Positions 1 through 64,000 of a stretch of DNA of 64,000 nt are shown one piece after another (the stretch's first letter is position 1; the number at the start of each line of letters is the position of its first letter). This DNA is from Fidelibacterota bacterium (GTDB lineage: Bacteria; Fidelibacterota; UBA8477; JABMPR01), in contig JAERTG010000121.1 in the NCBI GenBank assembly GCA_016845065.1, forward strand, positions 1 to 64,000, in the 5' to 3' direction. The position numbers and the translations under genes are program-made. The notes under the pieces are model-generated. The model saw only the letters and a list, made by a program, of their open reading frames with translations. It ran no database searches and was not told where the DNA came from.

Positions 1-125
1 GGAGATTGGATGAAAACTCCTAACGGTTCGATCCGCAGTGAAACTGCCGAGGGCAGGTGAACGAAGGAAGGCGAGCGGAATCACGAAGTGATGGAGGTTC
101 AGCCAATCCTACTCCCGCTACAATG

Positions 126-155
126 AAAAAGGTCACCTAAAAGGTGGCCTTTTTT
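126..155. terminator. Bidirectional rho-independent terminator
   Basis: A stem GGTCACC / GGTGGCC with a 4-5 base loop is flanked by an A-run on the left and a T-run on the right, so it can end transcription on either strand. On the minus strand it would end the LD-carboxypeptidase gene; on the plus strand it would end whatever precedes the window. The first 120 bases have no open frame of useful length. Confidence 0.75.
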
Positions 156-206
156 GTTGTATGGAGATTGGAATCAACCTTCGAGTATCAACTACGCCGT
201 CAGAAC

Positions 207-1253
207 TCAGCTAACTGCAGCACCAAGGAGCCTGATTGTACCTTCATCTGCATCAATCTCGGCTTCCACACCCAGGGGAATGGTAAACTTGTTTGAGACA
301 TGACCAATCATTGCTCCTCTATAGGCCGGAATCCCCAGAGGCTTAATGTGATGATCAAGTACTTCAGCTAATGTGAAGGAACTGTAACCGCTGTCGGCAT
401 CACAATCTGTGCATTTCCCAAAAACAAAACCTGCAATTTCATCCAAAACACCTGCTAGCTTCAACTGAGTCATCATTCTATCTATTCGATAGATCCCCTC
501 ACCTACATCTTCCATGAATAAAATGTGTTCCTTCCAATCAGGTAAATAGTCTGAACCCATCAAGGCGGTGAGTACAGACAGGTTTCCACCTACCAGTCGC
601 CCGCGGGTTGTGCCAGGTGTAATAGTCTGGATACGATCTTTTACCTGGGTCAGGTTGTCCCCCTTATCATCTGGATTCTTATAAGTGATGGCCTCGGCAT
701 CGAATAATAGTCGCTTTACATAGTCAACAGTGAAGGTATTCCAACCGGATCGACCAGATGGTCCATGAAATGTTACCATTCCAGTTTTGGCATAAATGGC
801 CAGCAAAAGTGCAGTAACATCACTAAAGCCCATGATGATCTTTGGATGTTTCTGAATCATTTCATAATCGAGATAAGGCAACAATCGTGCACAACCCCAC
901 CCCCCAATAAATGTGAGAATGGCATCCACTTCAGGATTTTTGTACATCTGGTTGATAGCCTCAGCGCGGACTTCATCCTTACCTGCCAGATAACCCCATC
1001 TGTCCATGGCATGTTCGTCTACATGTAGCCTTAATTCAAGTGCTTCAAGGGTTTCTTCAATAATTTTTAGCTTCGTTTTACTCCGAGTGATCCCTGCCGG
1101 ACTCACCAAACCTATGGTATCCCCTGGGTTGAGTCTGGGAGGGACGATAATATCTTCATTGGGATTGGCACTTACTATACTAGGTCGAAATGCAGCAAGA
1201 CCGAGACCGCTACATGCCAATAGTTGAAGCATATCACGACGATTAACATTCAT
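207..1253 (-). CDS. ldcA: LD-carboxypeptidase (peptidase S66 family), exported
   Basis: This is a serine LD-carboxypeptidase-like protein that would trim the terminal D-alanine from murein tetrapeptides or cleave related peptides. The S66 catalytic set is visible in 348-residue numbering: Ser144 in GFSDVTAL, Glu248 in FMEDVGEGIYRID and His318 in MIGHVSNK. The N-terminus reads NRRDMLQLLACSGLGLAAF, a Tat-like or Sec-like export signal, so the enzyme probably acts in the periplasm, unlike cytoplasmic E. coli LdcA. I place the start at the ATG at 1253 because GGAG lies 6 bases upstream; an in-frame TTG four codons earlier overlaps that site. It is a single gene, divergent from the cold-shock gene, and ends at a shared terminator. 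The family is clear; the substrate is inferred. Confidence 0.88.
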   Translation of the reverse strand: MNVNRRDMLQLLACSGLGLAAFRPSIVSANPNEDIIVPPRLNPGDTIGLVSPAGITRSKTKLKIIEETLEALELRLHVDEHAMDRWGYLAGKDEVRAEAINQMYKNPEVDAILTFIGGWGCARLLPYLDYEMIQKHPKIIMGFSDVTALLLAIYAKTGMVTFHGPSGRSGWNTFTVDYVKRLLFDAEAITYKNPDDKGDNLTQVKDRIQTITPGTTRGRLVGGNLSVLTALMGSDYLPDWKEHILFMEDVGEGIYRIDRMMTQLKLAGVLDEIAGFVFGKCTDCDADSGYSSFTLAEVLDHHIKPLGIPAYRGAMIGHVSNKFTIPLGVEAEIDADEGTIRLLGAAVS

Positions 1254-1536
1254 AGGATTCTCCAAAATCTGTATTGAAACATGTATATAATTCTTGAAAT
1301 CAGTATTGAATCCAACTTATAAATGTGGGCTTAGCATCCAACTGGAAACACGAATAAGGTGAAAATTAGATGATATTTTATTTATAAATTGTTGTTTACT
1401 TTCAGTTTTTGTTGTTCATATTCCCTGCGACGGCCAGAAATGTCCATTAGGACGGAAATGCTTTTTGCAGATGTATGTAAAAAAGCCTGGCTAAAAAAAA
1501 GCTGCCAAAGGCAGTAAGTTTAAGAAAGAGGTACAA

Positions 1537-1749
1537 ATGACTGATCAACTAGTCAACGGCGTAGTCAAATGGTTTAACGATTCAAAAGGCTACGGTTTTA
1601 TCCAGCAGGAAGATGGTCCAGACGTGTTTGTGCATTATCGCGCAATCAACGGTTCCGGACACGTATCATTGAAAGAAGGACAAAACGTTACTTTGAATGT
1701 TACACAGGGCGAAAAAGGTCCACAGGCAGAGAACGTTACTGCTGTATAA
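1537..1749 (+). CDS. Cold-shock domain protein (CspA family)
   Basis: This 70-residue single cold-shock domain binds single-stranded RNA or DNA and acts as an RNA chaperone. The RNP1 motif KGYGFI and the RNP2 motif VFVHY are intact, as is the opening [15 protein letters not shown] pattern; the length is normal for CspA. The start follows AAGAGG. The 270 bases upstream hold no other gene and include short hairpins (GTCC/GGAC near 1441-1452, CTGCC/GGCAG near 1502-1514). A long structured leader is typical of cold-shock mRNAs, but temperature control here is inferred. A strong terminator follows directly. Confidence 0.95.
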
Positions 1750-1771
1750 TTCTTTAAATCAAAGAATTTAT

Positions 1772-1807
1772 AAAAAGCCGGACTCCCAGGAGGCCGGCTT
1801 TTTTTTT
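1772..1807. terminator. Strong bidirectional terminator
   Basis: AAAAAGCCGG and CCGGCTTTTT arms, continued by CTCC/GGAG, form a stem of about 14 pairs with T-runs on both strands. It separates the cold-shock gene from the convergent hydrolase gene. Confidence 0.9.
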
Positions 1808-1825
1808 CTGGATTTTTAATCACAC

Positions 1826-2887
1826 CTATCTGAAGGACGGAGTCTCCATCCGGATAAATTGGTCGTAACAACGCTTACCAAAATATTCATAACCAACACT
1901 CTCTGATTTTTCCCCCGCCAGAACACTGTGAATAAAACCGTTTAACTCTACCTGTTCAGTATGAAAGATTCCACGAGTAGGATTCTGTTTAAGAAGAATC
2001 AAGACCTGGTCGTCTTTTGAGCGATACTGAATAATTTCTTCTTGAATATCCGTTTTAGCTAAGAAGCGGTTCTCCCCTAATTCAGTAATCATCATTTTTG
2101 AACGGTACCAGGTGCCACCGGTAGCACTTACAAAGGGCTTTCCCTCATATAGGGCTATACTGTCATTGTAGGCAAAGACGGTGAGGTGATTATCCTCATC
2201 AGAATTGAGCCAGGAGTCTATTTTTCTCCCAATGGCTGCATTATAACCATAGTTGCTATCGATAAACCCAATTCGCTTTATCCATCTCGGGATCATCTCA
2301 CGTGATTCGATGAGACCATTGATAAAACTCCCGCCACCACTATGACTAATTAAGAAAACTCTGGCATGAGGATACATGGATCTAAGTGAGTCAGTCACCT
2401 TGGTAATCATGGCACCATAATTTATATGAGACTCCTTCCAGGCTGGCCAACTCAGCTCAGGAGCTTCAAGATAGACTACCGTATATCGCTCTGAAGTGTT
2501 TTCCCTTAGCCATTTGATCTGCGCATCGATATGCTGGATATTGAAATGCCAATCATCGGTCTTATGCTTCCCCATGGTCCATTCAATACTATTGCCATTG
2601 GGAAGGGCATATAGAATCAGCGTCCGTGGGGAGTCGAATAACCCCTCAGTTTCATAGGGATCATCTACTACCACCCGAATACTATCCAAAATATATAATT
2701 CACTATATGGCGACTTTGGCTCTACACCGATGAGCCCATCGGCTTCTGCAACTATTTCACTCCCTTCCTGGGCAGGCATGCCCGGGAGTCGAATTGACCG
2801 ATCATCAACAATGGGAAAATTATTAGGATTGCCGCAATTAAAAATAACAATCCCAGAGATAATGGATATCCAGTGAAAATATTTCAT
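1826..2887 (-). CDS. Putative lipoprotein with alpha/beta-hydrolase features
   Basis: This 353-residue protein begins with a hydrophobic signal ending in VIFNCGNPN, a plausible though imperfect lipobox, so it is probably membrane-anchored. A nucleophile-elbow-like SHSGGGSF sits in a context resembling alpha/beta hydrolases (RVFLISHSGGGSFINGL), preceded by a strand and a segment reading VVYLEAPELSWPAWK. The start is the ATG at 2887, which follows GGGAGGAAAGG; an upstream TTG at 2908 lies before that ribosome site. An esterase, peptidase or depolymerase role is possible, but I do not recognise a named family. It is convergent with the cold-shock gene. Confidence 0.6.
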   Translation of the reverse strand: MKYFHWISIISGIVIFNCGNPNNFPIVDDRSIRLPGMPAQEGSEIVAEADGLIGVEPKSPYSELYILDSIRVVVDDPYETEGLFDSPRTLILYALPNGNSIEWTMGKHKTDDWHFNIQHIDAQIKWLRENTSERYTVVYLEAPELSWPAWKESHINYGAMITKVTDSLRSMYPHARVFLISHSGGGSFINGLIESREMIPRWIKRIGFIDSNYGYNAAIGRKIDSWLNSDEDNHLTVFAYNDSIALYEGKPFVSATGGTWYRSKMMITELGENRFLAKTDIQEEIIQYRSKDDQVLILLKQNPTRGIFHTEQVELNGFIHSVLAGEKSESVGYEYFGKRCYDQFIRMETPSFR

Positions 2888-2923
2888 GATACAACCTTTC
2901 CTCCCCAATTAAGGTTCTACGTA

Positions 2924-3646
2924 TCAGTTAGATTTATACCCTGTGTCAACTAACAGGTTTTTGCTTTTCCGGGCTTCGGTGACCAGGGCATCACAGCGTT
3001 CATTCTCAGTATTTCCAGCATGCCCTTTTACCCAGCGAAACTCAACCTCATGATCACGAAGTAGTTCAATCAACTCTTCCCAGAGGTCGATATTTTCCGG
3101 GCGTTTCCCATCGGACTTCTTCCAGCCTCTTTTTTTCCATCCGTATACCCAACGTTTGGTGATGGAATCCACAACATATTTTGAATCAGTATGCAGAATA
3201 ACTTTGGAAGGTTCATTCAGTGCCTGCAGCGCAACGATTACTGCCATCATCTCCATACGGTTATTGGTGGTTAGCTGATAACCTGCAGACAACTCTTTGC
3301 GCTTTCTGCCCTTTTGCAGGACGATGCCATATCCTCCTACACCCGGGTTGGGTGAGGCGCCTCCATCGGTGTGAATTATGATCATTCCACTGGATGCAGA
3401 CGAGGATGTTTTTAGTCCGTTTGAACTTATAGCTGCTTGTGTCTTGATTAGGTCGATGAGAGGCTGTGCCACGGGTTCTTTTGCTGTGAGGACACAATCT
3501 CTTAGCCACTCAATGGCTTCGGTCCTGCGAGAGAAACTTTTATACTTTGCTCCCTTAAATCCTTTTACCTGGAGAGAGGCTGTATCCCAGGAATCATAAA
3601 TCCCAGGTTTATGCCCCTGAAAAACCGCATATACTTTCTTGCTCAT
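2924..3646 (-). CDS. rnhA: Ribonuclease HI with N-terminal hybrid-binding domain
   Basis: The protein degrades the RNA strand of RNA-DNA hybrids. Residues 1-50 (VYAVFQGHKPGIYDSW, then FKGAKYKSF and EAIEWL) match the hybrid-binding or viroplasmin-like domain found at the N-terminus of many RNase H1 proteins. Residues 88-235 are the catalytic domain, with the metal ligands Asp94 (HTDGGA), Glu132 (NNRMEMMAV), Asp154 (LHTDSKYV) and Asp219 (ERCDAL) all present. A Ser/Thr-rich linker separates the two. At 240 residues it has the two-domain RNase H1 size rather than the 155 residues of E. coli RnhA. The ribosome site is weak. Confidence 0.95.
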   Translation of the reverse strand: MSKKVYAVFQGHKPGIYDSWDTASLQVKGFKGAKYKSFSRRTEAIEWLRDCVLTAKEPVAQPLIDLIKTQAAISSNGLKTSSSASSGMIIIHTDGGASPNPGVGGYGIVLQKGRKRKELSAGYQLTTNNRMEMMAVIVALQALNEPSKVILHTDSKYVVDSITKRWVYGWKKRGWKKSDGKRPENIDLWEELIELLRDHEVEFRWVKGHAGNTENERCDALVTEARKSKNLLVDTGYKSN

Positions 3647-3695
3647 ACTCGTACTAAAGAATAAGAGGTTAAAAGGATTGTTTCAGAGTTATTTC

Positions 3696-4286
3696 TCACC
3701 CAAGGAATTTGAATAAAATGAAAGTTGCTCCAAGAACAAAGAGAGTCCCAAAAAATCTATGGTAATGCAGTACAAAATTATCAAAGCCATGATTCATTTT
3801 TTCTAAAGGGAGTAGTATGAGACCGGCATTTACCCATGTGTTTAGTTTTTTATTGATACTTTTCAATTTATCTGGGGCAAATGCTAAAAATCCCCACATG
3901 GGAAGTCCCAATACGATGACTACAAGCAGAAACCATTTCATGGCTTCAAGGAAAATCGCCAAACTCAATCCGACTTCAGAGTTACCTGTCGCTGCAAGCA
4001 CTTGATCCATATCAGGCATCCTATAGGCAATTAAGAAAAAACCTATGATTGAGACAATCATCATGATTACACCAATCAGAAGATTATTTTTGAAGTAGAA
4101 TGAATCAGTTTCATGGACGACATCCAATGGCTTGGTCCATTTCGAGCCAGAATACCACTTATTACCAAGGTGAGACCATTTAGCTACCAGATCAGGTTTG
4201 AAGAATAAAAGAGCACCTATTACAATTGCCAATATGCCACCGACAATAAAAAACAGTTCTATCATTTCAAGATACATTTCAGCCAT
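3696..4286 (-). CDS. Membrane protein with internal duplication, function unknown
   Basis: This 196-residue protein has about four membrane segments (near 10-30, 65-90, 108-130 and 175-195) and no recognised family. It appears to be an internal repeat: a first unit with FFKPDLVAKWSHLGNKW, then PLDVVHETDSFYFKNN, then a membrane helix, is echoed by AFAPDKLKSINKKLNTW, then PLEKMNHGFDNFVLHYH, then a helix. The second copy carries several His residues before the last helix. GGGAGG precedes the ATG. It stands alone between rnhA and the divergent typA. Confidence 0.55.
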   Translation of the reverse strand: MAEMYLEMIELFFIVGGILAIVIGALLFFKPDLVAKWSHLGNKWYSGSKWTKPLDVVHETDSFYFKNNLLIGVIMMIVSIIGFFLIAYRMPDMDQVLAATGNSEVGLSLAIFLEAMKWFLLVVIVLGLPMWGFLAFAPDKLKSINKKLNTWVNAGLILLPLEKMNHGFDNFVLHYHRFFGTLFVLGATFILFKFLG

Positions 4287-4461
4287 TGTGAGCCTCCCAA
4301 CTATATCAACACCATCGTATGTTTATGTTCGGCATTAAACTAATCATTCAATACAAACAATCCAACGGCTTGCTTTAATTCGATTTAAAGACTTGGTGAA
4401 CTCATTTTTTCATTGTAATCAGTCCTGTTAGAACGCATCCTGCACGCGCTTTTTTTAACTA

Positions 4462-4496
4462 TATAATTTTGTGGTGTTTCCGATGGGGAAATCCAC
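4462..4496 (+). promoter_or_regulatory. Probable typA -10 element and 5' leader hairpin
   Basis: A perfect TATAAT lies at 4462-4467, with no clear -35. Directly after it, 4471-4496 can fold as GTGG..TTTCC / GGAAA..CCAC with a 5-base loop, which would sit at the extreme 5' end of the typA message. Further upstream, 4373-4390 is a near-palindrome, CTTTAATTCGATTTAAAG. Function is inferred from position only. Confidence 0.4.
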
Positions 4497-4511
4497 GTTG
4501 AGAGGATATAA

Positions 4512-6344
4512 ATGCGCAAAGATAATTTTAGAAATATCGCCATTATCGCCCACGTTGATCATGGAAAAACAACCCTGGTTGATGGCATGCTAAGACAGAG
4601 CGGTATTTTCCGTGACAATCAGGCGCTAACTGATAGAGTCATGGACAATATGGATTTGGAGCGTGAACGCGGTATCACCATCAGCGCAAAAAACACTGCA
4701 ATTGAGTACAACGGTGTAAAAATCAATATTATTGATACGCCTGGGCACGCCGACTTCGGTGGGGAAGTTGAACGAGGTCTCAATCTTGTAGATGGTGCCA
4801 TGTTACTGGTAGATGCCAGTGAAGGTCCCCTACCTCAAACTCGCTTTGTCGTCAAAAAGGCTCTTGAAAAAGATCTACGCATCATCCTTGTCATCAATAA
4901 GATTGATAGACCAGATTCTCGCATTGCTGAGGTAATAGATGAAGTCTTTGACCTATTTATTGATCTGGATGCCACAGAAGAGCAAATTGATTTTCCCATT
5001 TTGTATACCATTGCAAAGGATGGTGTGGCACACACAGACCTCGAAGACGACTCAACTGATCTCCGACCTCTCTTTGATACAATCATAGATTATATCCAGG
5101 GACCTGAAGCCATTGATGATCATGTTCCACAATTTCTCATCGCCAATCTGGATTACGATGCATATGTCGGTCAGATCGCCATTGGTCGATTAAAGAATGG
5201 CGTGCTGAAAATGGGGACTAACTATCTCCTGGCTGGTGAACACAAACAGACACCTAATGTAAAATTTTCGGCTCTGTACACTTTTGAGGGTCTTCGTCGT
5301 CAGCAGGTAGAGGAGGTTGAAGCGGGTGATATCATCGCCTTTGCTGGAATAGATACCATCACTATTGGAGATACAATCACATCAATTGAGGATCCCGCAC
5401 TCCTACCTCGAATCCACGTTGATGAGCCCACTGTATCCATGATTTTTTATGTGAATACATCTCCTTTTGCAGGCCAGGATGGTAAATATCTGACTTCAAG
5501 ACACATTCTCGCCCGCCTGGAAAAAGAAATGCGACTGAATGTTGCTCTTCAAATTGAACAACTCAAAAACCGGGCAGATGCCTTTGAAGTAAGAGGTCGC
5601 GGTGAGCTGCAGATGGCAGTTCTCATCGAGACCATGCGTCGTGAAGGCTATGAGTTTATGGTTTCCAAACCCCGCGTTATTACCAAAGATATAGATGGTA
5701 AGGTTTCGGAACCTGTTGAAATGTTATACCTCGATATCCCAGAGGAATTTGTAGGAGTGATGTCTGAAAAATTATCCCTACGTAAGGGTCGCATGGTGAA
5801 TATTATCAACCACGGAAGTGGTCGCGTAAATCTTGAATTCCGTATCCCTTCACGTGGTTTGATTGGTTTTCGAACGACCTTCATGACCGAGACAAAAGGT
5901 GCCGGTGTCATGAACACCATCATGGAAGGTTATGAACCATGGTTTGGTGCCATCCCCCAACGAAATACTGGTGCTCTGGTAGCGGATAGACCTGGAAAAG
6001 TAACAGCTTATGCCAGTCTGAGCATGGAAGATCGTGGCGAACTTCAAGTTGAAGTTGGGACGCAGGTTTATGGAGGTATGGTAATTGGGGAACGTAATCG
6101 CCCAGGCGATCTGGATGTGAATATTACACGTGAAAAGAAATTGACCAACATGCGTAGTGCCACAGCAGATGCAACTGTAACACTTAGGAAACCACATCTC
6201 TTAACACTGGATCAGGCTATTGAGTTTATTTCTGAAAATGAATTGGTCGAGATTACTCCAGAGAACATTCGTCTTAGAAAAATGGAACTTGATCCTGGAA
6301 AACGTCTTTCCCAGATGAGGAAAGAAAAACGAGCCGAAGATTGA
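4512..6344 (+). CDS. typA: Ribosome-associated translational GTPase TypA/BipA
   Basis: TypA is an EF-G-like GTPase that binds the 70S ribosome and helps 50S assembly and stress adaptation, especially in the cold. The G1 motif AHVDHGKTT lies at residues 13-21, followed by a switch region with RERGITI, DTPGHADFGGEV and NKIDRPD. Domains II, III and V and the TypA-specific C-terminal domain (FRIPSRGLIGFRT, then PWFGAIPQRNTGALV) are all present; 610 residues is the normal length. GAGAGG precedes the ATG. The stop overlaps the next gene start by one base (TGATG), suggesting translational coupling to the methyltransferase. Confidence 0.98.
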   Translation: MRKDNFRNIAIIAHVDHGKTTLVDGMLRQSGIFRDNQALTDRVMDNMDLERERGITISAKNTAIEYNGVKINIIDTPGHADFGGEVERGLNLVDGAMLLVDASEGPLPQTRFVVKKALEKDLRIILVINKIDRPDSRIAEVIDEVFDLFIDLDATEEQIDFPILYTIAKDGVAHTDLEDDSTDLRPLFDTIIDYIQGPEAIDDHVPQFLIANLDYDAYVGQIAIGRLKNGVLKMGTNYLLAGEHKQTPNVKFSALYTFEGLRRQQVEEVEAGDIIAFAGIDTITIGDTITSIEDPALLPRIHVDEPTVSMIFYVNTSPFAGQDGKYLTSRHILARLEKEMRLNVALQIEQLKNRADAFEVRGRGELQMAVLIETMRREGYEFMVSKPRVITKDIDGKVSEPVEMLYLDIPEEFVGVMSEKLSLRKGRMVNIINHGSGRVNLEFRIPSRGLIGFRTTFMTETKGAGVMNTIMEGYEPWFGAIPQRNTGALVADRPGKVTAYASLSMEDRGELQVEVGTQVYGGMVIGERNRPGDLDVNITREKKLTNMRSATADATVTLRKPHLLTLDQAIEFISENELVEITPENIRLRKMELDPGKRLSQMRKEKRAED

Positions 6345-7486
6345 TGTCTTTCCAATATCAAAAAACAAATACCTACTTTGCCCAGGTCGCCAATGGCCTG
6401 GAGGAGATGGCTGCCTCTGAGATTGAAAAACTAGGAGCTTCTAAGGTCAATCAGCGTTTCCGGGGATTACAGTTCAAAGCGGATACAGAATCAGTGTATC
6501 GAATTAATTATGGTTCGAGGTTGATCACCAGAGTTTTAGCACCTTTAATTTCCTTCGATTGTCACAGTACAAAATATCTCTACAAGACCGCCATGGACAT
6601 TCCCTGGGAAGAACTATTCGCACCGGATCAAACTTTCGCAATTTTTGCCCAGGTAAGCAATAGTGCAATCACACATTCACAATATGCCTCGCTCAAGCTG
6701 AAAGATGCCATCGTGGATCGCTTCCGGGAGAAGCTGAGACGTCGACCAAATATTGATTCAAAATACCCCGACATCTGGTTCAATCTACATATTGAGAATA
6801 ATCGGGCCGTCATTAGTCTGGATACAAGTGGAGGATCACTGCATCGCAGAGGATATCGCCTTGACACAGTTGATGCTCCCATGCAGGAAACCCTGGCTGC
6901 AGCCATCGTTCAAATGACAAAATGGGAAGGTAAAACCACATTTATTGATCCCATGTGTGGCTCGGGAACCCTTCCAGCCGAGGCCTATATGTCTCTCACA
7001 AATCTACCATCAGGCTATTTCAGGAAACGATTTGGCTTTATGAAAATGCCTGATTTCAACAAAGGACTCTGGACACATGTACGCAAAGATATGGATAGCG
7101 CTTTTGACGCCCCCCAGGAAATTCCAATTCAGGCATCAGATGTAGATCCTAGTGCCCTGAGAGTAGCTAAACGCAACCTCTCCCATCTACCCAGAGGTGT
7201 TGAAATCTATACTCATCGCAAAGATTACAAGGATATCACCATCCCCCAGGGAGCCACGCTGGTGATGAACCCACCCTATGGCATTCGTTTGCAGACTGGT
7301 GAAGATCTTTCGTCTATGTATAAGGAAATGGGTGATTGGCTCAAGCAAAAATGTTCTGGAAGTGAAGCATATATCTATTTCGGGGAACGCAAATACCTGA
7401 AGAACATTGGATTACGTCCTGATTGGAAGCGACCACTTAGAAATGGTGGCTTGGACGGTCGACTTGCCAAATTTGTGATGTATTAA
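6344..7486 (+). CDS. THUMP-domain class I RNA methyltransferase (RlmL N-terminal/Trm11-like)
   Basis: This 380-residue protein is an SAM-dependent methyltransferase of the RlmL/RlmK and Trm11 group, probably forming N2-methylguanosine in 23S rRNA or tRNA. The N-terminal half (about 1-160) carries a THUMP-like RNA-binding domain. The catalytic half has DPMCGSGTLPAEA (SAM loop), an acidic QASDVDPSAL motif and the NPPYGIRL amino-methylation motif, near residue 310. The E. coli RlmL second domain (RlmK) is absent, as is usual outside Gammaproteobacteria. The start is the ATG overlapping the typA stop by one base. Confidence 0.88.
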   Translation: MSFQYQKTNTYFAQVANGLEEMAASEIEKLGASKVNQRFRGLQFKADTESVYRINYGSRLITRVLAPLISFDCHSTKYLYKTAMDIPWEELFAPDQTFAIFAQVSNSAITHSQYASLKLKDAIVDRFREKLRRRPNIDSKYPDIWFNLHIENNRAVISLDTSGGSLHRRGYRLDTVDAPMQETLAAAIVQMTKWEGKTTFIDPMCGSGTLPAEAYMSLTNLPSGYFRKRFGFMKMPDFNKGLWTHVRKDMDSAFDAPQEIPIQASDVDPSALRVAKRNLSHLPRGVEIYTHRKDYKDITIPQGATLVMNPPYGIRLQTGEDLSSMYKEMGDWLKQKCSGSEAYIYFGERKYLKNIGLRPDWKRPLRNGGLDGRLAKFVMY

Positions 7487-7537
7487 ACATTCATAGCGCC
7501 ATAAGCCTGTAGGCTGTAAATCGTTTAAACAAATAAA

Positions 7538-7566
7538 TTGACAATCACTCGATCTCAGGATAACCT
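7538..7566 (+). promoter_or_regulatory. Probable sigma-70-type promoter of the B12 uptake unit
   Basis: A consensus TTGACA at 7538-7543 is followed after exactly 17 bases by TAACCT at 7561-7566. A start near 7573 would place the cobalamin riboswitch at the very 5' end of the message. This is a sequence match only. Confidence 0.6.
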
Positions 7567-7591
7567 AACAGCGATTTTTGTAAACGTCTCA

Positions 7592-7746
7592 TAGCACAAG
7601 GAAGCTCGTGAAAATCGGGCACAGTCGCGCTACTGTAACCAGGGACAATGCCGATATCACAATAAATCATCAGATTTATTGGGTTTGCCACTTCAAATCG
7701 AGGGAAGGCATCGGCGGAGGATGATCTGGAAGTCAGGATACTTGGC
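7592..7746 (+). ncRNA. Cobalamin (B12) riboswitch
   Basis: The conserved cobalamin-aptamer blocks occur in order: AAGGAAGCTCGTGAAAATC, then GGGCACAGTCGCGCTACTGT, then a variable arm with a hairpin near 7650-7682, then GAGGGAAGGC, GGAGGATGATCTGGAAG and TCAGGATACTTGGC. This is the standard B12-box arrangement of RF00174. It sits between a good promoter and a BtuB-like receptor, so B12 binding would be expected to switch the receptor unit off. The expression platform probably includes the ribosome site near 7774-7782 and the terminator at 7823-7850. Confidence 0.93.
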
Positions 7747-7787
7747 TTAGAGAATTTCCATGAACCTTCGCGAGAAAAGGGACCGGC

Positions 7788-9899
7788 ATGATGCGCCTGA
7801 GAATCAGAACACATTCAAAAGTAAGCCCCAACTTGAGACGGGGCTTTTTTTATGTCCTATCTACAATTTTTCTATTTCCTACAGCGCTACTTTCCTCAGA
7901 ATCAAAAATTAATAATAGTTACTTACAGGGTCGAACCCTTGATCTCAATGGTCAGATTATCCCCTACGTTTCCCTGATATTTCAAAAATCTGAAATCTTC
8001 CTCCTGTCCGATGAACATGGACACTTCAGCTACAGCTCAACTTTCGTTGAGAACGACTCTGTCTTCATCCAACGCATTGGTTATAAAAATGAAATGCTGC
8101 TGGTAGATGAGCTCTTCCGATCACGTGTCATCAAGTTGACACCGGATGTTCTTCAAATGGAATCCATACACGTAAAAGGAGAAGCCAATACAGATGGGAT
8201 TCTAGCTATTCTTGGTCGTCACACAAAGACCCAGGGTTCAGCAGCCAGAGATCACAAAAATATGCTGACTCGTATTCCTGGTATGACAATCAAAAGTTAC
8301 GGTGGGCCTGCTGGTATCAGTACACTGAGTATGGATGGTGGTCCCAGTTCCCATACGCTTGTCATGGTGAATGGAATTGATATTAGCTCTGCCCAGAATG
8401 GTGAGGCAGATCTCTCACAATTGCCCCTCCCCTTCATTGAAAGCATGAGCTATATCCCCTATGACATCACCCAATCGGGTGCAGGTGGTATTGATGGTGT
8501 CGTAAAACTGGAAACAGGTGATCAGCGAACCCATTTAAATATTAGCCAGGGTAGTTTTGGTCATCAGGCATATGATCTTTATCTGAATAATCAGATCCAA
8601 GGATTCTGGACTTCAGTCCAGGTGGGTGAACGGTTTGAGAAGGGGAATTACCCTGTAATTTGGGATGGGAATAAGAGCTATCGGAAAAACAACCAGCTCG
8701 CTCAGCAGTTTGGTGCATTGACATTACGGAAAATGATAAGATCTGACCTCTACCTGCAACTTATTGCCATGACCTCACATCAGTCCAGGGGCGTCGCTGG
8801 GTTAATCTGGTCGCCAGACACCATTTCACATCGGGATGACCAGTTAACTCTCTTAGGCACAACCCTGGGTTGGATTCGTAAGACTGGCAGCAGCCATTTG
8901 CACATCACATCCAGGCAATCCAAAGAGAAGTATGACAACCCATACTTAAATATCCACAGCAACCACTTCGTAGAGGGCCACCAGATAAATCTCGAGGATA
9001 AACGACAGATTAGTAACAATATTGAGATGAAATCAGACTGGCAGATCAAAATCGACAGAATCAGAAGCGTCAATACTGGAGATCATAGTAGATCAAGTCT
9101 CAGTGGCTCCCTCGCACCTACACTACAAACATTTGGGAATATCCGTTTGATACCAAAGGTGAAACTCCATTATAGTCCTGATCTTTATCAGGAGGTACTC
9201 AACGATTTTCAAATCCACGTCCCAATAGGAGTCGGTCCCCTATCCAGCATTGCATTTAGTTCAGGAGAGGTTTTCAAGTATCCCAGTTTTAATGATCAGT
9301 TCTGGGAACCAGGTGGCAATCCCAATTTGAAACCGGAGGAAACCGAGGTCACGACAATTCAATCCAGTTTTGATCTCAATAGATTCGGCTCACTCCATCT
9401 GCAGTGGCAAATTAAACGGAGTCACAACCTCATCCAGTGGATGCCGGTTCTCTCATACTGGCAACCTGGGAACGTTCAATCAGCCACACGAGAAAGTAGC
9501 AAAGCGCTCTGGCAGGTAGAATTAAGAGATATCAATGTATCTGCATTTGCTCACTACACCCTTATTCGAACCCGCGATCATGATCGTGAGCTGCCTTTAA
9601 GGTATGCCCCTCAGCGCACCGCTGCCTTTGGCTTGATCTGGTCACCAGCCCAGTTTGAGATAAATTTTGAGTACAATTACGTATCAGATCGCATCAGCAT
9701 GTATGGCTATCCCGAAGATGTCATGATTGAAGCAACAGGATTATGGTCTGGTAGTCTTGCTCACAGTTGGAATGGCAATCTTGGTCAACTGACTCTGATT
9801 GTTTCAGCTGATAATCTTGAAGATACAAGATATGAAACTATTAAAGGTTACCCGGAACCCGGACGCACTTATAGAATCTCAACAAAATTTTCTAAATAA
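7788..9899 (+). CDS. btuB: TonB-dependent outer-membrane receptor, BtuB-like (cobalamin)
   Basis: This is a TonB-dependent outer-membrane transporter, assigned to cobalamin from the riboswitch upstream. After a signal peptide (FFYVLSTIFLFPTALLSS) comes a carboxypeptidase-regulatory-like domain (GRTLDLNGQIIPYVSLIF) typical of FCB receptors, then a plug domain (RIPGMTIKSYGGPAGIS, MVNGIDISSAQNG) and a beta-barrel ending in the aromatic strand TYRISTKFSK. 703 residues is near normal for BtuB. The start is uncertain: the ATGs at 7788 and 7791 follow GAAAAGGGA, but a rho-independent terminator covers the next codons, and an in-frame TTG at 7833 would give a shorter signal peptide beginning LRRGFFYVLST. 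The BtuG-like gene follows by 24 bases. Confidence 0.87.
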   Translation: MMRLRIRTHSKVSPNLRRGFFYVLSTIFLFPTALLSSESKINNSYLQGRTLDLNGQIIPYVSLIFQKSEIFLLSDEHGHFSYSSTFVENDSVFIQRIGYKNEMLLVDELFRSRVIKLTPDVLQMESIHVKGEANTDGILAILGRHTKTQGSAARDHKNMLTRIPGMTIKSYGGPAGISTLSMDGGPSSHTLVMVNGIDISSAQNGEADLSQLPLPFIESMSYIPYDITQSGAGGIDGVVKLETGDQRTHLNISQGSFGHQAYDLYLNNQIQGFWTSVQVGERFEKGNYPVIWDGNKSYRKNNQLAQQFGALTLRKMIRSDLYLQLIAMTSHQSRGVAGLIWSPDTISHRDDQLTLLGTTLGWIRKTGSSHLHITSRQSKEKYDNPYLNIHSNHFVEGHQINLEDKRQISNNIEMKSDWQIKIDRIRSVNTGDHSRSSLSGSLAPTLQTFGNIRLIPKVKLHYSPDLYQEVLNDFQIHVPIGVGPLSSIAFSSGEVFKYPSFNDQFWEPGGNPNLKPEETEVTTIQSSFDLNRFGSLHLQWQIKRSHNLIQWMPVLSYWQPGNVQSATRESSKALWQVELRDINVSAFAHYTLIRTRDHDRELPLRYAPQRTAAFGLIWSPAQFEINFEYNYVSDRISMYGYPEDVMIEATGLWSGSLAHSWNGNLGQLTLIVSADNLEDTRYETIKGYPEPGRTYRISTKFSK
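7823..7850 (+). terminator. Rho-independent terminator/attenuator of the riboswitch
   Basis: Arms AAGCCCC and GGGGCTT enclose a 10-base loop and are followed by a run of Ts. It lies 76 bases past the riboswitch aptamer and inside the first codons of the receptor frame. Bases 7834-7840 (TGAGACG) are complementary to 7585-7591 (CGTCTCA) at the 5' edge of the aptamer, a possible antiterminator pairing. Confidence 0.7.
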
Positions 9900-9923
9900 C
9901 CCCTAAAGAAAGATATTGAACCC

Positions 9924-11255
9924 GTGAAAAATAAAAAATCTGTAATTATCATTTTAGTCATGCTACTCTTCACACTCTCTCCTGTCCAGGCAGGCAAATA
10001 TTATGTCCTATGTGAAGGAAATTTTGGACAGGCCAATGCCTCGCTATGGTCAATTGATGAATCACTCCAGAACCTTGAGGGTCCACTCATCTGGAACACC
10101 GCAACCAATCCACTCGGTGATGTAGGACAATCATTGACCTTGTTTGATCATAGCTTGTATGTGGTGATGAACGGATCTCATAAAGTTCGTGTCCTGGATC
10201 TAAACTCTGGTGAGACTCACATCGCGGATATTGATCTTCCAGACTCGAGTCCCCGCTATATGGTCGTTCATCGTGAGTCTGGTCTGGGATATATCAGTAG
10301 CTGGACACTCTCAGCCCTCCTCATCGTTGACCTAGACAATAATACGGTTATCGATACCTTTTCGGTTGGTGCTCGCCCTGAAGGCTTACTCATAGTCGGT
10401 GATGAATTGTTTGCAAGCATCGTCTCGACAAGTGATGGCCTTGGTTCGGAGAACAGCGTATTGAGGATAGATTTGTCTGGTGAATCCCCGGAAGTTACCC
10501 ATGATTATAGTGTAATCCCTGGACCGGGATCCATGACATTGCTTGCCAATGAACTCTATGTCACTTCAATTAATTATAATGATGCCTGGGAAAGTTTTAG
10601 CGGGACATCAAAAATCAATCTAACTGATCATACAGTAACAACTCTTGACCATGGCTATTACACAAATTTTGTTGCTGATCTAAACCTTATAAATGGCGAA
10701 GTATATCGCACATTTGGCACTTCTGTCGTCCCTCTTAACGAGGATTTGAGTCTGAATAATACTGGTGCGATTGGAAATATTAGCGGTATTTATAGTCATT
10801 CCATAGCGAAAAATAATTTGTTGATCGGATCCAGTGATTTTGTTGCACCTGACCTGGTATCAATCCTATCCATCGATGGTCAGGAGATAGCCAGTTTTAA
10901 TGTAGGCGCATTCCCCAGCCAAATTATTTACTACTCATCTGACGCTGTCTCCACTGACCAGAAGGTTGATCTGCCTACTTCCTTTTCTCTAGGAAACAAT
11001 TACCCCAATCCCTTCAACCCATCTACATCAATTCCATTTAACCTGTATCTCGCCGATCATGTACGACTGAGCATTTATGATATCAGTGGGCGAATGGTAG
11101 CAACTCTCATTGACAATCACCTCGGAGCAGGAAACTATTTTTCAAATTGGGATGGGAGGAATGCGAAGGGACAGCCAGTGAGCAGTGGTATTTATCATGC
11201 GATTTTACATTCAAGCTCACAGACCAGTTCTATCAAACTTAATCTGATAAAATAA
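9924..11255 (+). CDS. Secreted BtuG-like beta-propeller (DUF5074/YncE-like) with type IX sorting-like domain
   Basis: The start is a GTG followed by a clear signal peptide (residues 1-23, ending SPVQA). Residues 24-340 resemble the DUF5074/YncE beta-propellers: YYVLCEGNFGQANASLW at the N-terminus, PLGDVGQSL, then repeated blades with SPRYMVV, IVDLDNNTVIDTFSVGARP and EGLLIVGDELFAS. Such propellers include BtuG, the surface cobalamin-binding partner of BtuB in Bacteroides. The last 85 residues (NNYPNPFNPST, then YDISGRMVATL, SSGIYHAIL) are a type IX-like C-terminal domain, suggesting surface attachment by that route instead of a lipid anchor. It lies 24 bases behind the receptor under the B12 riboswitch. 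Cobalamin binding is inferred from family and context. Confidence 0.8.
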   Translation: MKNKKSVIIILVMLLFTLSPVQAGKYYVLCEGNFGQANASLWSIDESLQNLEGPLIWNTATNPLGDVGQSLTLFDHSLYVVMNGSHKVRVLDLNSGETHIADIDLPDSSPRYMVVHRESGLGYISSWTLSALLIVDLDNNTVIDTFSVGARPEGLLIVGDELFASIVSTSDGLGSENSVLRIDLSGESPEVTHDYSVIPGPGSMTLLANELYVTSINYNDAWESFSGTSKINLTDHTVTTLDHGYYTNFVADLNLINGEVYRTFGTSVVPLNEDLSLNNTGAIGNISGIYSHSIAKNNLLIGSSDFVAPDLVSILSIDGQEIASFNVGAFPSQIIYYSSDAVSTDQKVDLPTSFSLGNNYPNPFNPSTSIPFNLYLADHVRLSIYDISGRMVATLIDNHLGAGNYFSNWDGRNAKGQPVSSGIYHAILHSSSQTSSIKLNLIK

Positions 11256-11265
11256 TTACTCGCGA

Positions 11266-11300
11266 TAAATCCTCCTCCCAAAAAAGGGGGGGGGGATTTA
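11266..11300. repeat. Hairpin with a 10-G homopolymer
   Basis: TAAATCCTCCTCCC, six As, then ten Gs and ATTTA form an imperfect stem-loop right after the propeller gene. No T-run follows on the plus strand, so it is not a standard terminator. It could stabilise the 3' end of the transcript. Confidence 0.5.
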
Positions 11301-11420
11301 CCTCACCCATTCGTATGTTTTGACCAAGAGTTTCAGTAACTTTTTCCTTTCCCTCTCTCCGTTCCGCTTTAAAATAAAGCCACAAATAACTACCACTTGT
11401 TATTCACAGAAGGGTTTTTC

Positions 11421-12995
11421 ATGAAACGATCTACTGCAGGTATTCTTGCCTTTGCTACAATCTCATTTTTCTTATATGCGTTCGGAGTTGATTTCTTCGA
11501 TGCAATCTGGTCTTTTCCCTCCGAGAGAGCGGTTCCATTTATGGTTTTGGCTCTGGTGGGATCTGGAATATACGTGACGATTTATCTTGGATTTCCACAG
11601 ATCAAACGATTCTGGCATGGAGTTCAAGTAACAATGGGTATCTATGATAATCCTGAAGATGAAGGGGATTTAAATCATTTTCGCGCGTTGACCACAGCAC
11701 TTTCAGCTACAGTTGGAATTGGAAATATTGCCGGTGTTGCGATAGCACTATACTATGGCGGACCAGGTGCTTTGCTGTGGATGTGGATCACTGCCTTTTT
11801 TGGAACCACTTTGAAATTTGCTGAAAGTACCCTTGCCCTGAAATATAGGGAAATGGATGTCAATGGTGACACAGCAGGTGGTCCTATGTATACCATTGAG
11901 AATGGATTAGGAAAAAATTGGCGTTGGTTGGCTGTTGCATTTGCGGCCTTCACAATCATCTGTTCCATGGCAACAGGTAATGCCATCCAATCCTTCACCG
12001 TATCAGATCAAATTTATTCAGAAGTATCTCAAGTTGTGGGTTCAACGCACTGGTTGACACTTAAGCACATGGTTTTTGAGGGATTTGAGGTTTCAATCCA
12101 GCAAATTATTAATGGATTGATTATGGCTACACTTGTAGGTCTCGTCATCATCGGTGGTATCAAACGCATTGGAAAAGTAACTGGATACCTCGCCCCGATT
12201 ATGGCCGGTGTTTATATTTTTGCGGCTCTGTTAATTCTTCTTTCCCATTTTGATCAAATTGGAAACTCCTTCGGTTTGATCTTTAAAATGGCCATTAATC
12301 CTCCCGCTATGGCAGGTGGTGTTGGCGGTGGTGTGTTACTGGTGATGCTCCATGGGATTAAACGAGGCTTGTACTCTAATGAGGCAGGCCAAGGAAGCGC
12401 GGCTATCGCCCACTCTACTGCAAAGACGAATCAACCCGTTCGTGAGGGCGCTGTAGCCATGCTGGGGCCGTTTATCGATACCATCCTGATCTGTACCCTA
12501 ACTGGGTTGGTCATCATCTCTACTGGCGCCTGGGAGCATACAGAATTTTTTGTTCGAATCAGTGTTGCAGAAGCCAGTCTGGCAGATTCAATCATCGCAT
12601 CAGGTGTTTTTGAAGGTCGCGAGCTTCTCAACAGCAGCTTACTTACTTCCTTCGCATTTAAAGAGGGTCTGAGTTGGCTGTTTGGTTGGGGTGATAAGAT
12701 TATCACCATTTCAATTTTACTCTTTGCACTTTCAACTGCTATCAGTTGGTCTTTCTATGGAGATCGTTCCACGGAATACCTCTTTGGACCAAAAGCCATT
12801 CTTCCCTATCGATCAGTTTATGTTTTCTTCGTCTTTTTAGGTGGAATTGCTGGTCTGGATGCAGTCTGGAAGTTTGGTGACGCAGCGTTGGGATTCATGA
12901 CACTTCCCAATCTCCTGGCTATTATTTTACTCTCAAAAAAATTAAAGAGTATGAGTACTGAGTACTTCAATCAGGAACATGTTCCATATAGATAA
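11421..12995 (+). CDS. Alanine/glycine:cation symporter (AGCS family)
   Basis: This sodium-coupled amino-acid importer belongs to the AGCS family (AlsT/DagA). Family signatures are present: LTTALSATVGIGNIAGVAIAL, GGPGALLWMW, AGGPMYTIENGLG and the SNEAGQGSAAIAHSTAKT loop. About 10-11 membrane segments are visible over 524 residues, slightly longer than usual because of an N-terminal helix. The ATG at 11421 follows AGAAGGG by 6 bases; an earlier in-frame TTG at 11397 lacks a ribosome site. Alanine is the likely substrate, which fits the alanine dehydrogenase encoded further on. The 25-base gap suggests co-transcription with the inositol monophosphatase. Confidence 0.93.
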   Translation: MKRSTAGILAFATISFFLYAFGVDFFDAIWSFPSERAVPFMVLALVGSGIYVTIYLGFPQIKRFWHGVQVTMGIYDNPEDEGDLNHFRALTTALSATVGIGNIAGVAIALYYGGPGALLWMWITAFFGTTLKFAESTLALKYREMDVNGDTAGGPMYTIENGLGKNWRWLAVAFAAFTIICSMATGNAIQSFTVSDQIYSEVSQVVGSTHWLTLKHMVFEGFEVSIQQIINGLIMATLVGLVIIGGIKRIGKVTGYLAPIMAGVYIFAALLILLSHFDQIGNSFGLIFKMAINPPAMAGGVGGGVLLVMLHGIKRGLYSNEAGQGSAAIAHSTAKTNQPVREGAVAMLGPFIDTILICTLTGLVIISTGAWEHTEFFVRISVAEASLADSIIASGVFEGRELLNSSLLTSFAFKEGLSWLFGWGDKIITISILLFALSTAISWSFYGDRSTEYLFGPKAILPYRSVYVFFVFLGGIAGLDAVWKFGDAALGFMTLPNLLAIILLSKKLKSMSTEYFNQEHVPYR

Positions 12996-13020
12996 TTCTA
13001 TTTAATATATAGAGAACTAC

Positions 13021-13821
13021 ATGACAAATTTTCACGACCAGCTTATTCAGGAAGCTGGTTCCATCGCCAGGTCAGCCGGTGAACTCATACTAACCTTGAG
13101 TTCACAAGAGAGGCAAATCTCATATAAGAGTGCTCGTGATATGGTTACTGAAGTGGATCAAGCATCAGAAAACCACATTGTATCCGAAATCAATCGACTC
13201 TATCCAGATCATGAAATTTTAGCAGAGGAAGGCAGTGGAAACTCCTCGACGCAGTCCGGCTATAAGTGGATAATTGATCCTTTGGATGGGACCACAAATT
13301 TTGTTCATGGATTCCCTATCTTTGCTGTTTCAATTGGAATCCTTTTTGAAGATGAACTCTTTGTTGCAGCAGTTTATGATCCAAATCGACTAGAACTCTT
13401 CACCGCAGGTAAGGATAGAGGCGCTTATCTCAATGGAGTAAAAATTTCAGTAAGCCGCACTAAAGAGTTGGGTAAAGCTCTATTGGCTACTGGATTCTCA
13501 TATTTTAATGATGATTATTTCAAACTGAATATGGAATTATGGGCTTCCATCTATGGTAAAACTCAGGGGCTAAGACGCGCCGGTGCTGCTGCCATTGATC
13601 TGGCTTGGCTGGCTTGTGGTCGTCTGGATGGACTATGGGAGTTTAGTTTAAAACCCTGGGACATTGCTGCTGGAGCCTTATTGGTAACAGAAGCTGGCGG
13701 TCTCGTCTCAGGACCTCAGGGTGAACCCCTGGATTTGGCTGCAGGGCATATCATTGCAGCAAATCCCAGCATCCACCCCTATATCCTGAAAGAAATTAGT
13801 CTCTTTAAACATAGGCTCTAG
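13021..13821 (+). CDS. suhB: Inositol monophosphatase family protein
   Basis: This is a Mg-dependent phosphatase for inositol phosphates or similar sugar phosphates. It has the family motifs EILAEEGSG (metal Glu), WIIDPLDGTTNFVHGFP (motif 1) and WDIAAGALLVTEAGG (motif 2) at 266 residues, the normal length. Members also act as NADP(H) or FBP phosphatases, and SuhB is an rRNA transcription antitermination factor in E. coli, so the substrate cannot be fixed from sequence. It ends 7 bases from the convergent XRE gene. Confidence 0.92.
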   Translation: MTNFHDQLIQEAGSIARSAGELILTLSSQERQISYKSARDMVTEVDQASENHIVSEINRLYPDHEILAEEGSGNSSTQSGYKWIIDPLDGTTNFVHGFPIFAVSIGILFEDELFVAAVYDPNRLELFTAGKDRGAYLNGVKISVSRTKELGKALLATGFSYFNDDYFKLNMELWASIYGKTQGLRRAGAAAIDLAWLACGRLDGLWEFSLKPWDIAAGALLVTEAGGLVSGPQGEPLDLAAGHIIAANPSIHPYILKEISLFKHRL

Positions 13822-13828
13822 GGATGTC

Positions 13829-14047
13829 CTAGGCTTCACCACCATACTCAAAAATCTCTTCTAATCCCATCCCAAATATCATGGCAATTCTGAAAGCAAG
13901 ACCAAGTGAGGGAGTATATCGTCCAGCCTCAAGAGCAACAATTGTCTGTCGAGTACACCCTGCAGCATCAGCTAATTCCTGTTGAGTCATCTCATTCTTC
14001 TCAAACCTGCGTTTGCGGATGTTGTTAAGTATTATATCAGTTCCCAT
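13829..14047 (-). CDS. XRE-family helix-turn-helix regulator (YozG-like, small)
   Basis: A 72-residue single-domain Cro/C1-type DNA-binding protein: the HTH reads [25 protein letters not shown], followed by [14 protein letters not shown]. The EIFEYGGEA tail is the usual end of this small regulator class. Its start overlaps the end of the upstream membrane-protein gene by 11 bases, so the two are made together. Such pairs are common in bacteria and archaea, with the regulator usually controlling its own operon. Inverted repeats upstream of the pair are candidate operators. Confidence 0.9.
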
Positions 14048-14624
14048 GATGATCCAACCACCAGTAACTAAAAACTATTCCAACAGATCTACTAAAAAAT
14101 AACATGAGAAAATTTGACCAAAACATCAGATAAGGTATATCAACAGGGATTGATCCAGCTTCCCAATAATATTCTGTGAGACCGATCGTCCAGACCACAC
14201 TCAAGAGGAGCAAACCGACAATTTGGAAGTTTGATGCCTTGGTTAAGACCAGTTCATCCCTTTCGTCAAACATATTGGAAAAGCGACCCTTTTTTGATGT
14301 TGGCAACATGAGGAATAGATTCACCATCAGTGTGAGCGCTATAACAGCAGTAATACTTATGCGTAATTTATCATCTGCAAAAAACTCAGAAACAGCATGC
14401 CCTTTGAATAACCATGAGATGACTAATACACCGATGGTGATTGAAAGGATATTCCATAAAGATCTTTTTTGCAACATCGCCATAGGGATGTTGATTATCT
14501 CTCCCCCCGCTTCTAATTGAGATTTACGTTCCTTTAATCTCTGCAATGCTCGAATCCCCATATAGGCTGCCATCCCACTGACGAAAAGAGCAGACACCAT
14601 TGTTACACCAAACCAGATATTCAT
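14037..14624 (-). CDS. Membrane protein paired with XRE regulator (DUF2178-like)
   Basis: A 195-residue protein with about five membrane helices: near 5-25, 55-70, 88-108, 130-150 and 160-185. A conserved-looking cytoplasmic motif, [14 protein letters not shown], resembles the DERE-containing loop of small membrane proteins encoded beside XRE regulators. GGGGAGA precedes the ATG. The role is unknown; membrane stress sensing or control of the regulator is a guess from the overlap with the HTH gene. Confidence 0.6.
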
Positions 14625-14645
14625 TTCAATCTCCCCTCATTTTAG

Positions 14646-14692
14646 TGATGAATATTATTTCATTCATCATGTAATTTATTTTTATCATGATG
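14646..14692. promoter_or_regulatory. Overlapping inverted repeats upstream of the XRE pair
   Basis: A perfect 8-8-8 inverted repeat TGATGAAT/ATTCATCA occupies 14646-14653 and 14662-14669. It shares bases with a second repeat, CATCATG/CATGATG (14665-14671 and 14686-14692). The segment is AT-rich and lies just upstream of the membrane-protein start, a suitable place for autoregulation by the XRE protein. Confidence 0.5.
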
Positions 14693-14758
14693 TAATATAT
14701 TTCATACTTTTTGAAATGCAATAAATAAACTTTCCATGATTAAACTAATTCTTAAGTA

Positions 14759-15307
14759 TTATTTACGCTGATTGTTCCAGTAGACTTCTTGATTGCCAGA
14801 CCGATGATTTTCATGCCTGGCCATGACAAACAAAAAGTCAGAAAGCCGGTTCAAAAACTGAATGATTTCAGCCTTTACTTTCTCCTGTTGATTCAACCTG
14901 ATGACACTGCGTTCAGCTCGACGACAGATGGTTCGTGCCAGATGCAGTGTTGCAGCCACAGATGTTCCACCGGGCAAAATAAATTCCTCCAGAGCTGGTA
15001 ATTCAGAATTCAATTCATCAATGCTGTGCTCCAAGTCTGCAATGTGCTCAGGAGTGATTAGACCTGTGACCATTTCCGCTGACGCCAACTCACCCCCCAG
15101 GTCGAATAGGGTGTGCTGAACCCCTGCTAGAATCTCAACGAGTTGCGCATCTAAGGGCTGGGTGAGAACCAGTCCAATCATACTATTCAGCTCATCAACA
15201 TCACCATAGGCACAGACACGTAACGAATCTTTAGGGACTTCTTCACCATTAGCCAAACGTGTTTTTCCATTATCCCCGGTACGCGTATATATTTTTGTGA
15301 GTCTCAT
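14759..15307 (-). CDS. pduO: Cob(I)alamin adenosyltransferase, PduO type
   Basis: This ATP:cob(I)alamin adenosyltransferase makes adenosylcobalamin. PduO-family motifs are all present: YTRTGDNGKT (ATP binding, residues 7-16), GDVDELNS, ILPGG, ARTICRRAERSV and FLNRLSDFLFVMAR. The length of 182 residues is normal. The ribosome site GAGGT precedes the ATG. It lies about 3.5 kb from the B12 uptake unit, so uptake and conversion of B12 are encoded in the same neighbourhood, though not in one operon. No adenosylcobalamin-dependent enzyme occurs in the window. Confidence 0.95.
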   Translation of the reverse strand: MRLTKIYTRTGDNGKTRLANGEEVPKDSLRVCAYGDVDELNSMIGLVLTQPLDAQLVEILAGVQHTLFDLGGELASAEMVTGLITPEHIADLEHSIDELNSELPALEEFILPGGTSVAATLHLARTICRRAERSVIRLNQQEKVKAEIIQFLNRLSDFLFVMARHENHRSGNQEVYWNNQRK

Positions 15308-15333
15308 AGTGAATTACCTCAATTAACATCATG

Positions 15334-16563
15334 TCATAAGCTTAAAACATTTCTACTAACGTTTTCCAGCAATACTACTGCAGCCCATAAAATAGTAAAA
15401 ACAACTGTAGACCAAATAGATAGAGATGGTCTGAGAATGCGATAATTGCGGTCCACCCTGGTGAAAATAATTCGAATCAGGTTGAATACCCACCCAACGC
15501 TCACACCAACAATCCCAGCCAAAACAGCCGTTACTATAAATGAATCTCCAGCAATATACACCAATGGGTAGAATGCAAAAAATAGTGACACCAGGATAAC
15601 ACTACTGGTAAAACGGGGTCGCTCAAACACCAAACCGCTCAATCCTGCTTTGTCTAGGCCCTCATTTTCATTGGATTCAATCATGACAAAGAGGCCAATT
15701 AATGAGACAAAGAGAAGGATGCGTTGAAGTCCGATGAGCTCCTGGGATGGTTGGAAGAAATTCTCCAGACCTGTTCCCAGTAAGAGCGTTTCCTGTGCAA
15801 GAAATAAATATAAGAACTGTTTGGTAATACTTCTGCTCCGGAGACCGAACACCAATAAACTAATCATCGCTAATCCAATAAGGATCAATTGCGTATTTGA
15901 AGGTGGATACGTATTTGAAATACCCAAAACATGACCTGGAATGCCGGATAATGTGTAATGACCGTGCCAGGCGATGAGCATACCATACAATGCTATCAGC
16001 GGTGCAGGAACACTCAACCTTGGCCATCTTTTCTCCAGGTGAACTACCAGGATTACCAGAAAGAAAAGATCAGGAAGCAATTGGACCTGGTTCTCCCATA
16101 AACCCATTACAGCAGTTACGAACCAAACCCACAAGAGATTCTTTTCCACAATGCTTAATGAATAGGATTTATTTGCAACCGTTCTTTCGAGTTCCAGGAG
16201 TACCAGCCAGGTTCCACCCATAATAAGAAATCTGCTTAAGCTCCACTCAATGAACAGATCATGCGAAAGCGGTGCTAACACGACTGCAGCCAAATAGAGT
16301 ATTAAAGAATACATATGAGCTGAATTCTTTGATGTTCCTGAATAATAGGCACTTAGATGTAGTGCAAATAGCATCATGCCGAGGTGGAAAATAATTCCCG
16401 GAGCAACTAGGGGTAAACGGAGTTGGGGAAAAATGCCTACAGTGAGAATGATAATTGTAACAAAGGCTAACATGTGCTGCCGAGCAGCTGAAATGAATCT
16501 TCCAGAGAATTGGACAAGAATTCCAGATAATAGCAGGTATCCTGTCACCGCTGCACTGATCAA
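15334..16563 (-). CDS. Multi-pass membrane protein, unknown
   Basis: A highly hydrophobic 409-residue protein with at least eleven predicted membrane segments and no recognised motif. Visible features are short polar loops (LELERTVANKSYS, VHLEKRWPRLS) and a C-terminal stretch with RIIFTRVDRNYRILRPS between helices. It begins with a TTG at 16563, which has GGAG 9 bases upstream. It follows the 130-residue gene by 35 bases and precedes the adenosyltransferase by 26, so it may belong to one transcript with either. No function can be assigned. Confidence 0.55.
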   Translation of the reverse strand: MISAAVTGYLLLSGILVQFSGRFISAARQHMLAFVTIIILTVGIFPQLRLPLVAPGIIFHLGMMLFALHLSAYYSGTSKNSAHMYSLILYLAAVVLAPLSHDLFIEWSLSRFLIMGGTWLVLLELERTVANKSYSLSIVEKNLLWVWFVTAVMGLWENQVQLLPDLFFLVILVVHLEKRWPRLSVPAPLIALYGMLIAWHGHYTLSGIPGHVLGISNTYPPSNTQLILIGLAMISLLVFGLRSRSITKQFLYLFLAQETLLLGTGLENFFQPSQELIGLQRILLFVSLIGLFVMIESNENEGLDKAGLSGLVFERPRFTSSVILVSLFFAFYPLVYIAGDSFIVTAVLAGIVGVSVGWVFNLIRIIFTRVDRNYRILRPSLSIWSTVVFTILWAAVVLLENVSRNVLSL

Positions 16564-16598
16564 TTCAATTCGCTCCAGGGGTAGAAATTACATTTTAT

Positions 16599-16991
16599 TT
16601 AAAGTTCAAAAGGATCGTCGATCAATTCCATATAAACATTGTTGGTATCATCATGGAAGGACAATTTGATATAGTGGCGCTTGGTTTTATCAAATATATC
16701 ATCTCCCCTTTCAGTACAGAAAAGGATGATATGCCCCTTGTAATGACCGTACTCTCGCTTGAGTTCTTTATGATTCACAAAAATTAGATTTGTATAGGTT
16801 TCACCTTCTCGGATGTGAATATCACTCTTTCGACCGCCAAAATCAGTAATTACATCAGGCCTGGAGACGAGAGACATATCCTTGCCCATCCAGACACTCA
16901 ACAGTTCAAGATGGAATGGAAGAAAGATTGAATTTTTAATTAAGAATCCAGTTTCCTTGGCATCTGTGGCCTGCTTTATAGTTTTAATCAT
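16599..16991 (-). CDS. Hypothetical protein, 130 residues
   Basis: A soluble, probably cytoplasmic protein without signal peptide or membrane helix. Alternating hydrophobic patterns (TYTNLIFVNHKEL, HIILFCTERGDDIF, YIKLSFHDDTNNVYMELI) suggest a mostly beta fold; the acidic tail ends DDPFEL. AGGAGA precedes the ATG, supporting a real gene. It lies 23 bases downstream of the antiporter gene, so it is likely co-transcribed with it. I recognise no family. Confidence 0.55.
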   Translation of the reverse strand: MIKTIKQATDAKETGFLIKNSIFLPFHLELLSVWMGKDMSLVSRPDVITDFGGRKSDIHIREGETYTNLIFVNHKELKREYGHYKGHIILFCTERGDDIFDKTKRHYIKLSFHDDTNNVYMELIDDPFEL

Positions 16992-17014
16992 CTTGATTCT
17001 CCTGCTATAGAATT

Positions 17015-18514
17015 CTATAAATTAAAAAAGACCCACCAAACGATAAAAAAGATGGGAAGTAGAATTGGAATTGAATATTTAAAGACGTACCCTAGAAAAC
17101 TTGGTACATCTACCCCAGCCTGCTCTGCAATGTTTTTTACCATAAAATTTGGGGCGTTTCCAATATAGGTCATGGCACCGAAAAACACAGCTGCCACGGA
17201 AATAGCCATCAGGTAAATGATGGAATTCGAATCCCCTGCCACAGGGGATTCAACTCCTCCGGCAAATTGCTGGACATTTTCGATTGAGCCAATATCCAAG
17301 CCAAATTTACCAAGAGACCCTGCTAAAAAATTCAGATAAGTCGGTGCATTGTCCAACACACCGGACAGCGATCCGGTAAACCAGTAAAAGCGAGAGACTG
17401 TAAATTCAGTTGCATGATCCCTGGCATAAGCTCCAATCAACTGCAGGGCTGGGATCATGGTTGCAAAAATGCCAATAAACAAGTATGCCACTTCTTTTAT
17501 TGGCTCAAAATTGAACTCATTACCTTTTAGAGCCTCCTTATCACCTGTCCTATAAGCAATGAAGGCTACACTGAACATAATGATTTCCCTGATTCCGAAG
17601 GGGACATGGAACATTTTCTGTAAACTTGGGAATCCCTTTATCACAGCAGGATCCATAAATACGGAAACAATGACTATGGCCAGATATATAAAATTCTTAC
17701 CACCATGAATTTCTACTGTTTTGCCCTCTTTGGGTACAATGCTGCTAGCTGGGATCCTCATGTCAAAAGCCAGGAAAACTCCAATCACAACCAATGTTGT
17801 CACAAGCCATATATGCCAGACATGACCGATCACCCAAAAGAAGGGTACACCCTTTAGAAAGCCAAGAAACAATGGTGGGTCACCAATGGGTGTAAGACCA
17901 CCCCCAATGTTACTCACGATAAATATGAAGAAAATTACATGGAAGGGTTTCAACCGACCTTCATTTAATCGCATGAAGGGCCTAATGAGCAACATGGATG
18001 CCCCCGTAGTGCCGATAAAATTGGAGAGAATGGCACCCCCAAGGAGTATGAGTCCATTTATCAATGGTTTTCCAGCAGTGTTAAACTTTACAAGGATTCC
18101 ACCAGAAGCCACAAAAAGCGCCGTAAGTAATGCGATGAATGATACGTACTCCTCCAGTGTATGCATGAGACTGAGCACACCATGATCCATGAGGAATCCA
18201 TAGTAAACAGCAACAATAGAGCCCAGGGCCATGGAAAATTTGGGATAATGATGTTCCCATAGATGGGGATAGAAAAGGGGTCCAGTGGCAATCATGATCA
18301 GTAAAATGATAAATGGTGCGACGAGCCAGATTGGTGGCAAACTGCTGTGATGCCCAGATTCAGCTACCTCGTGAACTCCAACTTCATGACCCACTATTTG
18401 TTCTGCAGCAGCTTTCTCGCTTATGCTGCCTTGCTCTTCTGCGATGACTGGACTGACAATCAATAATGCCAATAATATCAGTTTACCAAATACAACCGTC
18501 CTCATGCCTCTCAT
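17015..18514 (-). CDS. nhaD: NhaD-type Na+/H+ antiporter (ion-transporter superfamily)
   Basis: This integral membrane protein exchanges sodium for protons. It starts with a cleavable signal (LILLALLIVSPVIA), a His-rich periplasmic stretch (EVGVHEVAESGHHSSLPP), and then about 12 membrane segments. Family signatures are LSNFIGTTGASMLLIRP, VSNIGGGLTPIGDPPLFLGFLKG and YIGNAPNFMVKNIAEQAG. At 499 residues it is slightly longer than classical NhaD. Its start overlaps the HD-domain gene stop by 4 bases (ATGA). In this genome it would complement the sodium-coupled symporters for alanine/glycine and proline. Other members of the superfamily carry organic anions, so sodium specificity is inferred. Confidence 0.88.
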   Translation of the reverse strand: MRGMRTVVFGKLILLALLIVSPVIAEEQGSISEKAAAEQIVGHEVGVHEVAESGHHSSLPPIWLVAPFIILLIMIATGPLFYPHLWEHHYPKFSMALGSIVAVYYGFLMDHGVLSLMHTLEEYVSFIALLTALFVASGGILVKFNTAGKPLINGLILLGGAILSNFIGTTGASMLLIRPFMRLNEGRLKPFHVIFFIFIVSNIGGGLTPIGDPPLFLGFLKGVPFFWVIGHVWHIWLVTTLVVIGVFLAFDMRIPASSIVPKEGKTVEIHGGKNFIYLAIVIVSVFMDPAVIKGFPSLQKMFHVPFGIREIIMFSVAFIAYRTGDKEALKGNEFNFEPIKEVAYLFIGIFATMIPALQLIGAYARDHATEFTVSRFYWFTGSLSGVLDNAPTYLNFLAGSLGKFGLDIGSIENVQQFAGGVESPVAGDSNSIIYLMAISVAAVFFGAMTYIGNAPNFMVKNIAEQAGVDVPSFLGYVFKYSIPILLPIFFIVWWVFFNL

Positions 18515-19095
18515 CCTTTAAATTCAAATCGATTATCACGGATAAACGTGTAAATCAACTCTGATTCACTCCCGTTGAACAATTCATCCATGTTTTTCCA
18601 GAATGAATCGAGTCTAATCTCATATTTTTTTTCATAGAGATATGCCTGTATTAACATATCCAATTTGTCAATTCGTTTTACAAATTTTGCCTCTGGTGAT
18701 TTGATGGACTCAAAATCTTCCCAAAGATCTCGAAAATAATCACCCTGCTGCACATTTTTGACAATCTCTTCCAACGCCGCTGCTTCAGCTACATATTTAT
18801 CACCTTCTGAGACATTGTCATGGGGGGTCATATCACCCACTATTGATTCTGCGATGTCATGCACGAGTGCCATATTTAATGCTCTCTCAACGTTCACTCC
18901 TGCAGCTTGAGCAGCTGAGCGCAGAGACAATATGAGTATTGACATCCCATAGCTATGGGCAGCAATAGATTCAACACCGACTTCATCAATACCAGATTGT
19001 AGCCATCCAGATCTGGGCATGGTTTTCAGCTGATAGATATGCTCAAGACTTGATATCAGATGACTTGTTTTGACGTCTATTGCCGTGTCATTCAT
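18511..19095 (-). CDS. HD-domain phosphohydrolase (YfbR/HDDC2-like 5'-deoxynucleotidase)
   Basis: A 194-residue HD-family enzyme resembling human HDDC2 and E. coli YfbR, which remove phosphate from deoxynucleoside 5'-monophosphates. The metal-site residues are visible in ESIAAHSYGMS (His), ALVHDIAESIVGDMTPHD (His-Asp) and KRIDKLDMLIQAY (distal Asp). The ATG at 19095 is preferred to a TTG two codons earlier; neither has a strong ribosome site. It is translationally coupled to the antiporter gene by a 4-base overlap. The exact substrate cannot be read from sequence. Confidence 0.85.
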   Translation of the reverse strand: MNDTAIDVKTSHLISSLEHIYQLKTMPRSGWLQSGIDEVGVESIAAHSYGMSILILSLRSAAQAAGVNVERALNMALVHDIAESIVGDMTPHDNVSEGDKYVAEAAALEEIVKNVQQGDYFRDLWEDFESIKSPEAKFVKRIDKLDMLIQAYLYEKKYEIRLDSFWKNMDELFNGSESELIYTFIRDNRFEFKG

Positions 19096-19357
19096 AAGCA
19101 AAGAAGATAGAATAAAGGGGTGTGAATACTAAAACGAATTACTTTTTATGTAGTGGTATCTGAGTTTTTTAACCTGGAATCTTGCTTGGCTGATGAGGGG
19201 GTAATATTATCAATTGAGATACGTTAACTTACTATGCATCAGTAGATTACAGTTTCCATATAAAGCGTATATTCACGAACACGCTAATGTTTCACGCTTA
19301 AAGTGACTGTTGAGGTGTCCTGGTTTTGAGCGATTTATATTGCCCTGGCAGATTGAT

Positions 19358-19819
19358 CTAAGGCATTTCGAATTTTACATCGGGGTGACGGATGATAAGC
19401 ACCGGACAATGGGATTTTCGAACAATCTTTTCAGCAGTTGATCCGTATAGGGCATGACTGAATCCACTTAAACCATGGGTTGCCATTACAATAAGATCCA
19501 TCCCCTCTTCCTTGGCAAAGGCGACAATCTCACGCCAGGGTTTCCCATGCAAGTTGGTGGAATCACTCTCAATTTCAGCTGGAATTTGTTCTTCCATGAT
19601 CTTTGCCAGAGACTCTTCTACATATCCGCTGAGTTGTTTCTCGATATCTGGATAGCTGTAGGTTCCCCAGGCGAAATCAACAGGGGCAACAATGGGTTCC
19701 ACGACATGCAAAACATGCAGACTTGCCCTGTACTTTTGCGCCAGATCGATGGCAAATGGCAACGCATATTTCGCAGACTCTGAAAAATCAGTCGGTACTA
19801 ATATTTTGGAATACTTCAT
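19358..19819 (-). CDS. Universal stress protein (UspA family)
   Basis: A 153-residue single-domain Usp protein. It begins with KILVPTDFSESAKYALPFAIDLA and ends with the nucleotide-binding pattern MATHGLSGFSHALYGSTAEKIVRKSHCPVLII, in which the G-x2-G-x9-G(S/T) signature is complete, so ATP binding is likely. GGAGGT precedes the ATG. It lies 30 bases after the 2-oxoacid oxidoreductase beta-gamma gene on the same strand and may be the last gene of that operon. The 255 bases between it and the HD gene start show no gene. Confidence 0.93.
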   Translation of the reverse strand: MKYSKILVPTDFSESAKYALPFAIDLAQKYRASLHVLHVVEPIVAPVDFAWGTYSYPDIEKQLSGYVEESLAKIMEEQIPAEIESDSTNLHGKPWREIVAFAKEEGMDLIVMATHGLSGFSHALYGSTAEKIVRKSHCPVLIIRHPDVKFEMP

Positions 19820-19849
19820 TTTGTGACCTCCAAATTATTGAGGAGGAAA

Positions 19850-21283
19850 TCAGGCTGAGAGTTGCCTCCCCAGTTCCAGACCTTTCTGAAAAGCTTTCAG
19901 ATTAATCTCTAAGAGATGTCTCTTCTTAAAGATAAGCGGTAGAACCTGCTGAACCACTATAGGATCTAGAAAATCTGAATACCCTGCAAGAACACCAAGA
20001 ATGACGACATTTGAGGTTTTTGTATTCCCTAATTCTTTGGCAATCTCAGTTGCGGGAATTGGTATTCTGATGATATCATCACGCTTTGGTTCAATATCTA
20101 TCAGTGAGCTATCCCATACAATAGCCCCACCTTCAATGACATCGTCCTCGAATTTCTCAAGAGATGGTCGATTCATGGCAACCAGGACTGTGGGATGAGT
20201 AACCAGGGGTGAACCAATAGCTTCCCGAGATAATTTGACATGACAGTTGGCTGTCCCCCCTCTCATTTCCGGGCCATAAGAAGGAATCCAACTCACCTCC
20301 AGATCTTCTCGCATACCTATCTCACTAAGCCAGACACCCAGAGAAAGCACACCCTGACCACCAAAACCAGCAATTTTAATTTCCTGGTCAATGGTCTCGC
20401 TGAGCTTTATGGAGGCTGCATCAATCATCACCTTGTCCTGTTCCAGCCCGATAAGTTTTGGCACTCGGGCGGGAGTGGCAAGATTTTGACTCATATCCAG
20501 TGGTTCAACCTGCTGTGCAATATCCTTATAAACTCCAAGTGGAAAGTTCTGTACCAGAGTTGATTTAATCCACTCTTCTGATTGGGGTGCCGTCATCTTC
20601 CAGCCTGTAGGACAGGTAGATAAGACTTCAATAAATGAAAAACCCTTTTTCTCAATTTGATTTTTAATGCCACGTCGAACAGCTTTTCTTGCAGCATTTT
20701 TTGAGCGTACATCTGCCATCATGACTCGTTCTACGTATACTGGAGATTCAAGACTGGCAATGATCTCCGCCATGCGGATAGGATATCCCTCATTTTGAAG
20801 GGTACGACCATAAGGAGTGGTAGTTGTCTTTTGACCGATAAGCGTTGTTGGTGCCATCTGTCCACCAGTCATTCCATAAATGGCATTGTTCACGAAGAAC
20901 ACTGTCATAGCCTCACCACGGTTGGCCGCGTGCAGAATCTCATTGCCTCCTATGGCAGCCAGGTCACCGTCTCCCTGGTATGAGATAACTACAGATTCAG
21001 GCAGGGCTCGCTTCACACCAGTTGCTACCGCGGGTGCGCGGCCATGGGCTGACTGGATGTTTCCAGCATTGAAATAGTAATATGCGAAGACACTACAACC
21101 GACTGGACTCACAAATATGCAATTTTCGGCCACCTCGTAATCCGTAAGCGCTTCAGCAATCATTTTATGCAGGATTCCATGACCACATCCCGGGCAATAA
21201 TGGGTCTGTTCTTTATTGTTCCCAGGCCGTCGCTCATAGGTGTCGTAGAAACCCTTAGACTTTCCTAATATTTTAACGCTCAT
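19850..21283 (-). CDS. 2-oxoacid:ferredoxin oxidoreductase, fused beta-gamma subunit
   Basis: One 477-residue chain combines two subunits of a thiamine-diphosphate oxidoreductase that turns 2-oxoacids into acyl-CoA while reducing ferredoxin. Residues 1-285 are the beta subunit: [13 protein letters not shown], the TPP motif [14 protein letters not shown] and [11 protein letters not shown]. Residues 300-477 are the gamma subunit: [15 protein letters not shown] and [18 protein letters not shown]. The start overlaps the alpha-gene stop by 4 bases. The alpha, beta-gamma and small ferredoxin chains together resemble VorABCD/KorABCD; branched-chain 2-oxoacids, 2-oxoglutarate or pyruvate are all possible substrates. 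Confidence 0.93.
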
Positions 21284-22338
21284 AATACCCTCATCATGCG
21301 TTTGATCTCGCGAACTAATTCTTTTATTGATGGGACGTTTCCACCCATTCTGCCATAAAACTCAACTGGTTTTGCACCATTGACAGCCAGTCGAACATCA
21401 TCAACCATCTGACCATTGCTCAATTCAATCACACTAAAAGCTTTAACATGATCCATGGCAGCCAGCTCAGAGATACGTTTGGTGGGAAAAGGCATAAGCG
21501 TAATCGGCCTTAACATTCCAACCTTCACACCTTCAATTCTCAATTGATCTACAGCAGTATGCACCATCCGGGAAACAATACCGTAGCCAACAACGATGAA
21601 GTCGGCATCATCAAGTCGATATTCTTCAAACCGAGTTTCACTATTTTCCATTATCTCGTATTTGCGCTGCAATTTTTGATTGTGTCTTTCCAGATCATCA
21701 GGGTCAAGTTCAATTGAACTGATGAGATTCATTCTATCGCCATCAACACCACGTATGGCCCATTTCTTTTCAGCGAACTCTTCAACAGGTTCAGGAAAAT
21801 CAACTGGTTCCATCATTTGGCCTATAAATCCATCTGCCAAGACCACGGCGGGGTTTCTATATTTGTCAGCTAAATCAAATGCTAACATTGTGAGATCACA
21901 CATTTCCTGTGCTGAATTAGGTGCCACAACGATATTTTTGTAATTACCGTGTCCCCCACCCTTCACTACCTGATGATAATCACTTTGTTCAGGCGCAATA
22001 TTTCCCAAGCCAGGACCACCTCGTGTAATATCTACAACCACACAGGGAAGTTCGGCACCTGCCAGATACGACATTCCTTCCTGCTTTAAACTAAAACCAG
22101 GACTAGAACTGGCTGTCATAGCACGAGTGCCAGTCCCAGCAGCCCCGTAAACCATATTGATTGCAGCTATTTCACTTTCAGCCTGAAGAAAGGTCCCACC
22201 CACCAGTGGCATATACTGTGCTGCAGCATGGGCAATCTCGCTTGCCGGTGTAATGGGATATCCATAGTAGGCACGGCAACCGGCCAAAATAGCCCCCTTT
22301 ACAATCGCTTCATTTCCTTTTACAAATTGTTTTGCCAT
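21280..22338 (-). CDS. 2-oxoacid:ferredoxin oxidoreductase alpha subunit (VorB/KorA-like)
   Basis: This 352-residue alpha chain carries the pyrimidine-binding side of the TPP site and the transketolase C-terminal domain. Recognisable blocks are [27 protein letters not shown] at the N-terminus, [43 protein letters not shown] and [18 protein letters not shown]. The length and the lack of an attached gamma domain match VorB/KorA-type alpha chains. CGGAGTAGAGC precedes the ATG. It lies between the ferredoxin gene (3-base gap) and the beta-gamma gene (4-base overlap). Confidence 0.94.
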
Positions 22339-22341
22339 GCT

Positions 22342-22710
22342 CTACTCCGCGAAACTTAAATTTCTAAAATTGCTTAGGATAACTTGTTGACCGCAGGCTT
22401 CACATTCTGCAAGTCCTTTTACCGCATCAGTAACATTCAATCTGCTAGCCACTTTTTTTGTCTGGCAGATATAAGCCTCCTGAGCCTCAGTCCAATTCTT
22501 ATATACAGTAATTGCTCCTGGTTCCGGACAAGCATAGAAACAAATACCACAACCAGTGCAGCCTTCACCGTCATATTCAGCAGGGCTATAACCATGCGTA
22601 TTAAAACTGTTTGCTAAGTGAAGCACATCTACAGGACAAGCAACAACACAAAGGTTGCATCCCTTGCACTCCTCCACGTTGACTGCAACTAGTCCACGAG
22701 CTTTAGCCAT
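22342..22710 (-). CDS. 4Fe-4S dicluster ferredoxin subunit of the oxidoreductase
   Basis: A 122-residue protein with two complete [4Fe-4S] motifs: [15 protein letters not shown] and [17 protein letters not shown]. It would be the delta subunit passing electrons from the TPP site to ferredoxin. After the clusters, a C-terminal CEACG segment (residues about 104-108) adds two extra cysteines, which is not required for the dicluster fold. A perfect AGGAGGT lies before the ATG. It heads the alpha and beta-gamma genes. Confidence 0.93.
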
Positions 22711-22739
22711 ATTCAGAACCTCCTAAGATTCATGTTTTC

Positions 22740-24038
22740 TCAATGTAAAAGTTTGCTCTCAAATGATTGTCGCAACAGGTCTTCACGAAAATCTGGATGA
22801 GCTATTTCAATTAGAGCCTTGGCTCTATCTCTTAATGTTTTTCCATGGAGGTGGGCTATACCGAACTCAGTTACAATATAATGCACATCTCCCCTACTGG
22901 TCGTGACAGCAGCTCCAGGTTTAAGATCTAGTACAATTCTTGATTGGGTGCCCTTTTTGGCCGTTGAAGGCATGGCTATGATGGGTTTACCGCCAATACT
23001 CCGGGAAGCCCCTCGCATAAAATCAACTTGCCCACCAATGCCAGAAAAATTGGTCCGTCCCATTGAATCTGAACAGACTTGACCAGTCAAATCAATCTCG
23101 ATCGATGAATTTATGGCTACCATTTTCTCGTTCTGGGCAATGATGTAAGGATCGTTCACATAGTCGGTGGGATGAAACTCCATAAAAGGATTCTCATGGA
23201 TAAAATCATAGACATGTTGAGAACCCATGACAATACTTGAGACCACCTTACCAGGGTGCAGAGTTTTTTCTTCCCCATTGATAACTCCTGATTCAACCAG
23301 TTCTACCACACCATCGCTGAACATTTCAGTATGTATCCCCAGATTTCGTTTCTCCTTGAGATAAAACAGAGTAGCGTCCGGTATAGCCCCAATCCCCATT
23401 TGGAGAGTTGATCCATCTTCGATCAAGCTGGCGATGTATTTTCCTATAAGCATGTGCCGTTCGGATAAATCTACTTTAGCAGCTTGAAATAGTGGTTCGT
23501 TGGCTTCAACGATAAAATCCAACTTTGATGCATGGATAAAATTATCCCCATGGACTCGAGGCATTTGTCGATTCACCATGGCTACAATTTTTTTGGCTGC
23601 TTTACAGGCGGCAATGGTCGTATCGGTGCTTACACCAAAGCTACAGAACCCGTGTGAGTCTGGTGGGCTGACGTGAATGAGTGCCACATCAACAGGGATG
23701 TGACCATTCTTAAATAACCCCGGAATTTCTGAAAGAAAAATTGGTGTCCAATCCGCTCGACCTGCATTCACAGATTCTCTTACATTTGTTCCAGTGAATA
23801 GAGAATTAAGACGTACATGACCCTCCATTTCAGGTGTTACATATTTAGGATCTCCGAGAGACAGAATATGGGTAACTGTAACATCTTCCAGTTCCATAGC
23901 ACGTTTGGCGAAGGCATCTACAAATAACTGGGGTGTAGCGGCCCCAGCATGCAGGTATACAGAATCCCGGGATTTAATGAGATTCATAGCCTCTTCTGGC
24001 GACCCAATTCGTGCTCGATAATTTTCTGACCAGCCCAT
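22740..24038 (-). CDS. Acetyl-CoA hydrolase/transferase family CoA-transferase (4-hydroxybutyrate/acetate type)
   Basis: This 432-residue protein belongs to the Cat1/4-hydroxybutyrate CoA-transferase family. It has both CoA-transferase folds, the loop GIGAIPDATLFYL, and the catalytic glutamate in IHTEMFSDGVVELVE. The C-terminal motif VTEFGIAHLHGKTLRDRAKALIEIAHP is typical. It would move CoA between acyl-CoA and a free acid, releasing the acid or conserving energy through acetyl-CoA or succinyl-CoA. Its start overlaps the alanine dehydrogenase stop by one base. Next to the ferredoxin-linked oxidoreductase, a role in fermentative 2-oxoacid disposal is likely; the exact acids are inferred. Confidence 0.9.
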   Translation of the reverse strand: MGWSENYRARIGSPEEAMNLIKSRDSVYLHAGAATPQLFVDAFAKRAMELEDVTVTHILSLGDPKYVTPEMEGHVRLNSLFTGTNVRESVNAGRADWTPIFLSEIPGLFKNGHIPVDVALIHVSPPDSHGFCSFGVSTDTTIAACKAAKKIVAMVNRQMPRVHGDNFIHASKLDFIVEANEPLFQAAKVDLSERHMLIGKYIASLIEDGSTLQMGIGAIPDATLFYLKEKRNLGIHTEMFSDGVVELVESGVINGEEKTLHPGKVVSSIVMGSQHVYDFIHENPFMEFHPTDYVNDPYIIAQNEKMVAINSSIEIDLTGQVCSDSMGRTNFSGIGGQVDFMRGASRSIGGKPIIAMPSTAKKGTQSRIVLDLKPGAAVTTSRGDVHYIVTEFGIAHLHGKTLRDRAKALIEIAHPDFREDLLRQSFESKLLH

Positions 24039-25132
24039 TATATTTTAATTCCAAATAAGCGATTCAGGACGGGTTGCATATTCCGCCCCTCAAGTGTGTA
24101 TAACCCCTTTTTCAGCACGTGGGAATCTTTCATCGCTTTTTCAATGCCCATTTCAGCGATTTGGATAAGATACTTTGATAAGACATTGGAAAGTGCAATG
24201 GAAGTCGTTCGGTTTACCCCTGAAGTGACATTGGGAACACAATAGTGGATCACACCTTCATCGATATAAACTGGATCTGAGAGCAGTGTGGGTCTGGATG
24301 TCTCACTTGCACCTCCCTCATCAACAGAATAATCGATGAGAACGGAAAGATTTTTCATCTTTTTAACCATGTCTCGGGTGATGATCTGAGGTGTTTGAGC
24401 ACCTCTCTCCAGTATTGAGGTTACAACCACATCGGCAAAGGCAATACATCTCTCAATAGCTGTTTGATTAGCATAAATCGTCGTAACCCTTTCACCGAGC
24501 ATATTTTTTATTAATCGTAATTGATCTATATTTTTATCCAGAACATGAACCTGAGCTCCTAATCCAACAAAAGCCTTGGCAGCACTTGTTCCTACCATCC
24601 CTCCACCAACAATGACAACAGAGGCAGGAGCAACACCAGGAACACTGCCTAACAGAACACCCCGTCCCATAGGATCACGTCCCAGATAATTTCCAGCAAT
24701 AATTGGAGCCATTTGACCTGCAAGCTCACTCATGATATTCAGGATGGGTCTTGAGCCATCCTCCTCTTCCATGATCTCCATGCCAATTAGCGTGATATTT
24801 TTATCGGTTAATCCTTTAAACACTTCTGGTGAACTGACAGATAAGTGCTGAAATGTCAATACGGTCTGACCATCAAGCATAAGGTCAAGAGATTCTTCAT
24901 TGACAGGCAGAAGCTTTAGGAGCACATCAGAGCGACCATAAATTTCTTCTGAGCTGAAAAGGACCTGAGCACCTTTGTTGGTGTAATCCTGATCCGCAAA
25001 ACCGCTTGAAACACCGGCTCCTGATTCAACAAAAACGTTGTGACCCCGCTTAATTAAAGAAGTTGCCCCTCGGGGTGTTAAACACACACGCCTCTCGTTT
25101 AAGCGACTTTCATGCAGAATCCCGAAATTCAT
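24038..25132 (-). CDS. ald: Alanine dehydrogenase
   Basis: This NAD-dependent enzyme converts alanine to pyruvate and ammonia. The N-terminal AlaDh/PNT region (ERRVCLTPRGATSLIKRGH, VFVESGAG), the Lys and His sites (VLLKLLP, LTFQHLS), the Rossmann motif VVIVGGGMVGTSAAKAF and the late motif VLIDYSVDEGGASETSRPT all fit Ald. At 364 residues the length is normal. GGGAGAGG precedes the ATG. It is the first gene of the cluster, followed by CoA-transferase and 2-oxoacid:ferredoxin oxidoreductase, so alanine-derived pyruvate could be oxidised to acetyl-CoA in one operon. Confidence 0.93.
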   Translation of the reverse strand: MNFGILHESRLNERRVCLTPRGATSLIKRGHNVFVESGAGVSSGFADQDYTNKGAQVLFSSEEIYGRSDVLLKLLPVNEESLDLMLDGQTVLTFQHLSVSSPEVFKGLTDKNITLIGMEIMEEEDGSRPILNIMSELAGQMAPIIAGNYLGRDPMGRGVLLGSVPGVAPASVVIVGGGMVGTSAAKAFVGLGAQVHVLDKNIDQLRLIKNMLGERVTTIYANQTAIERCIAFADVVVTSILERGAQTPQIITRDMVKKMKNLSVLIDYSVDEGGASETSRPTLLSDPVYIDEGVIHYCVPNVTSGVNRTTSIALSNVLSKYLIQIAEMGIEKAMKDSHVLKKGLYTLEGRNMQPVLNRLFGIKI

Positions 25133-25206
25133 AGCCCTCTCCCAATCTCATCCCCCTTGTTATAGATACAAAAAATAAAGACAAACAGTGTGCCAAGAGT
25201 CCAATG

Positions 25207-25228
25207 TTCGTAAATAAGAAATTACGAA
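25207..25228. promoter_or_regulatory. Inverted repeat between divergent ald and the PEP-binding gene
   Basis: A perfect 7-8-7 inverted repeat, TTCGTAA/TTACGAA, lies in the 282-base gap between ald and the PEP/pyruvate-binding gene. It could be an operator or a hairpin. No other structure stands out in the gap. Confidence 0.4.
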
Positions 25229-25414
25229 TCCCCCGATTGTGCCCATAGGTTTAAAACTGAAAAAATCCTGATGGGTGAGGATACTATGCACACACAAGGT
25301 TTCCTAAATAAACTGGGCGATTTTGTTAAGATGCAAATGCCCATGAGATAAATGAACGATGCAACAATCATTAAATGAGCATTTTTAATAAGAAGATCTC
25401 AACTATTTTAAAGC

Positions 25415-28393
25415 ATGTTTAATCAGGTTCTCACACTCAAGCAGCGTCCCGGATTTAGAGATATGATGCAGCATCGTGTTCATGAAATCTTATTGATTTC
25501 CAGTTTATATGATGCCTTCAAACTTGAGGAGGATGGGCGGCTAGGCGAAATGATATTCACTGAATACCAAGATATGAACCTGAGTAGCGCACCTAGAATC
25601 ACTAGAGTGTCTACAGGTGATCACGCCTTGAGAAAATTAAGAGCGCGTCATTACGATCTAGTAATCACAATGACCCGTATCTCAGATATGAACCCCTTTG
25701 AGCTGGGTGGAAAAATCAAAAAGAAGCATGAGTCCATCCCAGTTATTCTGTTGGCCTCAAATCGGCGCGAGTACAGATGGGCCACACAACGAGTTGATAG
25801 TCTTGAGGGTATTGACAAGACTTTTATCTGGCATGGAGATTCAAACATATTCACCACCATTGTGAAATATATCGAAGATCGGATGAATGCGCCTCGGGAC
25901 ATTCTTAAAGGTGGAGCAAGAGCCATTATCGTAGTGGAGGACTCTCCCAAGTACTATTCCATCTTTTTACCTATGCTTTATAGTGTAATCATCAATACTA
26001 CACAAAAATTGATGAAACATGAATATACGGATGAATTGCGTTTATTCAGAATGCGATCCAGGCCAAAGATTCTGTTGGCATCAACCTTTGAAGAAGCCAC
26101 AGAATTATACCGCCTCTATAAAAACAATCTACTCGCCGTCATTTCGGATGTGCGATACCCTCGTAATGGAGTGCTAGACCCGAAAGCTGGTGCTCGGTTT
26201 ATCAAAATTGTTCAAAAGAAAAATACCAGCATGCCGATCATCATGCAATCCATGGAAGGTAGCAACGAGAAAACAGCAAAAGAGTTAGGTGCCTATTTCA
26301 TTGCAAAATACTCCCCTCAGTTGATAAAAAGTCTTCAGGACTTTGTAATCAAGCATTGTGGGTTTGGCGACTTGGCTTTTAGTACTCGTGAGGGTAAAAC
26401 CATAACGAAAATCAGACATTTAAATGCCCTAAATGCTGCCTTGGAGTCTGTTCCTATTCAGAGCATAGAATACCATGCCCGACGAGACCATTTCTCCAAC
26501 TGGCTTGCTGTCAGAGGCTACTTTGATCTTGCTGATTTTCTTAAGCCAGTAAACATCGAGGATTTTGAAGACCCTGAAGATTTTCGTCAAGTATTACTGG
26601 ACGCTATCGATCGACAACGTGTTTTACAGCATTTTGACAATATTGGGTATTTTGATGTTGATACTTATGACCCTAAAATTACTGCTGTTAGGATAGGCAG
26701 CGGATCTATTGGTGGTAAGGCCCGTGGTCTGGCATTTCTCACAGCACACAAGCGCCGCTTTGATTTCTCACAAAAATACCCTGAAATTCAGGTTGGTGTC
26801 CCCCAGTTCGCAGTCATTGCAACCGATATATATGACCGGTTTCTGGACATTAACAAGTTGCGACTCAAGGCATTGGAAGCCGAGACCAATGAGGAAATTG
26901 ACGATCTTTTCAGGAAGGCAGTATTCCCTGGCAATTTTGCAGATCAACTACACAGCTATCTGGGACATCATGCTGGTCCCCTGGCTGTAAGATCTTCCAG
27001 TCTCCTGGAAGACTCTCTCTTCCAACCATTTGCCGGGATATATAGCACATATATGCTCCCCAACTGTGCGCCAGCTCTTGACACACGGGTCTTTCAATTA
27101 TTGGAGGCGATTAAACTTGTCTATGCTTCTGGATTCCACAGGGAAGCCATCGCCTATCTCAAATCAACTGGGAACCGACCTGAGGACGAAAAAATGGCTG
27201 TGGTCATCCAGCATCTTTCTGGTCGCAAACATGGCGATTATTATTACCCCAGTTTTTCAGGGGTCTTACAAACGCTTAATTATTACCCTCAGGGTGCCAT
27301 GCAACGCGAGGAAGGAATGGCAACCATGGCTCTCGGTTTGGGCCGCACAGTGGTTAATGGTGAGAAGGCTTTAAAATTCAGTCCCAAAAGGCCTAATATT
27401 CAGCCTCAGTTTTACGATGAAAAATCCATTTTAAAAAATAGTCAGAACAACTTTTATGCCCTGGATACGACCCATTGCGAACTCCCACTTGAGAGCGGTG
27501 AAAGTTCGAATCTGAGGCAACTTGACTTGAAAACTGCCGAGGAGCATGGAACTCTTGACCGGATTGCCAGCGTGTACTCATTTCAGGATGGTCGTTTCCG
27601 TGATAGTCTATTCGAGGAAGGACCTCGTATCATTACCTTTGCTCAAATTTTGAAGTGGAAGTCCATTCCCCTGGCAGATATGCTTAGCGATTTAATGGAT
27701 TTCGGCAAATTGGGTATGGGTTGTGAAGTGGAAATGGAGTTTGCTGTAAATTTACCTGAAAAATCAGGTGAACCTGCGGAGTTATCCATTCTGCAAATAA
27801 GACCCATGGTCACCTTCGAACGACCTCACGTTGTTGATATAACTCTGGCTGAAAAAGAGGATGAACTTTTTCATAGCGAAATTTGTCTTGGGAATGGCGA
27901 TAATGTTGAGATACATGATTTGATTTACATCGATATTGACAAATTCGACATCCTGAAAAGTCGGGAAATCGCTGAGGAAATACGAGTCATGAATCGGGAA
28001 TTTAACCCCGAGAAATCATACATGCTTGTAGGTCCTGGTCGTTGGGGAACAGCAGATCCTCTGCTGGGCATTCCAGTGACCTGGAATTATATATCTAACG
28101 CCAGATCCATCATTGAAGTGGGATTACCTGATTTATATGTTGATCCTTCATTTGGAAGCCATTTCTTCCAGAACATTACATCTCTCGGGATCAGTTATTT
28201 CACCATTCCCCCACAGCTATTGTCCCAAAAAATGAATTTGGATTGGTTTAAGCAGCAAAAGCCTACCAATGAGACCAAGTTTCTCAAGCATTTTCATTTT
28301 GATGATCCATTCATTATTCAGGTTGATGGGGTTAAGGGGCAAGGTCATATCTTGCGACCGGGGTGCTGTGCCTCAATGAAGGAAAATCCCTAG
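25415..28393 (+). CDS. PEP/pyruvate-binding (PPDK N-terminal) protein with two receiver-like domains
   Basis: A 992-residue cytoplasmic protein of unclear function. Residues 23-155 look like a degenerate receiver domain (EILLISS, YDLVITMT, PVILLAS), in which the usual Asp is not obvious. Residues 169-310 look like a second receiver, with VVEDS, Asp246 in ISDVRYP and Lys298 in FIAKYSP. Residues 425-800 are a pyruvate phosphate dikinase-type ATP-binding domain (IGSGSIGGKARGLAFL, AVRSSSLLEDS, FAGIYSTYML, ILQIRPM). The phosphohistidine and PEP-barrel domains of PPDK or PpsA are missing. The C-terminal part has MLVGPGRWGTADP. It is divergent from ald and has only a weak ribosome site. Confidence 0.8.
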   Translation: MFNQVLTLKQRPGFRDMMQHRVHEILLISSLYDAFKLEEDGRLGEMIFTEYQDMNLSSAPRITRVSTGDHALRKLRARHYDLVITMTRISDMNPFELGGKIKKKHESIPVILLASNRREYRWATQRVDSLEGIDKTFIWHGDSNIFTTIVKYIEDRMNAPRDILKGGARAIIVVEDSPKYYSIFLPMLYSVIINTTQKLMKHEYTDELRLFRMRSRPKILLASTFEEATELYRLYKNNLLAVISDVRYPRNGVLDPKAGARFIKIVQKKNTSMPIIMQSMEGSNEKTAKELGAYFIAKYSPQLIKSLQDFVIKHCGFGDLAFSTREGKTITKIRHLNALNAALESVPIQSIEYHARRDHFSNWLAVRGYFDLADFLKPVNIEDFEDPEDFRQVLLDAIDRQRVLQHFDNIGYFDVDTYDPKITAVRIGSGSIGGKARGLAFLTAHKRRFDFSQKYPEIQVGVPQFAVIATDIYDRFLDINKLRLKALEAETNEEIDDLFRKAVFPGNFADQLHSYLGHHAGPLAVRSSSLLEDSLFQPFAGIYSTYMLPNCAPALDTRVFQLLEAIKLVYASGFHREAIAYLKSTGNRPEDEKMAVVIQHLSGRKHGDYYYPSFSGVLQTLNYYPQGAMQREEGMATMALGLGRTVVNGEKALKFSPKRPNIQPQFYDEKSILKNSQNNFYALDTTHCELPLESGESSNLRQLDLKTAEEHGTLDRIASVYSFQDGRFRDSLFEEGPRIITFAQILKWKSIPLADMLSDLMDFGKLGMGCEVEMEFAVNLPEKSGEPAELSILQIRPMVTFERPHVVDITLAEKEDELFHSEICLGNGDNVEIHDLIYIDIDKFDILKSREIAEEIRVMNREFNPEKSYMLVGPGRWGTADPLLGIPVTWNYISNARSIIEVGLPDLYVDPSFGSHFFQNITSLGISYFTIPPQLLSQKMNLDWFKQQKPTNETKFLKHFHFDDPFIIQVDGVKGQGHILRPGCCASMKENP

Positions 28394-28466
28394 ACTTTCT
28401 TCATTGAGTATACTGGAAAATATTTTATGTTTTAGACAAGATCTAATCGTTTAAAAAGGAGGAGAA

Positions 28467-28919
28467 ATGCGTAGAAGTGTTTTTTCATTATTGGCTGTTG
28501 TACTGATCACCACAGCTGCATTTGGACAAAACTCTGGAATTGGAGTTGGTTTATCGACGGATGGACTCTCAGCAAAGTATTGGATGGGCGGTAGCAATGC
28601 CGTTGCAGTGACTTGGAATTTGGGAACAGCAATTGCTGCAGACTACCTGTTTGACAAAGCAGATATGCTAAAGCTTACTGACAACACGACCCCTATTTAT
28701 TATGGAGCTGGCATTATCCTGGGCACACACAAGGGAGTTAACGATGATCTTGAGAAAACCACAGAATTTGATATAAGAGTTAGAGGGGTAATTGGTGTGG
28801 GATATTATCTCTCAGGTTATCCAGTGGATATTTTTATTGAAAGCACCCCAAGTTTTAAACTCCTAGGTGGTGGTGGATTAGGTTTTGGCGGAAATCTGGG
28901 TTTACGGTACTTTTTCTAA
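28467..28919 (+). CDS. Small exported protein, probably outer-membrane beta-type
   Basis: A 150-residue protein with a signal peptide (LLAVVLITTAAFG) and a mature part of alternating polar and hydrophobic residues rich in glycine, ending in the aromatic strand GGNLGLRYFF. This is the pattern of small beta-barrel or surface beta-sheet proteins. An excellent AAGGAGGAG precedes the ATG. The gene lies 73 bases after the PEP-binding gene and is followed by a terminator. The family is not recognised. Confidence 0.65.
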   Translation: MRRSVFSLLAVVLITTAAFGQNSGIGVGLSTDGLSAKYWMGGSNAVAVTWNLGTAIAADYLFDKADMLKLTDNTTPIYYGAGIILGTHKGVNDDLEKTTEFDIRVRGVIGVGYYLSGYPVDIFIESTPSFKLLGGGGLGFGGNLGLRYFF

Positions 28920-28941
28920 ATCGCGATCCATACTCATTGTG

Positions 28942-28970
28942 AAGCCCTATTCATCGAATGGGGCTTTTTA
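28942..28970 (+). terminator. Rho-independent terminator
   Basis: Arms AAGCCCTATTC and GAATGGGGCTT form an 11-pair stem (one G-T pair) with a 3-base loop, followed by Ts. It ends the small beta-protein gene. Confidence 0.85.
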
Positions 28971-29070
28971 TTATTATATATCGCAAAACGGGCAGGAAGT
29001 CGCTGTAATGTTAAAACTTCTTCTGTATTCTTTTATTGAATTCCTGTTTGACCAGGTTAGTATTGAGCAT

Positions 29071-29109
29071 ACCAGTTGAACGTTATGATAGGTATCATAA
29101 CGAATTGGT
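29071..29109. promoter_or_regulatory. Long palindrome upstream of the NMO-like gene
   Basis: CGTTATGATA at 29081-29090 and TATCATAACG at 29093-29102 are a perfect 10-2-10 inverted repeat. Outside it, ACCAGTT (29071-29077) and AATTGGT (29103-29109) pair with one mismatch beyond a 3-base bulge. Positioned 46 bases before the gene's ribosome-binding region and overlapping a possible TATGAT -10, it could be an operator for a dimeric repressor. Confidence 0.6.
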
Positions 29110-29147
29110 ACTGAGATAGTTAGCAATCTTATTTGTGAGGTCCTTGA

Positions 29148-30968
29148 GTGACAGATACAACACATAATTTTCATATACCCGTAATGGGAACAGGCCATTC
29201 GATTGACACCCCTATTCGTCTGGCCCATTTAGGAATCACATCGGTGATATCAATCATCGATGACATCCTCATGGAACGTTTGAGAAAATTTTATACGGCG
29301 AAGTACGAACTACCATATCATCCGATTTCGAATCGTGAACCTGATGGTCGCGCCAAACGGATTACTGCTTACCTGGATATGGTTCAGGATATTGTTGAAA
29401 TGAAGATGGCCAATATTCGAGCCTTGCCTTTCTTTGAGCAAAATGAAAAAACACGCTACTTCGAGTTATTACCCGATACCAGTACCCTCAAGAAAACCTA
29501 TCACGATCTACTCCAGACTAAACCCGGTCAACTTAGAGATAAGCTTTCACAGGAACTTACCAAAAGAATGAAACCTGGAAATATTGATGTCAACATCATG
29601 GTAAAAGTTGATAACATCAATACCAACAAGCATGGAGCCCCCCTGGGAGAAGAGTTCTCTGATGCCAAGGCTGCTTTGCGTGGATTTGCCAAAAGCAAGG
29701 TTGAATCCGCCATGATCTTTTCTGCTGGAATCAACCAGAGTCTTTACGGCTACATGACCAAGTACAAAGATTTTTACCGAGATCATCAGGGTGAGATTAA
29801 GAAGAAGATCATTCTCAAAGTGAGCGATTTCCGTTCAGCTATGATTCAGGGTCGCTATATGGCTAAAAAAGGGATTGAGATATCTGAATTTCGAATCGAA
29901 TCGGGTTTGAATTGTGGAGGGCATGCTTTTGCATCGCCTGGGCACCTCCTGCCAATTTTACTGAAAGAATTTCGTGAGAAAAGACAGGAATTGGGTTCGC
30001 AGTTTCAACCAATCATTAAGAAGTTTTATGATAAAATGGAGTGGGAATATCCAGAAAATCTAAATCATCATCCTGAGATAACTGTACAGGGCGGTATAGG
30101 CAACAATGGTGAAGTTCAACGCCTGGAAAAGAATTTTGGGATTGATCGTACAGGTTGGGCCAGCCCTTTTTTGCTGGTACCCGAGGCTACACCAATTGAC
30201 ACAGTTACTAGAATGCAACTCATGAACTCCACTGATGATAGTCTTTATTTAAGTGGTGCCTCTCCTCTGGGTGTGCCTTTCAATAATATCAAAGAATCAG
30301 GTTCAGCCAAGTGGGGAGCTAAACGGTATGCTCAGGGTAAACCGGGTTCACCCTGTCCAAAGGGATTCCTAAAATCTAATACTGAGTTCACAGAAGAGAT
30401 GATTTGTACAGCCTCTACTCAATACATGACCCACAAATTAAAACAGATAGATGACACGATTGCTCCTGGAGCCGAGAAGGACCTTGCCATCGATAAGGTA
30501 TTGGCAAAAGAATGCCTTTGCGAGCATCTGGGTAACGGAGCTCTCATCAGTTTAGGAATTTCCCCTGCCAAACGCTCTCCTCAGGCTATTTGTCCAGGAC
30601 CCAATTTATCCTGGTTTAATCGCAACTACTCTCTGGAAGAGATGGTAGACCAGATTTATGGTCGAGGGGTTGAATTACTCTCAGATGATCGGCCCCACAT
30701 GTTCGCCAAAGAAATCCAATTATATGTAGATCATTTCAGGTCCCTATTGGATGAGGCTTTGGAGGGTCTGCAAACACCCAAATTCCTGCAGACTTTCTAT
30801 GATAATATGCAGGCAGGTCTGGACTATTGTAGAGAGATAGCTCAAGAAGTTTCGTATAAGGGTGAAAACCTTCCTTCAATTTCAGAAGCCGTTGAAACGC
30901 ATGGTAATCGTTTGGAGAAGTTCTACCAAACTTTCAAATCAAAGTTGAGAGTGGAAACACCAGCCTAA
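29148..30968 (+). CDS. Conserved-looking nitronate-monooxygenase-like protein with extra cysteines
   Basis: A 606-residue soluble protein without a recognised specific family. The region near residues 250-345 (GLNCGGHAFASPGHLLP, then ITVQGGIGNNGEV) resembles the E-x-GGH...GGI pattern of FMN-binding nitronate monooxygenase or related TIM barrels. The N-terminus, IPVMGTGHSIDTPIRLA, also fits a barrel start. After the barrel are cysteines C403, C420, C456, C458 and C482 in CPKGF, EMIC, ECLCEH and ICPGP, a possible metal or Fe-S site. The start is a GTG with GAGG 7 bases upstream. The gene stands alone, behind a long palindrome and before a terminator. An oxidoreductase role is inferred only. Confidence 0.65.
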   Translation: MTDTTHNFHIPVMGTGHSIDTPIRLAHLGITSVISIIDDILMERLRKFYTAKYELPYHPISNREPDGRAKRITAYLDMVQDIVEMKMANIRALPFFEQNEKTRYFELLPDTSTLKKTYHDLLQTKPGQLRDKLSQELTKRMKPGNIDVNIMVKVDNINTNKHGAPLGEEFSDAKAALRGFAKSKVESAMIFSAGINQSLYGYMTKYKDFYRDHQGEIKKKIILKVSDFRSAMIQGRYMAKKGIEISEFRIESGLNCGGHAFASPGHLLPILLKEFREKRQELGSQFQPIIKKFYDKMEWEYPENLNHHPEITVQGGIGNNGEVQRLEKNFGIDRTGWASPFLLVPEATPIDTVTRMQLMNSTDDSLYLSGASPLGVPFNNIKESGSAKWGAKRYAQGKPGSPCPKGFLKSNTEFTEEMICTASTQYMTHKLKQIDDTIAPGAEKDLAIDKVLAKECLCEHLGNGALISLGISPAKRSPQAICPGPNLSWFNRNYSLEEMVDQIYGRGVELLSDDRPHMFAKEIQLYVDHFRSLLDEALEGLQTPKFLQTFYDNMQAGLDYCREIAQEVSYKGENLPSISEAVETHGNRLEKFYQTFKSKLRVETPA

Positions 30969-31000
30969 ATCACTCGTCCGATTCTTATACAGCCATAAAT

Positions 31001-31029
31001 AAAAAACGCAGGAAAGCCCTGCGTTTTTT
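31001..31029. terminator. Terminator of the NMO-like gene
   Basis: An A-run, CGCAGG, a short loop, CCTGCG and a T-run form a terminator usable on both strands. Confidence 0.85.
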
Positions 31030-31086
31030 GATATAATCATGTTCTCTACCTTTACAGCAGAAATAATACAAGAGACAATTTGAATT

Positions 31087-31117
31087 AAAAAAAGCGCAGG
31101 AGGACCCTGCGCTTTTT
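31087..31117. terminator. Terminator of gdhA
   Basis: An A-run, GCGCAGG, a short loop, CCTGCGC and a T-run form a second bidirectional terminator, very like the one 60 bases to the left. It would end the glutamate dehydrogenase gene on the minus strand. Confidence 0.88.
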
Positions 31118-31143
31118 TGTTGAACTTTTAAGAACTAAAGTGC

Positions 31144-32843
<1,700 letters not shown>

Positions 32844-35800
32844 GTGAAATATTCACTTCATGACCTGTTGGATAATGTAGATAGTGAAATACTTGATCAA
32901 GAATCTGCCCTGATCCAATACTTTACTGATTTGGATGCTCATCCCCCGGATGATCTGACCGCGTGGTCCCGCGACCTTATTAAATATGGTAACAACATCC
33001 TGGCCAAAGGCAGTCGTGAAAGTCTAACCCTACTGTTGGAACAGGGCTGGAATCCATCCTTCACTTCACTCATAAAAGCATCCGATATTCAAGATGATTG
33101 GTTTAAAGTAGAAATGGAGATAACGCGGAAGCTAAACTATACACCCGGTTACCTTTTTTATCGGAAAGCTGAACAGCTGGGCAATAAAACTCTGTTTAAG
33201 TTTAAAAGGGGTAGACAATGGCAGCAGCAGTCGTGGTCAGCGGTTCAGCAGTCCGTTAACCATCTGGCGGCAGCTCTCATAGATCTCATGGGAAGTACCA
33301 GCCCGCGTGTTGCCATCCTTTCCGAAAATCGTCTGGAAGTTGCTGTTACAGATATTGCCTGTATCTCACATGGATTTGTCAATGTACCAATCCAGCCAGC
33401 GGCTCCCCCGGCACAAATCGAGTATATACTCGCCCATGCTGAAATTGAGGGAATTTTTATTTCTGATTCAGCGCATTTGCGCTCCCTCGAGAGCATTCTC
33501 CCCAATCTTCCAGCAATTAAGCATATCATTACCTACAACAGTATTGCAACCACCAATCCCATGGTGAAATCTTATAAACGACTCCTCGATGAAGGTGGGT
33601 CAGCGGATGCACTGGACTGGCTGGAGGGTATACGACTCTCCGTAACACTCTCAAATGTCGCAAGCATAATGTATACTTCTGGGACAACGGGATATCCCAA
33701 AGGAATAGTTTTCACCTATGAGAATATTATCTCTAAGCGGTTTGCTAGAAGTCTTGCATTAAATCTAGGTACAGAGGATCGTTTTCTCTGCTTTCTGCCC
33801 CTCTTCCATACATTTGGTCGGTTTTTAGAGATGTGGGGGTCAATATTCTGGGGAGCTGAATACACCTTCTCGAGTGGGAAGGGGGCTCAATCTCTTCTCG
33901 GTGACCTCAAAGCAATCAAACCGACTGTTCTCATCAGTATACCAAAACGTTGGCAGGACATATATGATACCATAGGGTCTAAGGTTGACCTGACAAATGA
34001 TGAATTCTCCAAGATTGCACCATTTGTGAAGGAGGTAACTGGCGGATCGCTGCGATGGGGTCTTTCGGCTGCTGGCTATTTACCTCCAGAAGTTTTCAAA
34101 TTTTTTCAAGCTCATGATCTGCATTTGCATAGTGGTTATGGGATGACAGAAGCAACTGGCGGAATCACCATGACACCAACAGACGGGTACATCGAAAATT
34201 CTGTAGGCGTCCCCCTTCCTGGCATGGAGATAAAACTGCAGGAGGATGGCGAACTTTTGATTCGAGGTGCCTATGTATCAGGCAGTTACTGGAATCCTGT
34301 AGAACCAGATGTTCGCCCAGATGGCTGGTTCACAACTGGTGATATTTTCCAGGCTTTAGACAATGGGCAAATCGAAATTATTGATCGAAAAAAGGAAATC
34401 TACAAAAACGCCAAGGGTCAGACTGTAGCCCCTCAAAAAATTGAGAACATGTTTAGAGAGTTTGACAGTATTCATCAACTCTTTATTGTTGGTGATCACA
34501 TGCCCTATAACACAGCACTCGTGAGATTGAACAGAAAGCATAAAGATCTTGAGGGAATTTGGTCAGACAGCCAGAAAGTCAGGGATTATGTAGCAAATGT
34601 CATTCACTCCGTAAACTCGTTTTTAGCCCCATTTGAGAGAATTGTTGATTTTCAGCTAGTCGACCGGGATTTCAGCAAAGATTTAGGTGAACTTACTGAG
34701 AAGGGCACCTTTAAACGTGTCTCAATTCTGGAACACTTCAAAGATACAGTAGAGTCACTTTACGAGAGACCCTTTAAATCCTTTTTTATGGATGATCTCG
34801 AGATCCAAATCCCTAATTGGGTCTTTTTGCAGAGAGGTTGGACCCAAAATGATCTAGTTGTTGAGGGTCAGGTTCTCAAGCATAGGAATAATCGACATTC
34901 ATTGAGAATCGAAGCTGGGCAAACTGAGATCAGAATTGGTGACTTTTTCTATCAATTTAATGATAAGGTACTTCAATTTGAGGATTTCATAAGACAGCCA
35001 GCATACTGCCTTGGCAATCAGGAGTTAGAGGCATTTCTGGATTATTCCCACTTAAGGATCAAACCAATAAACTCGAAGCCTGCACTACTTCCTGGTACCT
35101 GGACAGATCTTGATTTCTCTGACAAAGCAAAATTTCAGTCTGAGGCAGAGATAGAGAAGTCCCTGAAGCATTCAGTCTATACGTTGGAGGCACTAAGACC
35201 AGTGATAAAAATGGTTTACTCCCAGACACTCCAACCTTCTCAACCTGCTTATCGTTTACTGAATCGGATTTACTCCAACTCAAGTGAAAATATTAGGCAT
35301 ATCGTCAGATATGCTTTTCTCCGCCTCATTCGATCTGATGATCTGGTGCAGGCCCAATTTGCGGTAGAACAGGTTGTTGCTCTTTTTCCAGCCAATGATC
35401 TTGAGAGAATAGTTACCTACGCTCTAGGTAGGAAGGTGCTATTCACTGTGAATACCGGGAACTCATCGTGGTCCAATATCAATATTCATAAGGTTAAGCT
35501 GGCTGCCAATTACATCAAATATTTATCAAATCAAGAAGCAGAGGCAGAAAAGCCTTCCATCTTGCTCGGAAATATGCTGGGAATTCTTTACTCCTGGTCA
35601 TTCCAATTCCCCCAATACTATGCAACAATCAGAACAGCCATAATTAGTTCTAGTGTTAACCTGCCGGTTGGAAGCAGCATTGCTGCAGAGATCCTCAAAA
35701 TCTATGATGCGCTGAATAAAAATTTTGCTAATTCAATGCACGATATGGATCCTCAGACTACCACAATCCAGCATGAGCAAACCTTGGATTGGGAGGATGT

Positions 35801-37481
35801 CATTTTGTTCGACAAACCTGTCACGCAGAAACATCGCAAACGTATCAAATCAGCCTTTGTAAACACTTCGATACTGAATGAATCAATCTACCTTTTCTAT
35901 GATGGGAAGCAGCTATCCCTTGATAAAATCCCACCCCAGGGCATCTGGATCAATTTATTAGGAAGTGCTCATGGGAAAACCGTCTATCGCGTGACCATTC
36001 AGAGTACAGAAGGTAGCTTTAAGTTTGTCTTTAATCTGAACGATGAGCTAACAACAGATCAAGTTAATACTGAATTATACTGGTTAATTGCCTGTGCCCG
36101 TGACAATCAATTCAATCAGCTGGTTGAAACATTGGGATCCTATAAACCGGAACAGGACTTATGGACTGAGGAATTTATTTCTGGTTTAACCGTGAGACAA
36201 TATTTGAAGCAGGCAGAATGGGCTGGTTCCTCAGATGAGATGCCCTCTCCTGAGCATATCTGGCCCCATTTCGTGTGGACAGCAGTGCTTACCTATACGA
36301 GCTTTTGGAAACGGACACGCTTTAAAAAGATCATCTCTGTTCCCAGCCCTGGTAAGATTGTCGTGCCAATTCATGACTATCATGTTGGAGGTAGATTGGT
36401 TTCAATCTCGGGTATAACTGAAGTATCATCTGAACTCGAATTCATTGAGAATCTTGAAAATTTATTTGTACGAGCTACTGAAAAGGAGTTTCCCAAATTC
36501 AAACTCAATGTAGGAACGGATATTGTCTATCATGCAATACGGGAAGCCTTGGGTCAAAAACACTACCCTCAGTTTTTCGATGCAATTCTTGCTGACAAAA
36601 ACATTAGCCCATCAAGAAAGAAGGATCTTCGCTCATTCCTCTCAGGCGTTGAAGATGAAGGTTTCCAGACCAAAACCGTATATTTTGCGGTACGCAGATA
36701 TCATAGATGGCTCTTCATCAATCAGGATGCGACTTTGAATGCAAAAGCTCATTTTCTGAAGGATCTCTACAAAGATTATAACATCCAGGATAGTGAACCT
36801 GAATATCCTGATGCTCGCGTCAAATTATTTATGGATACAGTCTTTTCTGAGTCTGATTCAAAATTGAAAAATTATCTGGCCCTTCTCGGTGGGAATCTCC
36901 GCCAACGTTCCATGGATGGGGGGAGTCTCCAAAGTGAGATCAGTCAATATATTGGATCAAACGACTTGGATGAATACTGCTCATTTTTTCTAAAAAGACT
37001 GGCCTTTCCTGAGTTGCCACCTAGCGAGGACATTGAGCTCATTGCCACTCGCTCCACCGCAATGGATGAGATAGAAATCATGATCTCACGACATGATAGC
37101 AAGGGAACCACCTTTCGAATTCGACGAGCAATGCATCCAAAAGAGATCATTCAATTGCAGCAGCACTTTGTAAAGGCCCGCATGGATGTCAATTTCACTC
37201 ATGAGCATAAATTTCTGGTAGCTTTAAACAAAAAAGGCACCGTCATCGGTGGTCTTTTCTACCTGGATCAGGGAGAAGATGTAGTGTACATGGATAAGGT
37301 AGTGGTTTCAGATAATCATCGTGGAGGTGGTGTCAGCAGGGGGCTTCTCAACGAATTTGAAAATCGAATGAGAAATGCCAAGAAAAAGATGATCTCTACT
37401 GGTTTTCTCCATCCTGGCTACTTCTATAAATTTGGTTTTAAAATTGAAAAAGACCAGGGAGGCCTGGTCAAATACTTATAA
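32844..37481 (+). CDS. Long-chain acyl-CoA synthetase fused to a GNAT acetyltransferase
   Basis: A giant 1545-residue protein. Residues about 100-640 are an AMP-forming long-chain acyl-CoA synthetase: SIMYTSGTTGYPKG (274-287), HSGYGMTEATGG (429-440), GWFTTGD (494-500) and IDRKKEIYKNAKGQ (513-526). Residues about 650-1400 show no recognised domain and look mainly alpha-helical with some beta segments. Residues about 1415-1545 are a GNAT N-acetyltransferase domain, with the acyl-CoA loop VVVSDNHRGGGVSRGLL and a GFLHPGYFYKFGF end. The start is a GTG with AAGGA 7 bases upstream. Lipid activation followed by N- or O-acylation is a reasonable idea but is unproven. Confidence 0.88.
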   Translation: MKYSLHDLLDNVDSEILDQESALIQYFTDLDAHPPDDLTAWSRDLIKYGNNILAKGSRESLTLLLEQGWNPSFTSLIKASDIQDDWFKVEMEITRKLNYTPGYLFYRKAEQLGNKTLFKFKRGRQWQQQSWSAVQQSVNHLAAALIDLMGSTSPRVAILSENRLEVAVTDIACISHGFVNVPIQPAAPPAQIEYILAHAEIEGIFISDSAHLRSLESILPNLPAIKHIITYNSIATTNPMVKSYKRLLDEGGSADALDWLEGIRLSVTLSNVASIMYTSGTTGYPKGIVFTYENIISKRFARSLALNLGTEDRFLCFLPLFHTFGRFLEMWGSIFWGAEYTFSSGKGAQSLLGDLKAIKPTVLISIPKRWQDIYDTIGSKVDLTNDEFSKIAPFVKEVTGGSLRWGLSAAGYLPPEVFKFFQAHDLHLHSGYGMTEATGGITMTPTDGYIENSVGVPLPGMEIKLQEDGELLIRGAYVSGSYWNPVEPDVRPDGWFTTGDIFQALDNGQIEIIDRKKEIYKNAKGQTVAPQKIENMFREFDSIHQLFIVGDHMPYNTALVRLNRKHKDLEGIWSDSQKVRDYVANVIHSVNSFLAPFERIVDFQLVDRDFSKDLGELTEKGTFKRVSILEHFKDTVESLYERPFKSFFMDDLEIQIPNWVFLQRGWTQNDLVVEGQVLKHRNNRHSLRIEAGQTEIRIGDFFYQFNDKVLQFEDFIRQPAYCLGNQELEAFLDYSHLRIKPINSKPALLPGTWTDLDFSDKAKFQSEAEIEKSLKHSVYTLEALRPVIKMVYSQTLQPSQPAYRLLNRIYSNSSENIRHIVRYAFLRLIRSDDLVQAQFAVEQVVALFPANDLERIVTYALGRKVLFTVNTGNSSWSNINIHKVKLAANYIKYLSNQEAEAEKPSILLGNMLGILYSWSFQFPQYYATIRTAIISSSVNLPVGSSIAAEILKIYDALNKNFANSMHDMDPQTTTIQHEQTLDWEDVILFDKPVTQKHRKRIKSAFVNTSILNESIYLFYDGKQLSLDKIPPQGIWINLLGSAHGKTVYRVTIQSTEGSFKFVFNLNDELTTDQVNTELYWLIACARDNQFNQLVETLGSYKPEQDLWTEEFISGLTVRQYLKQAEWAGSSDEMPSPEHIWPHFVWTAVLTYTSFWKRTRFKKIISVPSPGKIVVPIHDYHVGGRLVSISGITEVSSELEFIENLENLFVRATEKEFPKFKLNVGTDIVYHAIREALGQKHYPQFFDAILADKNISPSRKKDLRSFLSGVEDEGFQTKTVYFAVRRYHRWLFINQDATLNAKAHFLKDLYKDYNIQDSEPEYPDARVKLFMDTVFSESDSKLKNYLALLGGNLRQRSMDGGSLQSEISQYIGSNDLDEYCSFFLKRLAFPELPPSEDIELIATRSTAMDEIEIMISRHDSKGTTFRIRRAMHPKEIIQLQQHFVKARMDVNFTHEHKFLVALNKKGTVIGGLFYLDQGEDVVYMDKVVVSDNHRGGGVSRGLLNEFENRMRNAKKKMISTGFLHPGYFYKFGFKIEKDQGGLVKYL

Positions 37482-37503
37482 GTCCCTGAGGTAGAGACAG
37501 AAT

Positions 37504-37956
37504 TTAATCCTCTTTCTCACCCTCTTCATTATCTGCTTCGTCTTTTTTCCTATCCTCAGCTTCAAGATAATGTGTCATCAGCTTTGAGATGGTAGCTTGT
37601 TGAATAGCTGCCTTCAACTCATCATCGCTGAAAGGTTTCGTAAAAATCCCATGCGAACTAGCTTTTCGCGCCGAATCCAGTGTAGGTGTATCTGTATGTG
37701 CTGTAATAAAGATAACTGGGATATTAGTCTCACGGCTTATCTCACGGGTAGCTTCGAGACCGTTCATTTTGCCTTTCAGCGTGATGTCCATAAGAATAAC
37801 ATCAGGATATTGTTCATTGGCTTGAGTGATAGCATCCCGACCATTATTTACAATCCCAATCACCTGAAAACCCATTGCTTCAAGTCTCAGTTTGATTTCA
37901 CTGGCCACAACTACCTCATCTTCAACAATGAGAACTCGTGTATCTATTAGCTGCAT
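37504..37956 (-). CDS. Single-domain response regulator
   Basis: A CheY-like receiver without an output domain. It has the acidic pair EDE in VLIVEDEVVVAS, the phospho-acceptor Asp in PDVILMDITLKG, the Thr in VIFITAHTD and the Lys in GIFTKPFSDDE. The last 30 residues are highly charged (EDRKKDEADNEEGEKED). I prefer the ATG at 37956, giving 150 residues and starting MQLIDTRVLIVEDE; an ATG at 38022 would add 22 residues unlike the family. No sensor kinase is encoded next to it. The partner is unknown. Confidence 0.85.
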   Translation of the reverse strand: MQLIDTRVLIVEDEVVVASEIKLRLEAMGFQVIGIVNNGRDAITQANEQYPDVILMDITLKGKMNGLEATREISRETNIPVIFITAHTDTPTLDSARKASSHGIFTKPFSDDELKAAIQQATISKLMTHYLEAEDRKKDEADNEEGEKED

Positions 37957-38093
37957 CCGTGATATTCTTTTAGGTTGATCACAATTGGACCTCTTTGAAC
38001 AATATTTGTCGACCCCAGTCATGAAATTTATTATTGACCAGTGATCAACCTAATAATTTTTGTCTTTATATTTTGAGGTTTTGCAACAAATGT

Positions 38094-38121
38094 AAAAGCC
38101 CTGGTATTACCCAGGGCTTTG
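38094..38121. terminator. Terminator between gltA and the response regulator
   Basis: Arms AAAGCCCTGG and CCAGGGCTTT enclose a 6-base loop. On the minus strand the 3' arm continues into TTTTAC, so it ends the citrate synthase transcript. Confidence 0.8.
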
Positions 38122-38141
38122 TATCGGCCTGATCCCCGCTT

Positions 38142-39440
38142 TTATAATATGGACTTGATATATTCAGTAGTAAGAGATTTGGGTCTTTCGAGAGGTAGTC
38201 CTATTGCCCGATCCCAGACAGTAGATGCCAGTACTCCCATTGCTCGGGACACACCAAATAGTACAGTATAAAAATCATACTCCTTCATTCCATTATGCAC
38301 GAGTAACACACCAGAATGAGCATCTACATTGGGCCATGGATTCTTGGCTTTTCCTTGTTCGAGTAAAATAGGTGGAACAACCTCATACAGCATACTTACC
38401 ACCTGGAAGAGTTCATCATCCGGCATATGTTTAAGGGCAAATTCCCGTTGCGCTGAATAGCGTGGATCAGTCTTGCGCAATACCGCATGACCATAGCCTG
38501 GAACCACATTACCTGATGCGAGTGTATCCCAAACAAATTTCTTTAGGTCATCCATAGTTGGAACACCCCCACCGAGCTGTTCTTTTACATCCATGATCCA
38601 ACGTAATACTTCTTGATTTGCCAGGCCGTGGAGTGGACCTGCCAAGCCATTCATACCTGCAGACAAAGCATAATAGACATCAGATAGAGTAGATCCCACC
38701 AAATGAGTTGTGTGTGCAGATACGTTTCCACCTTCATGATCGGCGTGGATGGTTAGATATATTCTCATGAGTTCTCTAAACATCTTTGTGTCGAATCCCA
38801 TCATATGGGCGAAGTTACCACCCCAATCAAGAGTAGGATCCGCAGGAATGACATTACCATCCTTGTACGAGCGCAAATAGATATAGGATGCGAGCGCAGG
38901 GAGACGGGCCAGAAGGTTCATGGTATCTTCATAAACAGGCTTCCAATAATCAATTTTGTTGATGCCCTTACGATATTCTGCAGCAAAAAGTGACTCTGTC
39001 TGTTGAGACACAATACCTACGGAAAACTGTGTCATGGGATGGGTATCTTTTGGAAGCGCATCGATAGCTTTATAAACATGGTCTGGAAGTGTACCCCGTT
39101 CCTGCCACTCTTTCGTAATTTCTGCAATGTTTTCTTCTGTTGGCAGCTCCCCAGTCATGAGAAGATAGAATAGTCCTTCAGGTAATGGTTCTTCACCTTC
39201 AGCAGCGTGCGGGAGTTTCTCCTGGAGTTCTGGAATAGTGAAACCTCGAAAGCGGATGCCTTCATCTGGGTCCAAGGCAGAAGTTTCAGTAATCATGACT
39301 CTGACACCCCGCATCCCACCGTATGCCTGGGCAACAGTCACGTCACATAATTTTTTATCCCCATGATTCTTTCTAATCTCCCCCACTTCTTCACGAAATT
39401 TAGGGATGATCTCCTCTAACTTGTTTTTTAACAACGACAT
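38142..39440 (-). CDS. gltA: Citrate synthase, mitochondrial/eukaryotic-like type
   Basis: This enzyme condenses acetyl-CoA and oxaloacetate to citrate. The sequence follows the mitochondrial citrate synthase type rather than E. coli GltA: RFRGFTIPELQEKLP, HADHEGGNVSAHTTHLVGSTLSD, NGLAGPLHGLANQEVL (His), VVPGYGHAVLRKTDPRY (catalytic His) and NPWPNVDAHSG (catalytic Asp). It has 433 codons including the stop. The ATG at 39440 follows GAGGAG by 8-9 bases; a TTG two codons earlier is too close to that site. A single gene with its own terminator. Presence of this dimeric type suggests an oxidative TCA segment feeding glutamate. Confidence 0.96.
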   Translation of the reverse strand: MSLLKNKLEEIIPKFREEVGEIRKNHGDKKLCDVTVAQAYGGMRGVRVMITETSALDPDEGIRFRGFTIPELQEKLPHAAEGEEPLPEGLFYLLMTGELPTEENIAEITKEWQERGTLPDHVYKAIDALPKDTHPMTQFSVGIVSQQTESLFAAEYRKGINKIDYWKPVYEDTMNLLARLPALASYIYLRSYKDGNVIPADPTLDWGGNFAHMMGFDTKMFRELMRIYLTIHADHEGGNVSAHTTHLVGSTLSDVYYALSAGMNGLAGPLHGLANQEVLRWIMDVKEQLGGGVPTMDDLKKFVWDTLASGNVVPGYGHAVLRKTDPRYSAQREFALKHMPDDELFQVVSMLYEVVPPILLEQGKAKNPWPNVDAHSGVLLVHNGMKEYDFYTVLFGVSRAMGVLASTVWDRAIGLPLERPKSLTTEYIKSIL

Positions 39441-39650
39441 ATTCAAAACTCCTCAAAAATTCTCAACCTAAAAACAAGAATGCTTAAAGTAATTAATTCA
39501 CTAAAATATTAATGCTGTTTAGCAATAATTACTCAAAGCTAATACTTCTGCAAATATAGTGCCTGTAGTCAGGGATAAGGGTAATTATTTACTGCGTTCA
39601 AGAGGTCAAATCATACTAAGTAAATCCCTTAGTGATTTCTTTTCATTATT

Positions 39651-41042
39651 ATGTTCTTAGTTTCTGCTATGACTAATCATTGGATCGAACTCCCTACCGA
39701 GCTGGAAAATAGACTTCAAAAACAACTTGGTTCAAAGTTCGAGATTTTTCTTGCTGCATTGCAGGAATCACCACCCATATCTATTCGATTGAACCCGGGA
39801 AAACCTACAAACCAATTTGCCGATGCCGCACCCATCGCTTGGGCTGAGCAGGGAAAGTATTTAAAATCACGACCCAGGTTCACCAGTGATCCCCTCTTCC
39901 ATGCAGGCACGTACTATGTTCAGGAAGCATCATCCATGTTCCTGGAGTATGTTGTCAAAGAGGTGATCGAGCTCAAGCAAAACTATCGTGTTCTGGATCT
40001 CAGTGCTGCACCAGGAGGAAAAAGCACCCATTTACAGTCTCTTATCCTTCGGGACTCTCTCCTGGTAGCCAATGAGATTATTGCATCCAGGAATAAAATA
40101 CTCCGTCAAAATCTGACCCGCTGGGGTGGCGATAATCACATTGTTACACAAAGCGATCCAAAATACTTCAAGAAACTCCCGAAGTTCTTTGATCTAATAC
40201 TGGTGGACGCACCCTGCTCCGGCGAAGGATTATTTCGAAAGGATCCTGGAGCCATTCAAGAATGGTCCGAAAACAAGGTGTCCCTATGTTCTAGAAGACA
40301 AAAGCGCATTCTGGCTGATGTAATACCTTCCCTGGCAGATGGGGGTGTCCTGATTTATAGTACCTGCACATATTCCGAAGCAGAGAATGAATCCAACATG
40401 GAATGGTTGGAAGAGAATTCGGGTTTAATTCCCATCCCATTGGATATCCCTGAAACCTGGGGTATCGTAAGCAATGGATCTAATAATGCGAGTTTTCGGT
40501 TTTACCCACACCTCACAAGGGGTGAAGGTTTTTTTATCGCAGCATTCAAGAAACCTGATTTGAAATCTTCACCTGGCAAATCAAGACGCAAACCAATCAG
40601 GTATCCTGAATCAGCTTCACTTGAGGATCAAAAATGGTTGCAATCACCAGACCGATATACCTACCTGATGCGCGGGGAACACCGACATGCCATTCCGAAA
40701 TCAATTTACGAAGATTATCTCACCATTAGTCGAGCTCTCCGAATAACTAGTTCAGGGCTATATATGGGAAAAGTATACGATGGACTACTCAAACCCTCTC
40801 CCGAACTTGCTCTTAATCAATCACTTTCTCAGGAGATACAACGCATAGATCTGTCAACTGATGAAGCACTAGATTATTTATCTCATATAAATAGAGTACA
40901 AGGAGTGAATTATCCCTCTGGCTACAACCTAATTGTTCATGAGGGTTACGGTTTGGGTTGGCTTCATATTTTGAAAACAGGACAAGTTCGGAATAAGTAC
41001 CCTGCCGCCTGGCGCATTCTGCAGCGTCATCCGAAAACTTAA
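39651..41042 (+). CDS. RNA m5C methyltransferase (NOL1/NOP2/Sun, RsmF/RsmB-like)
   Basis: An SAM-dependent cytosine-5 RNA methyltransferase. Residues about 95-300 hold the catalytic core: VQEASSMFLEYV, VLDLSAAPGGKSTHL (SAM motif), LVDAPCSGEGLFRKDP (PCSG Cys) and YSTCTYSEAENE (catalytic TCTYS Cys). The C-terminal third (about 335-463), with HRHAIPKSIYEDYL and GYNLIVHEGYGLGWLHIL, looks like the RsmF C-terminal/PUA-like RNA-binding part. RsmF methylates 16S rRNA C1407, but the target here is inferred. There is no clear ribosome site; an ATG six codons later is an alternative start. Confidence 0.9.
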   Translation: MFLVSAMTNHWIELPTELENRLQKQLGSKFEIFLAALQESPPISIRLNPGKPTNQFADAAPIAWAEQGKYLKSRPRFTSDPLFHAGTYYVQEASSMFLEYVVKEVIELKQNYRVLDLSAAPGGKSTHLQSLILRDSLLVANEIIASRNKILRQNLTRWGGDNHIVTQSDPKYFKKLPKFFDLILVDAPCSGEGLFRKDPGAIQEWSENKVSLCSRRQKRILADVIPSLADGGVLIYSTCTYSEAENESNMEWLEENSGLIPIPLDIPETWGIVSNGSNNASFRFYPHLTRGEGFFIAAFKKPDLKSSPGKSRRKPIRYPESASLEDQKWLQSPDRYTYLMRGEHRHAIPKSIYEDYLTISRALRITSSGLYMGKVYDGLLKPSPELALNQSLSQEIQRIDLSTDEALDYLSHINRVQGVNYPSGYNLIVHEGYGLGWLHILKTGQVRNKYPAAWRILQRHPKT

Positions 41043-41116
41043 ACATAATAGTAACTATTTGCCTGAATTTTGTGGTATTAAGCTTTCTTTTGTGGCACTA
41101 TGGAACCAATAAAACA

Positions 41117-41485
41117 ATGATATATTCGTCAGAAAGAAACCATACTTCATGCTGTAAAAAAGCACACACGTACGCCCAAATGCAGATTGGGTCTATAAAG
41201 AGACCAGGAAGTTATTTCCAAATATCAACCTGGGTACGCTGTACCCAAACCTGAATCACCTTGTTGAGAGTGGTCAGATTCATAAATATAAGGATGAGCC
41301 CATAGTTCGCTTGATGGAAATACAGGCCAACACGATCACTTCAGGTGCTCGTCTCGTGGCAAATGGAATGGTGTTGAGTTAATTGATAAATCCATCTTCA
41401 AATCATTTGCTGAAAAATACGGTTTTTGGATTGAATTATTAATCTCGAGCTCGAATTGACCTGTAAAAGTTGTCTTGATTCATAG
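41117..41485 (+). pseudogene. Decayed Fur/PerR-family metalloregulator
   Basis: Joining three reading frames recovers a nearly full-length Fur/PerR protein of about 122 residues. From 41127 comes RQKETILHAVKK; from 41179, ADWVYKETRKLFPNINLGT then NHLVESGQIHKYKDE; from 41313, HDHFRCSSRGK and IFKSFAEKYGFWIE; from 41441, NLELELTCKSC, ending at TAG 41483-41485. Four single-base indels are needed: after the ATG at 41117, at the AAA run 41178-41180, near 41311 and near 41439. The first zinc CxxC has become CSSR, and YRNL has become YPNL. The gene is therefore dead. It lies between the RNA methyltransferase and a terminator. The intact Fur-family gene at 58.5-58.9 kb is a separate member. Confidence 0.88.
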
Positions 41486-41501
41486 ATATAGAAATTGAAA
41501 C

Positions 41502-41532
41502 AAAAAAAGGAGAGCAATGCTCTCCTTTTTTT
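41502..41532. terminator. Bidirectional terminator
   Basis: An A-run, GGAGAGC, AAT, GCTCTCC and a T-run make a strong 7-pair stem usable on both strands. It ends the rhodanese gene and the Fur pseudogene. Confidence 0.88.
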
Positions 41533-41545
41533 ACTTGAGGATCTT

Positions 41546-42247
41546 TTATTGAAATTGGATATTGTAGCCTTTGCTGGCCCAGCCCATAATTCCCATGCGC
41601 AAATTCATCACATCCTTATAGCCCTTATCTAATAGAATCTTGGAGGCTGTGGTGCTGCGGTTGCCTGTTGCACAATATATCAGGATGGGTTGATTCTGAT
41701 ACTGTTCTAATTCTCCGGCTCTAGCTTGCAGCTCTTGTAAGGGGATTAATACCGCGCCCTTGATATATCCCCTGCTGTATTCATTGGCTGTTCTAACATC
41801 AAGCAAAAGTGGTGGATTCTTTATGACCATTTTCCAGGCTTCCTCAGCTCCTAATTCACGATAATTGGATTGACGTAACTCAACTACATCAATTTCTCCA
41901 GCCTTATCACCAATTGTAAATTGATAAGTTCCTGTTTTTTTCATTTTGAAATAAGGTTGTTCCAGCGTGTTGTCCTTCAGAACGGCACTCACACCTAATT
42001 CAGCAATATCCAGAGGATAGTCTACTTGTGGATGACCTTGATCATCAATGTAGAATTTGATATAGTCACCTCGATAGACAATCAACTTGGTTGAATCGTT
42101 TCTCACACTTATTGGAAGATGGCGATAACCACCTTGAACTTTACCCGATACTTTTACAGGTGTACCGCTGTTGCTACCTGAATTACTATCACATGAAAAC
42201 ATCAATACCCCACTCATCAATAATGCACTAAAAAAATTAAAATTCAT
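41546..42247 (-). CDS. Rhodanese-domain lipoprotein with cupredoxin-like N-terminal half
   Basis: A lipoprotein of about 233 residues: the signal ends LMFSC, a good lipobox, followed by an SNSGSNSG linker. Residues about 35-125 (VYRGDYIKFYIDD, then KKTGTYQFTIGDKAGEIDVVEL) resemble a cupredoxin-like beta-sandwich, but the usual copper His and Cys are not visible. The C-terminal part is a single rhodanese domain, LLDVRTANEYSRGYIKGAVLIP, with the catalytic cysteine in IYCATGNRS. It would handle sulfane sulfur in the periplasm. AGGAGG precedes the ATG at 42247; earlier in-frame starts lack this. Confidence 0.82.
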   Translation of the reverse strand: MNFNFFSALLMSGVLMFSCDSNSGSNSGTPVKVSGKVQGGYRHLPISVRNDSTKLIVYRGDYIKFYIDDQGHPQVDYPLDIAELGVSAVLKDNTLEQPYFKMKKTGTYQFTIGDKAGEIDVVELRQSNYRELGAEEAWKMVIKNPPLLLDVRTANEYSRGYIKGAVLIPLQELQARAGELEQYQNQPILIYCATGNRSTTASKILLDKGYKDVMNLRMGIMGWASKGYNIQFQ

Positions 42248-42421
42248 CTTTCCTCCTGATGGTATGATACCGTTTATATGTAAAGGTGACAATATAAATA
42301 CTATTTATGTTTCGATTTGGTACTATTTGGACTAAAGACTGGGAATCGTTGGTTTTTTACACTCACTTCACAGCAACTGAATTGGGTGGTTCATGGATAC
42401 TAGAGGTGTGATTTACTATTG

Positions 42422-43102
42422 TTATTGCGTTTTGGTTAGTACCTGATTTAGCCAAGTCTGGATGTGTTCCAGTTCGGGCTGGGAAATTTCATGACCCATG
42501 GGGTATTCGTGATGTTCCAGATTAGCAATAGGATCCCAGAACGACACAATTTGTCGACCAAATTCTATGGGAATGACATTGTCGAATGTACCGTGACCAG
42601 CGAAAACCGGTAAATCCTTAAATCTTGTAGTATCACCTGAGAGCTCATCCATGTCTTCTGGCATTCGGCCACTCATGATAAGCAAAGCTTGGAGAAGTTC
42701 TGGCTGTTGCATGCAGATCAAATTTGAAATGGTTGCACCCTGGCTAAAGCCTGCTAGAATTACCTGATGAGTAGGGATAACCCCATCCTGCTGCATTTTC
42801 GAAAGAATTTCTATCACCTCAATGGTGCTTATTTTTGCCTGCTCAATGTTAAACTTTAGACTACCATCCGATAGCATATCAATATCAAACCAGGAGGCAC
42901 CTCCATATGGAGTGAGACCCCCTCCCCTGATACTCAATACCTGTATATCAGGATCGAAATATGATGCCAGCCCCATGAGATCATACTCATCTGCCCCATA
43001 TCCATGCAATAATACGAGTGTCGCACGAACCTGCTTCACATCCTGAGCTGGCCTTTGAAGGACACTCCTGCCACTAATCTCTAGTTGAATAATATTACTC
43101 AT
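42422..43102 (-). CDS. Carboxylesterase/phospholipase family alpha/beta hydrolase
   Basis: A 226-residue soluble hydrolase of the YpfH/EstB carboxylesterase family. It has LVLLHGYGADEYDLMGLA near the N-terminus, the nucleophile elbow ILAGFSQGATIS (Ser), PVFAGHGTFDNVIP (Asp) and YPMGHEISQPE (His), a complete catalytic triad. The PYGGASWFDID segment is also typical. Ester or lysophospholipid hydrolysis is likely; substrate unknown. The gene is 73 bases downstream of the P5C dehydrogenase on the same strand. Confidence 0.92.
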   Translation of the reverse strand: MSNIIQLEISGRSVLQRPAQDVKQVRATLVLLHGYGADEYDLMGLASYFDPDIQVLSIRGGGLTPYGGASWFDIDMLSDGSLKFNIEQAKISTIEVIEILSKMQQDGVIPTHQVILAGFSQGATISNLICMQQPELLQALLIMSGRMPEDMDELSGDTTRFKDLPVFAGHGTFDNVIPIEFGRQIVSFWDPIANLEHHEYPMGHEISQPELEHIQTWLNQVLTKTQ

Positions 43103-43175
43103 AATGGGGTTACATTTTTAGAGGTGGTTTTTTACTCCAGGCGGGTTTGTGACATCCCGCCTGGAAATTGGTTAT

Positions 43176-44807
43176 CTATTCCTTATCCATAAAAGGATAT
43201 GGAAAATCAGTTGGTGGTAGAAAGTTTTCCTTAATAGTTCGCTGTGAGATCCAGCGAATCAAATTAAATATGGATCCAGCCTTATCATTGGTTCCAGATG
43301 CACGACTTCCACCAAATGGTTGTTGGCCGACCACTGCACCGGTAGGTTTATCATTGATGTAGAAATTTCCTGCGCTATGACGAAGTTTTTCAAGAGCAAG
43401 TTCTACTGCTTCTCTGTCTTTCGCCAGAACGGCTCCAGTTAAGGCGTAAGGACTGGTACCATCAACAACATCCAGGATATCTTCCCAACTTTCATCATAG
43501 ACATATATTGTAACTACCGGACCAAAAATTTCCTCTTCCATGGTTTTGAAATGAGGATCAGTCGTAACGATAGTAGTTGGCTCGATAAAGAAACCCACGG
43601 AATCATCATAATTACCACCAGTTATTATCTCTGCATCCTTATGGGATTTAGCATAGTCAATGTATCCGGTGATATCAGAGAAAGCTCCCTTATCAATAAC
43701 TGCATTCATAAAGTTTTCAAAGTCCTCTACATCTCCAACTTTTATCCTGGCAACTTCAGAAACATAGCTTTCTTTGAACTCAGACCACATGGATTTAGGG
43801 ATATAAACTCGTGATGCGGCTGAACATTTTTGTCCCTGATACTCGAAGGCTCCTCTTATCACGGCAGTTCTCAATACCTCCATCTCTGTAGATTCGTGTG
43901 CAACGATGAAATCCTTCCCACCAGTCTCCCCCACAATACGAGGATAGGTTTTGTACTTGGCAATGTTATTGCCGATGGTTTTCCACATATTCTGAAAAAC
44001 AGCTGTAGAACCAGTAAAATGAATTCCTGCGAGATGTTCGCTCTCAATGACTTGGGGTCCTACAACCGAGCCTTTTCCAGGTATGAAGTTTATGACGCCG
44101 TCTGGCAAACCAGCTTCTTCAAACATTTTCATCAGAAAATACCCGGAATACACAGCAGATGAGGCTGGTTTCCAGAGTGCTACATTCCCCATCAAGGCAG
44201 GAGCAGTAGGCAAGTTACCTGCGATAGATGTAAAATTAAAAGGGGTCACAGCGAAGATAAACCCTTCCAGGGAACGATGTTCTACCTGATTCCACATTCC
44301 TTCTGGAGAATAACCAGGCTGCTGGGCATAGATTTCCTGCAAATACTCTGCATTAAAATTAAAGAAGTCAATCAGTTCACATGCTGAATCAATTTCAGCC
44401 TGAAAAGCGTTTTTGCTCTGCCCAAGCATGGTAGCTGCATTGAGGATATGTCGATAGGGTCCTGCGAGTAATACAGCCATTTTCTTGAAGATTGCAACTC
44501 TGGATTCCCAGGGCATTACTGACCAGGTTTTCCAGGCTTCCTGTGATGCGGCAATAGCCTGTGCAATCTCTTTACTACCTGCCATGTGATACTTTGCCAG
44601 GACATGCTTGTGATTGTGGGGCATCACATTGGTAGAAGTTTCACCCGTGAATATCTCTTTACCCCCAATGATGACGGGGATTTCCACGACCTCTGATTTC
44701 ATCTTATTAAGTATACTTAGTAATTCTGTTTTCTCCTGAGAACCGGGTTTGTAATCTAATATTGGCTCGTTGACTGCCTTTGGGACTCGAACTATTTTAT
44801 CAGCCAT
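43176..44807 (-). CDS. L-glutamate gamma-semialdehyde (1-pyrroline-5-carboxylate) dehydrogenase
   Basis: This aldehyde dehydrogenase oxidises glutamate semialdehyde to glutamate in proline degradation. It matches the ALDH4-like, stand-alone P5C dehydrogenase: residues include VTPFNFTSIAGNLPTAPALMGN, a Glu site in VGETGGKDFIVAHEST and the catalytic Cys in YQGQKCSAASRVYIP, with the typical C-terminal AGNFYINDKPTGAVVGQQPFGGSRASGTNDKAGS. It is 543 residues. GAGGAG precedes the ATG. A proline symporter is encoded 2.6 kb to the right; proline dehydrogenase itself is not in the window. Confidence 0.95.
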   Translation of the reverse strand: MADKIVRVPKAVNEPILDYKPGSQEKTELLSILNKMKSEVVEIPVIIGGKEIFTGETSTNVMPHNHKHVLAKYHMAGSKEIAQAIAASQEAWKTWSVMPWESRVAIFKKMAVLLAGPYRHILNAATMLGQSKNAFQAEIDSACELIDFFNFNAEYLQEIYAQQPGYSPEGMWNQVEHRSLEGFIFAVTPFNFTSIAGNLPTAPALMGNVALWKPASSAVYSGYFLMKMFEEAGLPDGVINFIPGKGSVVGPQVIESEHLAGIHFTGSTAVFQNMWKTIGNNIAKYKTYPRIVGETGGKDFIVAHESTEMEVLRTAVIRGAFEYQGQKCSAASRVYIPKSMWSEFKESYVSEVARIKVGDVEDFENFMNAVIDKGAFSDITGYIDYAKSHKDAEIITGGNYDDSVGFFIEPTTIVTTDPHFKTMEEEIFGPVVTIYVYDESWEDILDVVDGTSPYALTGAVLAKDREAVELALEKLRHSAGNFYINDKPTGAVVGQQPFGGSRASGTNDKAGSIFNLIRWISQRTIKENFLPPTDFPYPFMDKE

Positions 44808-44914
44808 CTTCTACTCCTCATTACATGAACATTTATATTTTTACCACAATATGCTCGCATTTTGTGACCTGCATTCCGCAAAGCAAATTCTAATCCAATC
44901 ATTGGAAAATGAGA

Positions 44915-45145
44915 TCAGTCATCTTCAGATAGGTAAATCTTGTAAAAAAAATCCAGATCAGCTTGATCGGCAAATATACCAATCACTTCATCTGTATAAC
45001 TCTGCCCCAGTGGTACGTTGGATCGGATATACAATTCATCTCTGCTGTTTCGAAAAAGACCTGATCGTGAGTTGTTTAGCTCTTTACGAAGATCGGCATC
45101 GAATGTCTTAATAAGTTTGGCAATATCACTCATGGATTCTGTCAT
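44915..45145 (-). CDS. Small hypothetical protein, 76 residues
   Basis: A polar, mainly helical protein (MSDIAKLIKTFDADLRKELNN), then ELYIRSNVPLGQSYTDEV, ending in an acidic SEDD. No signal peptide or known motif. Its start is an ATG with AGGG 9 bases upstream and overlaps the stop of the preceding small gene by 4 bases (ATGA), which supports real coding. Confidence 0.55.
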   Translation of the reverse strand: MTESMSDIAKLIKTFDADLRKELNNSRSGLFRNSRDELYIRSNVPLGQSYTDEVIGIFADQADLDFFYKIYLSEDD

Positions 45146-45378
45146 GAATCAATGCCCTGATCATTTCTCGTTAATATTTTCCTTAAATCTGACAGGTGAC
45201 CATCCAGCTTTTCTGTATGATCCTTCCACTGACTTCTGTCCCCACTATGACCGGATTTCCCAGGATCACTAATTTCATGCTGAAGAATATTGAGAAAACC
45301 TCGCACTCTATCAAGATTGCGCACAATTCTATCCCCAATTTCCTGAGGGGATGGTGGTGTTGATTTCCTGTTTGGCAC
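45142..45378 (-). CDS. Small hypothetical protein, 78 residues
   Basis: A charged, helix-rich protein with SPQEIGDRIVRNLDRVRGFLNILQHEIS and DGHLSDLRKILTRND. The start is a GTG. It lies 17 bases after the acidic protein gene and overlaps the next one by 4 bases, so the three are probably a single transcript. No family recognised. Confidence 0.5.
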   Translation of the reverse strand: MPNRKSTPPSPQEIGDRIVRNLDRVRGFLNILQHEISDPGKSGHSGDRSQWKDHTEKLDGHLSDLRKILTRNDQGIDS

Positions 45379-45395
45379 CTTAGGAGCGTTTAGGC

Positions 45396-45794
45396 TTAGT
45401 CGTGTGTGATTCGTTTTCGCATGCGGGCAATAATATCCTGGTCTTCTTCCTCTTGTTCTTCGAAAGACTTTTCAGGTGTTTCATCACCTTCTGGTGCGTC
45501 ATCATCAGACTTTTCGGACTTTTCTGGGCTTTTTTCTGGCTCATCTTCTTCAAATATTTTACCTGAAGTGAGTTTTCCTATTAGCCCGCTCACTTCGCCG
45601 TTAAAGTCTTCAACGGTTTTCTCAAGACGCTTAAGGAGTTCGTCCATTAGATCTTGCCCATAGACGTTATTAATCCCATCCAGCATATCATTGAGTTGGC
45701 CCTTCAAAAAAGTCATACGACTTTCTGAATTATCAAAATCAACAGGTTCCTCTACAGTTTTTGCTTCTTGAGGTTTTTCGTCTTTTCCCGGCAT
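45396..45794 (-). CDS. Acidic coiled-coil-like protein, 132 residues
   Basis: A strongly acidic protein. A helical central part (residues 27-75: MTFLKGQLNDMLDGINNVYG, then LMDELLKRLEKTVEDFNGEV) has heptad-like leucine spacing. It is followed by a Glu/Asp/Lys/Ser repeat-like tail (EPEKSPEKSEKSDDD and PEKSFEEQEEEDQD). CAGGAG precedes the ATG. It is the first of three consecutive small genes. A partner-binding or chaperone-like role is only a guess. Confidence 0.6.
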   Translation of the reverse strand: MPGKDEKPQEAKTVEEPVDFDNSESRMTFLKGQLNDMLDGINNVYGQDLMDELLKRLEKTVEDFNGEVSGLIGKLTSGKIFEEDEPEKSPEKSEKSDDDAPEGDETPEKSFEEQEEEDQDIIARMRKRITHD

Positions 45795-45912
45795 TCTGCA
45801 CTCCTGTGATATTATTCTTTATGAAATACTACGACAAATTTCAGTTATTGAAGTAGGCTCTTAAACTATACTGAATCCCCGCTTCAGGCAAATAGTTCAT
45901 CTTGGGATATAT

Positions 45913-46638
45913 TCAATTTCGAGGTGGTCTCCTAAGGTATACACCTTCTAATTCAATATGTCCCTCAACAGTCTCCATACCTTCCTTGGTAGACAGGAGT
46001 GAATATTGGACACTGGTGATGGCATCCGCATTTTCCTGAAGGCATAAATACAACATAGAGCGAAGAAGATCTTCCAGGGTGGCATGTTCATTTCCAACAA
46101 TTTTGATATAGCCACTCTCTATGAAGGCCTTATTGGCTTTTGGTATGTATAGGACAGGGAAATTATTTGATCTCCGTGGGGGCTTTTGCTTCCAGGGAGT
46201 AACCTTGTAATCGACGATAACATCCTGAATTAATTTTGGTTCAAATTTGCGATTCTTCGTGACAAATTTAAGCAGGGGGACCTGCACTGGATGCTCATCT
46301 GGATTCTCAGCAGGAAAGGCTGCCAGACCCGCTGGACCAAAGGAAGCCCCAATATAATAACTCAGATTCTCACCATTCATGTATGCCGCGGGGATATCGC
46401 AATACCAGGCACCAGCTTCCTCATAAAAAGTGAGCTCCTGATAGACCATTTTACTCTGTTCGCGTATAAAAAGTTTGACAAAGTCTGGCTCATCAAGATA
46501 ATGAGGTAAAATGACTTCAAGTTGTCCTGGAACTCCCTGCAGAAAATGTTCAGGTGGGTTATGATAAATCTCGAATGAGAATCCCCACGAAAAAGCACTA
46601 AGAAGGAATGTTATTGATAGGAAGCGACTAACTATCAC
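45913..46638 (-). CDS. Exported protein of unknown function
   Basis: About 241 residues. The GTG at 46638 overlaps the end of the neighbouring gene by 11 bases and gives a good signal peptide (VSRFLSITFLLSAFSWGFS); the longer reading from 46692 adds 18 residues unlike a signal. The mature part has YHNPPEHFLQGVPGQLEVILP and then WYCDIPAAYMNG, a beta-sandwich-like pattern, and an alpha/beta C-terminal part with HATLEDLLRSMLYLCLQENADAI ending VYLRRPPRN. It is probably periplasmic. It is co-transcribed with the 200-residue membrane protein. Confidence 0.55.
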   Translation of the reverse strand: MIVSRFLSITFLLSAFSWGFSFEIYHNPPEHFLQGVPGQLEVILPHYLDEPDFVKLFIREQSKMVYQELTFYEEAGAWYCDIPAAYMNGENLSYYIGASFGPAGLAAFPAENPDEHPVQVPLLKFVTKNRKFEPKLIQDVIVDYKVTPWKQKPPRRSNNFPVLYIPKANKAFIESGYIKIVGNEHATLEDLLRSMLYLCLQENADAITSVQYSLLSTKEGMETVEGHIELEGVYLRRPPRN

Positions 46639-47230
46639 TGAATTGTATTCCCGCAGTGGATAAGTATTGATAAAGTCTGAAGTTATAATCATCCACCAGT
46701 TTCTCGATCTTAGCTGAGCTAATTAATGTCTGCAAATAATATTGTTCTCGGAGGGCTTTAATTTCAAACTGTCTACTCTCAAAATAGCGAACGCCACCAA
46801 TCATGATGGCTGCGAAACCAGGTATTTGGTATACCCACCCTTTGCTCCAGATAAATGATAGATAAACAACTCCTCCAAGCGAGCTGACCATTGAAAACAC
46901 CCTTCTTGAACGGTAGTCAGTCATAAATTCGGCCTCTTTAGCCAAGTGAGCTTCATATTCGGTCAGGACACTTTCCTGCCCTAGGAGATGTAGTGACTCT
47001 GAAAAACTTAAAGCTTCATTTCCTCGATACAGCTGCCAGGTAGAATCGGAAAATACTTCAAGTTTCAAACTGCTGCGCTGAAAAGCATCTGGTACTTTCA
47101 GTTTCAACAACTGGCTATCGAATTCAGGATAAGCGCTTAGACTATCAACCTGTGCAAACCCCAATGTCATTGAGACAATAAAAAGTATCAAGTACTTAAG
47201 AGGTAATTTAATAGAAGTGATCGTGTTCAT
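46628..47230 (-). CDS. Exported/membrane protein of unknown function
   Basis: A 200-residue protein with a signal peptide (LILFIVSMTLGFA) and a soluble part (residues 27-100), then two closely spaced membrane segments (about 112-130 and 133-147) followed by a helical C-terminal part (KALREQYYLQTLISSAKIEKLV). Its end overlaps the next gene's GTG start. The pair lies upstream of, and divergent to, the proline symporter. No family is recognised. Confidence 0.55.
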   Translation of the reverse strand: MNTITSIKLPLKYLILFIVSMTLGFAQVDSLSAYPEFDSQLLKLKVPDAFQRSSLKLEVFSDSTWQLYRGNEALSFSESLHLLGQESVLTEYEAHLAKEAEFMTDYRSRRVFSMVSSLGGVVYLSFIWSKGWVYQIPGFAAIMIGGVRYFESRQFEIKALREQYYLQTLISSAKIEKLVDDYNFRLYQYLSTAGIQFSDS

Positions 47231-47401
47231 TTCGGGCTGAATTTAGACATTTTTCACGGGGCTAATAATGCTTTTATGATCAACCCAAAATTGACTTTCT
47301 CAACTTTTGGGGATGCAGAAAATTGGTTACTCGATGTCTCAGTTTGTTTTACCTTGAACCACGTGGCTCAACAAAATTGGTAAATCATAAGGATCACCTT
47401 C

Positions 47402-48841
47402 ATGGACCCGGTAACTCTAGGATTTATACTATATCTCATGCTCATTTTAGGAGTCGGTTTTTATACTGCACATTTGACAAAATCCATGAAGGACTTTGCA
47501 CTTGGTGGCCAACGGCTTGGCCCCTGGGTAATTGCCTTCTCAGAAAGGGCTTCAGGAGAGTCAGCCTGGTTGATATTGGGATTACCAGGTGCAGCTCTAG
47601 TTGCTGGATTATTGGAATTGTGGACAGTTGTAGGTTGTGTCTCAGGCATAATTTTTTCCTGGTTTTTTATTGCTAAACGTCTGAGAGAAGCGACTGAAGA
47701 ACATGAGGCTCTCACCTTACCGGAGCTATTCGCTAAACGATTTGGTGATGAACGTGGAACTCTCAGGATATTGGCATCCCTCATTATAACATTCTTTTTT
47801 ACTTTTTATGTGGCTGCTCAATTCTCTGGTGCAGGCAAAGTATTGAATGTCACCTTTGGTATCACGCATATGCAAGGCATGCTGATTGGTGCTGTCATCA
47901 TCGTGTTTTACACCTTAATGGGCGGATTTTTGGCAGTAGCCTGGACTGATATGGTTCAGGGTATCATCATGATAGGAACCCTGGTCATTTTACCAGTGGT
48001 GGCTTTTATTGAAATCAATGCCCTACCTTCAATTGATTTCCATTTTGATGGAGATAGTCTGTTCGCAGGCAAAGCGGGCATGGCGGCGTTGGCCGCCGCC
48101 ATTGGCGGGCTGAGTTGGGGCCTGGGATACATGGGACAACCTCATCTCCTCACACGGTTTATGGCTATCAATAAAACTGAAAATATCATGATCAGCCGCC
48201 GCATCGCCATCTCATGGGCGGTGCCCGCTTTTTTTGGCAGTATGTTTATTGGTCTTACTGGATATTTCCTTCTCCAGGCAGGTAGTTTGAGTTTTGAGGG
48301 TCAACAGTTGGCAGCGGTAACTTCATTGAGTGATCCAGAAAAACTCATGCCGATAATGGCTCAAAATCTATTGCATCCCTGGATAGCAGGAGTTTTTATC
48401 TCTGGTGCTATTGCCGCCATGATGTCAACAGCAGATAGCCAGCTACTGGTATCAACTACGGTTCTAACCGAAGACCTTATTGGTAATTATTTTCAGAATC
48501 TTAAGAATCGTTTCGATTTACTCTCTGTCGGTAGAATACTCACAATAATCATTGGCATTTTAGCTTTTTATCTAGCCTGGCAATCCACTGATCTTGTATT
48601 TGAGACAGTAAGCTACGCCTGGGGTGGACTTGGCGCATCTTTTGGGCCAGCCCTGTTACTAACCCTCTGGTGGAAACGAATTAGTCGGGTTGGCGTAATT
48701 GCCGGCATGGTAACAGGGACATTATTTACTGTTATTGATCTTTTTGGTGACTGGGTAAGCGTTCGATTTTCAGCATTTATTATTGCTGCTATCGCCGTTT
48801 ATCTTTTTTCTCTTCTCAAACCGGATAATTCCAAAGCGTAA
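47402..48841 (+). CDS. putP: Sodium/proline symporter (SSS family)
   Basis: A 479-residue, roughly 13-helix sodium:solute symporter. It has PutP-type features: GGQRLGPWVIAFSERASGESAWLILGLPG near residues 37-66, LTLPELFAKRFGD, YTLMGGFLAVAWTDMVQGIIM and the sodium-binding AAMMSTADSQLLVSTTVL. AAGGA lies 8 bases before the ATG. Placed about 2.6 kb from a P5C dehydrogenase gene, proline uptake is the best guess; other SSS substrates cannot be ruled out. Confidence 0.92.
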   Translation: MDPVTLGFILYLMLILGVGFYTAHLTKSMKDFALGGQRLGPWVIAFSERASGESAWLILGLPGAALVAGLLELWTVVGCVSGIIFSWFFIAKRLREATEEHEALTLPELFAKRFGDERGTLRILASLIITFFFTFYVAAQFSGAGKVLNVTFGITHMQGMLIGAVIIVFYTLMGGFLAVAWTDMVQGIIMIGTLVILPVVAFIEINALPSIDFHFDGDSLFAGKAGMAALAAAIGGLSWGLGYMGQPHLLTRFMAINKTENIMISRRIAISWAVPAFFGSMFIGLTGYFLLQAGSLSFEGQQLAAVTSLSDPEKLMPIMAQNLLHPWIAGVFISGAIAAMMSTADSQLLVSTTVLTEDLIGNYFQNLKNRFDLLSVGRILTIIIGILAFYLAWQSTDLVFETVSYAWGGLGASFGPALLLTLWWKRISRVGVIAGMVTGTLFTVIDLFGDWVSVRFSAFIIAAIAVYLFSLLKPDNSKA

Positions 48842-48856
48842 TATCCGGTTTAGCTT

Positions 48857-50137
48857 TTAGCGGGCATAAATTTTCAGTGAATTGCTAAGCGAGTTTGCAA
48901 GGTCTGTGGCAGCCCGGCTCACCATTTCACCACCAACTGGAGCCAGAACTTCTCCCTTTCGAGCCAGTCTTGCAGTTCTTGATTTTAAGGCCCGCGAGTC
49001 GCCCCGAATAACTGCCCACTCAGCAGAAAAATCTGATTTCCCTTCAAATGTTTCACTCTTAATCAGTTTTGATGTTCGCACATCCACGATTTTGTAGGAT
49101 CCCTTGATCACAGCCTTGGTGGTACGTGTATAGTGTTTCACCTTCGCCTCTACATCTGCATAGACATTCCGGGTTTTGGTCTTTCCCTCTTTATCTTTGT
49201 ACTTTTCAGTTTTTACCACAACTCGTTTTTCTTCTTTATACTCTTTATTGATAGTTTGAACTCGGGTATAAATGATCTGAGTTATTTTGCCAGTCAATAT
49301 TTCATGAACTCCTAGGAGTGCTCCCACTTCCATAGCGGTTTCATCATTGACCATTCCAGAGAGACCCAACTTTTGTTCAGCTATTACCCGATCTAATTGA
49401 TCGCGACTGATAAGCTCCAGAAATTCCGTGGCAGATGGATCTTTCATAACCGAGGATACCATTTGATCCACGACCAATTCCTCAATGGCTCCATACTTTT
49501 TATTCTCACCACTTAAATCTTCAAAAGGAAATACTGCTATCCGCTTAACCCCTGCCTTCCTGGTTGATTCATATCGTGATTCAGAGTCTTTGTAACCTGG
49601 GACAAAACTGAGCGCTTTTTTGAATTGTTTGGCAGCAGCCTTTTGCTGCGAGAGATCAAGAGAAACAGCAAGGGCTGCACCTGCAGCATAGTGGGATTCA
49701 GCAGCCTTTTGTTTAGCGCTAGCAAGTTTATCTGAATAATCGATTATTTCCAATTCGAGAAGCCCTCCAGTTTTGGGATGGCGAACCGGGGGTAGATTTT
49801 TAACTGCATCATGTAAACTCACCAAGCTCTGATACTCTCTGGATATACCATCAAATCGAAAGTCATTGGAGCTTGATTCCAATTCAGAAATATTATTCTT
49901 GTGTACGCGATTTGCCATAAGAAACGCATCTGCCATAAGTGTTTGGCTCTTCTCATAATCCTGATTTATTTGAAGACTGCGTGCCAACATAAATACAGCC
50001 GCATCATAATCTGCTCGGCTATATGATTCTCGAGCACTTCTTTCCAGCTTCGCATGTTCACTAAAATATGTACAGGAAAATACACTTATCACGAGTACCA
50101 AAATCCCGAAAATATTTAAACCCCGCCCTACTTTCAT
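48857..50137 (-). CDS. CsgG-like outer-membrane lipoprotein
   Basis: A 426-residue lipoprotein with a signal ending in SVFSC. Residues about 25-190 are helical and repetitive, TPR-like (YSRADYDAAVFMLARSLQIN, then AKQFKKALSFVPGYKDS). Residues 195-425 resemble CsgG/Curli assembly domains: RIAVFPFEDLSGENKKYG, VVDQMVSSVMKDP, ISRDQLDRVIAEQKLGLSGMV and GVHEILTGKITQI. In CsgG such a domain forms an outer-membrane pore, while many CsgG-like lipoproteins have other cell-envelope roles. TAGGAGAT lies before the ATG. No curli genes are nearby, so the role is unknown. Confidence 0.8.
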   Translation of the reverse strand: MKVGRGLNIFGILVLVISVFSCTYFSEHAKLERSARESYSRADYDAAVFMLARSLQINQDYEKSQTLMADAFLMANRVHKNNISELESSSNDFRFDGISREYQSLVSLHDAVKNLPPVRHPKTGGLLELEIIDYSDKLASAKQKAAESHYAAGAALAVSLDLSQQKAAAKQFKKALSFVPGYKDSESRYESTRKAGVKRIAVFPFEDLSGENKKYGAIEELVVDQMVSSVMKDPSATEFLELISRDQLDRVIAEQKLGLSGMVNDETAMEVGALLGVHEILTGKITQIIYTRVQTINKEYKEEKRVVVKTEKYKDKEGKTKTRNVYADVEAKVKHYTRTTKAVIKGSYKIVDVRTSKLIKSETFEGKSDFSAEWAVIRGDSRALKSRTARLARKGEVLAPVGGEMVSRAATDLANSLSNSLKIYAR

Positions 50138-50260
50138 AGCTTATCTCCTAACTCTGTCATATCTGCCATACGAATCATTATAGTTTAACAATATAAATGA
50201 GACACCTCAGATATATATGCACTTATGATAATTTTCCTTTAATTAATCAAATATAAATCA

Positions 50261-50289
50261 TTGACATCAGGCCTATTGACTACTATTTT
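50261..50289 (+). promoter_or_regulatory. Probable promoter of a small RNA
   Basis: TTGACA at 50261-50266 matches the -35 consensus and is followed after 17 bases by TATTTT at 50284-50289. There is no downstream open frame before a terminator, so the transcript would be short. Confidence 0.5.
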
Positions 50290-50295
50290 TATCAT

Positions 50296-50404
50296 GTATT
50301 TTACAGGGACATCGGTCTGGTCGTATTCCCCCGCTTCCGGATTTTAGTTGTCCCTGTTTCTTTTTCTAAAAGAAACAAAAAAAGCGACCTAGGTCGCTTT
50401 TTTT
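50296..50404 (+). ncRNA. Candidate small non-coding RNA
   Basis: About 109 bases between the promoter above and a strong terminator. ACAGGGACA (50303-50311) and TGTCCCTGT (50349-50357) are a perfect 9-pair inverted repeat closing an internal segment with CCCCCGCTTCCGG. GTTTCTTTT/AAAAGAAAC makes a second hairpin just downstream. No ribosome site or open frame is present. It matches no RNA family I can name; signal recognition particle RNA was considered and rejected. The reverse strand could also fold. No transcript is known. Confidence 0.45.
50377..50404. terminator. Bidirectional terminator
   Basis: A run of As, the palindrome GCGACCTAGGTCGC and a run of Ts. On the minus strand it ends the STAS gene; on the plus strand it would end the candidate small RNA. 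Confidence 0.85.
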
Positions 50405-50423
50405 ATTACTCAGAATAACGCAA

Positions 50424-50759
50424 TTATTTTTTTAAGGCTGTCTCTTCATCATCAACAATAGTGAAGACATCATCCAGCTTTGATATCTTGATGAGTGAGG
50501 CAATTTTTGCCTGTGGTTTCACTAGATAACATTCACCACCTTTGATCGTTGCCTGTCTTTTGGCAAATAGTAATCCTCCCAGGCCAGTGCTATCAACCAT
50601 TCTGACATTTTCCATGTTGATGATGATATTCTTAAAGTCTGATTCAGCAATCGCCATAAAAATATCACGCTTAAAGGCCTTCACTCCACGGATGTCGAAA
50701 GTAGTATTCTGAACTCTCACGATGAGTGTATCTTTTTTAAACTCTGTCTCAAATTTCAT
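50424..50759 (-). CDS. STAS-domain anti-sigma factor antagonist-like protein
   Basis: A 111-residue single STAS domain like SpoIIAA/RsbV. It has the strand-helix pattern DTLIVRVQNTTFDIRG and the phosphorylation-loop motif VRMVDSTGLGGLLFAKR, where the Ser in DSTG is the usual kinase target. It ends with FTIVDDEETAL. I take the ATG at 50759 as the start; an upstream TTG at 50783 would add eight residues. It probably takes part in a partner-switching regulatory cascade, but no partner kinase or sigma factor is encoded nearby. The gene stands alone. Confidence 0.9.
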   Translation of the reverse strand: MKFETEFKKDTLIVRVQNTTFDIRGVKAFKRDIFMAIAESDFKNIIINMENVRMVDSTGLGGLLFAKRQATIKGGECYLVKPQAKIASLIKISKLDDVFTIVDDEETALKK

Positions 50760-50971
50760 TTGATGGGATTCCCAATTGCACAAATATATTTAGTGCTTTT
50801 CACTCTATTAGACGTCTTAAAATCTACAAGACTAGTTCCGAGTTCAATAACCGCAAGCCTGAATATATTCGGAGTGCTTTAAGAGGGCAAGGTCATATCA
50901 GTCTAAACATGAAATAATATTCTAAGTTTAATTCTATATCAACGTTCTCAAAATTCTATTAAAATGTTAGC

Positions 50972-52666
50972 ATGGTAAATGGACTGAGAATAATACGCAA
51001 TATATTAAGTAGTTTTATCAAGCTATCCTTTATTCCTGCTATTCTTTATGCTTCACCAGAACTGACACAACACACCACTCCAAGTACCTTCAGCTCTATT
51101 ACTGGCGGGATATTCATTCTTCTCGGTTTATATGGAATGATGAGTGCCGATCTATTGATTCTCAGGTTCGGAGATGGAAAACTTTACTTCTCAAGGAGAG
51201 TCACCAAGTTGGTAAATGTCGGGTTATTTGCCCACAATCGACACCCGTTTTTTTGGTTTTTTTCTGTCTACCAGTTAGGGTTTCTCCTGGTTATTATTGG
51301 CTTCAGCTGGTGGATTCTGATAATTTCTCTCAGCATATTTGTTTTTTATCTCCTCATCCTCCTTCTGATTCAGGAACCCTTCCTCTTACGGAAATTAGGT
51401 AAGCCCTATACTAATTATAAGAAGGAAGTCCCTTTCTGGTATTGGAAAATCAAGCTAACTGATAATCTCAAAATTGGTTTTCGCTCACAAGCAGGGTGGC
51501 TCATTGGTATGCTAATTATTCGTTATTGGTTTCGGGTTAAAGTTGAAGGGTTGGAGAATATTCCGGATAGCAAACCCTTTCTAATTGTATCAAATCACGA
51601 ATGTTACTTCGATCCATTTCTGTTTGCAATTTTTGTACCCTATCAAATAAAGTTTGTGACAACTGCCGATGTCTTCGCTACACCTTTAATGCGATTTTTG
51701 CTCCAGGGATCGGGTAGTTTTCCCATGCGCAGGCATAGACAGGATTTAAAATCAATCCGCACCATGATCCGGATGATTAATAAGGGACAGGTTGTATGCA
51801 TTTTCCCAGAGGGAGGCCGTTCAACAGATGGCTCCCCCCTGCCAATTCTGAACGAAACTTTAAAATTAATCCAACATTGTAAAGTCCCGATCTTACCGGT
51901 TCATCTTGATGGAGCGTATGAGATATGGCCGAGATGGGCACCCAATAGGCGGCGTGGCAAGGTAAATGTTTCATTCAATCCCTTGATTTCTCTTGAAGAC
52001 CAGTCGGATCTGAAAAATTTAGAGCACCAAATCAAAACTAAAATTTTTGCCCGAGAGAAGGTCTTCCGACCAGTTAAGAGCAGATTCATTACCAGGGGTA
52101 TGGAACATATGTTATGGGCATGCTACAGCTGCTTTACCCGAAATTCCATAGAAGTCACCTCCGGCCACAGCATAAGATGCAAAAACTGTGGAGAGGAGTG
52201 GCAGGTTGGAGATGATTATTCTTTAAAAACTGGTGAGGAAGGCGACCCCCTTACCAGTATTCAGTGGATTAAAATGATCGAAAATGATATTCTTGAGCAC
52301 CCACTAGATATTGCTCTACCATTTACTCTGGAGAAGGAGGAGGAAGCACATGTACATACCTCAATTTTGCGTTACCATAGCGAGGAAACCGAAGTTATAG
52401 GAGGTGGTCTGAGATTAACGCTTTCTAACCAGCGAATGGTATTATCCAAAGATCAAGCCCTGCTCCAATCCTGGTCTCTGGCAAATATCACAATTTTTAC
52501 CATGGATTACTTTAATGCTGTTTCTATCGGTGTTGGTGGAGTCCGGCATACCTTTAAACTTCCCCCAGATGAAATAACCCTTAAATGGCAAACATATTTT
52601 GACACACTCAAGGCTGAATTCGAAACTATTGATATCGAATCTGCCAAGAACGACCCCAATAATTGA
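50972..52666 (+). CDS. Isoprenylcysteine methyltransferase-like/PlsC acyltransferase fusion with zinc ribbon
   Basis: A 564-residue multidomain membrane protein. Residues 1-160 hold four or so membrane helices with the ICMT/PEMT-like motif VGLFAHNRHPFFW and, later, QEPFLLRKLGKPYTNYKKEVP. Residues 180-345 are a PlsC 1-acylglycerol-phosphate acyltransferase: NHECYFD (HX4D, His209 and Asp214) and FPEGGRS (278-284). Residues 384-406 form a zinc ribbon (CYSC...CKNC). The C-terminal part (about 450-550) has LRLTLSNQRMVLS and looks like a PH/GRAM-type beta-domain. It may methylate and acylate a lipid, but each activity is inferred from motifs. The ribosome site is weak. Confidence 0.85.
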   Translation: MVNGLRIIRNILSSFIKLSFIPAILYASPELTQHTTPSTFSSITGGIFILLGLYGMMSADLLILRFGDGKLYFSRRVTKLVNVGLFAHNRHPFFWFFSVYQLGFLLVIIGFSWWILIISLSIFVFYLLILLLIQEPFLLRKLGKPYTNYKKEVPFWYWKIKLTDNLKIGFRSQAGWLIGMLIIRYWFRVKVEGLENIPDSKPFLIVSNHECYFDPFLFAIFVPYQIKFVTTADVFATPLMRFLLQGSGSFPMRRHRQDLKSIRTMIRMINKGQVVCIFPEGGRSTDGSPLPILNETLKLIQHCKVPILPVHLDGAYEIWPRWAPNRRRGKVNVSFNPLISLEDQSDLKNLEHQIKTKIFAREKVFRPVKSRFITRGMEHMLWACYSCFTRNSIEVTSGHSIRCKNCGEEWQVGDDYSLKTGEEGDPLTSIQWIKMIENDILEHPLDIALPFTLEKEEEAHVHTSILRYHSEETEVIGGGLRLTLSNQRMVLSKDQALLQSWSLANITIFTMDYFNAVSIGVGGVRHTFKLPPDEITLKWQTYFDTLKAEFETIDIESAKNDPNN

Positions 52667-52737
52667 AATAATTAGCACTTTCCCCCTTTTTAATCTCCCT
52701 TATCTTTGCGGTCACATCAACACAAGAAAGGGATATC

Positions 52738-54621
52738 GTGAGTAAGCCATTACCTGAAATTACAATTAAAGCAGTTTTCCTCGGCATTATACTATCTATG
52801 GTCCTTGCTGGTGCTAATGCCTATCTAGGTCTATTCGCCGGTATGACAGCCTCAGCTTCTATACCAGCTGCAGTTATCAGCATGGGTGTTCTAAGTTTAT
52901 TCAAGAAGCATAATATTCTCGAAGATAATATCGTTCAAACTGCCGCCTCTGCTGGAGAGTCACTCTCTGCAGGCGTAATTTTTACTATCCCAGCCCTCCT
53001 CCTCATGGGTTATTGGGAAACCTTTAATTATCTGGAAATTGCTAAAATCGCTAGTGTTGGTGGATTAATTGGTGTTCTATTCACAATCCCATTGCGACGA
53101 GCGCTAATTATCGAAGCCAAGCTGACCTACCCTGAAGGAATCGCTACTGCAGCAGTGCTAGAGGCTGGAAATGCTGGGAGTAGTGGAGCCGAGGATGAGG
53201 TTCAGGGTGGATTGCGATTGCTAACCATGGCTAGCGTAACCGCAGCTTTGATGAAACTAGGTCAACAAGGATTTGCTTTGTGGCACTCTGCTCTGGAAGG
53301 GGCCACTCAAATGGGCCGTTCCGTTTTCGGTTTTGGTATGGATTTGTCGCCTGCTTTGGTCTCCGTTGGGTATATAGTAGGAAGAAATATCAGCATCCTG
53401 GTATTTACGGGTGGATTAATTTCATGGTTTTTTGCCATCCCCATTTATACAGCGATTTATGGATACGAAGGAGATGCACTTGATGCAGCCAACACAATCT
53501 GGGATACAAAAATCAGGTATCTTGGTGTAGGTGCCATGGTGGTGGGTGGTATTTGGTCATTGATAAAACTTTTCAAACCACTCATGTTGGGAATTCAGGC
53601 AAGTCTGAAGGCTTATAGCTCTGTTCAAAATGGCGAGGCTCTAAAGCGTGAGGAAAATGACATTCCCATTAAATATGTGGCGATTGCTCTTCTGGTGCTC
53701 ATGATACCTGTTTTTATTATTTATAATGATATCCTACCCGGAGCACAATTAGCTCTTCTGATGACGATTATTATGATGGTCTTTGGCTTCTTTTTCTCTG
53801 CTGTAGCTGCATATATGGCTGGTGTTGTCGGCTCATCGAATAACCCCATATCTGGTGTCACAGTTGCTACCGTATTGTTTGCCTCACTCTTACTTCTGGC
53901 CATTCTCGGATCTGGCTCATTACAGGGTGCTGCAGCAGCAATCATGGTTGGTGCAGTGGTATGCAATGCAGCCGCAATTGGAGGTGACAACCTACAGGAT
54001 TTAAAAACCGGGCATATTGTTGGCGCAACTCCCTGGAAGCAACAGGTCATGCAAGTGATTGGTGTCTTAAGCGCGGCAATTGTGCTAGGAGTTGTTCTAG
54101 ACATTTTACACACAGCATACACTATTGGCTCCCCAACTCTGTCAGCTCCCCAGGCAACATTAATGAAGGCAGTGGCAGAAGGTGTTTTCCAGGGGAACCT
54201 ACCCTGGGACATGGTAATCATGGGTGCGATTATTGGGGTCATTATCATCGCTCTCGATATTCGTCAGGAAAGAATTGGTTCAGATTTTAGAATACCAATC
54301 CTGGCAGTTGCTGTAGGTATATATTTACCCATCTCCTTAACTACTCCCATTTTTATTGGTGGCATGTTGGCTCATTTTGGTGATAAAATGGGAGCCACAG
54401 AAACGACACGGAAGAAGGGTTTGTTATTAGCAGCCGGAATGATTACTGGAGAGGCCATCATGGGGATCCTGGTTGCCCTTCCTATTTTCCTCACCGCAGA
54501 TAAAGATTGGTGGCCAAGTTATAGCGGGTTCGGTTGGCTAGGACCTATCCTGGTTATTGCGATTGCCATTTGGTTTATCACAACCCTAAAAACTGATAGA
54601 ACTCAGGTTGGAGAGAATTGA
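52738..54621 (+). CDS. OPT-family oligopeptide transporter
   Basis: A 627-residue transporter with about 14-16 membrane segments. The OPT signature regions are present: VLAGANAYLGLFAGMTASASIPAAVISMGVL, EDNIVQTAASAGESLSAGVIFTIPALLLM and SNNPISGVTVATVLFASLLLL, then ICNAA-like AVVCNAAAIGGDNLQDLKTG. These proteins move oligopeptides or metal-peptide complexes with protons. It starts with a GTG preceded by AAAGGGAT. Its stop overlaps the adenosine deaminase start by one base (TGATG), so peptide/nucleoside scavenging genes are coupled. Confidence 0.92.
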   Translation: MSKPLPEITIKAVFLGIILSMVLAGANAYLGLFAGMTASASIPAAVISMGVLSLFKKHNILEDNIVQTAASAGESLSAGVIFTIPALLLMGYWETFNYLEIAKIASVGGLIGVLFTIPLRRALIIEAKLTYPEGIATAAVLEAGNAGSSGAEDEVQGGLRLLTMASVTAALMKLGQQGFALWHSALEGATQMGRSVFGFGMDLSPALVSVGYIVGRNISILVFTGGLISWFFAIPIYTAIYGYEGDALDAANTIWDTKIRYLGVGAMVVGGIWSLIKLFKPLMLGIQASLKAYSSVQNGEALKREENDIPIKYVAIALLVLMIPVFIIYNDILPGAQLALLMTIIMMVFGFFFSAVAAYMAGVVGSSNNPISGVTVATVLFASLLLLAILGSGSLQGAAAAIMVGAVVCNAAAIGGDNLQDLKTGHIVGATPWKQQVMQVIGVLSAAIVLGVVLDILHTAYTIGSPTLSAPQATLMKAVAEGVFQGNLPWDMVIMGAIIGVIIIALDIRQERIGSDFRIPILAVAVGIYLPISLTTPIFIGGMLAHFGDKMGATETTRKKGLLLAAGMITGEAIMGILVALPIFLTADKDWWPSYSGFGWLGPILVIAIAIWFITTLKTDRTQVGEN

Positions 54622-55676
54622 TGAAACCGGTTCGAAGAGATTTCCTACTAGAACTTCCTAAACCTGAACTTCACTGCCACCTCGATGGTTCTCTTCGTTT
54701 AGAGACCATGTTGGATTTAGCACAAAAAAATAAGGTTGAATTACCTGCTAAGGATGTTGATGGTTTGAAGAAAGCTGTTGTCGTTCAGAAACCTGTCAAG
54801 AACCTGGAAGAGTATATTGAAAAATTTCAATTTACACTGGCAGTTCTCCAAACTCCTGACGCTTTGCAGCGTGCTGCTTTTGAACTTGCTCAAGATGCGG
54901 CATCTGAAAATGTTCGTCACCTGGAAGTCCGATACTCCCCCATTCTGCATAAGGATCAAGGCATGACTCCCATGGAATCGCTAGATGCCGTGATCAAAGG
55001 TCTTCGGGAAGCTGAGCATGAGTTCAATATAAGTACCGGAGTTATTATTTGTGGGATTCGAAATTTTTCCATTGAATCGTCCATTGAGCTGGCAGAACTG
55101 GCCATAGCATATAAGTATCGAGGAGTGGTTGGGTATGACCTGGCAGGAGCAGAGGAAAATTTCCCAGCCAAGGATCATTTAGAGGCTTTCTATCTGATTC
55201 GGAACAATAATGTCAATGTGACACTACATGCTGGAGAAGCCTATGGACCACAGTCCATTCATCAGGCTATTCATTACTGTGGTGCAAATCGCATTGGACA
55301 CGGTACCCGTCTCAGGGAAGATGGTGATCTCATGAATTATATCAATGATCACCGTATCTGTCTTGAAGTTTGTCTAACTTCAAATTCTCAAACGGGGACA
55401 ACTGGAAAAGTAAGCAATCATCCTCTGAAGTTTTACCATGATTATGGACTGAGATTAAGCCTGAATACGGACAATAGACTTATTAGCGGTGTAACCCTGG
55501 TGGATGAATACATGTTGGCTCATAAAACCTTCAATTTCAACATGCTTGATTTTAAGGATTTTATCATCAGCGGGTTTAAAAGCGCATTTTTAGAACATAG
55601 AGAACGCACAAAGTTAATCAAGGAAGTGGCTCATCAGATTGATGACTATCTGGGCATGGGAGCTCACAAATACTGA
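54621..55676 (+). CDS. add: Adenosine deaminase
   Basis: This zinc enzyme turns adenosine into inosine. All metal and active-site motifs are in place: PKPELHCHLDGSLR (His-x-His), TLHAGEAYGP (His, Glu), RIGHGTRL (His) and SLNTDNRLISG. In the last one, the usual NTDDP of many adenosine deaminases is NTDNR, as in actinobacterial-type enzymes. 351 residues is normal. The ATG at 54621 follows GGAGAG and overlaps the transporter stop by one base. Confidence 0.95.
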   Translation: MKPVRRDFLLELPKPELHCHLDGSLRLETMLDLAQKNKVELPAKDVDGLKKAVVVQKPVKNLEEYIEKFQFTLAVLQTPDALQRAAFELAQDAASENVRHLEVRYSPILHKDQGMTPMESLDAVIKGLREAEHEFNISTGVIICGIRNFSIESSIELAELAIAYKYRGVVGYDLAGAEENFPAKDHLEAFYLIRNNNVNVTLHAGEAYGPQSIHQAIHYCGANRIGHGTRLREDGDLMNYINDHRICLEVCLTSNSQTGTTGKVSNHPLKFYHDYGLRLSLNTDNRLISGVTLVDEYMLAHKTFNFNMLDFKDFIISGFKSAFLEHRERTKLIKEVAHQIDDYLGMGAHKY

Positions 55677-55687
55677 TCTGCCCGGAT

Positions 55688-55879
55688 TTATTTTAGCTTT
55701 GTAAGCAATCCCAGCGATGGATTAGTTGGTATATCGGTGTGACAAGAAGAAGCACAACCGCCGCAACTAATGGACTCACTTTCTGGAACCCTTCCAAGAT
55801 TGTAGAAATATTTCAGTGTGTACCAGAATGCAATTGCTACTGCCAGCGTCACCAGCAGAATATCAATTAACTGAGCCAA
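55688..55879 (-). CDS. FeoB-associated Cys-rich membrane protein
   Basis: A 63-residue protein with one membrane helix (residues 5-22) and a short cysteine cluster, CGGCASSCH, near residues 39-47. This is the usual shape of the FeoB-associated Cys-rich proteins. It begins with a TTG preceded by GGGAGG 8 bases upstream, and its start overlaps the feoB stop by 13 bases. The role in ferrous iron uptake is inferred from context. Confidence 0.85.
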   Translation of the reverse strand: MAQLIDILLVTLAVAIAFWYTLKYFYNLGRVPESESISCGGCASSCHTDIPTNPSLGLLTKLK

Positions 55880-58149
55880 TTAAACATCCTCCCAAAATAG
55901 TTTACAGCATAGGCTAATGTGTATGCCAGACCTAATGAGTAAGCAATTGAGAAAATGGTATACGCCCAGGTCCCGGTTTCTCGTTTGATGGCTGCAACAG
56001 TAGCTAAACAGGGTGTGTAAAGCAGAGTGAACACCAAAAAACTTAGGGCAACAAGTGGTGTCATCCCTGAAGATCTTAAACCACTTATGACACCTTGACT
56101 TCCCTCATCAACATCTTCACCGACACCAAATAGAACACCATAAGTTGATACAACAATTTCTTTGGCCACAAATCCTGTAATAAGAGCCACACTTTCACGC
56201 CAGGAAAATCCTAGAGGTCTCACTATAGGTTCAAATATCTTTCCCACCCGTCCAATCCATTTTTGCTCTGTGATATCTCCGATCTCCTGCTGACGAAGGT
56301 TGTAGAGTTGCTTGTTTTTCTCTGTAGATATTTCATCCTGCAATAATTTGTATTGCTCATGAAGTTCCAGATAGCTTGAGCTGGATTCATACTCGATCAT
56401 CTCGGAGTGGTAGGCCAATCGATCCTTGTCAACGGATATTTTAAATTTTGATTCAAGATCAGTTAGTTCCTCGTCGAAATGCCGAATCAACGTCGATTTC
56501 TCATCTACATAATCCCGATCTAACTCAACCTCGGTTGGAAAGTACCCGAGGACCCAGATAATGACAGAACCCACCAGGATTACAGTCCCCATTTTCTGAA
56601 TAAATAGGTAACCACGCTCCCAGGTATGCAGGACGAGTGAGCGAAGGGTTGGTTTTTGATATGGGGGCAGCTCAAGAACAAATGGTTTTGACATCCCCTT
56701 GAGTATAGTTCTGCTAAAGAGCTTCCCACTTCCAATGGCCGCCAGAATGCCCAGTATATACATTGAAAAAATCACTGTCGCTGCATTCTCTGGGAAAAAA
56801 GCACCGGCTACAAGGACATATACTGGTAATCGAGCAGAACAGCTCATGAACGGATTAATGAGTACAGTGAGAATTCTATCTCTTCTGGATTCCAAAATGC
56901 GAGTCCCCATAATGGCTGGAACATTGCAACCAAAACCCATTATCATAGGGATAAATGCTTTTCCGTGAAGACCAATATTGTGCATGATCCGATCCATGAT
57001 GAAGGCCACTCTGGCCATGTATCCTGAATCTTCCAAAACTGCGATTATGAAAAAGAGAATAAATATATTTGGGAGAAATACGGCGATGGCACCCACTCCG
57101 CCAAGGACACCATCTACAAGCAGAGATGCAAACATGCTATTGGGTAATAGGCTGGAAATAAAATCCATAAGCATCACGAGACCAGCATCTATCCAATCCA
57201 TGGGAATAGATCCCACATCGTAAGTAATTTTGAACATGAGCCACATGAATAGTCCAAATATCGGGAGACCCAACCATCGATTGGTTAAAACCCTGTCTAT
57301 TTGTCGGCTTTGATCAGCTGATTCAGCCAAATTTTCGACAACACACTCTCGAAGGGCTCCCTGGATGAATCCATAGCGGGCATGAGAAATAACTGCTCTA
57401 CCTGTATCCTTAAATAATCCCTCAATCCGCTCAGTAGAAATTTTGACCTGATTAAGAATATCAGTACCGTTTTGGTGATATCTTACTTCATCTCTGGTCT
57501 GCTTATCAGCTTCCAAAAGTTTAATACTGGTCCAGCGGCTATGTTTATCAGTTAAGTCATTATCTCTAAACAGCTCACTGATTTTATCAATTTCCTGCTC
57601 AATATCTCTTGGATAACTGATATCAATAGATCGAGCTTTTAGGGAAATATCAGTAGAAACCCGGAGGATTTTTTCCTTGAGAAGATCAACCCCTTCTCCT
57701 GTACGGCCAACGACGGGAACAACAGGTGCTCCTAGGAGTGTTGCCAAAGTATCTGCATCTATCTGCAGACCCTTTTCCTCTGCCATATCCATCATGTTAA
57801 GTGCGATGACCAGAGGTTTACCCAATTCGATCAGCTGGGTTGTAAAAAAGAGATTTCGCTCCAGGTTTGAAGCATCTATGATATTTACGACGACGTCTGG
57901 TTCATCGCTTTCCAGATATTGCCTCACCACCGTCTCCTCTGCCGAGAATGCAGATAATGAGTAAGTGCCAGGTAAATCAATAACATCAAACCGATTGTTC
58001 GAGTAAGTGGAATGACCTGATTTCTTTTCAACAGTTACACCAGGCCAGTTGCCAACCCTTTGTTTGGCTCCTGTTAGGATATTAAAGATGGTGGTCTTAC
58101 CGCAGTTAGGATTACCTGCAAATGCGATATTATAGGTTGTCTCAGGCAA
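55867..58149 (-). CDS. feoB: Ferrous iron transporter FeoB
   Basis: A 760-residue GTPase-coupled inner-membrane Fe(II) transporter. The G1 motif GNPNCGKTTIFN (residues 12-23) and the G-domain loops (IDLPGTYSLSAFS, NMMD) are present. The two Gate/nucleoside-recognition domains follow, with MGFGCNVPAIMGTRILE and SCSARLPVYVLVAGAFFP. A charged insertion rich in Glu and Lys lies near residues 545-640, between the two transmembrane parts. The start is probably a TTG overlapping the feoA stop by 8 bases, a sign of translational coupling. Confidence 0.96.
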   Translation of the reverse strand: MPETTYNIAFAGNPNCGKTTIFNILTGAKQRVGNWPGVTVEKKSGHSTYSNNRFDVIDLPGTYSLSAFSAEETVVRQYLESDEPDVVVNIIDASNLERNLFFTTQLIELGKPLVIALNMMDMAEEKGLQIDADTLATLLGAPVVPVVGRTGEGVDLLKEKILRVSTDISLKARSIDISYPRDIEQEIDKISELFRDNDLTDKHSRWTSIKLLEADKQTRDEVRYHQNGTDILNQVKISTERIEGLFKDTGRAVISHARYGFIQGALRECVVENLAESADQSRQIDRVLTNRWLGLPIFGLFMWLMFKITYDVGSIPMDWIDAGLVMLMDFISSLLPNSMFASLLVDGVLGGVGAIAVFLPNIFILFFIIAVLEDSGYMARVAFIMDRIMHNIGLHGKAFIPMIMGFGCNVPAIMGTRILESRRDRILTVLINPFMSCSARLPVYVLVAGAFFPENAATVIFSMYILGILAAIGSGKLFSRTILKGMSKPFVLELPPYQKPTLRSLVLHTWERGYLFIQKMGTVILVGSVIIWVLGYFPTEVELDRDYVDEKSTLIRHFDEELTDLESKFKISVDKDRLAYHSEMIEYESSSSYLELHEQYKLLQDEISTEKNKQLYNLRQQEIGDITEQKWIGRVGKIFEPIVRPLGFSWRESVALITGFVAKEIVVSTYGVLFGVGEDVDEGSQGVISGLRSSGMTPLVALSFLVFTLLYTPCLATVAAIKRETGTWAYTIFSIAYSLGLAYTLAYAVNYFGRMFNWLS

Positions 58150-58423
58150 TACGTTTTACCGCTATTTTCTGAGCATCCATGGCGCGAAGTGAGAGATGAT
58201 ACCCTTTGACAATGAGTTCAATTGGATCCCGTAAGGGGGCAAATTTATCAACACGTATTTCAGACCCTCGAGTGATCCCCATCTCTATAAGTCTTAATCG
58301 AAAATTCTCACTACCACCAATTTCGACAATACAGCCTTTTTCTCCAGGCTTCAAATCGCTGAGTCGCAAATCATTTTCATCAGATACATGAAGTTTATGA
58401 CGTGGTCTTTTAAAATTAAACAT
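58142..58423 (-). CDS. feoA: Ferrous iron transport protein FeoA
   Basis: A small SH3-like partner of FeoB. It has LSDLKPGEKGCIVEIGG, RLIEMGITRGSEIRVDKFAP and the closing GYHLSLRAMDAQKI, which fit FeoA. 93 residues is a little longer than usual because of a short N-terminal extension. It lies 50 bases after the fur-like gene and overlaps feoB by 8 bases. The genes fur, feoA, feoB and the Cys-rich protein form one operon. Confidence 0.94.
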   Translation of the reverse strand: MFNFKRPRHKLHVSDENDLRLSDLKPGEKGCIVEIGGSENFRLRLIEMGITRGSEIRVDKFAPLRDPIELIVKGYHLSLRAMDAQKIAVKRIA

Positions 58424-58472
58424 TGATCGTTTCCATGGTGTTGACTTTTACTTTTTTCAGAGAGCTACTCAT

Positions 58473-58913
58473 CTACTGGGATGTTCTACAATCAGAACAG
58501 GTTCCAAAAATGTGCATAGTGTGTGTTGATGGAGTGAAATCATTCTCTTCACAAACAGACAGTTGTTGAGCTTCCATTTCCAGGTTAAAGAATTCGATAA
58601 CCTTGCCACATTTCTCACAGATGAGGTGATCGTGGTGTTCATCTTCACCCTTACTCCGCTCAAATCGCATCCGACCGTCTCCAAAATCCAGACGAGTAAC
58701 TAGATCCTGTTCTGCCAGGGCTTCAAGGGAACGATATACCGTTGCCCGACTCACATTTTTTTCCTTCTTGAGTAATTCGAGGTAAATCTCTTCAGCATCA
58801 AAATGCTCGTGGGTTGCATCCAGAAGTTTGAGTAAGGCAATACGTTGCGTCGTCGCCTTTAACTCATGCTCTCTGAGCACTTGCTTGAGTTGTTGGTTTT
58901 CTGTTGCTGACAT
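58473..58913 (-). CDS. fur: Fur-family ferric uptake regulator
   Basis: A 146-residue DNA-binding metalloregulator. The winged-helix part has LKATTQRIALLKLLDA and VSRATVYRSLEALAEQ. The metal-binding part has EDEHHDHLICEKCGKVIEF and ends with GTCSDC, both CxxC pairs complete. I start it at the ATG at 58913 because GAGAGGAGA lies upstream; an earlier in-frame start is not supported. It leads the feoA-feoB operon. Tandem Fur-box-like sites in its own promoter suggest autoregulation by iron. Confidence 0.93.
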   Translation of the reverse strand: MSATENQQLKQVLREHELKATTQRIALLKLLDATHEHFDAEEIYLELLKKEKNVSRATVYRSLEALAEQDLVTRLDFGDGRMRFERSKGEDEHHDHLICEKCGKVIEFFNLEMEAQQLSVCEENDFTPSTHTMHIFGTCSDCRTSQ

Positions 58914-58942
58914 AATCAATTCTCCTCTCAATCCCAAAATAA

Positions 58943-58982
58943 GAATGAATCTCATTTACACAAGTGCAAATAAGTCTCATTT
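58943..58982 (-). promoter_or_regulatory. Tandem Fur-box-like sites over the fur-feoAB promoter
   Basis: Two 7-1-7 inverted repeats of consensus AATGAG-n-CTCATT type lie at 58943-58957 and 58968-58982, with centres 25 bases apart. On the minus strand the first lies within the spacer of a possible promoter, TTGTGT-N16-TATTTT, upstream of the fur ribosome site. This suits Fur autoregulation; the exact consensus for this organism is not known. Confidence 0.6.
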
Positions 58983-59079
58983 AGATTAAGATTTTTTTAC
59001 ATACTCATAAAGACCGTTCTTCGGCGAATCAGAAGTGGTTAAGATGGGATTTAGTTTAGGTAATTAGTGTGTATAGGAA

Positions 59080-61308
59080 TCAATCAGTAACATCAAGATT
59101 GGCGAACTTGGCAATCAACTTTTTCTTGACGTTACCCTGGAACATGACCGTGACCTTAGCCTCAGGACCAGCACCCTCAACGGTGAGTATTTTGCCTTTT
59201 CCGAAGATCTTGTGACCAACCTGCATCCCAGCGACATAAACCCCAGGCTCATGTTGATTGAGAGTTCCCATTGCTCGGCGCATACCAGTTGTCTGTTTTG
59301 GCGCAGGCTTTGTGGGTTTGGTTCGAGTCACTTTTACTCCAGGTTTCTTACGATAATCCTCTCGGGAAAAATCGCTAATACTTCTTGTTGAATAGTCTAA
59401 TAAATGAGCTGGTATTTCTTCGAGGAATCGAGAGGGACGACTATACATTGTCTCTCCATATCGTTGCCTCATTTGAGCACCACTTAAATATGCACGTTCC
59501 ATGGCTCGTGTCAAGCCTACATAAAAAAGTCTTCGTTCTTCTTCAAGAGCTTCATTATCCTCAATTGAGCGCTGCAATGGGAACAGTCCATCCTCCATTC
59601 CAGTTAAAAATACAACCGGAAATTCAAGCCCTTTTGCACTGTGGAGTGTCATCAGCGTGACCTGCTGTTTATCCTGATTGAACTTGTCAATGTCTGTGAG
59701 AAGAGCGACTTCTTCCATATAGCCTGTCAGATTCGGCTCTTCAGCTCTTTGGGCGTATTCAGACACTGCTGAGAGTAGCTCGTAAATATTATCAACCCGA
59801 ACTTCACTTTCTGCAGTTGCTTCTTCTTTGTATTGGTTAACAAATCCGAGCTCATCGACAAAAACGCGAGCCCACTCCTCCAAATTCAATTCATTCAGTA
59901 GGCTTGAATACTTTCCAATCAACTGTACAAACTCTATCACCCTGTTAAATGCCCGTGAGGTCAGACCGTATTCCTGGGCGCGGGTTGCAGCGCTAAAGAG
60001 GGATATACCTTGATCTATGGCGAAAGCATTGATAGCATCTTGACTGGTCTTGCCTATCCCTCGCGTTGGTTTATTGATAATCCGCATAAAACTGATGTTG
60101 TCTAAGGGATTCACTATGAGCCTGAAATATCCCAAAACATCTTTTACTTCCATACGATCATAAAATTTTGTCCCACCAATTATCTGGTAAGGAACTCCGT
60201 TACGACGCAAAACATCTTCAAGGGGTCGTGATTGGGCATTGGTGCGATAAAGCAATGCCACATCCTGGAAACCATGGCGATTCCGACGGCATACAGACTG
60301 GATCTCATCCACGATAAGACGACCTTCATCTAATTCATTTCGTCCTTCGAGAACCTTAATGATCTCACCATCTTCACTATCCGTGAAGAGTTCTTTCGCA
60401 GCTCGTTTTTCATTGAGTTTGACTACTGCTGAAGCTGCCGACAAAATAGTTTTAGTGGATCGGTAATTCTGCTCTAGCTTAAATATCTTCGCACCGGGAA
60501 AGTGTTGTTGAAAATCAAGGATATTTCCAATATCAGCTCCCCTCCACCCATAAATAGATTGATCATCATCTCCAACAACACATATGTTCTTATGCTCGCG
60601 GCTAAGTGATTCCACAAACTGGAATTGAGCCTTATTGGTATCCTGATACTCATCAACCATAATAAACTTGAATTGATCCTGGTATTTTTTGAGGATATGC
60701 GGATTTTTTTCAAACAATTCTAGAGGTTTCAACAGGAGATCATCAAAATCCATGGCACTGCTATTTTTAAGTTCGCTTTGATACATCCCATAGATTTTTG
60801 CCACAGTATCATCAAAGGTGGACAGCGCCAGATCAGAAGCTTCAGCAGGGAAAATCATTTGAGACTTGAATTGTTTTATGTTATAGAATACTGAATTGGG
60901 TTTAATGACATCTGTTGATATCTGAAGGTCCTTCATAATCTTTTTGATTACCTTTTGACCATCTTCATCATCATAGATACTGAAACTCTGTTCGTATCCG
61001 ATATAAAGGGCTTCCCGTCTGAGAATTCGTGCACAAATTGAGTGGAAGGTCCCCATAATTACATGAGATCGGTCAGCACCCAGCATTTGCTCGATTCGTT
61101 CCCGCATTTCTCCAGCTGCTTTATTAGTAAAGGTAACTGAAAGAATTTCATGGGCTTGGGCTGTTCCACTATAAATCATATTTGCAATGCGATGGGTGAG
61201 TACTCTGGTTTTTCCACTACCGGCTCCGGCAAAAATTAGAACCGGACCCTCCAAGGCTTCAACTGCAGCTTGCTGTTGAGGGTTTAGTCCAGCCAGGACA
61301 TTGTTCAT
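59080..61308 (-). CDS. pcrA: ATP-dependent DNA helicase PcrA/UvrD family
   Basis: A 742-residue superfamily 1A 3'-5' helicase. The Walker A motif FAGAGSGKTRVLTHRI (near residues 27-42) and other motifs are present: SVTFTNKAAGEMRERI, VDEYQDTNKAQF, VVGDDDQSIYGWRGA, LEQNYRSTKTIL, VTLMTLHSAKGLEFPVVFLTGM and EEERRLFYVGLTRA. The C-terminal tail ends with a KOW/Tudor-like domain (VGHKIFGKGKILTVEGAG), as in PcrA. It functions in repair and replication-fork maintenance. Its start overlaps the mltG stop by 4 bases. Confidence 0.96.
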   Translation of the reverse strand: MNNVLAGLNPQQQAAVEALEGPVLIFAGAGSGKTRVLTHRIANMIYSGTAQAHEILSVTFTNKAAGEMRERIEQMLGADRSHVIMGTFHSICARILRREALYIGYEQSFSIYDDEDGQKVIKKIMKDLQISTDVIKPNSVFYNIKQFKSQMIFPAEASDLALSTFDDTVAKIYGMYQSELKNSSAMDFDDLLLKPLELFEKNPHILKKYQDQFKFIMVDEYQDTNKAQFQFVESLSREHKNICVVGDDDQSIYGWRGADIGNILDFQQHFPGAKIFKLEQNYRSTKTILSAASAVVKLNEKRAAKELFTDSEDGEIIKVLEGRNELDEGRLIVDEIQSVCRRNRHGFQDVALLYRTNAQSRPLEDVLRRNGVPYQIIGGTKFYDRMEVKDVLGYFRLIVNPLDNISFMRIINKPTRGIGKTSQDAINAFAIDQGISLFSAATRAQEYGLTSRAFNRVIEFVQLIGKYSSLLNELNLEEWARVFVDELGFVNQYKEEATAESEVRVDNIYELLSAVSEYAQRAEEPNLTGYMEEVALLTDIDKFNQDKQQVTLMTLHSAKGLEFPVVFLTGMEDGLFPLQRSIEDNEALEEERRLFYVGLTRAMERAYLSGAQMRQRYGETMYSRPSRFLEEIPAHLLDYSTRSISDFSREDYRKKPGVKVTRTKPTKPAPKQTTGMRRAMGTLNQHEPGVYVAGMQVGHKIFGKGKILTVEGAGPEAKVTVMFQGNVKKKLIAKFANLDVTD

Positions 61309-62327
61309 CTATTGGATCTCCGGCGTTGATAGCGATTCACTTTGTTATTGTGCTCGCGAAGGGTTTTAGAAAAATCGTGAGCACCAGTGCCATCATTTTT
61401 TCCGACAAAATATAGGAAATCTGTTTCTTCCGGGTTGAGTGCAGCCTGGATACTGGCCAGACCAGGGTTGGCAATTGGACCAGGTGGCAGCCCCCGTTTT
61501 AAATAGCTATTATAAGGATCATTAATTGCAAAATGTTTACGTTGCAGGTTGCCATTCCATTCTCCTCGTCTCACCAGCATGTATATCACCGTTGGATCGC
61601 AACCAAGCAGCATATTTTTCTGAATTCGATTGTGGTAGACTGATGACACTAATCTTCGTTCATCCTCTCTAGCTGTCTCTTTCTCAACCAGTGAGGCAAA
61701 AGTTATGAGACGCTGAAGATCAAAACCCATAACAGCAGCTTTCTTTAGCATTTCTGGTCCCACACTTTCTCTAAAGTGTCTGATCATCTTTGCCATAACC
61801 ATAAATTCGTCACTATTTTCCAGAAAACGATAGGTCTCAGGAAAAAGAGTACCCTCAAGATGTGTAAATCCCTCACCAGCAATATCCAGGAGCACTGAAT
61901 CCGTGAGAAGACTAATCATCTCGAGCGAATCCAAATTCAATTGATTACTCAGCAGCCCAATGATTTCATCTGAGCGAAGGCCCTCTGGTATTGTTACAGT
62001 AATTTCAATGGCCTTGGCGTGAGCCAGGGCCTCTATGGCTTCAGTATTAGTTAGACCCCTCGGAATTGAATAAGCACCTGGATAAATAGATCGAGTTCTA
62101 TTAAGTAATTTCGCGGCAAGCTTGAATGATTCTGTGGAGGATATAATTCCCTCGTCATAAAGTTGCTGGGCAATGGCACTTAAGGAACTCCCATCACGAA
62201 TAACTATCTGAGCAAGATCATCATCATTACTGCGTGGTCTCGAATCAAAAACAAGATACAGACTTGTAATAGCAGTCAAACATAGAATGATTAGAGCGGT
62301 GAGCGCATAGCGCAGAATCCTATTCAA
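61305..62327 (-). CDS. mltG: Endolytic murein transglycosylase MltG
   Basis: A 340-residue membrane-anchored lytic transglycosylase of the YceG family, thought to terminate glycan chains. After an N-terminal helix (YALTALIILCLTAITSLYLVF) comes the LysM-like domain, then VTIPEGLRSDEI, LEGTLFPETYRF and the catalytic-Glu motif ITFASLVEKETAREDERRLVSSVYHNRI; the end has PPGPIANPGLASIQAALNP. The best start is the TTG at 62327 with AAGGA 8 bases upstream; the TTG at 62333 is too close to it. It overlaps pcrA by 4 bases. Confidence 0.95.
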   Translation of the reverse strand: MNRILRYALTALIILCLTAITSLYLVFDSRPRSNDDDLAQIVIRDGSSLSAIAQQLYDEGIISSTESFKLAAKLLNRTRSIYPGAYSIPRGLTNTEAIEALAHAKAIEITVTIPEGLRSDEIIGLLSNQLNLDSLEMISLLTDSVLLDIAGEGFTHLEGTLFPETYRFLENSDEFMVMAKMIRHFRESVGPEMLKKAAVMGFDLQRLITFASLVEKETAREDERRLVSSVYHNRIQKNMLLGCDPTVIYMLVRRGEWNGNLQRKHFAINDPYNSYLKRGLPPGPIANPGLASIQAALNPEETDFLYFVGKNDGTGAHDFSKTLREHNNKVNRYQRRRSNR

Positions 62328-62456
62328 GCACAATTTCCTTTCTAAAGTCTATCAATATAGAAGGGGTCATTTGGCATGTCAACGAGTGTAAATATTTAAA
62401 CAAATAAATGGTTTTTATTTGCGCACCTATTTGTCACCATCTATATTCGCCGCGCT

Positions 62457-62687
62457 ATGATAAGTAAAGGCAACAACGACACCAAACACTGGCTCTCTGA
62501 GTTACCTTTTACGAGAATAAATTATTTTCTTTTCATAGCAGGGCTTATTGTCATAATTCTTGGATATGTATTGATGGGAACAGGCGAGCTTAACAGTGTG
62601 CAAGCTCTATCGGTTTCACCTATCGTATTACTCATTGGGTACCTGGTAATAATTCCAGTGTCCATCATGTACAGGAAAAAAGACTAA
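62457..62687 (+). CDS. DUF3098-like small membrane protein
   Basis: A 76-residue protein with two membrane helices: NYFLFIAGLIVIILGYVLMGTG and SPIVLLIGYLVIIPVSIMYR, separated by a short loop with LNSVQALSVSP. The layout and the GYVLMGTG turn match the small DUF3098 membrane proteins common in Bacteroidetes. No ribosome site is visible, and the function is unknown. It is divergent from mltG and lies just upstream of the tRNA. Confidence 0.65.
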   Translation: MISKGNNDTKHWLSELPFTRINYFLFIAGLIVIILGYVLMGTGELNSVQALSVSPIVLLIGYLVIIPVSIMYRKKD

Positions 62688-62703
62688 GTCATTTGAAATT
62701 TTT

Positions 62704-62778
62704 GGGATCGTAGTTCAGCTTGGTTAGAACGCCGGCCTGTCAAGCCGGAGGTCGCCGGTTCGATCCCGGTCGGTCCCG
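62704..62778 (+). tRNA. tRNA-Asp (anticodon GTC)
   Basis: A 75-base tRNA. The acceptor arms GGGATCG and CGGTCCC pair over seven bases (one T-G pair), the anticodon arm CCGGC-CTGTCAA-GCCGG places GTC as the anticodon, and the T arm CCGGTTCGATCCCGG is standard. The discriminator base is G. The 3' CCA is not encoded; the sequence continues CATTAAG. Confidence 0.97.
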
Positions 62779-62782
62779 CATT

Positions 62783-62810
62783 AAGCTCCTGAGAGATCAG
62801 GGGCTTTTTT
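62783..62810 (+). terminator. Terminator of tRNA-Asp
   Basis: Arms AAGCTCCTGA and TCAGGGGCTT (one G-T pair) with a 4-base loop and a T-run directly after the tRNA. Confidence 0.85.
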
Positions 62811-62982
62811 GTATCCCGAAACCCTCCCGATTACAGAGAATTAAAAAATACTCTCCACCTCATTAGGAAGATGGCAATCGAGCTCTTATCTTTCTATGTT
62901 GTTCAGTTGAAGCTGAACCAATTACAGGTTTGGGCTGAATAATCTCCTATCAGTAACTTTCATTATTACAGGAGCTCTTTAA

Positions 62983-64000
62983 GTGGGTCGATTCAGAAAC
63001 ATATTAACTGCAGTTGTTTTTGCTTCAGCAATCAGCTTCATATTCGCTGCTGCAATCCATTCGCTTGAGGAACCCCTGGAACGGGACCTGACAACCTATG
63101 GATACATTGGTCACGCCCTCCTGTCAGGTGAGCAGTTATACACTGATCTATGGGACCATAAACCCCCAGGGATCCACCTGGCTTACGCACTAGCGGAACT
63201 TATATGGGGTTACGGACAGCATTCCATTTCTTTTATTTGGGTATTGATTTCCATTTTATCAATATTCCAAGTATATCTCATTTTGGATAAACTATCCGGT
63301 TGGCAAGCCGCTCTTCTTGGAGTGGTTTACTATACACTATCAGTAAACTCCATCCATCTAGAGGCAAATCAGCCAAACACTGAAATATTTATCAACTACT
63401 TCACTTTGATCTCGATCTGGGCTCTGGTACAAGTACCTGTACCTCAGAATAGTAATCTCCATATAACGGGTTGGGCAATGGGAGTGGCTACCATGTTTAA
63501 ACCCGTAGCTTTTTTTGTATTGATTCCCATAGTCGTTTACATTTTGCTACGGAGATATTCTGTAGATAAGCGTCTTACCTACCACCAATTTCTACAATCA
63601 TCTTTTACTGTATTATATCCTCTACCCCTCCTGTGGGGAATAATGTTTGGATATGCCCTGCTCCTAGGCAGATTTGACGATTTCTGGGATGTGCTTATTG
63701 TATATAACAATCAATATGCAGGCAACTCTCTAAGAAATATCTGGGCATTTTTAACCCACCCTAATTATCTATTCCCACAAGCGCTCACCGGTGTTTGGTT
63801 GTTGGTTTTACAGGGGTTTGCTTGGCTGTTTGTTGGTTCTCGGCGAACGCATGCAAGGGTACCACATTATTTCATGTTGCTAATCACTCTTGGGGTTCTT
63901 TTTGAAATAGGCAGCCTCGGGAAAAGCTTCGCTCATTATTTTCAGGTTCTTGTGCCAGTGGTGGTGATGAACTCAAGCCTGCTGTCCTATTATGTTTTTT
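62983..64000 (+). CDS. Membrane glycosyltransferase-like protein (GT39/ArnT-type), truncated by window end
   Basis: An open frame of at least 339 codons continues past the window. It starts with a GTG, with AGGAG 8 bases upstream. The first helix is ILTAVVFASAISFIFAAAI, and then comes ERDLTTYGYIGHALLSGEQLYTDLWDHKPPGIHLAY, which fits the periplasmic loop of GT39/PMT/ArnT glycosyltransferases (acidic pair, then H/K-P-P). At least eight more membrane helices are visible. It would transfer a sugar from a lipid carrier. The acceptor cannot be told from this part. Confidence 0.82.
   Translation, partial: MGRFRNILTAVVFASAISFIFAAAIHSLEEPLERDLTTYGYIGHALLSGEQLYTDLWDHKPPGIHLAYALAELIWGYGQHSISFIWVLISILSIFQVYLILDKLSGWQAALLGVVYYTLSVNSIHLEANQPNTEIFINYFTLISIWALVQVPVPQNSNLHITGWAMGVATMFKPVAFFVLIPIVVYILLRRYSVDKRLTYHQFLQSSFTVLYPLPLLWGIMFGYALLLGRFDDFWDVLIVYNNQYAGNSLRNIWAFLTHPNYLFPQALTGVWLLVLQGFAWLFVGSRRTHARVPHYFMLLITLGVLFEIGSLGKSFAHYFQVLVPVVVMNSSLLSYYVF

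Follow-up and report, generated by a model that had tools for sequence, protein, structure and literature searches.

The window (the whole stretch of DNA that was analysed, 64,000 nucleotides) stems from a bacterium of the phylum Candidatus Neomarinimicrobiota, from an assembly that is 93% complete. It contains a cobalamin riboswitch aptamer, a BtuB-like TonB-dependent receptor and, after a gap of 24 bases, a propeller reading frame of the BtuG family with a T9SS-type tail (Table 1). A preliminary description had named this order of riboswitch, receptor and propeller, and RF00174, PF07715 and the open reading frames confirm it; the motifs YVLCEGNFG, PLGDVGQS, SPRYMVV and NNYPNPFNPST noticed at that time are all present in the propeller reading frame. 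The start proposed there (7592) falls within the aptamer, which begins at 7555.

Table 1. Features of the B12 locus in the window (positions are those of the window).
Feature	Position	Strand	Basis
Cobalamin riboswitch aptamer	7555..7763	+	RF00174, 58.8 bits (gathering score 31.5), E 5e-12
Post-aptamer hairpin CCTTCGCGAGAAAAGG	7765..7781	+	Read from sequence
BtuB-like TonB-dependent receptor, 703 aa	7788..9899	+	ORF; Plug PF07715 over cut-off
Intrinsic-terminator-like hairpin (7-bp stem, 10-base loop, 7-T run)	7823..7851	+	Sequence, own scan
BtuG-family propeller with T9SS-type tail, 443 aa, GTG start	9924..11255	+	ORF; profiles, fold
Secretory-type signal peptide ending VQA before GK, without cysteine	9924..9992	+	Site by eye; N-termini compared
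BtuG-type propeller, residues 26-338	9999..10937	+	A2 alignment, PDB profile matches, Foldseek
Loop CEGNFGQANAS, equivalent of BtuG2 loop Asn54-Thr64	10011..10043	+	Alignment to 8bmx_D
T9SS type A-like C-terminal sorting domain	11001..11252	+	TIGR04183, residues 360-439

The locus arrangement recurs throughout the phylum, more than by chance. The receptor lies directly upstream of the propeller in 62 out of 73 related loci, and a cobalamin riboswitch is present in 65 of them, the remaining eight being cut by a contig end. Pairs lacking the riboswitch, which the preliminary description had regarded as evidence against its proposal, do not occur among the 73 loci where the sequence is long enough.

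The aptamer is the only one detected in the whole assembly. It is followed by a hairpin whose 3' arm holds a Shine-Dalgarno-like AAAGGG, and whose CGCG could pair with TCGCGC in loop L5 of the aptamer, the usual platform for a kissing loop. This element also follows the aptamer in those leaders of the window's genus that were compared, and variants are found elsewhere. The terminator-like hairpin sits within the first 22 codons of btuB. In a scan of our own, designed after this hairpin had been noticed, similar hairpins occurred in 23 out of 59 leaders compared to 0.34 expected from shuffles, which are not 23 independent cases because genus members are near-copies. A standard terminator scan found 3 compared to 3.4 in shuffles, the hairpin not being among them because its loop of ten bases exceeds the loop limit of eight. 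A scan for promoters gave 9 where shuffles gave 9.5, and the folding energy of the 246-base leader (z -0.99) was not informative.

The Plug domain PF07715 of the receptor scores 37.5 bits (cut-off 23.9). As the BtuB equivalog model TIGR01779 yields 98.7 bits, far under its curated cut-off of 599.7, we call the receptor BtuB-like and not an equivalog. Ten PDB sequences match it at E<=0.001, each of them a BtuB or the receptor of a BtuBG complex from Bacteroides; plug and barrel are both present, with BtuB as the closest solved relative.

Judged from profile and model comparisons, the propeller belongs to the BtuG family. The 12 best PDB chains found with profile A1 range from E 5e-31 to 2e-28, and the next family (1l0q) follows at 4e-14. 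Ten of these chains are BtuG by title or according to PMC6143338, and two (8baz, 8puj) carry generic names. With the AlphaFold model of the propeller (pLDDT 88.1) as query, Foldseek places BtuG on ranks 1-15 of the PDB, with a TM score (target) of 0.77-0.85 on ranks 1-11, so that the BtuG-like fold supposed earlier is supported by a structure comparison. An independent invention of a B12 propeller is ruled out by this BtuG-like profile and fold.

In BtuG2, the loop Asn54-Thr64 grips cobalamin according to PMC10404256, from which the pocket residues compared here were also taken. Among the 70 core rows of the alignment (without the far-branch sequences L096, L103 and L104, excluded after the tree had been seen), E31 and G32 of the corresponding window loop occur in all 70. 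Tyr290, Tyr218 and Asp305 of the window protein retain the equivalents of BtuG2 Tyr316, Tyr239 and Asp334; Trp272 is not alignable. The equivalent of BtuG2 Trp194, in contrast, is Leu173 in the window protein, which counts against the uptake model. Cobalamin binding by the window propeller is a prediction.

The signal peptide of the propeller has neither a lipobox cysteine nor a lipoprotein export signal. Since it is free of cysteine, we do not call the protein a BtuG lipoprotein but a propeller of the BtuG family whose anchor differs. The tail scores over the cut-off of TIGR04183 (32.7 bits, cut-off 23) and FlgD_ig (35.8 bits, cut-off 27) and under that of Por_Secre_tail PF18962 (22.9 bits, cut-off 27), and forms a separate beta domain beyond a low-confidence linker in the AlphaFold model. 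SprA (595 bits, cut-off 200) and PorU (683 bits, cut-off 420) are encoded in the same assembly. With a signal peptide recognized by eye, a TIGR04183 tail and both genes in the genome, the protein has the features of a T9SS type A substrate, and type IX delivery to the surface is predicted. The earlier suggestion of type IX display instead of a lipid anchor therefore holds insofar as a T9SS-type tail replaces the lipobox, the transport itself being a prediction.

A BtuG-family propeller was found in at least 76 out of 149 Neomarinimicrobiota genomes. Among the 73 propellers of the related loci, 33 carry a T9SS tail, whereas 35 have no tail but a lipoprotein-type cysteine; three end in a dockerin-like tail, one has both tail and cysteine, and one has neither. 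Because 10 out of the 35 lipoprotein calls fail a stricter lipobox pattern (QRC of L048 is among the odd ones), this class is defined by a cysteine that follows a hydrophobic stretch. One of the 33 tailed forms, L054 by its sequence, has a lipobox-like cysteine, and L062 possesses a secretory signal peptide, no anchor and a cleanly absent tail. L043 was counted as tailed though its contig ends just past NYPNPFN, and L095, cut at its start, was excluded from anchor counts and trees. Three partial propeller matches (two in G085, one in G094) and the weaker propellers of G004, G007 and G147 are outside the set.

Both anchors occur within the window's genus, where G020 and G049 are the lipoprotein genomes, and this rules out the tail as a mere lineage marker. 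Loss of the T9SS as the origin of the lipoprotein forms is ruled out for these two genomes, in which SprA and PorU are over cut-off. The tree of the propeller core needs at least seven anchor switches and the BtuB tree at least eight, the well-supported branches alone forcing fewer. A single clade of all tailed forms was rejected (p-AU 4e-5) in a test without L096, L103 and L104, likewise excluded after the tree had been seen. In Bacteroidota 7 out of 31 loci encode a tailed BtuG, and the btuB-btuG order is the same in 20 out of 20 loci fetched; no riboswitch was found in the Bacteroidetes loci L144 and L145, whose records start inside or just before the receptor. The relatives thus seem, by their sequences, to have swapped propeller anchors several times.

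The preliminary description was right that a BtuB/BtuG-type pair under a cobalamin riboswitch exists outside Bacteroides. Its view of an independent solution for surface B12 capture is not supported: propeller and BtuG are homologues, the phylum has many lipoprotein forms, some of them within the window's genus, and Bacteroidota have tailed forms too. One BtuG family with repeatedly exchanged anchors is the better reading.

We therefore propose, with a probability of roughly 80%, that the locus encodes a cobalamin-regulated outer-membrane B12 uptake pair of a BtuB channel and a T9SS-tailed BtuG-family lid. At low B12 the start of btuB would not be blocked by the riboswitch, and a btuB-btuG message would be produced. 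BtuB would be the TonB-dependent channel, and the propeller could act as a B12-gripping lid over it, like in Bacteroides. The lid would be exported via its secretory signal peptide, and its C-terminal tail would then direct it to the cell surface by type IX secretion and might hold it there instead of an N-terminal lipoprotein anchor. In beta-propellers the N- and C-terminus are usually neighbours within the closing blade. An anchor that shifts between the two ends may therefore stay on the side of the hinge, and this would explain the frequent anchor exchange.

The tail could also lead to shedding of the propeller, which would then bind B12 in soluble form and come back to BtuB. T9SS type A substrates may be released as well as attached, and the anchorless L062 form is in line with shedding. 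We nevertheless consider this unlikely, as the alternative in relatives is a lipid-type anchor, which in G049 is encoded at the chromosomal position that the tailed form has in this genus. In addition, most loci retain the order btuB-btuG, and the role of a lid requires attachment. Less probable still is that the protein is an ordinary YncE/YVTN propeller of the cell surface, not specific for cobalamin, whose gene happens to lie in one operon with that of a B12 receptor. Such a protein would fit the DUF5074 score of 15.3 bits, which is under the Pfam cut-off, the NCBIfam matches to other propeller families and the missing equivalent of BtuG2 Trp194 (Leu173 in the window; Trp in 55 of the 70 core rows), but BtuG outranks other propellers in profile and fold searches and the gripping loop is well conserved. 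Moreover, the riboswitch is present at every related locus of sufficient length, including seven loci with the propeller alone behind it (L093, L094, L097-L101).

It is very improbable that the anchor mixture reflects errors of metagenome assembly or binning and no real switches. Nearly all record titles seen are metagenome assemblies, and the near-identical loci L049, L057 and L062 differ solely at their ends, as such errors might produce. Against this stand the intact reading frames, the same anchor split across many families of the phylum as well as among Bacteroidota loci, the several switches needed in both trees and again the position of the G049 lipoprotein gene.

In this bacterium B12 is most likely imported, because MetH is present and CbiH/CobJ, the single corrin-ring enzyme searched, has no match in the assembly. 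CbiH/CobJ was over cut-off in 0 out of 149 genomes of the phylum, and in 7 out of 14 known genomes that served as control. Neither a BtuC-type permease nor a BtuF-type protein was found in the 93%-complete assembly, and BtuC was strongly matched in just 2 out of the 149 genomes. Of the riboswitch regions of the phylum outside the 73 propeller loci, 20 were inspected: 15 contain a receptor matching the BtuB profile (one with a divergent propeller), two a propeller alone, two, by eye, MetE and anaerobic ribonucleotide reductase, and one (L211 of G042) neither receptor nor propeller. As the contig of the latter also holds FecCD and two BtuF-type matches, G042 may have an ABC-type B12 importer. 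The 20 regions revealed no inner-membrane importer candidate common to the phylum. In the window, a membrane protein of 409 aa (15334-16563) adjoins a cobalamin adenosyltransferase and is kept in 8 out of 9 genus regions fetched, with no match in a tenth from another genus (G003); it is a weak candidate because the genus regions share much gene order.

A broader picture, to which we give slightly less than even odds, is that of an old B12 lid of the FCB group whose exchangeable anchor (lipid, T9SS or dockerin-like) has been swapped many times in place while the BtuB partnership is undisturbed, together with a non-BtuFCD importer in Neomarinimicrobiota and a riboswitch-gated terminator hidden where btuB encodes its signal peptide. 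With the anchor swap, nature has in effect tested what a surface lid requires: one and the same core apparently functions with a lipid at one terminus as well as with a protein tag at the opposite one. The few BtuC matches raise the testable question by which route B12 crosses the inner membrane in this phylum. Neomarinimicrobiota are known mainly from the sea. Competition in the gut is unlikely as the general origin of BtuG, since at least 76 out of 149 genomes of this phylum encode a member of the family; the gut is one possible driver in the discussion of the 2018 BtuG paper. The same paper confines BtuG to Bacteroidetes, and by sequence the family extends beyond them into Neomarinimicrobiota.

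In E. coli btuB the regulatory region is translated and the B12 riboswitch is linked to translation. The B12 riboswitches of M. tuberculosis act with uORFs (PMC11260477). The window leader would resemble both by linking the riboswitch to translation of a leader ORF or of the first codons, and differs by a terminator-like hairpin inside the first btuB codons or a short leader ORF. The DUF4465 (BtuJ-type) proteins, described in several clades as accessory B12 binders beside B12 transporters (PMC13398666), are similar to the window propeller in this role. They are a separate protein family, however, and none adjoins the pair among the window ORFs; a DUF4465 protein in the Bacteroidetes locus L145 carries a T9SS tail over cut-off.

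Type IX secretion has mainly been associated with enzymes, adhesins and gliding. The tailed propeller would connect it with vitamin uptake, and our literature search brought up no report of a B12-uptake protein with a T9SS tail. The secretory signal peptide, the TIGR04183 domain and the presence of SprA and PorU are shared with T9SS type A substrates, whereas the T9SS proteins named by NCBIfam models are secretion parts or proteases. Compared to BtuB2-BtuG2 and other BtuBG pairs of B. thetaiotaomicron (PMC6143338, PMC10404256), the host belongs to Neomarinimicrobiota and not to Bacteroidetes, BtuF and BtuC were not found in the assembly, and a C-terminal T9SS-type tail is present where the lipobox cysteine and lipoprotein signal are missing. 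Common to both are the cobalamin riboswitch, the TonB receptor and the adjoining propeller, which serve B12 salvage in B. thetaiotaomicron, as well as the gripping loop and several residues of the pocket.

The 443-residue protein encoded downstream of the cobalamin riboswitch starts with a secretory signal peptide without cysteine, continues with a propeller and ends in a tail that scores over the cut-off of TIGR04183 (32.7 vs 23 bits) and below that of PF18962 (22.9 vs 27 bits). The order proposed in the preliminary description, riboswitch, receptor and then a propeller 24 bases on, was borne out by RF00174, the Plug domain and the open reading frames. At E≤0.001 the receptor matches 10 PDB sequences, each of them either BtuB or the receptor part of a Bacteroides BtuBG complex. 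We call it BtuB-like because it reaches 98.7 bits against the BtuB equivalog model, below the cut-off of 599.7. The riboswitch is the sole one for cobalamin detected in the assembly (4.05 Mb, 182 contigs, 93% complete).

Features of the riboswitch locus and of the adenosyltransferase region
Feature	Position	Strand	Remark
Cobalamin riboswitch	7555-7763	+	RF00174, 58.8 bits (gathering score 31.5)
BtuB-like receptor, 703 aa	7788-9899		Plug domain
Terminator-like hairpin, seven T	7823-7851		within btuB codons
BtuG-family propeller with T9SS-type tail, 443 aa	9924-11255		
Cobalamin adenosyltransferase	14759-15307	-	
Membrane protein, 409 aa	15334-16563	-	no Pfam match

To place the propeller, a profile built from 30 members of the window's phylum, Candidatus Neomarinimicrobiota, was compared with the PDB, where it found 13 sequences at E≤1e-5. 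The 12 best (E 5e-31 to 2e-28) include 10 BtuG proteins, identified by their structure titles or, for 3dsm, by the retrieved part of PMC6143338, and two chains with generic names (8baz, 8puj) that score like BtuG; an archaeal surface-layer propeller comes 13th (E 4e-14). In an AlphaFold model (pLDDT 88.1, pTM 0.74, alignment of 36 sequences), a linker of low confidence joins the propeller to a C-terminal beta domain that stands apart from it. The best 15 Foldseek matches of the model are BtuG structures, and several of these contain bound cobalamin. The earlier assignment to a BtuG-type propeller is thus confirmed, and the protein belongs to the BtuG family. The retrieved text of PMC10404256 describes the BtuG2 loop Asn54-Thr64 as holding cobalamin; the aligned segment of our propeller reads CEGNFGQANAS, with E31 and G32 present in 70/70 core rows. 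If the other BtuG2 residues are equated by our reading of the profile alignment, Tyr316 corresponds to Tyr290 (kept in 68/70), Asp334 to Asp305 (64/70), Tyr239 to Tyr218 (Tyr in 63 rows, Phe in 7) and Trp194, a Trp in 55/70 rows, to a Leu in the window.

As the tail by itself gives matches in all 149 Neomarinimicrobiota genomes searched, only matches covering the propeller were counted. This left at least 73 loci besides the window, fetched with flanks, three partial hits being excluded. Rfam places the riboswitch in 65 of the 73 among the matches listed, and in the other eight (L033, L043, L045, L060, L073, L095, L102, L103) the contig ends before its expected place. Homologous pairs lacking the riboswitch, named in the preliminary description as counter-evidence, were not found among these 73 related loci. 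In 62 loci the receptor immediately precedes the propeller in the same orientation, mostly within 60 bases (maximum 355); of the remaining 11, L060, L073, L095 and L102 begin at a contig end, and L093, L094 and L097-L101 carry a lone lipoprotein-type propeller directly after the riboswitch. Scanned with the propeller alignment, named genomes gave 39 loci, most from Candidatus Neomarinimicrobiota and two weak ones from Bacteroidetes. Three loci (L096, L103, L104), one from a genome in the window's genus and the others from two genomes of the same order, possess a receptor followed by a very divergent tailed propeller (branch 2.8). Two of them have the riboswitch, the third is cut by the contig end, and the sole PDB match of the L104 propeller is an archaeal surface-layer propeller.

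The anchor was classified in the 73 propellers whose start could be read, counting the window and omitting L095. A T9SS tail occurs in 33, while 35 have a signal peptide that ends at a cysteine, the protein then stopping a few residues past the propeller; one propeller has both and one neither. Cysteine and tail are mutually exclusive (35, 33, 1, 1; Fisher p 1.7e-17, dockerin forms left out and rows not independent). One tailed form, identified by sequence as L054, bears a lipobox-like cysteine in addition to its tail, and a stricter lipobox pattern misses 10 of the 35 cysteine forms. An acidic residue follows the cysteine within six positions in 36/36 rows, at least two in 21, which fits a surface-export signal without proving it. 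Three propellers of one family of the phylum (L078, L083, L089) end in a dockerin-like tail, a possible third mode of display; PF00404 is over its cut-off in L078 and L089 and reaches 20.0 vs 22.9 in L083.

The propeller-core tree requires at least seven changes between tailed and cysteine forms, and counting the dockerin-like class raises this to eight. If only the well-supported branches are considered, five are forced for the tailed group and three for the cysteine group. The BtuB tree (short search) requires at least eight, its starred branches forcing 8 and 6. A single clade of the 30 core tailed forms against 35 cysteine forms was rejected (p-AU 4.2e-5). The clade of the window's genus contains 13 tailed rows and two cysteine forms, L048 and L055; the genome of L048 (G049) shares most downstream neighbours with tailed members, so the anchor was swapped in place. 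Three loci of about 90-93% DNA identity differ stepwise in their anchors, with signal peptide and tail in L049, lipobox and tail in L057, and a signal peptide in L062, where the tail is missing and the flank resumes right where it would end. Chimaeric assembly could produce such a mixture at single loci, but the pattern recurs across many families, for which chimaeras are a hard explanation. As to the T9SS machinery, SprA was matched in 147 of the 149 genomes (145 over cut-off) and PorU was over cut-off in 110, its tally at E≤0.001 being disregarded because the profile includes the tail. Both are over cut-off in the window assembly, and T9SS is available to genomes with either anchor form.

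A search centred on one Bacteroidetes genome found the propeller at E≤1e-12 in 126 of 296 genomes of that phylum. Read by eye, 31 loci comprise 24 lipoprotein-type starts and seven secretory signal peptides with a T9SS-type tail, of which only that of L182 was scored (PF18962, 41.9 bits, over 27). Both routes therefore exist in both phyla. All seven tailed and 13 of the 24 lipoprotein-type loci were fetched, and in 20/20 the riboswitch is present and a receptor matching the BtuB profile immediately precedes the propeller. No riboswitch was found in L144 and L145 (Bacteroidetes), whose records start within the receptor or only shortly upstream of it. In L145 the frame at 2071-3036 encodes a DUF4465 (BtuJ-type) protein whose T9SS tail passes the cut-off; it sits between a TonB-receptor-like frame, read by eye, and a lipoprotein-type BtuG, and puts this tail on a second B12-binding family.

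Between aptamer and start codon (ATG 7788) lies a hairpin with AAAGGG in its 3' arm and a CGCG that could base-pair with aptamer loop L5; such a hairpin with L5 pairing is a usual layout for translation switching. The terminator-like hairpin within btuB was not listed by a standard terminator scan. In a leader scan designed only after it had been noticed, 23 of 59 leaders (among them L032-L040, L042, L048, L055 and L096) have such a hairpin 3' of the aptamer, vs 0.34 expected from shuffles. An upstream ATG in frame with btuB occurs in 16 of the 23, although in L046 it is barely upstream and the hairpin listed for L042 is a shifted one; five have only short leader frames (9-34 codons) and two no ATG. 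We infer that a block of translation would expose the terminator in btuB codons, which suggests a riboswitch-gated, translation-coupled terminator. A translation-linked B12 switch has a precedent in E. coli btuB. Another, in M. tuberculosis, is described in the retrieved part of PMC11260477.

The window assembly has MetH (1302 bits) and no match to CbiH/CobJ, a corrin-ring enzyme over cut-off in 0/149 genomes (40 weak matches), so B12 is most likely imported; this single pathway enzyme was over cut-off in 7/14 controls. BtuC (FecCD-type permeases) and BtuF-type proteins were not found in the window assembly and are both uncommon in the phylum despite probable import. FecCD is strong in two of the 149 genomes; in another 22 it passes the cut-off weakly, the proteins concerned (270-310 aa) probably being other permeases. 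BtuF-type proteins occur in 23. Missing contigs may explain such gaps in a single assembly but are an improbable cause across most of the 149 genomes. The pair of adenosyltransferase and 409-aa membrane protein is kept in 8/9 genus regions fetched, where gene order is generally conserved. Two further cobalamin riboswitches (L212, L214; genomes G016, G062) lie upstream of genes that by eye resemble MetE and anaerobic ribonucleotide reductase, and would be the expected B12-independent stand-ins.

The window encodes a real and conserved BtuG-family protein, a predicted B12 lid whose anchor is of the T9SS type, and the evidence for the anatomy and evolution of tailed BtuG is strong; from sequence, B12 binding and surface location are predicted. 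Open-licence PMC literature gave no paper that joins cobalamin to type IX secretion and a sorting domain, none that ties DUF5074 to cobalamin, and one in which, in the passages retrieved, BtuG and type IX occur only among the references. The one paper retrieved for Marinimicrobia with BtuB and cobalamin concerns Caldithrix, for which a riboswitch-controlled BtuB with BtuCDF is described. Wexler et al. 2018, in the retrieved part of PMC6143338, report BtuG solely in Bacteroidetes among 313 gut genomes.
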